From a virus, in IMG/VR virus record IMGVR_UViG_3300043772_001633, positions 1 through 33,772 of that record: DNA of 33,772 nt; one strand, given 5' to 3'. Below the pieces are notes generated by a model. It worked only from the letters and a program-made list of their open reading frames with translations. It was not told the DNA's origin and made no database searches. Shown in pieces: positions 1 through 33,772 of this stretch (position 1 is its first letter; every line of letters begins with the position of its first letter). The translations under genes were made by a program, and so were the position numbers.

Positions 1-1586
1 AAACCTTTTAAAACTCCAATACCTTGCTCTGCAGTATCTAAAGCCTGATTTTGAATTGCTAATTTAGCGTCAGCAACCGCTTGGTCTGTTTCTATTTGTT
101 TATCAGTAATAGCTTTTGCTTCATCTACCTTTTTTTGGTCATCAGCTTTTTTCTTTTCATCTGCTGCTAATTTTTTTTCAGCATCTTCTGCATCAAATTT
201 ATCTTGTAACTCTTTTTCTTTTGTGCGTTGTGCTTCTTTTAATGCTGTTGTATCTTGTCCATATTTTGTAGCTTCTTCAATTAATAATCTATATTGCTCT
301 TGTATTTGGAATAACTCCTCTGCTCTACGTTCCGCTTCTGTATCAATTTCAGCTTGTCTAATACGTTCTAATGCATCTGCTTTTTGTTTTGCTAATTCAA
401 TAGCTTTATCGTTAGCTTCTTTTTGTTTTGCTTGTGCGTCTTTAGCTGCTTGTGCGTCAATATTATTTAAAGATAATTGTAAACCTGCTTTATCATTCTT
501 TAATTTTTCTAAACCTTTTTTAGCTTCTTTTTGAACTTCATCGGCTTTTTTTCTTTCCGCTACAGGGTCAAAAATTAGACTTGTACCCTTATCAATTAAA
601 TCAGTAAAACCTTGTGCTAAACCAAAATCCTGACCTAATGCTTTACCTACTGCATCAACTCCCTCTAGTAATAATGTTAAAGGAGTTTGAATAAATCTAA
701 TAATACCTGTAAGAATATCTTTGTTTCTTTGCGACGCTGCTATTTGTGCATCAGCAGTTATTTTATTTTGAGCAATTTGATTTTCAGTAGCTTTTATTAC
801 TTGGTCTGTTTGAGCAATTTTTAATTTTAAAATATCCTTTTCAGATTTACCTTGTAACTTTAAAATATTTTCTTGCCCACCTATTGCATCAAGTTTGCCT
901 TGTTCAGCAGTTAAATTTGTTTCTGCTAATTTATTAAGTTTTTCTTGTTCACTACTTACACCACTAACCGCCCCTTTTATGTCATCCCAATAAGCTACAA
1001 CTGCTCCTAAAGCTAAAACTAAAAGACCTATACCCGTAGCAGCTATACCCGTTCTAATTCCTGCAAGTGCTACTTTAGCTGAAACTCCTAATGCTCTAAA
1101 AGCTACCATACCCTCACGTACACCACGAACGCCCTCGGCAAGTGCCATTGCTCCCTGAACTTTTAAAATAGCTTTTTCAAGTTCTTCACTTTGTCCGCCT
1201 GCTAAAGCCATTGCACCTTGTACACCTGCAAAAGCAGAAGTAGCACCTTGCAACGCTCCGCCTAATTTTGTGTCAAATGTCGTAGCTGCTGCATCTACAA
1301 CCATATCCGTTTGCATTTGCACTTTACGATAATTACCAACAGACGCAAGTAAATCTTTATACTCCTGACTTGCTGATTGACCTGCTAAAGCTAATTCATA
1401 AAGTCTATCTTCTGCTTCACCCATTCGAGCAGTCAAAGGTTTTAAATCACCATAAACTTCCTCAAAAGACGCATCAACGCTTTTAACTGAATTATCAACT
1501 TTCTTTAGTGCCTTATCTAAATTATCTAAACCGCCTACTGCTTGGAGCGTGTTAACATCAATTTCTATCGTTTTTGTAATTGCCAT
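1..1586 (-). CDS. Tape measure protein, variant copy (C-terminus cut by window edge)
   Basis: Tail tape measure protein, which sets tail length and is delivered with the DNA. The ATG at 1586 follows a small tail gene that it overlaps by 22 nt. The reading frame is open to base 1. The first ~165 residues are Ala/Gly/Gln-rich and match the copy at the right end of the window. They are followed by a hydrophobic stretch (about residues 180-200, with GIGLLVLALG) and then long Lys/Glu/Ala coiled coil. From about residue 165 on, the sequence is unrelated to the right-hand copy. I infer that bases 1-1413 come from a strain variant joined by the assembler; a tandem paralogue is the alternative. The tape-measure assignment rests on composition, size and position. 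Confidence 0.75.
   Translation of the reverse strand, partial: MAITKTIEIDVNTLQAVGGLDNLDKALKKVDNSVKSVDASFEEVYGDLKPLTARMGEAEDRLYELALAGQSASQEYKDLLASVGNYRKVQMQTDMVVDAAATTFDTKLGGALQGATSAFAGVQGAMALAGGQSEELEKAILKVQGAMALAEGVRGVREGMVAFRALGVSAKVALAGIRTGIAATGIGLLVLALGAVVAYWDDIKGAVSGVSSEQEKLNKLAETNLTAEQGKLDAIGGQENILKLQGKSEKDILKLKIAQTDQVIKATENQIAQNKITADAQIAASQRNKDILTGIIRFIQTPLTLLLEGVDAVGKALGQDFGLAQGFTDLIDKGTSLIFDPVAERKKADEVQKEAKKGLEKLKNDKAGLQLSLNNIDAQAAKDAQAKQKEANDKAIELAKQKADALERIRQAEIDTEAERRAEELFQIQEQYRLLIEEATKYGQDTTALKEAQRTKEKELQDKFDAEDAEKKLAADEKKKADDQKKVDEAKAITDKQIETDQAVADAKLAIQNQALDTAEQGIGVLKG
1414..1512. repeat. 99-bp exact repeat, left copy
   Basis: Identical base for base to 33674-33772, the very end of the window. 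The first mismatch outside it is t at 1413 against g at 33673. It lies within the N-terminal coding part of the tape measure. Ninety-nine bases is a common assembler k-mer, so this looks like the node where the contig closes on itself. Confidence 0.9.
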
Positions 1587-1708
1587 TTGATTTGGTTTTT
1601 AAATTCTTGAAGGTTACTTGGTATTTTGTATTTTCCTTTTGCGATGTCGACCGCTTCGCTTGCTCCCAACTTTTGGAACTCAAGCATTTCAATAATTAGT
1701 TTAAGCAT
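1565..1708 (-). CDS. Small tail-module protein upstream of tape measure
   Basis: A 47-aa protein starting MLKLIIEMLEFQKLG. Its ATG overlaps the stop of the upstream tail gene by 8 nt (ATGCTTAA), and its end overlaps the tape measure start by 22 nt, so the three are probably translationally coupled. The sequence is Lys- and Leu-rich and probably helical, with no membrane segment. The position between the tail hub and tape measure suggests a tail assembly role. No function is recognised. Confidence 0.7.
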   Translation of the reverse strand: MLKLIIEMLEFQKLGASEAVDIAKGKYKIPSNLQEFKNQIKWQLQKR

Positions 1709-3959
1709 TTTGTATAATTGGTATTTCGATGTCTAAAATATTACCTAACTCATCATTCCATTTTCCACCCACGTAACCTATTCTTTGTACTCCTGAAGTG
1801 TTAGCAGAAATTGAAACACTAATTGTTCTATCTTCTGTATAGATTTCGCCTAAATAACTTATCCAACCAAAATCAGAACCAGCCATAGAAATAGTTGGGC
1901 TTACATTTCTTAATAATAAAATTTCAATAGTTTGTGCCTTGTTGTCAACTTCATAAAATGGTTCTAAAGAAAATCTGTTCCCTATCGGTACTACGCCACT
2001 TCTGTAATCTGTTAGCAATTCCATTGTAGTTTCGCCACTTGTTAAGTCGGTTGTCATTTTATTAATGGTGTACTTTTTATCCCTTATGATAATTCTGTCG
2101 TTCAATTTAATATCAATTAACTGAACAGGATTAAAATAGCATTTAACAATAACTAATCTACTTTTGATATTGAAGATATTACCTAAATAGTTTTCGTAGT
2201 GTCTTTTGTAAAGTCCATTTGATACATTAGACAAAAACCACGTGCTTATTTCTTCACCCCAATTTAAAGTTAAAATAGTTCCGTTACTATAATCGTTTGA
2301 GAATCTTCTATATTGTGTTATATTGCTAAAACTTCCAGTAAGTAAATCAATTTTAATATTAGGAGTTACTGCTTGCGTTCCATTATCATACATCAATAAA
2401 GGTTTCGGTAAGTAATTAGATAAATCAGATTTTTTAAAAGTGATAGTTTGAAAGTTGCTATCTGTTTTACGTTCATACATTGCGTTTTCAAAAGGTAATT
2501 CAACTGCAAAAGTTGAACTTTCTAAACTATCAATTTGCTCGTAAGCTAAATCACCATAAGAAAAATTACGAGTTGATAAAAATAAGTCATTGAACTTTGT
2601 ATTTAATATATTTTCGCTTTTTTGATATTTGAAATTTATATTTTTGTACATTGAAGTTTTCTTTAACTCAATGTCATCAGATATTACATTTGCTGAAATA
2701 TCATTGTAACGCCCATCGTTATAGTATAACTCTAAAGGTATCAACTCGTAAGTTGTTTCATCTTGAGGAATAATAACAAGATTGAACATTTTGATTAACC
2801 CTGTAAACAAATCAATTAGTTTTAAGTCGGGAGCGTAACCTCCTATATCAATAGTTTGACTTGTTGTTTGGCTTGTTCCACTTGCAGTATAAGTAAAAGT
2901 AGTATTTACACCGCCTCTGTATAGTAAAGAAGATGTAAACGACAATCCCGATTGACCTTGTATAAATATAGTGTATTTGTCATTAACATTTTGACTTGTT
3001 ATATCTCCTACATAAAATCTACGAAAACCACTAACTCCAACTATATTTGTAAATGAACTATCTAACACTCCATTTTTATAAATCAAAATATCATAAGGAG
3101 ACGAATTACTTACAGATGTAGTTTGAAAATATATATGTCTATAACTACCTATTCCTCCACTTGTTCGTATTCTAAAACCTATTTCATCGGTGGCTAAATC
3201 CAATTCAGTAAGACCTGTACTTTTAGAAGTAAAATTTACTTTTAAAGGTGTTAACTTTTGGGTAAAACTTTCAGAGTTTTTAAACAACATCCATAACTTA
3301 TTGAATTGTGGATAATCTAAAAATGCACCCGTAAAATTTAAATCGTATTTCGTTGATATTCTCGATAATATTTCAGATAATGGTATTGCTGGAAATAAAG
3401 TATTCCATTTTATAGAACCAGTATTAGTTGTAATGTCATTTGCACCGCCTGTATTATAATCGTAAATTCTATCATTCGCAAATAAAGGATAAGATACATT
3501 GCCAGTTGATGTTGTAATTCTGTTTATAACTTCCGTACTTGTAAACGTATGATTTAAAGCACTAAAATCTAAATTTGCTAACTTATCCTCTTTTAAAATA
3601 TCTTTGATGTTTTTTGCCTTGCCATAAAATACAATTGAATAAGCATCTAACATTCCGTTTTTGTACTTAACATCGTTTAACGCAAATGCACCATCTCTGA
3701 AAGTACGTGTATCAATTTCAATATATCCGTTGTACTTTACTCTATGGTCAAAACCACCATCAATACTACTTTCGTACCAATGCTTAAATATTTCATTATT
3801 AGTAGTACTTGCGGGAATAGTGAAACTTTGTGTAAAATCAGTCTTTGCTTTTGATACATCGGCAATATCTTGAACAGATGAAGTAACGCTTATCTTTTCA
3901 TCGTCAAATAACTCGATACGTTTTGCTATTCCATCTATGTAAATATATAAAGCTACCAT
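1701..3959 (-). CDS. Putative tail hub/baseplate protein (752 aa)
   Basis: A large structural protein beginning MVALYIYIDGIAKRIELF. It resembles, from memory, a conserved tail protein of Flavobacterium phages and prophages. It is rich in Ser, Thr, Asn, Tyr and beta-strand-like segments, with no transmembrane segment. The region from about 20 to 130 (KISVTSSVQDIADVSKAK, then FTQSFTIPAS) is the part I recognise. The stop is followed by the 47-aa gene and the tape measure, and its ATG abuts the upstream 323-aa gene, so they form one operon. A distal tail or hub role is inferred from position and size; no enzymatic motif is visible. Confidence 0.7.
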   Translation of the reverse strand: MVALYIYIDGIAKRIELFDDEKISVTSSVQDIADVSKAKTDFTQSFTIPASTTNNEIFKHWYESSIDGGFDHRVKYNGYIEIDTRTFRDGAFALNDVKYKNGMLDAYSIVFYGKAKNIKDILKEDKLANLDFSALNHTFTSTEVINRITTSTGNVSYPLFANDRIYDYNTGGANDITTNTGSIKWNTLFPAIPLSEILSRISTKYDLNFTGAFLDYPQFNKLWMLFKNSESFTQKLTPLKVNFTSKSTGLTELDLATDEIGFRIRTSGGIGSYRHIYFQTTSVSNSSPYDILIYKNGVLDSSFTNIVGVSGFRRFYVGDITSQNVNDKYTIFIQGQSGLSFTSSLLYRGGVNTTFTYTASGTSQTTSQTIDIGGYAPDLKLIDLFTGLIKMFNLVIIPQDETTYELIPLELYYNDGRYNDISANVISDDIELKKTSMYKNINFKYQKSENILNTKFNDLFLSTRNFSYGDLAYEQIDSLESSTFAVELPFENAMYERKTDSNFQTITFKKSDLSNYLPKPLLMYDNGTQAVTPNIKIDLLTGSFSNITQYRRFSNDYSNGTILTLNWGEEISTWFLSNVSNGLYKRHYENYLGNIFNIKSRLVIVKCYFNPVQLIDIKLNDRIIIRDKKYTINKMTTDLTSGETTMELLTDYRSGVVPIGNRFSLEPFYEVDNKAQTIEILLLRNVSPTISMAGSDFGWISYLGEIYTEDRTISVSISANTSGVQRIGYVGGKWNDELGNILDIEIPIIQNA

Positions 3960-4930
3960 TATATTACATCGTTTATTAGTCCAAAATTATATTCAAATTC
4001 AACCTCGTAGTTAATATTCTTATCTTTTAAGTGTGTTTTAATATCAAAACTTTGACTCTTAACTACTGCTGGTTTATTGTCTAATAAAACAACCTGACTT
4101 AAAAGTAAATCTTGAATTAACTCGGAATAATTTTCATCTACCCACCCCGTATTACATTTTACTTTTTGCTTACCTTGAAAGTTAAACCTTTGTTTTTGTC
4201 CTTGTAACGGATTGTAATCTATTGATGAAGGTAATAAGTTGTAATCTTTTGAAGTTACATCTATGCCTTGTTGATTAGCTTTAAAGAAAGTAAGGAACTG
4301 CCAACCACCAAAACGATTAATAAATTTACAAACTATCGGCGTGTATTTTGGTTCGCATAATTGTTCAGCGTAAAAGAAATCAGTTTCTACGTTTTCAGTA
4401 GCTTGTAAAATTGGAAACTTCCACATTCCACGTTCAGTTACATTAAGATAACCATAAGAATTATCATAGTTTTCAATTTCTAAAAAGAAGTTAACATAAT
4501 TAGTATCAAAATCCTTAACGTAATTTTTAATATCTAAATTGAATAATGGTAAAATATCAGCAGTTGTGCCTTGATTATAACCGTTTGAATAGTTAGTATA
4601 TCCGTTTAAACAAACATAAGTTTCAGTATCTAAAAGCGTATCATTTGAATATCTTTTAACTTTCATATAACACCATGTATCAACTTCTTCTTCTGCTGGT
4701 GCTGATACGTTAATGGGTGCAATAGGTTTTATAAATTCAATTGCAAAGTTTGAAACATTCCAAGCAATAGCCGTTTGCGTTGGACTTGGTACTGCTTTAG
4801 TTAAAGTATAGTTTGGAGTTGTAGGTTCGGTTGTTCCCTTATTCCATAAAAACACCTCAATCTTTGCGGAAGTTTGACCGACCTCATCAACTTCAATAAA
4901 ATACGGACTTCTAATAAATATTTTTTTCAT
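3959..4930 (-). CDS. Putative tail/baseplate structural protein (323 aa)
   Basis: A mixed, beta-rich protein with many aromatics and no signal peptide or membrane segment. The N-terminus (MKKIFIRSPYFIEVDE) and the central CLNGYTNYSNGYNQG region resemble a conserved tail protein that travels with the 752-aa protein in Bacteroidetes phages. The start overlaps the upstream gene by 4 nt, and its end shares one base with the next start. Probably part of the tail tip. The specific function is unknown. Confidence 0.65.
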   Translation of the reverse strand: MKKIFIRSPYFIEVDEVGQTSAKIEVFLWNKGTTEPTTPNYTLTKAVPSPTQTAIAWNVSNFAIEFIKPIAPINVSAPAEEEVDTWCYMKVKRYSNDTLLDTETYVCLNGYTNYSNGYNQGTTADILPLFNLDIKNYVKDFDTNYVNFFLEIENYDNSYGYLNVTERGMWKFPILQATENVETDFFYAEQLCEPKYTPIVCKFINRFGGWQFLTFFKANQQGIDVTSKDYNLLPSSIDYNPLQGQKQRFNFQGKQKVKCNTGWVDENYSELIQDLLLSQVVLLDNKPAVVKSQSFDIKTHLKDKNINYEVEFEYNFGLINDVI

Positions 4931-5442
4931 TTCTTATTAATTGTATATTGTAAAAATTGTTCTACGTCTAATCCGTATGCTTCGACTAATTCATCTGGCA
5001 AACGTTCAAATGCTTTCTCAAATGGTTTAGTAAAAAATAAACTTGGTTTAATACCATTCTTAAAAATACCTTTTGTAATTAAAAAAGCAGTTGATTTATA
5101 ACTCATAAATTTACCAGTTTCTTTGTTACGAAATTGAAATCTTCTTTTTGTTACCCAATCTTGTATAGGTTTCAAAGGCGGTCTTTTGCTTTTATAACTA
5201 AATGGTGTATCGTATTTCTTTTTAGTTCCGCTTACTCCTTTATCTTGAAACGTTCCGTAATCTTCCATTAAAAAAGCCATTCTAAAACTATTCGCACCTA
5301 CTTCAATTTCTTTATCTAAAGAGTTATAAAGTTTTTTGTCAACGTTTTTACCTTGCTTTGTTAAATTGCTTCTACTTTGCTGAATAACATATTTAGCAAA
5401 TGCGTTTAAATATTCCTTTGTATTTTTATTATCTAATTGCAT
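4927..5442 (-). CDS. HK97 gp10-like tail completion protein
   Basis: A basic 171-aa protein. Features seen: an N-terminal helix with AFAKYVIQQSRSNL, a central EDYGTFQDKGVSG, then KSKRPPLKPIQDWV and a hydrophobic C-terminal helix. The DYGTFQDKGVSG and RPPLKPIQDW pattern is what I expect of the HK97 gp10 / tail completion family, which acts at the head-tail joint or tail terminus. It sits between a second tail completion candidate (10-nt overlap) and the tail hub genes. The family assignment is from recognition only. Confidence 0.65.
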   Translation of the reverse strand: MQLDNKNTKEYLNAFAKYVIQQSRSNLTKQGKNVDKKLYNSLDKEIEVGANSFRMAFLMEDYGTFQDKGVSGTKKKYDTPFSYKSKRPPLKPIQDWVTKRRFQFRNKETGKFMSYKSTAFLITKGIFKNGIKPSLFFTKPFEKAFERLPDELVEAYGLDVEQFLQYTINKK

Positions 5443-5858
5443 ATAGTCATATCATTACGAACTAATACATCAAATGTTAATGCCCAACCTGCTAAATCAT
5501 TTTCAAAACGTTCTGTAAAAGGTTCAAAACTTGGTGAACCTGTCAACTCCCAAAAGTCATTCCTCAAATCGCCACGATTTAACCTATCCATTACTCTAAC
5601 CCCTAAAGCCATTTGAGTATTCCAAACATCAACTTTATTACTTTCGTCTTTTTGATTAAGTAAATCCATTAAAAGAATAGTAACATTAAATTGTATTACG
5701 TTACCTTGATGAGTTGCTGAATTAATCATAATATGCGACAAAGGGAATAATGTCCTTTTAGCTAAATCTACTTCAAATATGTCGCCCTCTGTAACTGTAT
5801 TAACAAAAGGTTCCTGTAGTAACGCTTCTTTAATTTTATTTATTAAACTATATACCAT
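5433..5858 (-). CDS. Putative tail completion/terminator protein
   Basis: A 141-aa protein starting MVYSLINKIKEALLQEPFVN, followed by TVTEGDIFEVDLAKRTLFP and a strand-rich second half with WALTFDVLVRND near the end. It resembles small tail terminator proteins in this position of Bacteroidetes phages. The start overlaps the end of the -1 frame chaperone extension by 11 nt, and its end overlaps the gp10-like gene by 10 nt. The role is inferred from position and size. Confidence 0.55.
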   Translation of the reverse strand: MVYSLINKIKEALLQEPFVNTVTEGDIFEVDLAKRTLFPLSHIMINSATHQGNVIQFNVTILLMDLLNQKDESNKVDVWNTQMALGVRVMDRLNRGDLRNDFWELTGSPSFEPFTERFENDLAGWALTFDVLVRNDMTICN

Positions 5859-6102
5859 TTCTTTTAATATTTTTTATTTCTATTTCTGTTTTTTCTTTTT
5901 CAAAACTTAACCACATCATTAATTGAGTGATGGGAATTCTTGTAACGGCATCAAATTTGAGTACATCGCCTTGAGCTGCTGCATAGAGTGATTGATACCA
6001 ACCCCATTTTTTTCCAAAATGTTCTTCGCTTGTTCCGATTGTTCCACTTCGCTCTGTATATAATCCGCTAAACCGTTCACGCAATCGTTGAGCAAAGTCC
6101 AA
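5848..6102 (-). CDS. Tail assembly chaperone T-domain, expressed by -1 frameshift
   Basis: This frame encodes 84 residues beginning LDFAQRLRERFSGL and including GKKWGWYQSLYAAAQGD and an ITQLMMWLSFEKEKTE segment. I recognise that pattern from tail assembly proteins of Bacteroidetes phages. It has no ATG of its own; the first possible start is TTG at 6102. The -1 frame joins the upstream chaperone at a run of nine T's (6109-6101 on the minus strand). Slippage on T TTT TTT gives a 248-residue fusion (164 + 84), equivalent to lambda gpG-GT. Independent initiation at TTG is the alternative. Confidence 0.75.
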   Translation of the reverse strand: MDFAQRLRERFSGLYTERSGTIGTSEEHFGKKWGWYQSLYAAAQGDVLKFDAVTRIPITQLMMWLSFEKEKTEIEIKNIKRNGI

Positions 6103-6593
6103 AAAAAAAGCATCGAACCAAGTGCAACATCTAAAGGCATATACTTTAAAACCTCTGCCATATCTTGCGAATCTTTGTTGTATTCTTCAATAGTATACAA
6201 AGACTTTGTTTTGTTTTTAATCGGTCTATAAAGGACTGCCATAGCTTTATGAAGTGTTTGCGTATCACTTAAATAACTTTCTAAATCGATATACTCCCCA
6301 GAAGTAATATCTTCTAACTTCGGTATGAATCCAAACTCATAAACTCCTAATTTAAACGTGTTAATTAGTTTAGGTTTTTGTTTTAATAAATTATTTAAGT
6401 GCGTTAAAATTTCGCTTACTTCTGCTATTCTAATTCTTGCAACATCTTTTAATTCAATGTTACAAAATATTTCAATTGTCTTTTGATTGACAAAATCACT
6501 CGGCTCATTATTTGAAATTAACTTCTCAAATCTTTGATATTGATAAAGAGTAATTTCGTTTAGTGTTTCAGGTATCGTAATATTTATTTTCAT
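5919..6593 (-). CDS. Tail assembly chaperone (gpG-like)
   Basis: A 224-aa protein from an ATG at 6593 that follows the 15-nt element shared with three other structural genes. The N-terminus (MKINITIPETLNEITLYQYQ) has the beta-strand plus helix character of tail chaperones. The lambda analogue binds the tape measure during tail assembly together with its frameshifted form. Past the slippery site (residue 164) the zero frame continues another 60 residues over the same DNA as the T-domain and ends LMPLQEFPSLN. This is the first gene of the tail operon, following a terminator at 6632-6660. Confidence 0.75.
   Translation of the reverse strand: MKINITIPETLNEITLYQYQRFEKLISNNEPSDFVNQKTIEIFCNIELKDVARIRIAEVSEILTHLNNLLKQKPKLINTFKLGVYEFGFIPKLEDITSGEYIDLESYLSDTQTLHKAMAVLYRPIKNKTKSLYTIEEYNKDSQDMAEVLKYMPLDVALGSMLFFWTLLNDCVNGLADYIQSEVEQSEQAKNILEKNGVGINHSMQQLKAMYSNLMPLQEFPSLN
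6101..6110 (-). promoter_or_regulatory. -1 programmed frameshift slippery site
   Basis: The minus strand reads C followed by nine T's and then GG. In the zero frame this is CTT TTT TTT TGG, so it contains the heptamer T TTT TTT. A -1 slip continues as TTG GAC in the T-domain frame. Its position between two chaperone-like frames matches the conserved G/GT frameshift of long-tailed phages. No clear downstream stimulatory hairpin was found. Confidence 0.75.
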
Positions 6594-6598
6594 ATTCT

Positions 6599-6613
6599 TT
6601 TATTTAAAAACAA
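6599..6613 (-). promoter_or_regulatory. Shared 15-nt late-gene leader element
   Basis: The minus strand reads TTGTTTTTAAATAAA, 5 nt before the tail chaperone ATG. Identical copies lie before the starts at 27670, 29860 and 31033. The distance to ATG suits a translation initiation element; a promoter part is also possible. Confidence 0.5.
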
Positions 6614-6631
6614 GGTTTTAGGTTTTTTGTA

Positions 6632-6660
6632 TAAAGTAAAAGCAATCCGTTAAGATTGCC
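6632..6660 (-). terminator. Rho-independent terminator after terminase operon
   Basis: Minus-strand stem GCAATC / GATTGC closing the loop TTAACG, followed by TTTTACTTT. It overlaps the stop of the 52-aa gene and separates the terminase transcript from the tail operon. Confidence 0.75.
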
Positions 6661-6808
6661 CTGTTGCTTGTTGGTATGCTTGAATCAATTTTTTAATTTC
6701 GCCCACATTTCTTGGTAAATTAATTTTAATTTCTCTACCTGTTTTTTTAAGTAGGTATATTTCAACTACTGCTATCATTTGTCCGTATGTAGGTTGATTA
6801 GTAGACAT
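6650..6808 (-). CDS. Small protein downstream of TerL
   Basis: A 52-aa protein starting MSTNQPTYGQMIAVVEIYL. Its ATG overlaps the terminase stop by 11 nt and its stop lies in the following terminator. It is basic with a helical pattern and no membrane segment. No function is recognised. It ends the terminase operon. Confidence 0.65.
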   Translation of the reverse strand: MSTNQPTYGQMIAVVEIYLLKKTGREIKINLPRNVGEIKKLIQAYQQATGQS

Positions 6809-8003
6809 AGTAATTACCTTTATTTGGGTTGTCTAAATGATACGTTACATTATATCTTATTGCATCAATAGCATGGTTAAATGAATCAATATAAAGTTTA
6901 CTACCTTTGTTTAAGTATGCGTAATTATTAAACTCCTTTGCTATATTACTACTACTTTCATCTACTATAATATCAAAGTCTAACATCATAGTAATACCGC
7001 TTTCAATAGTTCCTTTTTTAATTGGTTCAATGTTTAAACCTTTATGCCTTAAATCAACTATCAATCTATCTTCTGCGGAATCAGCTATTATTAATTTATT
7101 TGTCGCTACGTTTGAACAGATAACTGCGAGTTGCTCCATTCGTAAACCATTTTGATATAAATGCTCTTTAACGTAAATCTTTTTATGGTCTTTGTCTATT
7201 GCTACTTCAATAAGTGTATCAGGGTCAATACTAAAACCAAAGTCTAAACCAAACGAAGTTGGTAAATCATTTGGATTGAATTTTCCAAAACTCCAATTTG
7301 TAAATACTACACCTTCGGCTTTTTCTAACCAACCGCCCAAAATTTGATGATTATATTTTTGCGGTCTTCTTGCTTTCATATCTTCTATTTGAAGTATAAA
7401 AGATTCAGAAAGGTTTTTGTAGTTATCCAGGTAAGTAGTATGAATGTAAGTAGTATCTTTTTTAATTATATTACTTCCATCTTTTACGCCTTTAGATTCA
7501 AAGAAACGTTTATAAATAAAATGCTCTTTTGTAGCAGGGTTAAGTACGAGAATAACTCTATTTTGTATTCCTTTTGCACGTATTGAAAAGTCTATTTTAT
7601 CAAAAGTATCTTCATCAGTTAGCTCTTCGGCTTCATCTAATACCCAAGTAGTAACTCCTGCTAAAGATTTTAAGTTGGCTGTTTGCGTTCCGCTACTTGT
7701 TTTAATACCTTTAAATAAGATTTTAGAGCCTGTAATCTTATTTATGATTTCATCTTTAGTAATATAAAAATCGTGGCTTAAATCAGCCGTTTCAATCTTG
7801 TCAATAAATTCAGGAATAATAGAAATGTGTGCGGAAGTTAGTGTATAACGTGTGAATAAAATAACGTGTCCGACTTCATAAGTAAGAAGTAATAAAAACG
7901 AATTAAGGGAGTAAGATTTCCCTGAACCCCTACCCCCTGTAATTACAAAGTATCTACTATCACTTCCTAATAGATTATATTTGCTATTTATTATTATAGG
8001 CAT
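6798..8003 (-). CDS. terL: Terminase large subunit
   Basis: The DNA packaging motor: an ATPase that translocates DNA into the prohead plus a nuclease that cuts concatemers. At 401 aa the length is normal for compact TerL proteins. Walker A GGRGSGKS is at 23-30, Walker B WVLDEAEEL at 120-128, and a motif III-like LNPAT at 154-158. The RNase H-type nuclease half has acidic residues at D254 (GLDFGF) and D308 (IIADSAEDR), with a third likely in HAIDAIRY near 380. The start overlaps a small membrane protein gene by 20 nt. A TerS-like gene lies just upstream of that. Confidence 0.93.
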   Translation of the reverse strand: MPIIINSKYNLLGSDSRYFVITGGRGSGKSYSLNSFLLLLTYEVGHVILFTRYTLTSAHISIIPEFIDKIETADLSHDFYITKDEIINKITGSKILFKGIKTSSGTQTANLKSLAGVTTWVLDEAEELTDEDTFDKIDFSIRAKGIQNRVILVLNPATKEHFIYKRFFESKGVKDGSNIIKKDTTYIHTTYLDNYKNLSESFILQIEDMKARRPQKYNHQILGGWLEKAEGVVFTNWSFGKFNPNDLPTSFGLDFGFSIDPDTLIEVAIDKDHKKIYVKEHLYQNGLRMEQLAVICSNVATNKLIIADSAEDRLIVDLRHKGLNIEPIKKGTIESGITMMLDFDIIVDESSSNIAKEFNNYAYLNKGSKLYIDSFNHAIDAIRYNVTYHLDNPNKGNYYVY

Positions 8004-8235
8004 AATAAAATGTTATCCAAAATATACATCCTAATATAAAATAATGAAAAGGATTAAGTTTGTTTTTTATTCCCTCAAAATCATTTATACAATAAAACAG
8101 ATTTAAAATAGGAACTGATAAAACAAATATATGTTTTAATTTGAAATTGCTTATTGTCAATATACTAAAAAAAGTTGACATTATCCAAAAAGCTATACCT
8201 AATACTATAAAAATCTCTGGGATTGTTTTTGCCAT
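7984..8235 (-). CDS. Small membrane protein between TerS and TerL
   Basis: An 83-aa, very hydrophobic protein with about three membrane segments: near 6-28 (IFIVLGIAFWIMSTFF), 35-50 (IFVLSVPILNLFYC) and 63-80 (YFILGCIFWITFYYA). The start shares one base with the TerS stop (TAATG) and the end overlaps terL by 20 nt, so the three are coupled. A membrane protein between the terminase genes is unusual. It could be a superinfection-exclusion or other accessory protein. The function is unknown. Confidence 0.65.
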   Translation of the reverse strand: MAKTIPEIFIVLGIAFWIMSTFFSILTISNFKLKHIFVLSVPILNLFYCINDFEGIKNKLNPFHYFILGCIFWITFYYAYNNK

Positions 8236-8510
8236 TATTTTCCAATTTTAAATATATCTTTTATATTGAAATCGTTTAAATTGTGTGTTGTTTCAATTGT
8301 TTCTTTTGGTTTACCAAATAAATGTTCAGCTAAAAATATTTGCCCTCTTGTATGTTCGTAAAGAGTTTCAATAAATTTAATCTTTGCTTCCTCATCTGTT
8401 TCAACATTATGATAACCTTTGATAGCTTTCGTTATAAGTTCTGTCACTTTCTTTTCATCAGCAACAGGTTTACGACCTGCTCCTTCTCTTTTACCTCCTC
8501 TTTCTGCCAT
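8235..8510 (-). CDS. Putative terminase small subunit
   Basis: A 91-aa protein with the N-terminal GGKREGAGRKPV motif seen at the start of many phage small terminases, then a helical region and a basic C-terminus. TerS recognises the packaging site and loads the large subunit. The position just upstream of the membrane protein and terL supports this. It is shorter than many TerS proteins. Confidence 0.7.
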   Translation of the reverse strand: MAERGGKREGAGRKPVADEKKVTELITKAIKGYHNVETDEEAKIKFIETLYEHTRGQIFLAEHLFGKPKETIETTHNLNDFNIKDIFKIGK

Positions 8511-8525
8511 TTGATTTTTTTTTGT

Positions 8526-8723
8526 TTATTCAGTTTCTCTCATTTCTTTAGTAGTATATTCTAATTTTAACACAATTCTATCATTATTTAAATCAGTAAA
8601 GTTAACTTGCGTTTCGCTTAAATCTTCATTATCTAATTTGCCTGACTTAATATAAGTTATAAAATCCTCTAATACTTTAATAGAGTTTTCTTTAAACCTA
8701 TCTTTATCAATATTATTGTTCAT
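8526..8723 (-). CDS. Small hypothetical protein
   Basis: A 65-aa acidic protein (MNNNIDKDRFKENSIKVLED). The frame is open further upstream to 8750, but the ATG at 8723 overlaps the upstream stop by 11 nt, as elsewhere in this operon, and is the better start. It has helical then beta character and no membrane segment. It lies between a cysteine-containing protein and TerS. No function is recognised. Confidence 0.65.
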   Translation of the reverse strand: MNNNIDKDRFKENSIKVLEDFITYIKSGKLDNEDLSETQVNFTDLNNDRIVLKLEYTTKEMRETE

Positions 8724-9090
8724 TTGTTTGCACTTCATAAACACGTTCAATTTCTCTTATCATATCACGCCAACAAGAACCGCAAGAAGTTGTTTTAAAA
8801 TCAATGCTAAACACTTCCTTGTAAATAATCTTTAAACGTTCCTGTACTTTAATTGTAAGTTGTTCAGGTTTGTTTGGTAAGAAGTCAGTTAACCAAGTAA
8901 CGTTATCCTCTGAAATACAATTTGGCTGTCTATAACTCCAAAGTTTATTAAGTTCTTCTTTACGTTCATTACAACCGCAATCAATTCCTGTTACTTCTGA
9001 AATTTTATCTACGACTGCTTTTATACCTGTTGCTGTTGTTATTTGTTCTATTGTGTCGCCAAGTCCTTTAGCTTTTCTTCCTCTTGCCAT
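8713..9090 (-). CDS. Conserved cysteine-containing phage protein
   Basis: A 125-aa protein starting MARGRKAKGLGDTIEQIT. It contains a GIDCGCNERKEELNKL segment near residue 35 and TSCGSCWRD near 100. The pair of CxC / CxxC motifs could bind a metal. I recognise this as a recurrent protein near the terminase genes of Bacteroidetes phages, without known function. The context suggests a DNA packaging or late regulatory role, but this is not proven. Confidence 0.65.
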   Translation of the reverse strand: MARGRKAKGLGDTIEQITTATGIKAVVDKISEVTGIDCGCNERKEELNKLWSYRQPNCISEDNVTWLTDFLPNKPEQLTIKVQERLKIIYKEVFSIDFKTTSCGSCWRDMIREIERVYEVQTNEQ

Positions 9091-9097
9091 ATATTTT

Positions 9098-9253
9098 TTA
9101 GTTTAATTCAATTGGTATAATTAAATTTTCTTTAAAATTATAATTTTCAATTTTTGTCATAATTCCATTAGAATATTCACATTCGTAATACAAACGCCCT
9201 TGAGAATTATCTTGTATTAATTTTACTGATTTTAAATAATATTTATTTTCCAT
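9098..9253 (-). CDS. Small hypothetical protein
   Basis: A 51-aa protein beginning MENKYYLKSVKLIQDN, with alternating hydrophobic residues suggesting a small beta sheet. It lies directly downstream of the sigma-like gene (5-nt gap) and upstream of the cysteine-containing gene. No family is recognised. Confidence 0.6.
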   Translation of the reverse strand: MENKYYLKSVKLIQDNSQGRLYYECEYSNGIMTKIENYNFKENLIIPIELN

Positions 9254-9258
9254 ATTTT

Positions 9259-9801
9259 TTATTTTAAATTATTATAATCTTCTTGAAACAACTCTCTTAA
9301 TTTTTTCTTATGTGCTTTTAGTGAGTGAAATATACTTACAAAACTTATGCCAGTTTCTTTTGCTAATTTACGCATAGATATATCATTATCTCTATAAATT
9401 GTAAATAGCTTTTTATCGTACATATCCCAGCTATTTACTTCCGCTTCGCATTTTGTTCTGAACTTATACCATTCTATTTCATAATTCTCATCAAAGTCAT
9501 CTTCTATTGGTATGTCAATTTGTTGTTCTGTTACAAACATATTAGTTTTATCAGTAACATATATTTTTTTATTTAAAGATTCCTCATTGTATTTATTATA
9601 AAATTGTGATAAATATACTGATCTAATTACAATAAATAAATAACCTTTGTTTAGTTTACCATTTGTAAAGCATTTTTCTTCGCTTGAATATTGATGTAAT
9701 TTTAAATATGTTTCTGAAACTATATCCTCATAGTAAGAGCTGTCGAATATTTTTGCGTATTCAATAAGCTGTTTATGATGTTGAAATAGTTTCTCTAACA
9801 T
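9259..9801 (-). CDS. Sigma-70-like factor, probable late transcription regulator
   Basis: A 180-aa protein with the layout of a small sigma factor. A region-2-like segment lies at about 15-75 (YYEDIVSETYLKLHQY, then GYLFIVIRSVY). A region-4-like helix-turn-helix lies at about 125-172 (ISMRKLAKETGISFVSIFHS, followed by basic AHKKKLRELF). Such factors direct RNA polymerase to promoters. It is encoded ahead of the terminase and tail genes, so control of late genes is a reasonable inference. It is preceded by a TATATTTG box at 9885-9892 and a possible 18-codon leader. Confidence 0.75.
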   Translation of the reverse strand: MLEKLFQHHKQLIEYAKIFDSSYYEDIVSETYLKLHQYSSEEKCFTNGKLNKGYLFIVIRSVYLSQFYNKYNEESLNKKIYVTDKTNMFVTEQQIDIPIEDDFDENYEIEWYKFRTKCEAEVNSWDMYDKKLFTIYRDNDISMRKLAKETGISFVSIFHSLKAHKKKLRELFQEDYNNLK

Positions 9802-9804
9802 TTT

Positions 9805-9861
9805 TTAAAATAAATCAGGAATAGCCAAACCTGAATTAATAACTTTAAATATATAAGCCAT
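9805..9861 (-). CDS. Possible 18-aa leader peptide of the sigma-like gene
   Basis: An ATG at 9861 opens MAYIFKVINSGLAIPDLF and stops 3 nt before the sigma-like ATG. It lies between the promoter-like box and that gene. It could be a real small gene, a translational coupler or chance. Confidence 0.3.
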   Translation of the reverse strand: MAYIFKVINSGLAIPDLF

Positions 9862-9884
9862 TGTAAGAACGTTGCTATTTTTAA

Positions 9885-9892
9885 CAAATATA
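9885..9892 (-). promoter_or_regulatory. Promoter -7 element (TATATTTG) for sigma-like operon
   Basis: Matches TAnnTTTG on the minus strand in the gap between the 86-aa gene and the sigma-like gene. No TTG is seen 21 nt upstream, so the -33 part is weak. Confidence 0.55.
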
Positions 9893-9902
9893 GTAATTTA
9901 TT

Positions 9903-10163
9903 TTAAACTATCACTTTTTCAAAGTTAACAAAATTATCAACATAATCAATTTCAATATTAAAACCCTCTTGCAAATGTGATTTGTCTGTGTATCGATATT
10001 CTAAAACCCAATGCCAATGCTCGCTTTTATCAACCCATTTTGATGGTTTGCGTGTTTCTTTTACTACTCCGATTAATCTGAACGGTCTACCTGTGTCACC
10101 AACTTGTAAACGTAAATCGGTATAAATTTCTTTTCCTTTAGGAAGTTTTAAAATCACATTCAT
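9903..10163 (-). CDS. Hypothetical protein of the replication module
   Basis: An 86-aa protein starting MNVILKLPKGKEIYTDLR, with several Trp and His residues (KSEHWHWVLEYRY). It is probably a small beta-rich fold. It overlaps the VRR-NUC gene by 26 nt and ends the replication operon before the sigma promoter. No function is recognised. Confidence 0.6.
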   Translation of the reverse strand: MNVILKLPKGKEIYTDLRLQVGDTGRPFRLIGVVKETRKPSKWVDKSEHWHWVLEYRYTDKSHLQEGFNIEIDYVDNFVNFEKVIV

Positions 10164-10398
10164 AGTCTTGCCATATTTTAACGTTTAAACCTTTTGCTAT
10201 CATTTCTTCAATTCTATACTTTTGTATTTGTGATAAAACTCCCTTTGGTTGTTTGACTTCTATAAAAGTAGCTACATTATTTTTATCAACCGCTAATAAA
10301 TCCATAATACCATTTTTATTAGTACGAATTAATTTAAGAACGAAGTAACCTTCTGCCTCTAACTTCTTTATTATTTTGTGTTGTATCTTTGATTCCAT
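10138..10398 (-). CDS. VRR-NUC-type nuclease
   Basis: An 86-aa stand-alone PD-(D/E)XK nuclease of VRR-NUC type. The catalytic pattern is visible: D33 in NGIMDLLAVD, then E47 and K49 in FIEVKQPKG. The N-terminal helix MESKIQHKIIKKLEAEG is typical of the family. Stand-alone VRR-NUCs of phages cut structured DNA such as Holliday junctions. The gene overlaps the end of the upstream helicase by 65 nt in another frame, which is long for this genome. Confidence 0.8.
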   Translation of the reverse strand: MESKIQHKIIKKLEAEGYFVLKLIRTNKNGIMDLLAVDKNNVATFIEVKQPKGVLSQIQKYRIEEMIAKGLNVKIWQDYECDFKTS

Positions 10399-11617
10399 AT
10401 TGCTTTTTAAAAATTGAGTTGGTATAATCTAATTTTTTTGAAACTGCATTATAAATATTTTGTTCTATTCCATCTTTTGAGAATATCCAAAATACATTGT
10501 TTACAAGCCTATCTTTTGTGGTCAATCTGTCTTTACTTTGAAAGTAACTAACTGCACTGAATTGTATGTTAAGCATAATTAAAGCGTCGGCTTTCGCTAA
10601 ACTAATACCTTCACGCCCTGAAACTATTTGAAGTGCTATCCATTTATCAGTTGTATTAAATTCATCTAAATCCGTTGTCAATTTATTGCCAAACGTTTGT
10701 TTTAACATATCAAGTTCAGCAACAAAGTTATAAAAAATAGCTATCTTATTATATTTAAATTTTTCTTTAATAAATAACGCCTTTGAATTATCTATTATTT
10801 GAGTTGTGCCATCCTCATATTTTATAGTTCCGCTACAAAGTTGATGTATCTTTTGTTGCAACTTAACAGCTGTATCTGCTACAATTGTTTTACCACTTAT
10901 TGAAGAAGTTACAACTAAATCCTTTTTTAACTTATCAATTATTTTATAAATTATAGGTTGCATTTCAACTTCTAAAACCATTTCGTTAACGTTGGATGTA
11001 AACCCAGCTTCTGCTTGAGTATAGGTTAAAATATAATATCTACATAAGTGCCAAAAATCTTTTTTCTTTGCGTCGCTATAATCGTTGACAGTTGCATATC
11101 CTAAACGTTTTTGAGTTATGTTTACATATTCATTCGCCCATTTATAAAAGTTCTTAAAATCATTAAACGGATGATGATTTGAAAGCGTAAACAAATGATA
11201 GAATTGTGAGTAGCTTTCAGGAGTTGGAGTTCCTGAAAGCATTATCATAGGTATATTTCCGAAACGTTGTTTAATATCTTTGTAATATTTCGAAGGCTTC
11301 GGATATGAAGTATAACCGTGAACCTCATCTATTATAACCACATCAAAATCATTTGATTCTATTACGTGTAATGATTCACGATTTACAATTGTTATATCAT
11401 ATTTAAACTTAAAATTTTCGTAGTCTTTTTCAATAGATGAAAACGCTTTCTTTTTAGTAATAAATAAAACTCTATTTGCATTAACATTTTTACAAATTTG
11501 TAAAGCTGTTAAAGTCTTTCCAGTTCTCACTTCCATAAACAAAGCTACTAACTTTTTACGTTCTAAAATTTCAGATGCTTCATTTGAAATTTTAATTTGA
11601 TAATCTCTTAATTCCAT
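10334..11617 (-). CDS. SNF2/DEAD-like helicase (427 aa)
   Basis: A superfamily 2 ATPase. Motif I is MEVRTGKT at 28-35, motif II DEVH at 98-101, motif III LSGTPTPES near 145, and a C-terminal helicase half with SGREGISLAKAD and QSKDRLTTKDR (a likely arginine finger). It probably acts in replication, recombination or remodelling of DNA-bound proteins. It starts 1 nt after the primase-helicase stop and is in one operon with it. Its last residues (GRRLLRS) overlap the nuclease gene. Confidence 0.82.
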   Translation of the reverse strand: MELRDYQIKISNEASEILERKKLVALFMEVRTGKTLTALQICKNVNANRVLFITKKKAFSSIEKDYENFKFKYDITIVNRESLHVIESNDFDVVIIDEVHGYTSYPKPSKYYKDIKQRFGNIPMIMLSGTPTPESYSQFYHLFTLSNHHPFNDFKNFYKWANEYVNITQKRLGYATVNDYSDAKKKDFWHLCRYYILTYTQAEAGFTSNVNEMVLEVEMQPIIYKIIDKLKKDLVVTSSISGKTIVADTAVKLQQKIHQLCSGTIKYEDGTTQIIDNSKALFIKEKFKYNKIAIFYNFVAELDMLKQTFGNKLTTDLDEFNTTDKWIALQIVSGREGISLAKADALIMLNIQFSAVSYFQSKDRLTTKDRLVNNVFWIFSKDGIEQNIYNAVSKKLDYTNSIFKKQYGIKDTTQNNKEVRGRRLLRS

Positions 11618-11618
11618 A

Positions 11619-13940
11619 TTAAAACATTATATCGTTATCATCTTCAACTTCTGTACCTAACATAAACCAACGCATACCATTAGTATTTCCTTCAGTATAT
11701 TCCATCTTTTTAAAAGTGGCAAACTTATTAACCCAAATGTTAAATTTCTTTCTTGTTAGCCATTTTTTAAAATCTTGATATTCTTCAGTAAATTTTACAA
11801 AGTATTGTGTTTTATCATTTCTAATACCTATTGGAAAATTATCTTTATCATTTATCCATTCGTAAAATTCCATACAAGTTTCTGCAATAAATTTACGCAT
11901 CTTTAAGTTTTTAGCATTTTGAATAACTAAACCGCTTTTTAAATATACTTGTAAACAATAAACCATATAATTATCAAACTTTTGAAACTCTAATATTTCC
12001 CAATCATCAAATAATTGTTTCCCAAATTCATCATAAGGAGTTAAGTTTTTTCCATAATATTGAGCAATTTCTAACTCAAATCTTCTTCTATCGTGTGAAT
12101 TGCCTTCCCCTTTAATCGCATAATTTGTACTAATAACCATCTTTGGACTTTCCTCAACTTTTAATCGAATAGCGTCTTTATTTTTACGCTCTAAAGTCAT
12201 CCCTTCAGTAACTAAACTAAACTTACTTTCAAAATCAAAATTCTTTTTAACATCATCAAAAACCAAAACTTGTGTTTCTGGACTTACTGTTTGATACGGA
12301 AAAGATTTTTTATCATCAAATGTTTTACCATCTAAAATTGACACCCTTCTTATTTGTCTTAAACCCTGAACAAACAAACCTTTTCCTGTTCCGCCTTCAG
12401 GATTTTCAGATATAACCTCATCATTTAAAATAACAGCTTTGTTATTCATTTTATTTTTATATGTAGATAAAAGATAACCAATAACGCTTTCAATTGATAA
12501 AGGTTCTCCTGAAGATATATTATTTATAAAAGTTTTATACTCATTATTAAAATCTTCTAAACTTTCCCAATCTCTTGGTATTATTTGAGAATCCCAAACA
12601 TACCCATTAACATCTATATAATCTATTAATTTAATTTGATGCTTGTTTACTTCTAATATACCATTTTTAAAAGCTAAATATGAAGTAGTTTTAGTATCTT
12701 TTAACATCATCAATTCAACTGTTTCAATCATTGCTAAAAGATTTTCAGAAAATAAATTTTGATAACCAGCACAATATTTCCAAACGTCAATTTGTTGTCT
12801 TTGTATTAAATAATCTAAAACAAAATCCTTTATCTTTTCTATTGAAGTTTCAACAACTTTATTTGATTGAATATAAAGCCAAGTCGGTTTTTGAGAACCA
12901 TCAGGAAAATATTTTTTAAATCCGTTGCGTTCCAAAAATAATTTATATTTTAAAAGGTCGATTTGAATTTTATTTTTTTCGTTTAAAAACCAAAAATCTT
13001 CGTGTTCTAATTCTTCCTTTATTTCGTTATAAACATCCTCCTCAATGTTATGCTTTTTTAATACTTCTTTTTTACCTTTCTTTAAATCAGATTTTATAGA
13101 ATCAATTTTATTAAAATCTTCAAAATACTTAATATCAAAGTTTCTTTTTTTATACGCACTTTTAATTGTTGTTGTAGCTTCCTTTTCTGAAAAGTCACCA
13201 ATAACAACATTATTTAAAATATAACCTTCTGCGGTTGTTTGGCTAATACCATATTCACAAAAAGCACCAGCTAAATCAAATATAAAAGAGTTACGTTCTC
13301 CTTCTCTAAAATCTTTTTTCCAATTCCATAACATTATTTTTGATATTATTTTATCTTCATCAGTAATTGGAACAAGTGGAACTCTATCAGAAATATTAAA
13401 CCCTTCATCTTTTAAAATAGGTTCAAATAATTCTGCTTCAAAATTTACATAAATTTCAGGATCATAACTTTCAAAACATACCCTATCTATATTTGAGTTA
13501 ACAATATCAAAATAATCATATTCAAATTGATTTTGAAACTCTTTAAATACTTTTGGATGTGTTTCTTTGTTTAATTCATTTGATACCCTTATAACCCCTT
13601 TTACTCCATTTCCTGAAGGAGATATAAAAAGAAGTATAAAATGTTTATTCTGTTTTAATAATTCCAAATGATTAAACATAGCTTCTTCATTTGGATATTT
13701 ATCAAAATCCATAATCATTAAACCTGAATGTTCTTTTAATGAATTTGAATTACGCTCATTAAAAATTCCTGAAAATAAAATACAAGGTAATTTGTTTTTG
13801 TTTTCCTTATTACCATTTCTAATACTTTCAACAAGTTCTTTTGAAGCACCCTGTTTAATTCTTTTAATAATCTTTTCAATTGGAACGTGAAAAGGAACGT
13901 CTTTAGACTTATACAAGTCTTTAAATACTGATACTATCAT
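11619..13940 (-). CDS. Primase-helicase: VirE-N/BT4734 domain plus D5/VapE-like ATPase
   Basis: A 773-aa replication protein. The N-terminal ~190 residues look like the BT4734/VirE-N domain, with SGLMIMDFDKYP near 71 and SPSGNGVKGVIRV near 106, which fits an AEP-related fold. A PriCT-like segment follows (EGERNSFIFDLAGAF near 216). The C-terminal half is a D5/VapE-like helicase with Walker A PEGGTGKG near 512 and Walker B VLVFDDV near 557. It likely primes and unwinds phage DNA. Transcription appears to come from the promoter at 14052-14059 and must pass a terminator-like hairpin ending 8 nt before the ATG. Confidence 0.85.
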   Translation of the reverse strand: MIVSVFKDLYKSKDVPFHVPIEKIIKRIKQGASKELVESIRNGNKENKNKLPCILFSGIFNERNSNSLKEHSGLMIMDFDKYPNEEAMFNHLELLKQNKHFILLFISPSGNGVKGVIRVSNELNKETHPKVFKEFQNQFEYDYFDIVNSNIDRVCFESYDPEIYVNFEAELFEPILKDEGFNISDRVPLVPITDEDKIISKIMLWNWKKDFREGERNSFIFDLAGAFCEYGISQTTAEGYILNNVVIGDFSEKEATTTIKSAYKKRNFDIKYFEDFNKIDSIKSDLKKGKKEVLKKHNIEEDVYNEIKEELEHEDFWFLNEKNKIQIDLLKYKLFLERNGFKKYFPDGSQKPTWLYIQSNKVVETSIEKIKDFVLDYLIQRQQIDVWKYCAGYQNLFSENLLAMIETVELMMLKDTKTTSYLAFKNGILEVNKHQIKLIDYIDVNGYVWDSQIIPRDWESLEDFNNEYKTFINNISSGEPLSIESVIGYLLSTYKNKMNNKAVILNDEVISENPEGGTGKGLFVQGLRQIRRVSILDGKTFDDKKSFPYQTVSPETQVLVFDDVKKNFDFESKFSLVTEGMTLERKNKDAIRLKVEESPKMVISTNYAIKGEGNSHDRRRFELEIAQYYGKNLTPYDEFGKQLFDDWEILEFQKFDNYMVYCLQVYLKSGLVIQNAKNLKMRKFIAETCMEFYEWINDKDNFPIGIRNDKTQYFVKFTEEYQDFKKWLTRKKFNIWVNKFATFKKMEYTEGNTNGMRWFMLGTEVEDDNDIMF

Positions 13941-13947
13941 ATAATTT

Positions 13948-13995
13948 AAAAAAAGAGAAAACCCACTAAAGGCTCAACTCTTTAATGGGTTTCTC
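13948..13995 (-). terminator. Intrinsic terminator at the primase start
   Basis: Stem GAGAAACCC-ATTAAAG with CTTTAGTGGGTTTTCTC (one bulge, one mismatch), loop AGTTGAGC, then TTTTTTT. The T-run ends 7 nt before the primase-helicase ATG, so it would block expression unless bypassed. Confidence 0.7.
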
Positions 13996-14050
13996 GGTTA
14001 CGTTAAATTTTTAACGTTAAACTTTCGATGTAGGTTGAGCGTCTACAAAT
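13948..14050 (-). ncRNA. Structured leader or small RNA with possible kissing loop and terminator
   Basis: Read on the minus strand. Hairpin 1 is TGTAG / CTACA (14047-14043 / 14033-14029) with a 9-nt loop containing GCTCAAC. Hairpin 2 is ACGTTAAA / TTTAACGT (14017-14010 / 14007-14000). Hairpin 3 is a 15-bp stem (13995-13980 with 13971-13955, one bulge and one mismatch) with loop AGTTGAGC, followed by seven T's. The loops of hairpins 1 and 3 are complementary over 7 bases. A -7 box lies just upstream. It is either an attenuator of the primase operon or a separate ~100-nt RNA. Confidence 0.6.
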
Positions 14051-14051
14051 G

Positions 14052-14083
14052 CAAATATAAAAATAATTTTAATATAAAATCAA
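14052..14083 (-). promoter_or_regulatory. Promoter for leader RNA / primase operon
   Basis: On the minus strand TTG (14083-14081), a 21-nt spacer, then TATATTTG (14059-14052). Both parts fit the Bacteroidetes -33/-7 consensus. The same 21-nt spacing recurs before the gene starting at 15477. Confidence 0.65.
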
Positions 14084-14210
14084 AATTAAAAAAAAATAAT
14101 TTCGCAACACATTTTTACTTTTTTTTACCCAAAAGTACCCCCCCCTATACTTTTTTATTTTTATCTATAAAGGGTATATAGAAAAGGGTTAAAATGTGTT
14201 GCGTAACAAT
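14084..14210. other. Non-coding palindromic region, candidate replication origin
   Basis: Arms CGCAACACATTTT (14103-14115) and AAAATGTGTTGCG (14191-14203) form a perfect 13-bp inverted repeat around 75 nt. The spacer holds a run of eight or nine C's (14138-14145 area), short inner complements (TATAC / GTATA) and T-tracts. The region lies after one operon's terminator and before the next promoter, between the ssDNA-binding-like and primase-helicase genes, so a DNA-level role such as an origin is plausible. No coding is seen. Confidence 0.4.
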
Positions 14211-14238
14211 AAAAAAACCACTCCGTTAAGAGTGGTTT
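14211..14238 (-). terminator. Terminator after ssDNA-binding-like gene
   Basis: Minus-strand stem AAACCACTC / GAGTGGTTT with loop TTAACG, running into a T-rich tract. A second hairpin (GTTTGTTG / CAACAAAC at 14241-14248 and 14261-14268) lies between it and the stop codon. Confidence 0.8.
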
Positions 14239-14278
14239 AAGTTTGTTGGAACATCACTAACAACAAACTGATAATATT

Positions 14279-14950
14279 TTAAAATTTTAAATCATCTATT
14301 ATTTCAGCATCTACTTCTATATCTTCAATAACTGGTTCCGCTTTTGCTAAATACGTTTTTAAATAAGCTTCTAACGTATTAAAACATTCATCAGCTTGCT
14401 CTGCTTCGCTTTCAGAAAGTGAGCGCTCAAACTTAAATTCAGGCATTGAAAATTTAACAGCTCCTTTTTTACCGTCTTTTGTAGATTCAACAACAACCCA
14501 CTCATCTGGTAAACGTGAACGTGTTTTTTGAGTAAACAACCCCCACTCTTGAACTGCTGAACCTTTTAATTGTAGATTTGCGAGTGTTCCATCTTCTAAC
14601 ATTACGTAAATAGATTTTACATAGTGACCACCTGCTGCAACAACTTTTTCTTTAATGTCTTTGTAAAGTCCTTTTGCAATTTCGTTACCTTTGAAAGGTT
14701 TAACAGTCATTACTTCTTTAGATATAAATTTCACTTCGTTTGAAAAAATACCGCTTGAAGTTGCGTCATTCCATCCTTTGATTGCGTGCAGTTCGTCAAG
14801 GACTAAAAATTTAAAAGGTAAAGGGATTTGTGCTTTTGCTTGAGCTTCTTTGTCATAAAACTCAAAACATTTGTCATTTGATTTCCAGTCAAAGAATTTA
14901 GTAGCTGGATTTGATTGTGGCTGATTGAAAGCCTGTCTGCGATTACTCAT
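14279..14950 (-). CDS. Putative ssDNA-binding protein
   Basis: A 223-aa protein with a beta-rich core (PLPFKFLVLDELHAIKGWND, later GGHYVKSIYVMLEDG and LQLKGSAVQEWGLF) and an acidic C-terminal tail ending DAEIIDDLKF. An acidic tail with a terminal aromatic is characteristic of single-stranded DNA-binding proteins. The gene sits in the replication module and resembles SSB-like proteins of Bacteroidetes phages. It probably protects ssDNA and recruits partners through the tail. The leader contains a pseudoknot at 14968-14999, which suggests translational self-control. The assignment is from composition and context, not a clear OB-fold motif. Confidence 0.6.
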   Translation of the reverse strand: MSNRRQAFNQPQSNPATKFFDWKSNDKCFEFYDKEAQAKAQIPLPFKFLVLDELHAIKGWNDATSSGIFSNEVKFISKEVMTVKPFKGNEIAKGLYKDIKEKVVAAGGHYVKSIYVMLEDGTLANLQLKGSAVQEWGLFTQKTRSRLPDEWVVVESTKDGKKGAVKFSMPEFKFERSLSESEAEQADECFNTLEAYLKTYLAKAEPVIEDIEVDAEIIDDLKF

Positions 14951-14967
14951 AATATTTATTTATTTAT

Positions 14968-14999
14968 GGTTAGAAATTACGATGCCCTAACCTTGCATC
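14968..14999 (-). promoter_or_regulatory. H-type pseudoknot in leader of ssDNA-binding-like gene
   Basis: Minus strand 5' to 3': GATGC (14999-14995), GGTTAG overlapping the gap (14992-14987 reads GGTTAG), GCATC (14985-14981), CTAACC (14973-14968). The first pairs with the third and the second with the fourth, crossing each other. It is followed by an unstructured A/T-rich stretch up to the ATG at 14950. Confidence 0.6.
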
Positions 15000-15027
15000 T
15001 GTTAATTATGAATTGCTAATATACAAA

Positions 15028-15477
15028 TTAAAACGATATACTCAAAGAACTTTTACGAATATTCTCACTAACTTTCGGCACTTCGCAACCCTCACTATCA
15101 TAAATAGTTTCATTTGACTTTTGAGCTACTTTTAAAAGCATTTCTCTATCGGTCAAGGCTTGTTTAAGTTGTTGCCAATTCTCATCTTCTGAATAATTAG
15201 GAGTGCTTCCACCACTTCGGTAAGTTCCTTTGATCCCGAATGCTTCGAAGTTTTCCGCTGGTAAACTATTTTTAAGTTCATCAGTAACAATTGATAAAAC
15301 CTCGTTTACTCTTACTGCTTGTGCGAATAGTTCCATTTTATCCATTTCACCACTATCTAATAAGTTAGTAGTGAATTTCTTTGCAGAAAGTTGTAATTCT
15401 TTTTTGCTTGGTAAGAAGTTATTAGTGTTTACTTCCTGTTCTTGCATTAGCATTAATAAATTTTTTGTTGCTCCCAT
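15028..15477 (-). CDS. Conserved phage protein of replication module
   Basis: A 149-aa protein starting MGATKNLLMLMQEQEVNTNN. The middle is helical and a conserved-looking end reads ETIYDSEGCEVPKVSENI then KSSLSISF. I recognise the type as a recurrent neighbour of the ssDNA-binding-like gene in Bacteroidetes phages; the function is unknown. It has its own promoter-like sequence (15501-15532) and is probably co-transcribed with the next gene, 77 nt away. Confidence 0.6.
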   Translation of the reverse strand: MGATKNLLMLMQEQEVNTNNFLPSKKELQLSAKKFTTNLLDSGEMDKMELFAQAVRVNEVLSIVTDELKNSLPAENFEAFGIKGTYRSGGSTPNYSEDENWQQLKQALTDREMLLKVAQKSNETIYDSEGCEVPKVSENIRKSSLSISF

Positions 15478-15500
15478 AATTTTAAAGTTTTAAATTTTGT

Positions 15501-15532
15501 CAAAGATATAAAATATTTTTTTATTAATTCAA
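15501..15532 (-). promoter_or_regulatory. Promoter for 149-aa protein / SSB-like operon
   Basis: Minus strand TTG (15532-15530), 21-nt spacer, TATCTTTG (15508-15501), which fits TAnnTTTG. It lies 23 nt before the ATG at 15477. Confidence 0.6.
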
Positions 15533-15643
15533 TTTATTTCTTAATATTTTAAAATATAGTGCATTTACCGATTCTTTATTACAACCTCTTTTATAGTAGA
15601 AGTTAATTACTCTTTTAATTCTTTGTAGGTTTGATTGTTTCAT
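15524..15643 (-). CDS. Small basic protein
   Basis: A 39-aa protein starting MKQSNLQRIKRVINFYYKRG, rich in Lys and Arg and probably nucleic-acid binding. It lies in the gap between the methyltransferase and the 149-aa gene. Its ATG follows a T-run that ends a nested inverted repeat. No family is recognised. Confidence 0.5.
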   Translation of the reverse strand: MKQSNLQRIKRVINFYYKRGCNKESVNALYFKILRNKLN

Positions 15644-15648
15644 TTTAA

Positions 15649-15738
15649 AAAACGATTAACCTATACATCGTGAGGTTTTAAAGATAAGTTATATAAAATC
15701 AAATCACGTAATTAATATTATCTTATCTTTTGGTTAAT
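15649..15738 (-). other. Nested inverted repeat with possible pseudoknot and T-run
   Basis: Outer arms ATTAACC / GGTTAAT (15655-15661 and 15732-15738), inner arms AAAGATAAG / CTTATCTTT (15680-15688 and 15722-15730), and CGTGA / TCACG (15669-15673 and 15704-15708), which crosses the inner stem. On the minus strand the outer stem is followed by CGTTTTTT, as in a terminator. It begins exactly at the methyltransferase stop codon. Confidence 0.45.
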
Positions 15739-16751
15739 TAAAATAAAGTTTCCTGTTTAATAGTTTCTTTAAATCTTTTTTCAGCTTCTTGAAGATTCAA
15801 TTTAGCTTGTTTAAAGTAACTATCTTTTAACTCGATACCTATTGCTTTTCTACCCATTGAAACAGGGCTAAATACTTCACTACCTACACCCATAAAAGGA
15901 GTTAAAACAACTTCATTCGGATTTGAATATAATTCAACTAATCTATCAATTACATCAAGTTGCAAAGGGTGTACGTGCTTTTCGTCATCTTCTTCTTTTG
16001 AATCCCTAAAAGGTAAAACATTATCAATTCTAATATCATCCCAAACACTCGAAGCATACCGTTGCCAAATGTAATGATTCAATTTAGTAATTTTATCATC
16101 TTCATTTATATTGTTTAAGTGTTCCCAAAGTTGAACTTCGTTTAAATCTGAATTATTAGCATTATTCCACGCTCTCAAAATGTTTGGCAAAATTGGAATT
16201 TCACCAGCATAGTGATTAATACCAAATTCATGTGTTACTGGCACTTGGTTTTCACCTTTTTTAGTAAAAACTAAAACATAGTCAGGCATTGCGGTAAAAC
16301 ACTTTGTAGAATCTTCTACTATAAATTTATGCATTAAAGATTGTACCATTGTACGCATACGAACTTTTAAAGGTTCTTTCCAGATTGTAATTCTATTACG
16401 ATATTCAAAACCGTATTTTGTATGGATTCTAATTATTTCGTTTGGAAAATCCCAAAGCCTACAAGTATTATCAAAAACATCGGTACAATGTACAGCGGTT
16501 ATACGACCAGACTTTGTAACTCTTGCAATTTCAGCTACTAAAAATTCGTATTGCTCTAAAAATTGTTCTTTACTTTCACAATTACTAAAATCATTTTCAG
16601 AACTTGAATAATTATAAAGTCCTGCAAAAGGTGGACTATAAATTGATAAATCTATACTTTCATTTTCTAAAGTAGGCATTACTAACATACAATCGCTGTT
16701 ATAGATTGCGTAGTTATCTGTTACTATTTGTTCTTTTACTTTGTTTTCCAT
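15738..16751 (-). CDS. DNA methyltransferase, N4-cytosine-like
   Basis: A 337-aa amino-methyltransferase. The catalytic motif IV is SPPF at 39-42, the form usual for N4-cytosine enzymes (adenine enzymes more often have DPPY). The SAM-binding motif TPFMGVGSEVF lies near 285, so the order is catalytic then SAM-binding. It likely modifies phage DNA to avoid host restriction, or part of it may regulate transcription. It starts 1 nt after the helicase stop; this helicase-methyltransferase pair recurs in Bacteroidetes phages. No restriction enzyme gene is nearby. Confidence 0.85.
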   Translation of the reverse strand: MENKVKEQIVTDNYAIYNSDCMLVMPTLENESIDLSIYSPPFAGLYNYSSSENDFSNCESKEQFLEQYEFLVAEIARVTKSGRITAVHCTDVFDNTCRLWDFPNEIIRIHTKYGFEYRNRITIWKEPLKVRMRTMVQSLMHKFIVEDSTKCFTAMPDYVLVFTKKGENQVPVTHEFGINHYAGEIPILPNILRAWNNANNSDLNEVQLWEHLNNINEDDKITKLNHYIWQRYASSVWDDIRIDNVLPFRDSKEEDDEKHVHPLQLDVIDRLVELYSNPNEVVLTPFMGVGSEVFSPVSMGRKAIGIELKDSYFKQAKLNLQEAEKRFKETIKQETLF

Positions 16752-16752
16752 G

Positions 16753-18123
16753 TTATAAAAATTTTGGTTTAATTAAATCTTTGTTAAATTCTTTTACTTT
16801 ATGTTCAAAACTACGGTTAACATTTTCTGTTAAGTTTTTATGTAGTTGGATTGCTTTTTGTGTTTTTTGTTCTAAGGCTTCTAATACCCTTGTTTGACCA
16901 TCAGATATAACCATATCAATAGTAACGTCTTTTGTTTGTCCGAACCTCCAAAAACGTCTTATAGCTTGGTAGTATTGTTCGTATGACCAAGTAGGAAAAA
17001 ATACAGAATGATTACAATGTTGCCAATTTAACCCCATTGAAGTCATTTTTGCTTTAGTAATTAGCCTTTCTATTTCTCCATTTGCAAAAGCTAAAAGTAT
17101 TTCTTCTTTTTTATCAATTGATTGACTGCCTATAATTTCAACAGCTTTTGAATCACTTGCTTTTAAAATGCTACTTTCATTATTTGTGTTACACCAATAA
17201 ACAGAAGTTTTATCACTTGCTAATTCAATAGCCTTTTCACATCTTTTTTCTTCTGTTTGCTTTTGTTCATGTCTAACTTCTGTCATTGATTTCGCAATAG
17301 GTGTAAACATTTGTATTTGTCCGTTTACATCTATTAAAGATTGATTTTCCACAACGTGTCTACGAATATTTAATTCTGGCAAATTATACCTGTCGTTTGA
17401 AAATCCTAAATCGCTTGGCATTTTTGCCATAATTGACCATTGATTAACCCAGGCAAAGAAATCCTTTTCCGCATGAGGTTTTAAATAAAACTTTTCTCCT
17501 ATATTACGATTATTTGAATCTACGCTATTTTGGTTGTTTTTAAAAAACTTACCTAACATATCCATATAACCCATATATCCTAAAGCCTCGCTACTTGTTC
17601 CTAATTCTATAAAATCGTTTGGACTTGGTGTAGCTGTACTTAAAAAGCGATAAGGTATTTTTTTAACAAAACTTGTAACTTCTTGTTTAATTTTACCATC
17701 AAAATTTTTAAGTATTGAACTTTCATCTAAAATAACGCCTTCAAAATCATTTTCATTAAAATAATGTAAACGTTCGTAATTGCAAACGACTATTTTTTTA
17801 GTATGTTTTCCGTCTTTTGAATATTCAATATCGTCTATACCTAATTTTTCAGCTTCTAAAATAAATTGAAATGCAACCGCTAAAGGAGTTAATATCAATA
17901 CTTTTTTATTTGTATGATTAACAATATTTTTAGCTAAAGAAAGTTGTACTAATGTCTTACCTAAACCAGTGTCTAAAAATACAGCACTACGACCTTTTAA
18001 AATAGCTTTTTCAATAACAAACTTTTGAAAATCAAATGCTATATCTGGAATATAATTTGCTTCAAACCCAAAGTTACCTATCGAGTGTCTTTTTGATTCT
18101 AAAAATTTTTCATATTCTGTCAT
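16753..18123 (-). CDS. SNF2-related helicase (456 aa)
   Basis: A superfamily 2 ATPase. Motif I is DTGLGKT at 51-57, motif II DESS near 132-135 (VILDESSILKN), motif III STATPSPNDF near 160, and motifs V-VI MTSMGLNWQHC and QAIRRFWRFGQ in the C-terminal half. The arginines of the last motif fit an arginine finger. It is probably involved in DNA remodelling or replication initiation. Its start overlaps the stop of a 48-aa helix-turn-helix gene (ATGA), and the methyltransferase follows directly. Confidence 0.82.
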   Translation of the reverse strand: MTEYEKFLESKRHSIGNFGFEANYIPDIAFDFQKFVIEKAILKGRSAVFLDTGLGKTLVQLSLAKNIVNHTNKKVLILTPLAVAFQFILEAEKLGIDDIEYSKDGKHTKKIVVCNYERLHYFNENDFEGVILDESSILKNFDGKIKQEVTSFVKKIPYRFLSTATPSPNDFIELGTSSEALGYMGYMDMLGKFFKNNQNSVDSNNRNIGEKFYLKPHAEKDFFAWVNQWSIMAKMPSDLGFSNDRYNLPELNIRRHVVENQSLIDVNGQIQMFTPIAKSMTEVRHEQKQTEEKRCEKAIELASDKTSVYWCNTNNESSILKASDSKAVEIIGSQSIDKKEEILLAFANGEIERLITKAKMTSMGLNWQHCNHSVFFPTWSYEQYYQAIRRFWRFGQTKDVTIDMVISDGQTRVLEALEQKTQKAIQLHKNLTENVNRSFEHKVKEFNKDLIKPKFL

Positions 18124-18266
18124 AACTTATTTATTTTTTCAATTTCTAATTTTTTCCAAGTTCCATTTTTTAATCTACTGTCTAAAGTAGGTCTGCTGAT
18201 TCCTAATTTTTCAGCGAGTTCTTTTTTTTCGTACTTCAAAAGAAGTAATTTAATTTTTTCTTCCAT
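18120..18266 (-). CDS. Small helix-turn-helix protein
   Basis: A 48-aa protein (MEEKIKLLLLKYEKKELAEK). It continues LGISRPTLDSRLKNG, a clear helix-turn-helix pattern, and ends with basic residues. It is likely a DNA-binding regulator, possibly of its own promoter at 18330-18337. It overlaps the helicase start by 4 nt (ATGA). Confidence 0.7.
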   Translation of the reverse strand: MEEKIKLLLLKYEKKELAEKLGISRPTLDSRLKNGTWKKLEIEKINKL

Positions 18267-18294
18267 TTGTAAAATTTTTTACGTTATTAAGTTT

Positions 18295-18319
18295 AAAAAT
18301 AGCGGACACTATATCCGCT
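18295..18319 (-). terminator. Promoter-proximal hairpin with T-run
   Basis: Minus-strand stem AGCGGA / TCCGCT with a 7-nt loop TATAGTG, followed by ATTTTT. It lies 11 nt after the TATATTTG box and before the 48-aa gene, so it may act as an attenuator or stabilise the 5' end. Confidence 0.55.
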
Positions 18320-18329
18320 TTGTTGAGTA

Positions 18330-18337
18330 CAAATATA
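18330..18337 (-). promoter_or_regulatory. Promoter -7 element (TATATTTG) for HTH-helicase-methyltransferase operon
   Basis: Matches TAnnTTTG on the minus strand, between two short genes. The triplet 21 nt upstream is TAG, one base off TTG. Confidence 0.6.
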
Positions 18338-18342
18338 TAAAT

Positions 18343-18468
18343 TTATTTTAATAAATACCTAATTTTTTTATTTTTTATTTCATCAGGTGTATTATTTGCC
18401 ACTTCAATAGCTTTCAATCTGCTATCTTTTTGGATTTCGTAAGCGGTAGGAATTCTTTTGCCTACCAT
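18343..18468 (-). CDS. Small hypothetical protein
   Basis: A 41-aa basic protein starting MVGKRIPTAYEIQKDSRLKA, probably mostly helical. It follows the 173-aa gene by 10 nt and ends just before the next promoter. No function is recognised. Confidence 0.6.
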   Translation of the reverse strand: MVGKRIPTAYEIQKDSRLKAIEVANNTPDEIKNKKIRYLLK

Positions 18469-18478
18469 TACTATACTC

Positions 18479-19000
18479 TTACGCTTGGATAATTTTCCCA
18501 TATTCTTTAAAATCTTCGTTAGTCCAGTTATTGTAAACCTTATCGTTTAAATATATATTTTTGTTTCTTAAATTCTTTGCCACTTCTAAAATATGAGGTT
18601 TTTTAATTTTTGATTTTATTTCGTCTATTTTATTTTTTCTAATCGTTACAATGTTTGGTTTTGATAATTGTTTTACTTTGATTCTTAATGCGTCAAAATC
18701 GTTTTTTTCTTTAACTTTTAAAAATAAAAACTCATTAGATTTTTTTAGTAATGATTTATCTTTTTTTTGATAACATTCTAAAATCATTTTAAAATATACA
18801 TCATTCTTATAATTGTTATATGTTCTTAAAATATAAAAAACAGTTGTCCTATCTTTTTTAAGATTTTCAGCTATTTCTATAATACTCATATTTTCAATAT
18901 TTTCTTTCGTATAGATGGCTCTTAAGTAAATGAACAACTTATCACGTTTATTTGTTGTGATGTCTATTCCGTAAAATTCTTTTATTTCTTGTGGTGTCAT
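18479..19000 (-). CDS. DnaA domain IV-like DNA-binding protein
   Basis: A 173-aa basic protein. Residues about 39-60 (MSIIEIAENLKKDRTTVFYI) resemble the C-terminal DNA-binding helix-turn-helix of DnaA (pattern I..IG..L.RDHsTV). The rest is Lys-rich with no ATPase domain. It may recognise the phage origin or act as a regulator. It lies early in the operon that leads to the replication genes. The similarity is limited to this short segment. Confidence 0.5.
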   Translation of the reverse strand: MTPQEIKEFYGIDITTNKRDKLFIYLRAIYTKENIENMSIIEIAENLKKDRTTVFYILRTYNNYKNDVYFKMILECYQKKDKSLLKKSNEFLFLKVKEKNDFDALRIKVKQLSKPNIVTIRKNKIDEIKSKIKKPHILEVAKNLRNKNIYLNDKVYNNWTNEDFKEYGKIIQA

Positions 19001-19001
19001 T

Positions 19002-19088
19002 TTATTTTTCTTTTATTAGGTAATACCATAGCCAAATAATTTTTGACCTTAAAATTTCGTATGCTATCCATATTAAAATGTACTTCAT
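19002..19088 (-). CDS. Tiny hydrophobic peptide
   Basis: A 28-aa peptide (MKYILIWIAYEILRSKII) with Trp-rich hydrophobic character. It is coupled to the upstream stop by ATGA and ends 1 nt before the next ATG. Possibly membrane-associated. It fits the tight packing of the operon. Confidence 0.45.
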   Translation of the reverse strand: MKYILIWIAYEILRSKIIWLWYYLIKEK

Positions 19089-19327
19089 AATCCTTTTTCT
19101 TTTTTAAATATTTCTAATAGTTCTTTTGTTGTGTATAAATTAAATTTATATTCAAAATAACCACAATCGTTTATTGTAATCAATTCTTTGTTCCAGGTCC
19201 ACTCCGCAAATCCAATAGCATAATCATCAGCTATTTTTTCTATGATTTCAGCAGTAGGAGTATAAAGTCTTGAATAATCACTTAACTTATTGCTGTGTGC
19301 TTTTTGTATTTTATCTATTAGTTTCAT
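19085..19327 (-). CDS. Hypothetical protein
   Basis: An 80-aa protein starting MKLIDKIQKAHSNKLSDYSR, with WTWNKELITINDCGYFEYKF in the middle. It starts 1 nt after the upstream stop. No membrane segment and no recognised domain. Confidence 0.6.
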   Translation of the reverse strand: MKLIDKIQKAHSNKLSDYSRLYTPTAEIIEKIADDYAIGFAEWTWNKELITINDCGYFEYKFNLYTTKELLEIFKKEKGL

Positions 19328-19328
19328 C

Positions 19329-19709
19329 TTAAATTATTTTATCAAAAAATACTACTCCTTTTTTTCTCGCTATTTCGATGTTATCGATAAACTTTTTAAT
19401 AAACTCGCTTAAAAGAATTGCATCTGCTTCGTTTAGTTCTGCAATTTGAGTAATCATTCTTTGTTTCATATTTAAACTATTTAAAGCAAATTCTGCATCG
19501 TTTTTATAAACTTCGTTATAATGCTTAATAGTTTTTACTTCTAATGCGTTATGAAACATATTGCCATACTTTTTTTCAAGTCCTGTTAAATTATAATTCT
19601 CAAATATATCTAAAAATAATTGAGCAGTTAATAATAGTTCTAATGCGTTGTGTGTTTCCTTATTTCTTTCCATTTTTGTTATTTCTATTGCTTCGTCTAA
19701 ATGTATCAT
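19329..19709 (-). CDS. Hypothetical helical protein
   Basis: A 126-aa, strongly helical protein starting MIHLDEAIEITKMERNKETH, with AELNEADAILLSEFIKKF near the end. It shares one base with the upstream stop (TAATG). It is part of the early operon between 20.3 and 18.3 kb. No function is recognised. Confidence 0.6.
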   Translation of the reverse strand: MIHLDEAIEITKMERNKETHNALELLLTAQLFLDIFENYNLTGLEKKYGNMFHNALEVKTIKHYNEVYKNDAEFALNSLNMKQRMITQIAELNEADAILLSEFIKKFIDNIEIARKKGVVFFDKII

Positions 19710-19825
19710 TATTCGTATGATTTAATAAATTGATCCAATGCGTTTTTTTCGTTTGGATTTAATTCGTGCAGTAATTTTCCGTTGACAGTCCAGCGACCAT
19801 CTATAACTTCGATTGTTAGTTTCAT
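19709..19825 (-). CDS. Small hypothetical protein
   Basis: A 38-aa protein (MKLTIEVIDGRWTVNGKLLH). It overlaps the upstream gene by 4 nt and shares one base with the next start. A short beta hairpin plus helix is likely. The tight coupling on both sides supports translation. Confidence 0.55.
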   Translation of the reverse strand: MKLTIEVIDGRWTVNGKLLHELNPNEKNALDQFIKSYE

Positions 19826-19974
19826 ATTTCTTTTATTTCTCTTATTTTTACTAATCTAAATGCTTCCCTAAAAGCCTTATATGCTTCATCAAAATTAGAT
19901 GCATATATTTCAACTTCTCTATCGATACAATCATCGCCTGTTTCTTTCCAAAAATAAACTCTATACTTATTCAT
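19822..19974 (-). CDS. Small hypothetical protein
   Basis: A 50-aa protein (MNKYRVYFWKETGDDCIDRE), followed by VEIYASNFDEAYKAFREA, which looks like a beta-alpha fold. It overlaps the 72-aa upstream gene by 8 nt and the next gene by 4 nt. No function is recognised. Confidence 0.6.
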   Translation of the reverse strand: MNKYRVYFWKETGDDCIDREVEIYASNFDEAYKAFREAFRLVKIREIKEI

Positions 19975-20185
19975 TATCAAATAATTTATCTACGTTTTCT
20001 ATAAGTGTTTTTTCTCCTGTTGTGTTTTGCATTAACCAAATTATATGCTCAAATTTTAAACTTGCCCAAGATACTTCAGTTCTTAATACGTTAATTAAAT
20101 TACCCGAAATGCAAGGGTATAATGTAGCAGAATTAGTTAATTTAGTTTTGTTTTCTTTTGATAATCGTTTCCAAAGTGTTTTCAT
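19967..20185 (-). CDS. Hypothetical protein
   Basis: A 72-aa protein starting MKTLWKRLSKENKTKLTNSA, mostly helical. A plus-strand frame covers the same DNA, but the minus frame fits the packed operon (2-nt gap upstream, 8-nt overlap downstream). No domain is recognised. Confidence 0.6.
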   Translation of the reverse strand: MKTLWKRLSKENKTKLTNSATLYPCISGNLINVLRTEVSWASLKFEHIIWLMQNTTGEKTLIENVDKLFDNE

Positions 20186-20187
20186 AA

Positions 20188-20301
20188 TTATTGTTTTTTA
20201 AAGATTAATATTCCACATATAAGTAATGCTCCAGACATTACTATAAAATTATCGGTACTCATTCCGATAGTTGCAACTGATAAAAAGATAATTGTTTTCA
20301 T
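20188..20301 (-). CDS. Tiny membrane peptide, first gene of early minus operon
   Basis: A 37-aa peptide (MKTIIFLSVATIGMSTDNFI) with two hydrophobic segments, ending ICGILIFKKQ. It begins 20 nt after the TACATTTG promoter box. Very small membrane proteins are common in phage early operons. The function is unknown. Confidence 0.5.
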   Translation of the reverse strand: MKTIIFLSVATIGMSTDNFIVMSGALLICGILIFKKQ

Positions 20302-20321
20302 ATTGTTTGATTTTGATATTG

Positions 20322-20329
20322 CAAATGTA
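20322..20329 (-). promoter_or_regulatory. Promoter -7 element (TACATTTG), early minus operon
   Basis: Fits TAnnTTTG on the minus strand, 20 nt before the ATG at 20301. It diverges from the plus-strand promoter at 20377. Confidence 0.6.
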
Positions 20330-20338
20330 TTACGAAAA

Positions 20339-20371
20339 AACTTTATAAAAAATTTTTTTATTAAAAAAGTT
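20339..20371. promoter_or_regulatory. Candidate operator between divergent promoters
   Basis: AACTTT (20339-20344) and AAAGTT (20366-20371) form an inverted repeat around an A/T tract, and much of the interior is also near-palindromic. Its place between two divergent -7 boxes suits a repressor site, for example for the XRE-like protein at 20868. In such A/T-rich DNA it could be chance. Confidence 0.35.
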
Positions 20372-20376
20372 ATTTA

Positions 20377-20384
20377 TATATTTG
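20377..20384 (+). promoter_or_regulatory. Promoter -7 element (TATATTTG), plus-strand cassette
   Basis: Fits TAnnTTTG, 19 nt before the ATG at 20404. No clear -33 TTG. Confidence 0.65.
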
Positions 20385-20403
20385 CAGAAATCAAAACTTA
20401 ATT

Positions 20404-20595
20404 ATGAAAATAACAACAGAAACAAAAGAACAAATTTACATCACCGAGTTTAAAAATTCAGATGTATCTTTAGAACAATTATTTGATGCGTTTAAAAGTC
20501 ATCTTGTAGCGTTGACTTGGAATGAAATCACAATAGAACAATATATAATAGAATGGTCAGAAGAATTTAAACAAAATAACAATGAAAATAATTGA
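20404..20595 (+). CDS. Small hypothetical protein of plus-strand cassette
   Basis: A 63-aa acidic protein (MKITTETKEQIYITEFKNSD) with an amphipathic helical region and an Asn-rich end. It is the first gene after the plus-strand promoter and overlaps the next gene by 14 nt. No function is recognised. Confidence 0.65.
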   Translation: MKITTETKEQIYITEFKNSDVSLEQLFDAFKSHLVALTWNEITIEQYIIEWSEEFKQNNNENN

Positions 20596-20695
20596 ATTTT
20601 TTAAACAACTATTTTGTAGGCACCGATGGGTTTACAACTATAAAAAGAAATATTACAGATGTAAAGATTGTCACCTAAAAATAAATAAGATATGA
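20582..20695 (+). CDS. Small zinc-finger-like protein
   Basis: A 37-aa protein with FCRHRWVYN followed by YYRCKDCHLK, giving a CxH...CxxC pattern that could bind one zinc ion. The CRHRW / RCKDC pattern recurs in tiny proteins of Bacteroidetes phages. It is basic, so nucleic-acid binding is possible. Confidence 0.6.
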   Translation: MKIIEFFKQLFCRHRWVYNYKKKYYRCKDCHLKINKI

Positions 20696-20770
20696 AAATA
20701 GTGATTTATAATTTAACAAAAAAGTCAAGTAAACAATAAAAAAAACTTGACATTTAAAAAGAAATAAGAT

Positions 20771-20860
20771 ATGGCAATAATACTTTCAGCTATAATAATA
20801 GCACTACCATTAGGATTAATCGCTTCAGAATTAAAAAGGTATAATGATTGGAAAAAATAA
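20771..20860 (+). CDS. Tiny membrane peptide
   Basis: A 29-aa peptide (MAIILSAIIIALPLGLIASE) with one hydrophobic segment and a charged end. Its start has the same AATAAGAT-ATG context as the neighbouring starts at 20692 and 20868, which supports translation. The function is unknown. Confidence 0.5.
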   Translation: MAIILSAIIIALPLGLIASELKRYNDWKK

Positions 20861-20867
20861 ATAAGAT

Positions 20868-21074
20868 ATGAACATATTAGAAAAACTGATTTCAGAAAAT
20901 GCAAAAAATAAAAATCAATTCGCTAAACTTGTAGGTGAAACACCGCAAACAATTAACGCACAGGTAAAGTCAAAGAATCCATTATTACCTGCTTATAATT
21001 ACGCAAAGATTTTAGGTAAAAAAGAATTGAAAGGAAATGCTAACGGAGTAGAAATACATTTGATATTTGGGTAA
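20868..21074 (+). CDS. Cro/CI-type helix-turn-helix regulator
   Basis: A 68-aa protein with a helix-turn-helix of XRE type at about 15-38 (KNQFAKLVGETPQTINAQVK), a single short domain like Cro. Expressed from the plus strand against the early minus operon, it could switch the divergent promoters at 20322-20384. No integrase is present, so a lysogeny switch is not implied. Confidence 0.6.
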   Translation: MNILEKLISENAKNKNQFAKLVGETPQTINAQVKSKNPLLPAYNYAKILGKKELKGNANGVEIHLIFG

Positions 21075-21115
21075 TTTAAAAAATAAAATTAATTTAAACC
21101 TATAACTTTAAAATT

Positions 21116-21325
21116 ATGGATAAAACAATTATTATTAATTCCTTGCAATGTTATATCACAAGGAAAACTCAAAAGATAAATCGAATTAATAGAATTATTT
21201 TAAATAACCCGAGTTGCGAAAATTTACAGAATTTAAAAAGAGGATTAAGGCATAACAAAGCATTGATAAAAAGAGCTGAACAGCAAATCTTATTCTTTGA
21301 GAATTTTGTTTTTAATAAACTATAA
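21116..21325 (+). CDS. Hypothetical basic protein
   Basis: A 69-aa protein (MDKTIIINSLQCYITRKTQK), rich in Arg, Lys and Asn. It is the last gene of the plus cassette, followed 18 nt later by a terminator. A minus-strand frame in the same DNA is less plausible because it would run across the terminator. No function is recognised. Confidence 0.5.
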   Translation: MDKTIIINSLQCYITRKTQKINRINRIILNNPSCENLQNLKRGLRHNKALIKRAEQQILFFENFVFNKL

Positions 21326-21343
21326 AGCAATAATTTAATTTTT

Positions 21344-21374
21344 AAACCCCTCATATTCGAGGGGTTTTATTTTT
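21344..21374 (+). terminator. Terminator of the plus-strand cassette
   Basis: Stem AAACCCCTC / GAGGGGTTT with loop ATATTC, then TATTTTTT. The stem overlaps the last codons of the convergent u-spanin gene. Confidence 0.85.
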
Positions 21375-21734
21375 TATCCAATTCAATACAATAAACAAAA
21401 CAAATAGTATCCCCACAAGCCACATAAACCGATTTGCGACGATTTTAATGGTTTCTGAATAGTCAACCTCTTTTGTTTTTTTTTCTTCTTTAAAATCAAT
21501 GTTTTGCTTTTCCTTAATAGTTTCTTTTGAATTGTTATAAATAACTCGAGTGTTGTAAATTGTATCTTTTCCTAAAAGAATAGGTTTATCTAAATCAACA
21601 GGTTCTAAAGTAAACGAGTTACTAAACTTTGTTATATCGGTTTCTGTTTCGCTTTTAATTTCAGTTTCTTCACTCGACTTTTTTACGCTTCCGCAAGAAA
21701 CGAAAAACAATAATAATAATACGCTATATTTCAT
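21351..21734 (-). CDS. Putative unimolecular spanin (lipoprotein with C-terminal membrane anchor)
   Basis: A 127-aa protein with a lipoprotein signal (MKYSVLLLLFFVSC, lipidation at Cys14), a periplasmic region rich in Glu/Lys with coiled-coil stretches, and a C-terminal membrane segment at about 103-120 (FMWLVGILFVLFIVLNWI). An outer-membrane lipid anchor plus an inner-membrane helix is the diagnostic layout of u-spanins such as T1 gp11, which fuse the membranes in the last step of lysis. The location near the amidase and holin-like genes supports this. The start overlaps the upstream stop (ATGA). Confidence 0.75.
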   Translation of the reverse strand: MKYSVLLLLFFVSCGSVKKSSEETEIKSETETDITKFSNSFTLEPVDLDKPILLGKDTIYNTRVIYNNSKETIKEKQNIDFKEEKKTKEVDYSETIKIVANRFMWLVGILFVLFIVLNWIKNKTPRI

Positions 21735-21919
21735 TTCATTATTTCTTTTAATTGATTTAAAATACTTTCACTTTCTGCACCCCAAAACATTTCACATTCT
21801 CCATCTTTGTAAGGTACTTCTGTAAAGTAACTTTGCCAAATCCCATCTATTGCTTTGTATCTTTTGCAATTGTCTTTTAACGGACAATTAAACCCACTAC
21901 ATTTTGTTATGTCTGTCAT
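21731..21919 (-). CDS. Small cysteine-containing protein
   Basis: A 62-aa protein (MTDITKCSGFNCPLKDNCKR) with cysteines at 7, 12, 18 and near 43, probably a metal- or disulfide-stabilised fold. This type recurs beside lysis genes in Bacteroidetes phages. No known function. Confidence 0.65.
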   Translation of the reverse strand: MTDITKCSGFNCPLKDNCKRYKAIDGIWQSYFTEVPYKDGECEMFWGAESESILNQLKEIMK

Positions 21920-21930
21920 AATTATATAAT

Positions 21931-23067
21931 TTAAAATAAATGCGTAATTCTCGCAATTTGTCCGTTAAGTTTATGATGTAAAAATCCCTCTATTGCTTTA
22001 GGTGCGTGTTGGTATCCGTTTCTATGATGCCACGAATCGGTACCGCTTGGACTTCTTAAAGTTTCAACACAAACTCCCATAACATCTTTACTTACTTTAT
22101 GATGCAAATGGTGTGTATAAAAATATTTATGTTTGCACGCTTGCCAACTATCCGATTCATGAGCCATTAATAAAGCTAAATTTTCAGTTCTTGCACCATC
22201 TCCGTGAGTTGATCCTATTAAATTATTAAAGTAAGTATAATATTTACGATGTGCTATATCAACATTAAAAGTTACATTTTCACAATTTCTAAAATGAGTT
22301 TCAATTACTTGTGCTAAAAAGAAACCGTGTGTATAATCGTGATTAGATGGATTGTAAGTAACGTGTGTAGGTGCTATTTGCATAAGAATTTCAATAACAT
22401 CTACATATAATTTTTTTGCTATTATAAAATTAGTATGCCACATTCCTTCTGTATCTTGTGGCGTTCCTGATGTAGTTTGTCTTTTCGGACTATCAATATG
22501 TAAAATATCATTACCAATAATTAAATTTATTTGGTCAATTTCAAAACCTTTTACTTTATTAAGTATTCCTTTTACACCTTGAAGTACTCTTTGAACTGCT
22601 ATTTGATTATTATATGTTTCCCCGACTTCAAAAGCACTACATAATTTACCAATGTGAATATCTGCTGGGTCAATAACTAATAAATGAGCATCTTTTTTAT
22701 CTTCGTAAACTATTTTATTGTATTTAGGTACGTAATTTTTTAAATCTTCAATTACTTCTTTAGCTAATGTTTCAAAACTAAATTCTTTCGGTGCTTTGTA
22801 TAATGGATTTGTAACTCTTACACTTTCATTTTTTGTTTTTAGCCATAACATTGGAGTACTTTCTGGACTTATTCCAACATTAGTACAAGCCTCTAAAATA
22901 CCTTTATTTTTTTGCTTGTATCTTTTTACATAAGTTCTTAATAAATCAACATCAGATTTAGTTGATTTTGTTTTTAAAATAGTTTTGGCTATTTGGGTAT
23001 CACTTTCAATACTTTGTATTAATTCAAATATTTCTGAATCGTATTGTGACCATTTTGAATTTGACAT
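21931..23067 (-). CDS. Calcineurin-like metallophosphoesterase
   Basis: A 378-aa protein. The first ~60 residues are helical and may bind DNA. The metal-binding motifs of the calcineurin-like superfamily follow: DxH in DPADIHIGK near 133, GND near 183 (LIIGNDILHID), NHD in NPSNHDYTHG, GSTHGDGAR, and paired His in THHLHHK. Phages carry such enzymes as nucleases or phosphatases. The substrate cannot be told here. It lies between the amidase and the small cysteine protein. Confidence 0.78.
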   Translation of the reverse strand: MSNSKWSQYDSEIFELIQSIESDTQIAKTILKTKSTKSDVDLLRTYVKRYKQKNKGILEACTNVGISPESTPMLWLKTKNESVRVTNPLYKAPKEFSFETLAKEVIEDLKNYVPKYNKIVYEDKKDAHLLVIDPADIHIGKLCSAFEVGETYNNQIAVQRVLQGVKGILNKVKGFEIDQINLIIGNDILHIDSPKRQTTSGTPQDTEGMWHTNFIIAKKLYVDVIEILMQIAPTHVTYNPSNHDYTHGFFLAQVIETHFRNCENVTFNVDIAHRKYYTYFNNLIGSTHGDGARTENLALLMAHESDSWQACKHKYFYTHHLHHKVSKDVMGVCVETLRSPSGTDSWHHRNGYQHAPKAIEGFLHHKLNGQIARITHLF

Positions 23068-23121
23068 AATTTTTATTTAGTAGGTTATTACAATAAAAGT
23101 AACCACATATAAAAAAAATAT

Positions 23122-23535
23122 TTAAAAATTAACTTCTTTTAACCATTTCTTTACATCAAAACTTGGACAAGCCTTATTTACTCCAAAATCTTTATGACCT
23201 TGTATAATTGCGTTAGGGAATTGTTTTTTAGCTTGTTTTATTAAGTATAAAAGACTTTCTTTTTGTTTTGGTGTTCTAGTATCTTTTGGCTTTCCTTTTT
23301 CATCTATGCCGCCAATATAACTAAAATGAATTGACTCACTATTATAACCTTTTACGCCATTAGTAATTTGTTCGTATTTTGCTAATTCGTGAATAACTCC
23401 ATTTGCGTCAATCAGTCTATGATAACCTACCGACTTCCATTTTAAAACGTTTTTCCAATAGTTTAAAATAGATTGCTTTGTAGCAGTTGGTTGGGAAGCG
23501 GTGCAATGTATTACTATGTAATCAATCTTTCTCAT
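23122..23535 (-). CDS. N-acetylmuramoyl-L-alanine amidase (endolysin)
   Basis: A 137-aa amidase_2 domain, similar in size to T7 lysozyme. The zinc ligands are H10 (IVIHCTAS), H114 (GHKDF) and C123 (KACPSFD). Tyr38 (GYHRLI) and Lys121 occupy the places of the T7 catalytic Tyr and Lys. It cleaves the bond between muramic acid and L-alanine in peptidoglycan. There is no signal peptide, so release through a holin is expected; two small membrane proteins are encoded just upstream, the nearer overlapping by 14 nt. Confidence 0.9.
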   Translation of the reverse strand: MRKIDYIVIHCTASQPTATKQSILNYWKNVLKWKSVGYHRLIDANGVIHELAKYEQITNGVKGYNSESIHFSYIGGIDEKGKPKDTRTPKQKESLLYLIKQAKKQFPNAIIQGHKDFGVNKACPSFDVKKWLKEVNF

Positions 23536-23692
23536 TATTCCTTTTATTTTTAATTATTTCAATTGTTTTCAAAATAGTATAGAAAATAGAAACACAAAGT
23601 AAAACTATTTTTAAAATTGACTCTAAATTTGAAAAACTTACAGCCATTGCGATTGAGTTTAATGCGTATATTTTTAAATCGTTATTAGTCAT
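23522..23692 (-). CDS. Small membrane protein of lysis cassette
   Basis: A 56-aa protein starting MTNNDLKIYALNSIAMAVSF, with a hydrophobic segment near 29-50 (ILKIVLLCVSIFYTILKT) and a basic end. It overlaps the upstream holin-like gene by 8 nt and the amidase by 14 nt. It could be a second holin component or antiholin. Confidence 0.65.
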   Translation of the reverse strand: MTNNDLKIYALNSIAMAVSFSNLESILKIVLLCVSIFYTILKTIEIIKNKRNNEKD

Positions 23693-23885
23693 TTTTCTTT
23701 ACCTTCATTAAACGTTCAACAATATTAGTTGCTCCTTCAATAGCTATGTATGATGTTGCAATAATTACCCAATCAGTAGATGTTATAACGCCCCCGAATA
23801 ACCCAGCAGACGCTACTACAAAAACTGATAATTTTCTACTCACCCATTTTGATAGGAATAAGTCTATTTGTTCTTTTCTACTCAT
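23685..23885 (-). CDS. Holin-like membrane protein
   Basis: A 66-aa protein from ATG 23885, which overlaps the upstream stop by 8 nt. An upstream ATG at 23903 adds six residues and overlaps by 26. Two hydrophobic segments lie at about 20-37 (SVFVVASAGLFGGVIT) and 40-57 (VIIATSYIAIEGAT), with a basic C-terminus. The size, topology and position ahead of the amidase fit a holin that permeabilises the inner membrane. Confidence 0.65.
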   Translation of the reverse strand: MSRKEQIDLFLSKWVSRKLSVFVVASAGLFGGVITSTDWVIIATSYIAIEGATNIVERLMKVKKND

Positions 23886-24078
23886 TTGTTGGGGTGTATT
23901 CAATCCTTTCTAATTCATTTAATTGGTCGTGTATTGCTTCGAATTCTTTGCAGTCTAAAACTTCAAGACCTGCAATCCATCTACCTGAACCATCTTTTGC
24001 GAATTCAAGTTTATAGCAGTTATTAAAATAGCCATTTAATGCGTTGTATTGCTCTGTATTTGGGTGTAGTACTATCAT
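23878..24078 (-). CDS. Small hypothetical protein
   Basis: A 66-aa protein (MIVLHPNTEQYNALNGYFNN) with a GRWIAGLEVLDCKEF segment. It starts at the fibre gene's stop (ATGA) and overlaps the holin-like gene. It may be a fibre chaperone or small tail protein. No function is recognised. Confidence 0.6.
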   Translation of the reverse strand: MIVLHPNTEQYNALNGYFNNCYKLEFAKDGSGRWIAGLEVLDCKEFEAIHDQLNELERIEYTPTNE

Positions 24079-24938
24079 AGTGATGTTATATAATTATTAT
24101 AAGCAGTTACAAAAGCAGCGTTTTCAGAAACTAAATTAGCACCCATTGCATACATAGATATTTCGTGTGCTCCAAAAGCACTACCTGAACGCAATATAAA
24201 TTGATTTGATGAAGTAATAGCAGCAGATAAAGCAGTTCTTTGTGGCGTACTTGCAGTATTATCATTAAACAATGTTACATTTAAGCTACTTGTACGATGT
24301 ATAGATTTCATTCCACGAGTTGCGGTAAAATCAAAAGAACCACCAACTAATGGAGTTGTACCTTGATTAATACGCTGATTTGAAGAACTTGCTCTTAAAG
24401 AGTTATTTGTACTTGCAGCACTACGACCATCTAAAGAACTTGTACCATTTGCCATATACATATATAAATAACGACTTGCATTATTTTGTAAATAATTAAC
24501 TCCTTGTGTTGCTGGATTGAAATTCGTATCTATATAGCTACTTGTACCATTGCCCATAAATCCCTCATTTGTTGTGAAAGTTGGACTTGTAGAAGCGTTA
24601 TATTGTGTTAATCTTTTCCAATCAATTAAAGCAAATTGACTACTTCCATCAGTAGCAAAGTTTGCAAATGTGTCAAGTTTACTCCAAACTCCTGCGTCTT
24701 TTAAAGCAATTAACAAAGTGTTTTGTTTCAATCGTTGTGCTTCACTTGGTAAAGTGTAACCTTGCGTAGTTGCATAATCTAAAATGGCTTGATAATCGGT
24801 ATCGTAAGCAAAACCAACAATATTAGTATCACCTGCCCAACTATCCTCGTGAACAGCACCCCAACTGATATTATTATTAACTGCACCTTGCCCCCAACCT
24901 ATATTATTATTTTTCGCTCCTTGTCCCCAATCGCTCAT
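24075..24938 (-). CDS. Putative tail fibre / receptor-binding protein
   Basis: A 287-aa protein. The N-terminus has an 11-residue repeat (WGQGAKNNNIG, WGQGAVNNNIS, then WGAVHEDSW). The body has LIDWKRLTQYN, FTTNEGFMGNGTSSYIDTNF and repeated Ser/Asn-rich strands, a pattern I associate with jelly-roll or lectin-like surface proteins of Bacteroidetes phages. It probably contacts the host or is a virion decoration. It has its own promoter-like box at 24970-24977, which separates it from the connector gene. Confidence 0.65.
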   Translation of the reverse strand: MSDWGQGAKNNNIGWGQGAVNNNISWGAVHEDSWAGDTNIVGFAYDTDYQAILDYATTQGYTLPSEAQRLKQNTLLIALKDAGVWSKLDTFANFATDGSSQFALIDWKRLTQYNASTSPTFTTNEGFMGNGTSSYIDTNFNPATQGVNYLQNNASRYLYMYMANGTSSLDGRSAASTNNSLRASSSNQRINQGTTPLVGGSFDFTATRGMKSIHRTSSLNVTLFNDNTASTPQRTALSAAITSSNQFILRSGSAFGAHEISMYAMGANLVSENAAFVTAYNNYITSL

Positions 24939-24969
24939 TTTGTACTTTTTTTAATTGTTCAACTTTAGC

Positions 24970-24977
24970 CAAATATA
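24970..24977 (-). promoter_or_regulatory. Promoter -7 element (TATATTTG) for fibre-lysis operon
   Basis: Fits TAnnTTTG on the minus strand, 31 nt before the ATG at 24938. TAG lies 21 nt upstream instead of TTG. Confidence 0.6.
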
Positions 24978-25012
24978 AATTTAGCTTCTTAAAATTCTCT
25001 ATTTTAGGTTTA

Positions 25013-25522
25013 TTATATCTGCCAGCCACCATAAAAATTGTTTGTATCAGGACTTACATCTTCATTTGAATTACTATTGTATTCAGGATAAGTAGATTGA
25101 TTAAAACACATAAAATCTATAAATCTTTGCGTATAACTTTCTGCAATATCCCTTTCTTTTTCAACTAAATAATCAACTTCGGCTTTATCTACGTTTGTAG
25201 CACTTTCAGAACTATGTTTAAACAATCCTTTATTACTTAACGTATAAGCTGCGAAAGGTAAATAATAAACCATCGCCCAATGCACTAACATAGGTTTAAT
25301 GTAAGTAACTAAAAGACTTCTATAATCTGCAAATTCCTCATTATTTATTTCGTCGCTTAAAATCAAATCTTGTAACTTTTTGTATAATTGACTTCCTAAA
25401 TAATTTTGAATTGTAATGTCCTGACTAATTTTGATGTATTCGATAAAATCGTCAGCATCAAGATTTCCATTTGCTATTGTAAATTTCTTTACGTCTTCTG
25501 TTGATATAAGTAATGCGTACAT
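25013..25522 (-). CDS. Putative head-tail connector protein
   Basis: A 169-aa protein starting MYALLISTEDVKKFTIANGN. The helical middle includes ITIQNYLGSQLYKKLQDL and PMLVHWAMVYYLPFAAYTLS, a pattern of connector proteins (DUF6712-like as I recall) from Bacteroidetes phages. It lies just after the portal gene (7-nt gap) and ends the head operon. It likely forms part of the neck. The assignment rests on pattern and context. Confidence 0.65.
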   Translation of the reverse strand: MYALLISTEDVKKFTIANGNLDADDFIEYIKISQDITIQNYLGSQLYKKLQDLILSDEINNEEFADYRSLLVTYIKPMLVHWAMVYYLPFAAYTLSNKGLFKHSSESATNVDKAEVDYLVEKERDIAESYTQRFIDFMCFNQSTYPEYNSNSNEDVSPDTNNFYGGWQI

Positions 25523-25529
25523 AATTTAA

Positions 25530-27329
25530 TTATTTAGGTAAAAAGCCTTTATTCGGCATATCAATAGGTCTTTGAGAAACTAATTCAGGATTTTTTATAA
25601 CGTATCCGTATTGTTCAGCTTTACGCCCTGCAATTTGTTTTGCTTTAGGTGAATTAACATCTATGTTTACATTTTCAAAACTTGCGTAAACTTGCTTATT
25701 CCATCTATGATGGCACGCTCCACCGCCTTTGTAAAACCATACGTTTACTAAAGGACTTCCATTAGGTCCTAAACCTTTTTTTTCTCCATTTGCATTAACT
25801 CTAACCTCATTTACTTCTTTATTTGACATTGCTATAATATCTTCTTTTCTGTAAATCTTTTTAGCGTCAATCATTTTTTGGCAAAACTTTCTACTTTTTG
25901 AAGTTGTTTCACCTGCATAAACATATCGAGTTATAAAACGAACTCCGTCAATAGTTTCATCTTGTTCGCTTTTTGCGTTTCCTCTAGCAGTACCAGTACT
26001 TACTAAATTAATTATTTTAGATAATAAACTTTGATTTGATTCTTTAGATAACAATTCATTTTCTGCATCGTCATTATCGTAATCAACTTCACTTTCATCA
26101 ATTAAAAGCCATTTATCATTAGGTGTTTCACCTAAAGAAATTAAAGCATCTGCAACTGAATCATCTGAACTATTTTCACTTAAACAACAAGTATGAGCTG
26201 AAAGTTGCGTTCCCGTTTCTTCTGCAACTTGTTCCGAAGTTTGTGCGTTTTCTAAATCGGTAAACTCTAAAGGTTGTATTGTTTTAAAGTATAATTTCAA
26301 TTTAATATTATTAACCGCTAAAATAGTATCTAACGCTTCAATGATTTCAATCTGATAAGGTTTGATTACTAAATTATCATAAAGTAAAGTTGCAGTTTTA
26401 ATTTCGTCTGCATTGTTAGAAAATCCACTACCTGAATCACGAACTCCTAAAAGCATCGGACTTGTTACTCTATGCCCTACAACTAATTTTTCAAAACATT
26501 CTTTAGCCAAATACTCGTAATGTTGCGGTGCATCGTTTAATGGTATATCAGTTACTTCCGTTGCATTTTCTTTACTACTATTAAAAGATACAATTACCTT
26601 TTGACCTTTTGCACCCGTTAATTTTCTTTTTACATCAGCTGATATTTCTTCTCTTTTTTCTTCAGGCGGTATATTGTTATTAAAATTTACAACTTTAGTA
26701 CCACTAAACCCATTCATTACATCGTTAATCAAATAGTCTGATATTTCTTCTTCTAACTTTGCATAAGGTAACGCACCTGAATAATCAATCGGTGTGTAAT
26801 AGTGATAACCGCTTACGTATGGTCTTATAATATAAAGTTCAACTTCTTTTTTATTTCCAAAACCAAAAGCAGGAATACGTTTAATCTCATCACTCGGTTT
26901 TTTCTTTGCCCAATCAGGATGATAATACCACGCTTCTATTTCGCCTTTATCGTTGCATTTTTCAGCACGTAAAGTATGCATAGGAAAATGTTCAATAAAT
27001 TTTACTTCGCCCTTTTCATAAACAACTTGCATAGCAGCCATTCCTAAAAGTTTTCGCTCTAAAGCAACTTTCTTTAATGCGTTTGGCTTTATAATAGAAA
27101 TCATTTTAGCGTACTCATCAGGTTTTTTATTAGCGTCTAATGCTGATATACCTTTTCCATAAATCATATTACTACAACCCGTAATAATAGCGTTATTTGT
27201 GGTGCTATATAAATATCTATCAATTAAAAATTGAAAGTAGTTATTGTCTGCTCCATATTCCACAAAATCACCTTTTTTACTTTCGTTTATTTGCGGACTT
27301 GTATAAGCACTTAAATTTAATACATACAT
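25530..27329 (-). CDS. Portal protein with C-terminal extension
   Basis: A 599-aa protein. Residues ~20-440 look like a portal: YGADNNYFQFLIDRYLYSTT near the start, a long helical middle and EQVAEETGTQL near the end. The portal is the dodecameric DNA channel at one vertex. The last ~130 residues form a separate region with RKFCQKMIDA, RKEDIIAMS and YKGGGACHHRWNKQVY, which resembles the Cys/His segment of minor head proteins and could bind metal. It lies after the capsid gene, the reverse of the usual order. Confidence 0.78.
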   Translation of the reverse strand: MYVLNLSAYTSPQINESKKGDFVEYGADNNYFQFLIDRYLYSTTNNAIITGCSNMIYGKGISALDANKKPDEYAKMISIIKPNALKKVALERKLLGMAAMQVVYEKGEVKFIEHFPMHTLRAEKCNDKGEIEAWYYHPDWAKKKPSDEIKRIPAFGFGNKKEVELYIIRPYVSGYHYYTPIDYSGALPYAKLEEEISDYLINDVMNGFSGTKVVNFNNNIPPEEKREEISADVKRKLTGAKGQKVIVSFNSSKENATEVTDIPLNDAPQHYEYLAKECFEKLVVGHRVTSPMLLGVRDSGSGFSNNADEIKTATLLYDNLVIKPYQIEIIEALDTILAVNNIKLKLYFKTIQPLEFTDLENAQTSEQVAEETGTQLSAHTCCLSENSSDDSVADALISLGETPNDKWLLIDESEVDYDNDDAENELLSKESNQSLLSKIINLVSTGTARGNAKSEQDETIDGVRFITRYVYAGETTSKSRKFCQKMIDAKKIYRKEDIIAMSNKEVNEVRVNANGEKKGLGPNGSPLVNVWFYKGGGACHHRWNKQVYASFENVNIDVNSPKAKQIAGRKAEQYGYVIKNPELVSQRPIDMPNKGFLPK

Positions 27330-27331
27330 AA

Positions 27332-27670
27332 TTATTCAAATATTTTATATTCGTTTGTTGTCACGTGTTCAGCGTAAGCATCTTTATTGATACTATACGT
27401 TTGTAAATTTTGATTAGTACAAAATATCTTATCTCTATAAACTATATCATCGTTCCTTGTTGAATCTTTAATTGTTAGAGTATAATATTTACTTTCTTTA
27501 ATTGGAAAAATAACAGAAGTAGTAACAAAATATTTATCAATTGAAAAAACTGCTTCAATTTCAGTTTCAATATTTGTTTCTTCATCTCGCAAAACAATAG
27601 TATCCGCACTACTACCATAGATAATAGCGTTTAGTGTTTGTGCGGTTTCTTGCTCTCTTAAAATAATCAT
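27332..27670 (-). CDS. Hypothetical structural protein
   Basis: A 112-aa, beta-rich protein (MIILREQETAQTLNAIIYGS) with charged turns (VLRDEETNIETEIEAVF). It is preceded by the shared 15-nt leader element and by the tail tube terminator, so it may begin a separate transcript with the portal and connector genes. No family is recognised. Confidence 0.55.
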   Translation of the reverse strand: MIILREQETAQTLNAIIYGSSADTIVLRDEETNIETEIEAVFSIDKYFVTTSVIFPIKESKYYTLTIKDSTRNDDIVYRDKIFCTNQNLQTYSINKDAYAEHVTTNEYKIFE

Positions 27671-27678
27671 ATTACTTA

Positions 27679-27693
27679 TTTATTTAAAAACAA
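27679..27693 (-). promoter_or_regulatory. Shared 15-nt late-gene leader element
   Basis: TTGTTTTTAAATAAA on the minus strand, 8 nt before the ATG at 27670. Confidence 0.5.
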
Positions 27694-27714
27694 CAATTTA
27701 ACATTTCTGTTAAT

Positions 27715-27752
27715 ATAAAAAAAAAGCGTACCGATTAAGATACGCTTTTTAA
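27715..27752 (-). terminator. Terminator after the tube-like gene
   Basis: Perfect 10-bp stem AAAAAGCGTA / TACGCTTTTT (27721-27730 and 27741-27750) with a 10-nt loop, followed by T's on the minus strand. Confidence 0.85.
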
Positions 27753-27770
27753 ATTCAAAACTATGAAAAA

Positions 27771-28298
27771 TTAAGAACCTGAAACTACTGTAAATCCTGC
27801 AGCCGTTAAAGTGTCACCGATAAAGTTAGCAGGTACTTGTTCTTGACCTGTAAGCGTTAATGTATAACCGCTTAAGTCACCCATTGCTGCCCCCGTAACA
27901 ATTGTACCACCTGTAACCTCGCATCCGTGTTTTAAACCTGCGTAAAAGAAGTTTCCGTTGTTATCTTCTACGATAACTTGCGGTCTTCCATAAGCCATAA
28001 GTTTTAATTCTTTATGGTCTTTAACTGTTAATTTCTTAAAAGTTAATTCTAAAACTTGTTCGTAAAATGTAGTTCCGTTTTCACGTGAACTATTAATATT
28101 TTGAGTAAAGGTACTCGCACCTTTTAACTCATATTTGTAAGCAGTTGGAGTACCTGCTACCGCATCGATAACATCCGTATTTGTAGCGTCGTAAGTGTAT
28201 CCCGTTGCATCTCCGTAATTAACGAAGTAAACGTTTTTAAGACCACCTACTGAATCCTTACAAACTTCTAATCTTCCTAATGATAAATCACAAGCCAT
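27771..28298 (-). CDS. Putative major tail tube protein
   Basis: A 175-aa beta-rich protein. The N-terminus MACDLSLGRLEVCKD is followed by NVYFVNYGDATGYTYD, a Ser/Gly-rich middle and KKLTVKDHKELKLMAYGRPQ, then a C-terminus with GLKHGCEVTGGTI. I recognise the type as a structural protein encoded next to the capsid in Bacteroidetes phages; tail tube or neck are both possible. It is bracketed by terminators on both sides, so it may be made in large amounts from its own transcript. Confidence 0.6.
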   Translation of the reverse strand: MACDLSLGRLEVCKDSVGGLKNVYFVNYGDATGYTYDATNTDVIDAVAGTPTAYKYELKGASTFTQNINSSRENGTTFYEQVLELTFKKLTVKDHKELKLMAYGRPQVIVEDNNGNFFYAGLKHGCEVTGGTIVTGAAMGDLSGYTLTLTGQEQVPANFIGDTLTAAGFTVVSGS

Positions 28299-28314
28299 AT
28301 TATTTATGTTTTAT

Positions 28315-28347
28315 AAAAAAAGGGAAGGCATTTTACCTCCCCTTTTT
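28315..28347 (-). terminator. Terminator after capsid gene
   Basis: Stem AAAGGG.AGG with CCT.CCCTTT around a short A/T loop, followed by T's on the minus strand. It lies in the gap between capsid and tube-like genes. Confidence 0.8.
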
Positions 28348-28365
28348 AAGTTAATATTTAATTAA

Positions 28366-29298
28366 TTACGCTGGAGTATATAATACGATTTCAGAACCGA
28401 TACCATATTGAACCGCTGCAGTAAATCTCATAATTACATTTACTGTTTGTGCTCCCGTTACTTCTGCTTGGTCAATTACTCTTACTTCGTTTTGGTCTGA
28501 TAATAAACCTGTACCAAAGTATAAGTTTGATTTTTGAGCAGCCATCATATAGTTAGAAGCTAATCCGTTTGCAACAAAGATTTTAACACCATCAAAAGAT
28601 AATGAACCATTGTTAAACCATTGTGTACCCATTGCGTTAGTTCCGTTTGCTCCTAAACCTGACGCTCCGAAGCCACCTAAAGCTCTAACGTATGCACGTG
28701 CAACATTTTGAGAAACGTAGATATATAAATCTTCTTTTCCGTAAAGTGCAGCAGGAATAGCGTCAACTACTTTTCCTAATTCTGTGATAACATTTGCAGC
28801 AGTAACAGTCGTACCTACCACATCAACAACAGTTGCATCAGCAGTTGCTAAAGGAACGAATCCGTTAAATTCTCCTGCGTTTGCAGTTGCACCTCTCCAA
28901 ATGTTAGTTTCCATTTTTTCAGCAACTTTAGCCGCAACGTGTCCGATTAAGAAATCAGCAAATGATTTTGGTAAAGTGTCAAAAGCAGACATTCCCATTT
29001 CAATCGATTGCCATGTACTTCTGAAATCTTTTTTACATAATTCAAGGTTAACTTGAAACTCCTCAGGAGTGATTACTCTTTCTGTAATTGTTACAGTTGA
29101 AGTAGGATCAAAAGCACAAGTAGCATCTTTTACAATTGCATCCGTAGCAATTCTATTGATAACTGATTTATACTTTACGTTTGGCATTACTTCGATACCA
29201 CCATTTTCAATAGTAGTAGCCGATAATAATGCAGCAGATATGTATTTCTTTGAAAACTCACCTGCATAGGTTGTTGTGATACTTGTTGTAGTAGCCAT
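28366..29298 (-). CDS. Major capsid protein
   Basis: A 310-aa protein starting MATTTSITTTYAGEFSKKYI. It is rich in Ala, Gly and Thr, with segments such as AALLSATTIENGGIEVMP, LIGHVAAKVAEKMETNIWRG, LYIYVSQNVARAYVRALGGF and a C-terminus AVQYGIGSEIVLYT. This composition and the position after protease- and scaffold-like genes fit a HK97-fold capsid protein that forms the shell. A terminator follows. There is no obvious long N-terminal scaffold domain; a separate upstream gene may supply it. Confidence 0.8.
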   Translation of the reverse strand: MATTTSITTTYAGEFSKKYISAALLSATTIENGGIEVMPNVKYKSVINRIATDAIVKDATCAFDPTSTVTITERVITPEEFQVNLELCKKDFRSTWQSIEMGMSAFDTLPKSFADFLIGHVAAKVAEKMETNIWRGATANAGEFNGFVPLATADATVVDVVGTTVTAANVITELGKVVDAIPAALYGKEDLYIYVSQNVARAYVRALGGFGASGLGANGTNAMGTQWFNNGSLSFDGVKIFVANGLASNYMMAAQKSNLYFGTGLLSDQNEVRVIDQAEVTGAQTVNVIMRFTAAVQYGIGSEIVLYTPA

Positions 29299-29311
29299 TT
29301 TTTTTATTTAA

Positions 29312-29860
29312 TTAATTTGCGATTTTACTCATTACTCTGTCGAAAGTTGTCATTTCTCTACCTTGTGAGAAAAGGATTTTTTCAACGTTTTGTTTAGCAT
29401 CAGGATTGTGTGTTAAAGGTTCAGCTGATAATTCAACTACTTCTTTAACTTCCGTTTGTTTTGCTAATTCTGTTTTTAAAGATTCAATTTCAGCTTTTAA
29501 ATCTTCAATTTCTTTTGAAAAATGTGATTCTCTTACTGTTGATTCAATTACCTTTTTAGGTGCAGTAGGTTCAGCAGCTTGTTCAACTTCTACCTCTACT
29601 TCAGGAGTTTCCTCTTGTGTAGGTGTAGCTTCTTTGATTTCAGCAATTTCACCCTCAACTGCAACAACTAAAATCATTCCGTTATCAAGAATATACTCAC
29701 CTACTGGCAAGGCAACTCTATCTTCACCATTAACTATAAACACTGGTTGCCCTGCTTCAAAGATTTCAGCTTCGATAACAGTCCCATTGTCTAAAGTCAT
29801 TTGCTCTAATTGGACATGCATCCCTAAAAGCTTTTTGATTTCTGTTAGTACGTTTGACAT
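29312..29860 (-). CDS. Scaffold-like or head protein
   Basis: A 182-aa protein. The first ~75 residues are beta-like (VFIVNGEDRVALPVGEYIL then LVVAVEGEIAEI). A Glu-rich linker follows (PEVEVEVEQAAEP), then a coiled coil (KEIEDLKAEIESLKTELAKQ) and a short C-terminal helix. A separate acidic coiled-coil protein just upstream of the capsid gene is typical of scaffolding proteins that guide prohead assembly. The beta domain is known in related phages but its role is unclear. It is preceded by the shared 15-nt leader element. Confidence 0.6.
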   Translation of the reverse strand: MSNVLTEIKKLLGMHVQLEQMTLDNGTVIEAEIFEAGQPVFIVNGEDRVALPVGEYILDNGMILVVAVEGEIAEIKEATPTQEETPEVEVEVEQAAEPTAPKKVIESTVRESHFSKEIEDLKAEIESLKTELAKQTEVKEVVELSAEPLTHNPDAKQNVEKILFSQGREMTTFDRVMSKIAN

Positions 29861-29870
29861 ATTAATAATA

Positions 29871-29885
29871 TTTATTTAAAAACAA
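29871..29885 (-). promoter_or_regulatory. Shared 15-nt late-gene leader element
   Basis: TTGTTTTTAAATAAA on the minus strand, 10 nt before the ATG at 29860. Confidence 0.5.
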
Positions 29886-29910
29886 GGTTTGTTTAATGTT
29901 GTTGTATTTT

Positions 29911-30264
29911 TTAGAACTCTGCAACTCTATCAATAGCATCGCTTGTCATTTGCCAAGCCTTATTGATTTCATTATAGTTTGGTATTGCATTTGGATTTAT
30001 ACCTAACTCTTTTGCTTTTGCTTCAATATTATTAATCAATTTTGCTTGTGTTGCTAAAACGCTTTTAGCACCATTGCTTTCTGTTTGCATTGCTTTATAA
30101 GACGTTTCATAATTACTAATTGATTTTTTTACCGATTCAGTAGCGGATTGTAAAAAAGTAGTTCCTGCTTTTAAGTCATCAGCTAAAGCTAATTCAATTT
30201 TGTGCGTTCCTAATTCAGTTTTAGGAAATAATTTTCCAAATACGTTTTTTTCTTGTGGTGTCAT
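29911..30264 (-). CDS. Hypothetical head-region protein
   Basis: A 117-aa, largely helical protein (MTPQEKNVFGKLFPKTELGT) with a long predicted coiled coil and KAKELGINPNAIPNYNEINK near the end. It begins 3 nt after the cysteine protein's stop. It may assist head assembly. No family is recognised. Confidence 0.6.
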   Translation of the reverse strand: MTPQEKNVFGKLFPKTELGTHKIELALADDLKAGTTFLQSATESVKKSISNYETSYKAMQTESNGAKSVLATQAKLINNIEAKAKELGINPNAIPNYNEINKAWQMTSDAIDRVAEF

Positions 30265-30267
30265 TGT

Positions 30268-30462
30268 TTATCCGTTTATTCTTGTTATTGTTCTTACTCC
30301 GTTTTCTTCTGTAATGGTTACGTTATCAACTCCGCTTGTTTTACCAATGCCTTGATTTTGTAAATCACCATTGCAACATTCTTTACTATAAGTGTTGTCA
30401 TCACATAGACAACCACGCTTACCGCCTTTAGGGCTTGTTTTACTTTTTGTTTTCGTGCTCAT
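30268..30462 (-). CDS. Small cysteine-rich structural protein
   Basis: A 64-aa protein with a GGKRGCLCDDNTYSKECC segment and a C-terminal NVTITEENGVRTITRING. The clustered cysteines suggest a metal or disulfide knot. I recognise this as a recurring protein beside the protease gene of Bacteroidetes phages. It overlaps the protease end by 23 nt. Confidence 0.65.
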   Translation of the reverse strand: MSTKTKSKTSPKGGKRGCLCDDNTYSKECCNGDLQNQGIGKTSGVDNVTITEENGVRTITRING

Positions 30463-31033
30463 TTATTAATTGTTTTAATTGTTCTATAATTGTTTCTTGT
30501 TTACTTAATTGCTTTTTTTCTTCTAACTTATCAGCAAAATAACCCTCTAAAGAAAATCCTTTTACTTTACCTGTTTTAACATAGTCATTCCAAATACCAT
30601 CATCTTCAACTTTTACCGAAGCCATCCAAGTACCAATAGGAACACTTAAATTGTAAATTACGGACTTATCCTTTGCGTTATCTTCTACAATCCAACTTTC
30701 AACAACTGTCAATCCTTTTATTTCTTTTCCGTGTTCTAAAGTCCAATTGTTCTGATTACCATTTTTAAAGAATAATTGACTTGCTTTGTTAACGGTATCT
30801 TTTGAAAAGTATATGTAGTATTCATCTTCACCATTGCGTCTGTAAATTGGTTTTTCAGGAATTAAAACCGCACCCATCAAAATACGTTTTTCTTTACTTA
30901 CTTCCGCAAGTTTTATTTCTTCTGACTTTAACGCTACGAAATTAGACTCGATTGCAGGGGTTTCTACTACTGAAATAGCATCTACTCCGCTCAATTCGTC
31001 TTTATCGTCGATAATTAATTCGATTAAATTCAT
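30440..31033 (-). CDS. XkdF-like prohead protease
   Basis: A 197-aa protein. The N-terminal half carries DAISVVETPAIESNF. The core has RILMGAVLIPEKPIYRR, a likely catalytic His in WTLEHGKEIKGLTV, VESWIVED, and a likely Ser in GKVKGFSLEGYF. The order fits an XkdF / S78-type serine protease that matures the capsid. A Lys/Glu-rich tail ends the protein. It is the first minus-strand gene after the moron-like cassette and is preceded by the shared 15-nt element. Confidence 0.75.
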   Translation of the reverse strand: MNLIELIIDDKDELSGVDAISVVETPAIESNFVALKSEEIKLAEVSKEKRILMGAVLIPEKPIYRRNGEDEYYIYFSKDTVNKASQLFFKNGNQNNWTLEHGKEIKGLTVVESWIVEDNAKDKSVIYNLSVPIGTWMASVKVEDDGIWNDYVKTGKVKGFSLEGYFADKLEEKKQLSKQETIIEQLKQLINEHENKK

Positions 31034-31041
31034 TTTTTTTC

Positions 31042-31056
31042 TTTATTTAAAAACAA
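31042..31056 (-). promoter_or_regulatory. Shared 15-nt late-gene leader element
   Basis: TTGTTTTTAAATAAA on the minus strand, 8 nt before the ATG at 31033. Confidence 0.5.
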
Positions 31057-31073
31057 CAATTAATATTTTTTGT

Positions 31074-31081
31074 TATATTTG
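31074..31081 (+). promoter_or_regulatory. Promoter -7 element (TATATTTG) for moron cassette
   Basis: Fits TAnnTTTG on the plus strand. No TTG at the usual distance upstream. It points away from the protease gene and starts the moron leader. Confidence 0.6.
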
Positions 31082-31085
31082 TACT

Positions 31086-31146
31086 TCGCTACAGCAATAA
31101 GATATTTAATCCCTGACATTTGTAGCGAGTGTTGGGGATTTTTTAA
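31086..31146 (+). ncRNA. Leader or small RNA with loop-pairing terminator
   Basis: The RNA would start near 31086. Its 5' end TCGCTACA (31086-31093) is complementary to TGTAGCGA (31121-31128) in the loop of a terminator hairpin. That hairpin has an 11-bp stem (31108-31118 with 31130-31140, two G-T pairs) followed by six T's. The same design occurs before the primase gene. It ends 12 nt before the lipoprotein ATG. Confidence 0.55.
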
Positions 31147-31157
31147 AACAATTTATT

Positions 31158-31538
31158 ATGAAAAAAGTATTGTTAATTTTAGGATTGTCTATTTCGTTAT
31201 TTTCTTGTAATGATTATCAAAGACAACAAAACCAATTAGATGCAGAAAGTGATGGTAAATCTATTTTACTAAAAGCAGAAAGTGAAAAGAAAGCCGACAT
31301 TGAACAAGCAAAAGCAAATTATGAAAGTGCTAAACTTGATGCTTTGACAAGAATTGAAAAAGCAAAGTCAGAAAGTCAAGCTATTTTATTAAAAGCAGAA
31401 AGTCAAGCAAAAGCGAATAGATTGTTAAATGAATCTATTACGCCTGAAATTTTAGAATTTAATAAAATTAATCGTTGGAATGGAAAACTACCAACTACTA
31501 CTTTAGGTAATCAAGGTTCAATTATAAATTTAAAATAA
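31158..31538 (+). CDS. Moron lipoprotein with SPFH/prohibitin-like tail
   Basis: A 126-aa protein with a lipoprotein signal (MKKVLLILGLSISLFSC, Cys17). The mature part is a Lys/Glu/Ala-rich helix with a repeated ILLKAES (35-42 and 75-82), then KANRLLNESITPEILEFNKI and NRWNGKLPTTTLGN. This end resembles the C-terminal segment of prohibitin/SPFH proteins. The gene lies on the plus strand inside minus-strand structural genes, with its own promoter and terminator, as expected for a moron. A role in superinfection exclusion is possible but not shown. Confidence 0.6.
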   Translation: MKKVLLILGLSISLFSCNDYQRQQNQLDAESDGKSILLKAESEKKADIEQAKANYESAKLDALTRIEKAKSESQAILLKAESQAKANRLLNESITPEILEFNKINRWNGKLPTTTLGNQGSIINLK

Positions 31539-31633
31539 TGAAAATACTTGTCTTTACATTAGTAGGTATTCCTTTATTGATTGTTTTTTATTTAGGAATA
31601 ATTCGTTTAATAAAAGAGTTTTTTAAAAAATAA
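31538..31633 (+). CDS. Tiny membrane peptide of moron cassette
   Basis: A 31-aa peptide (MKILVFTLVGIPLLIVFYLG), with one hydrophobic segment and a basic end. It shares one base with the lipoprotein stop, so it is probably co-translated. The function is unknown. Confidence 0.5.
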   Translation: MKILVFTLVGIPLLIVFYLGIIRLIKEFFKK

Positions 31634-31638
31634 TTTAT

Positions 31639-31646
31639 TATATTTG
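31639..31646 (+). promoter_or_regulatory. TATATTTG box without an obvious gene
   Basis: Fits TAnnTTTG on the plus strand. Only ~40-60 nt separate it from a terminator, so any transcript would be a very short RNA. It may be chance. Confidence 0.3.
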
Positions 31647-31684
31647 TGCTTTGATTTTTTCATAGTTTAAATTTTTTAGTTATT

Positions 31685-31712
31685 AAAGCCACCCTTAACG
31701 GATGGCTTTTTT
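31685..31712 (+). terminator. Terminator of moron cassette
   Basis: Stem AAAGCCACCC / GGATGGCTTT (one mismatch) with loop TTAAC, followed by TTTTTT. It stops the plus-strand cassette before the tape measure end. Confidence 0.8.
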
Positions 31713-31713
31713 G

Positions 31714-31765
31714 TTTTAAGTCTATAACCTTAATTTTTATTTTTATTTTAAGTCTATAACCTTAA
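31714..31765. repeat. 20-bp direct repeat pair at tape measure stop
   Basis: TTTTAAGTCTATAACCTTAA occurs at 31714-31733 and 31746-31765, 12 bp apart. The second copy contains the tape measure stop codon. It marks the junction of moron and tail gene. Confidence 0.8.
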
Positions 31766-33772
31766 CCTAAACTTGCGTTTTGAACTATATTCCTATCTAA
31801 ACTTTGTGCAGTTGTTACATTGTTTGCAACTACATACGCCTGAACAGGTTGCTGATTTCCTAACGTTTGAGCAATTTGATTTACTCCACTATTACCTACA
31901 ACGTTGAAACTCGGGGGAGCAGGAGGAGTTCCACCGCCACTTGGGGCAGAAGCACCGCCACCACCTTTTGGAGTCTTTACAGATAATATTTTTTTAATAT
32001 TTAATAAACCCCCTGCAACAGCAATACCTGCATAAACAGCTCCTAAAGCAGGAGATGCTACGGTAGGAACAGGTAAAAACGCTGATTCATAAGCCTTTTG
32101 TGCTGTACTATAAGTTGAAATAGCAGTTGACGCTACTGCAAAAGCCTTTCCTGCAGCTGTACTTTCTCCTGCTAATGCGCTCATATTTTGTAAAGCATTT
32201 CCTATTCCTGCTAATTGTTGTTCTTTAGATTGTTTTTCTAATTCTCCAATTTGTATTCTTGCATCTGAATATTGTTTTTCAATAGCGTTTCTTTGTTCTT
32301 CTGTTAATGTTTTATCATTAAGTAATGCGTTTTCTCTTTCTGTTAAAAAAGCTCTTTTCTCATCAAAACTTAAAGCATCAAATTCTTTGTTTAATTCAAA
32401 TTCTTTTAATCTATTCTCTTGGTCTTTTATTTTTTTATCTTCGGCTTCTTTTAACTTATCTTCTTTTTCTTTGTCTTTAACTTTTTTCTCTTCTTCCTGT
32501 TGTTTTAAAAGAATTCCGTTTCTTTCGTTTAAATATTTTATTTCAAGTTCATTAGTATCGATTTTATTTTTTTCTAAAAGTGCTTTTTCTTTTTTAAATT
32601 TTTCTTCTAATAATTCGAGTTCAGTTTTACCAGCATTTGCATTTTGAATTTTTGCGTCTTCTGCTATTTTCTTTGCATCTTCGTATTGCTTTTTTTGGTC
32701 ATCAATTTCCTTTTGTCTACGCTCTTTATCTTTTGCTGATTTATCTTTTGCACTTGAAGTTTCAGCGGTTTTTATTTCAACTAAATGTCTATTTTGAATA
32801 TCAGCTTTTTCATCAAGTGCTTTTTTAACATCTTGGTTTTGTTTGTTGTATTGCTTAACAGCTTCGTTTCTATTTTCAATTTGCTTTTTAATAACATCAT
32901 CATCAGCACCTGATGCTCTTAAACTTGCTAAAATATTTTGCTCTTTTTCATAAGTGTTTTCAGCTATTGCTCTTTGTGATTTCTCGTAAGCTATTTTTTC
33001 ATCAGCTAATTTTAATTCAAGTTTACGAATAGCTTCTACACTCATTCCGCTTGCTTTTGCCATAGCTAATTCTTGCTTTTGCTTTTTATCAAATGCATCT
33101 GAATTACTTTCTAAAGTCTTACTTTGCTTTTCAAGTGCAACTCTATTTAATTCAACAGCTGCAGCGTTTGCTTTAGCAGCCTTTGAATTTTCCATAAAGT
33201 AATTGGTTAAAGCTACACCCGCTGCAATAAGAGCAACAACAGCCGCTATAATTGCCCCTATTGGATTTGCAGCCATAGCAGTATTCCATAACCACTGCCC
33301 AGCTGTAACCGCTTTTTGAACTATTGTAAATTTTTGAGCCGACGAACCTAATGCTTTAAAAGCTACTGCACCCTCACGAATACCACGCACGCCCTCTGCT
33401 AAAGCCATTGCGCCTTGAACTTTCAAAAGTGCTTCTTCAAGTTCTTCACTTTGTCCTCCTGTTAAAGCCATTGCACCCTGAACACCTGCAAAAGCGGAAG
33501 TAGCACCTTGTAAAGCACCGCCTAACTTTGTGTCAAATGTAGTAGCCGCTGCATCTACAACCATATCCGTTTGCATTTGCACTTTACGATAATTACCAAC
33601 AGACGCAAGTAAATCTTTATACTCCTGACTTGCTGACTGACCTGCTAAAGCTAATTCATAAAGTCTATCTTCGGCTTCACCCATTCGAGCAGTCAAAGGT
33701 TTTAAATCACCATAAACTTCCTCAAAAGACGCATCAACGCTTTTAACTGAATTATCAACTTTCTTTAGTGCC
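31762..33772 (-). CDS. Tape measure protein (N-terminus beyond window edge)
   Basis: The frame is open to base 33772. Joined to 1513-1586 it makes a 694-aa protein starting MAITKTIEIDVNT. The N-terminal ~165 residues match the left-edge copy. Hydrophobic segments follow (NPIGAIIAAVVALIAAGVAL), then a long Lys/Glu coiled coil, then an Ala-rich helical region and a Gly/Pro-rich C-terminus (GGGGASAPSGGG). This fits a tape measure protein that determines tail length and enters the host membrane during DNA delivery. A start at the TTG at 33696 is unlikely because the homology extends upstream of it. Confidence 0.8.
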   Translation of the reverse strand, partial: ALKKVDNSVKSVDASFEEVYGDLKPLTARMGEAEDRLYELALAGQSASQEYKDLLASVGNYRKVQMQTDMVVDAAATTFDTKLGGALQGATSAFAGVQGAMALTGGQSEELEEALLKVQGAMALAEGVRGIREGAVAFKALGSSAQKFTIVQKAVTAGQWLWNTAMAANPIGAIIAAVVALIAAGVALTNYFMENSKAAKANAAAVELNRVALEKQSKTLESNSDAFDKKQKQELAMAKASGMSVEAIRKLELKLADEKIAYEKSQRAIAENTYEKEQNILASLRASGADDDVIKKQIENRNEAVKQYNKQNQDVKKALDEKADIQNRHLVEIKTAETSSAKDKSAKDKERRQKEIDDQKKQYEDAKKIAEDAKIQNANAGKTELELLEEKFKKEKALLEKNKIDTNELEIKYLNERNGILLKQQEEEKKVKDKEKEDKLKEAEDKKIKDQENRLKEFELNKEFDALSFDEKRAFLTERENALLNDKTLTEEQRNAIEKQYSDARIQIGELEKQSKEQQLAGIGNALQNMSALAGESTAAGKAFAVASTAISTYSTAQKAYESAFLPVPTVASPALGAVYAGIAVAGGLLNIKKILSVKTPKGGGGASAPSGGGTPPAPPSFNVVGNSGVNQIAQTLGNQQPVQAYVVANNVTTAQSLDRNIVQNASLG
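33674..33772. repeat. 99-bp exact repeat, right copy
   Basis: Identical to 1414-1512. It ends exactly at the last base of the window, which suggests an assembly-graph node and a 32,260-bp circle. Confidence 0.9.

Follow-up and report, generated by a model that had tools for sequence, protein, structure and literature searches.

We found that the primase-helicase gene in this DNA of a flavobacterial phage is preceded by a member of a class of phage leader RNAs, recognized here, in which a short 5′ sequence (A) and the loop sequence (A′) of a hairpin located just before the start codon are perfect complements of each other. Based on comparison of these leaders, we consider the element to be probably a portable, cis-acting, promoter-proximal transcription attenuator. 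The window, by which we mean the whole stretch of 33,772 nt that was analyzed, carries a second leader of the same class before an unrelated gene, and relatives are found in cultured phages.

The primase-helicase gene (11619..13940, minus strand) encodes 773 amino acids and was assigned by its BT4734-like_N and PriCT_1 domain matches. Its leader runs on the same strand from 14083 to 13940, in the order promoter, hairpin 1, hairpin 2, terminator, T7 tract, and the ATG at 13940. The promoter (14052..14083), read from the sequence, comprises a TTG at 14083-14081, a 21-nt spacer, and TATATTTG at 14059-14052, and is of the TAnnTTTG type, located just upstream of A. As the Flavobacterium sigma-A −7 box TAnnTTTG spans positions −12 to −5 (PMC9723704), transcription is predicted to start at 14047, where hairpin 1 begins, in agreement with the 5′ end that an earlier note on this DNA had placed near that position. 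Hairpin 1 (14029..14047) has the stem UGUAG/CUACA and the loop ACGCUCAAC, which holds A, GCUCAAC (14034..14040). The terminator hairpin (13955..13995, with G-U pairs and one small bulge counted in) has the loop AGTTGAGC, also written as AGUUGAGC in the minus-strand reading of 14083-13940, and within it A′, GUUGAGC (13972..13978), sits in the frame AAAG-A-N7-CUUU. The T7 tract (13948..13954) follows in the sequence, placing hairpin and T tract directly before the ATG, and the predicted RNA is ~100 nt long. The earlier note had described this promoter, a first loop containing GCTCAAC, and a terminator with seven T's before the ATG, all of which we confirmed in the minus-strand sequence, and the 7-base complementarity that it had noticed between the two loops is exact, GCTCAAC (14040-14034) being the reverse complement of GTTGAGC (13978-13972). 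Hairpin 2 (14000..14017, ACGUUAA/UUAACGU), a spacer hairpin of variable loop length found only in the window subclass, is also present, but the 8-bp version proposed before would leave a 2-nt loop, and a stem of 7 bp closing a 4-nt loop is the more realistic form.

The leader region folds at −28.9 kcal/mol, with a z score of −4.5 against shuffles. The 7-bp loop duplex is computed to contribute about −9 kcal/mol, and the terminator with its loop left free for kissing keeps −19.0 of its −19.1 kcal/mol. By our own count, the chance that a given 9-nt loop and a given 8-nt loop share a 7-nt complement is ~6/16384, and the window holds three terminator-like sites, the leader terminator included, where 0.2 would be expected. 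Upstream of the leader promoter, an inverted repeat, CGCAACACATTTT (14203-14191) and AAAATGTGTTGCG (14115-14103), flanks eight consecutive G; four related contigs (L043, L046, L052, and L059) have another repeat, laid out in the same way but with its arms separated by a C-run, and the region at 14103-14203 is a candidate origin or operator.

The second leader in the window lies on the plus strand (31074..31144), with TATATTTG at 31074-31081, a T-run ending at 31144, and an ATG at 31158. Its A, UCGCUACA (31086-31093), starts at the predicted +1, and its A′, UGUAGCGA (31121-31128), lies between the stem arms 31108-31119 and 31129-31140. The gene that follows (31158..31538, plus strand) encodes a lipoprotein-like product of 126 amino acids, according to its PHROGs match.

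The evidence that the kissing helix forms is comparative, and the covariation check that had been suggested for related leaders turned out favorably, with loop complementarity conserved through many compensatory changes. Leaders of the homing-endonuclease subclass were chosen only by their terminator features and promoter, without using A, and 31/31 had a perfect 7-nt partner of A′ in the 5′ region, compared with 0/724 when each A′ was set against the 5′ regions of leaders with a different A′. In a 27-sequence alignment of this subclass, whose rows were collected with A in the filter although dropping that filter gave the same number of leaders, 99% of the cells are paired across four helices and 15/22 pairs show double-sided changes. 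Pairing in the kissing helix itself is 100%, and 5/7 of its pairs changed on both sides, and helix 1 of the alignment shows that the stem homologous to hairpin 1 covaries in this other subclass. None of 500 shuffles reached the observed whole-structure values, and slid controls collapsed. Similarly, in the GGTGGA subclass a match of at least 7 nt was found in 33/33 leaders, against 16/448 cross pairs. The phages elemoE and elemoA, which share one host, provide a natural comparison, as GTGGAGG/CCTCCAC in one and TGAGAGC/GCTCTCA in the other occupy the same place and both stems have changed, while the promoter and the downstream spacer are kept.

Complementarity of at least 7 nt between A and A′ is thus kept through compensatory change across the class, whereas the window pair itself is invariant in its own close subclass (L088-L091). 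The window leader shares the terminator top AAAG-A-N7-CUUU with the homing-endonuclease subclass. Depending on the subclass, A is either single-stranded at the extreme 5′ end, giving a pseudoknot, or placed in a hairpin loop, giving a kissing interaction; the window leader is of the kissing sort. In a small group (L025-L029), a related-looking hairpin lies ~100 nt ahead of the primase ATG but lacks a clear T-run and has a match of only 5-6 nt; it is either a decayed or a non-terminating variant. An A/T-rich, ACATTAT-like motif between hairpin 1 and the terminator recurs in two subclasses, and ACATTA is present in 31/86 distinct leaders; it may be a shared recognition site.

For the comparison of leaders, we kept 80 viral contigs with a primase relative. 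In many of them, a TAnnTTTG promoter and the ATG enclose a leader that resembles that of the window little or not at all in sequence but follows the same plan, with a 5′ A that is a perfect complement of A′ in the loop of a hairpin closely preceding the ATG. Primases 76-77% identical to that of the window carry quite different cassettes (e.g., L002, L005, and L008), and other primase relatives are without such a leader (L042, L043, and L046). Wholly different promoter-leader cassettes were also seen before near-identical primase starts (L002, L005, L006, L010, L016, and others), as if the cassettes of close phages had been exchanged as a module. The exact window-type terminator also precedes a Prim-Pol/DUF3987 primase (L090), and a second-subclass pattern (ATAATGAARCC...GGTGGAWTTATS) matches 40 contigs, where it is followed by primases, an 81-88 aa protein starting with MKLFIxNK, and other ORFs.

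A generic scan for promoter, A, A′ in a hairpin, and ATG returned 127 leaders against 7 in reversed sequence; as the scan selects for A/A′, its counts are evidence only against that control. A T-rich tract was also present in 115/127, and 86 leaders were distinct by A and stem. The stem mostly ends 8-26 nt before the ATG, usually followed by the T-rich tract. The genes behind these leaders fall into many unrelated clusters, including primases, HNH/NUMOD4 and GIY-YIG endonucleases (the latter judged from sequence), a helicase, a lipoprotein, and unknowns, along with one DNA methyltransferase, judged from its sequence. Among cultured phages, hattifnatt9-1 of Flavobacterium LMO9 has one leader before a helicase and another before an endonuclease, and many of its relatives on LMO6/LMO9 carry the endonuclease leader; the hattifnatt-type LMO6/LMO9 phages come from a study that isolated 38 virulent phages (PMC7077304). 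Leaders are also found in the elemo phages of host BAL314, where the leader and the replication operon are closely preceded by a tRNA gene, which is tRNA-Met in elemoE (L304) and tRNA-Ala in elemoA (L309). A host-derived RNA was considered and rejected, as the homing-endonuclease pattern matched 38/299 cellular genomes of Flavobacteriaceae, about the chance level given by a similar number for the reversed pattern. No Rfam 15 covariance model matched the leaders at its gathering threshold, with only weak sub-threshold matches, and a literature search covering open-licence papers returned no description of such leaders, though one may exist elsewhere. Attenuator and kissing loop are each of a known kind; joined in a portable, barcoded leader of phages, they appear to be new.

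We propose that a host-type sigma-A RNA polymerase would start at the leader's own promoter and that the first nucleotides, carrying a private A of 7-10 nt, would fold into hairpin 1 or, in certain subclasses, remain unpaired. Once A′ emerges in the terminator loop, A would pair with it and the terminator stem would close around them, so that a compact, clamped terminator would stand directly in front of the start codon. Transcription would by default end at this terminator, releasing the ~100-nt RNA, and the downstream gene would be made only when polymerase reads through, most likely upon the action of a phage or host factor that recognizes the conserved fold or modifies the polymerase. The kissing may stabilize the terminator or may make a binding platform.

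The sequence comparisons support the helices (the kissing helix among them), the architecture and the portability of the element, and the absence of space for a further promoter, while we infer how efficient termination is, whether kissing favors or hinders it, what triggers read-through, and that regulation is the purpose. Since a gap of 8-26 nt between stem and ATG leaves no room for another promoter, the gene must be reached by read-through, which makes a cis attenuator the best reading. In the window, the operon upstream of the leader ends in its own terminator (14238-14215), so primase transcripts most obviously come from the leader promoter. The earlier note had offered either control by terminator bypass or a stable phage RNA of ~100 nt; the nearness of the ATG and the terminator of the upstream operon favor bypass. 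Beyond what that note could see, the element is one member of a class that precedes many unrelated genes, often more than one per phage genome, so the leader is not primase-specific. That the same plan stands before so many unrelated genes points to control of whatever follows. Kissing is compatible with termination, as the terminator arms lie outside the kissing helix. A search of the scanned leaders for an alternative antiterminator helix gave none, complementarity of the arms to the upstream leader being equal to the cross-control. Because the kissing helix spares the arms and no antiterminator helix was found, a switch is not visible in the sequence, and we rejected a classical antiterminator switch or riboswitch expression platform, as no helix competes with a terminator arm.

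The main rival to the cis attenuator, which we regard as possible but doubtful, is that the locus mainly serves to make the terminated ~100-nt RNA, or that this RNA acts in trans like IsrK, binding leaders of its own type through A/A′ and altering their termination or translation, which would give gene-dose feedback privately specific to each gene. Pairing of A with A′ could occur between molecules as well as inside a single one, and IsrK is a known case of promoter, sRNA, terminator, and gene, its read-through form being acted on in trans by the short one (PMC4825925). Leaders in one locus shared 6 nt of A in 0/36 cases where ~2.4 would be expected, but this within-genome orthogonality is only suggestive, being significant neither overall nor within the homing-endonuclease subclass. 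In addition, A and A′ lie some tens of nucleotides apart in one molecule, where intramolecular pairing should win, and nearly all members have the gene almost immediately downstream.

That closeness of the stem to the ATG (8-26 nt in most members) also bears on a translational or mRNA-stability element, in which a sealed 5′ end and a start-codon hairpin would set the translation or decay of the read-through mRNA. Initiation in F. johnsoniae tends to fall with structure around −20 to +20 (PMC6847099), which would fit; however, the T-rich tract after the stem is typical of intrinsic termination and not needed by a purely translational element, and we consider this reading unlikely. A P4-like prophage immunity RNA, a primase-specific autoregulator, or a replication primer is very improbable. 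The window copy does precede a primase-helicase gene, as in P4, but primase autoregulation or priming of replication is disfavored as the general function by members before endonuclease, helicase, lipoprotein, and unknown genes, and P4-type immunity by the presence of the class in virulent isolates. An ordinary terminator with an accidental 7-nt match is hardly credible, for although AT-rich DNA readily yields short matches over long distances, chance is rejected by the covariation, the 31/31 and 33/33 matches, and the 127 versus 7 leaders of the scan. A DNA-level reading, such as a transposon or an origin, was set aside, as promoter and T tract are kept together with the structure.

Whatever the trigger, the RNA class is widespread and strongly covarying, has no Rfam match, and occurs in phages that infect a major group of aquatic bacteria. 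Little is known of how these phages control their genes, and the class suggests that replication genes and homing endonucleases share a common regulatory logic. As cultured virulent phages carry it (hattifnatt and its kin on Flavobacterium LMO6/LMO9, elemo on BAL314), the mechanism is directly testable, and the private loop pairs might serve as orthogonal regulators in tools for Bacteroidetes. A bolder and rather doubtful extension is that flavobacterial phages possess a modular RNA regulon, in which per-gene attenuators are barcoded by private kissing pairs and the short RNAs would feed back in trans only on their own leader; if true, replication genes and homing endonucleases would be under orthogonal gene-dose control.

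Several known systems resemble the proposed attenuator in part. The purine, preQ1, and fluoride riboswitch or attenuator leaders combine kissing loops or pseudoknots with an intrinsic terminator before the gene and share the long-range loop contact with the class, but there the aptamer and the terminator are separate or mutually exclusive, whereas here the terminator loop is itself the kissing partner and no antiterminator was found. ColE1 RNAI-RNAII also uses 7-nt kissing loops with private specificity, although its loops are on different RNAs and here both are on one leader. The CI immunity RNA of phage P4 controls premature termination before a primase-helicase gene, as proposed for the window leader, but it is a prophage immunity system, while this class occurs in virulent phages and before many genes. 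HK022 put RNA and lambda Q/tR′ are likewise promoter-proximal phage elements that decide read-through; put acts on distant terminators and the Q site is DNA, whereas here RNA and terminator are one structure. The phage-borne IsrK of Salmonella prophage Gifsy-1 has a promoter, a short RNA with its own terminator, and genes reached only by read-through, although kissing between a 5′ end and a terminator loop is not described there (PMC4825925). IsrK is one locus, whereas the leaders described here stand before many genes, in phages of another phylum.
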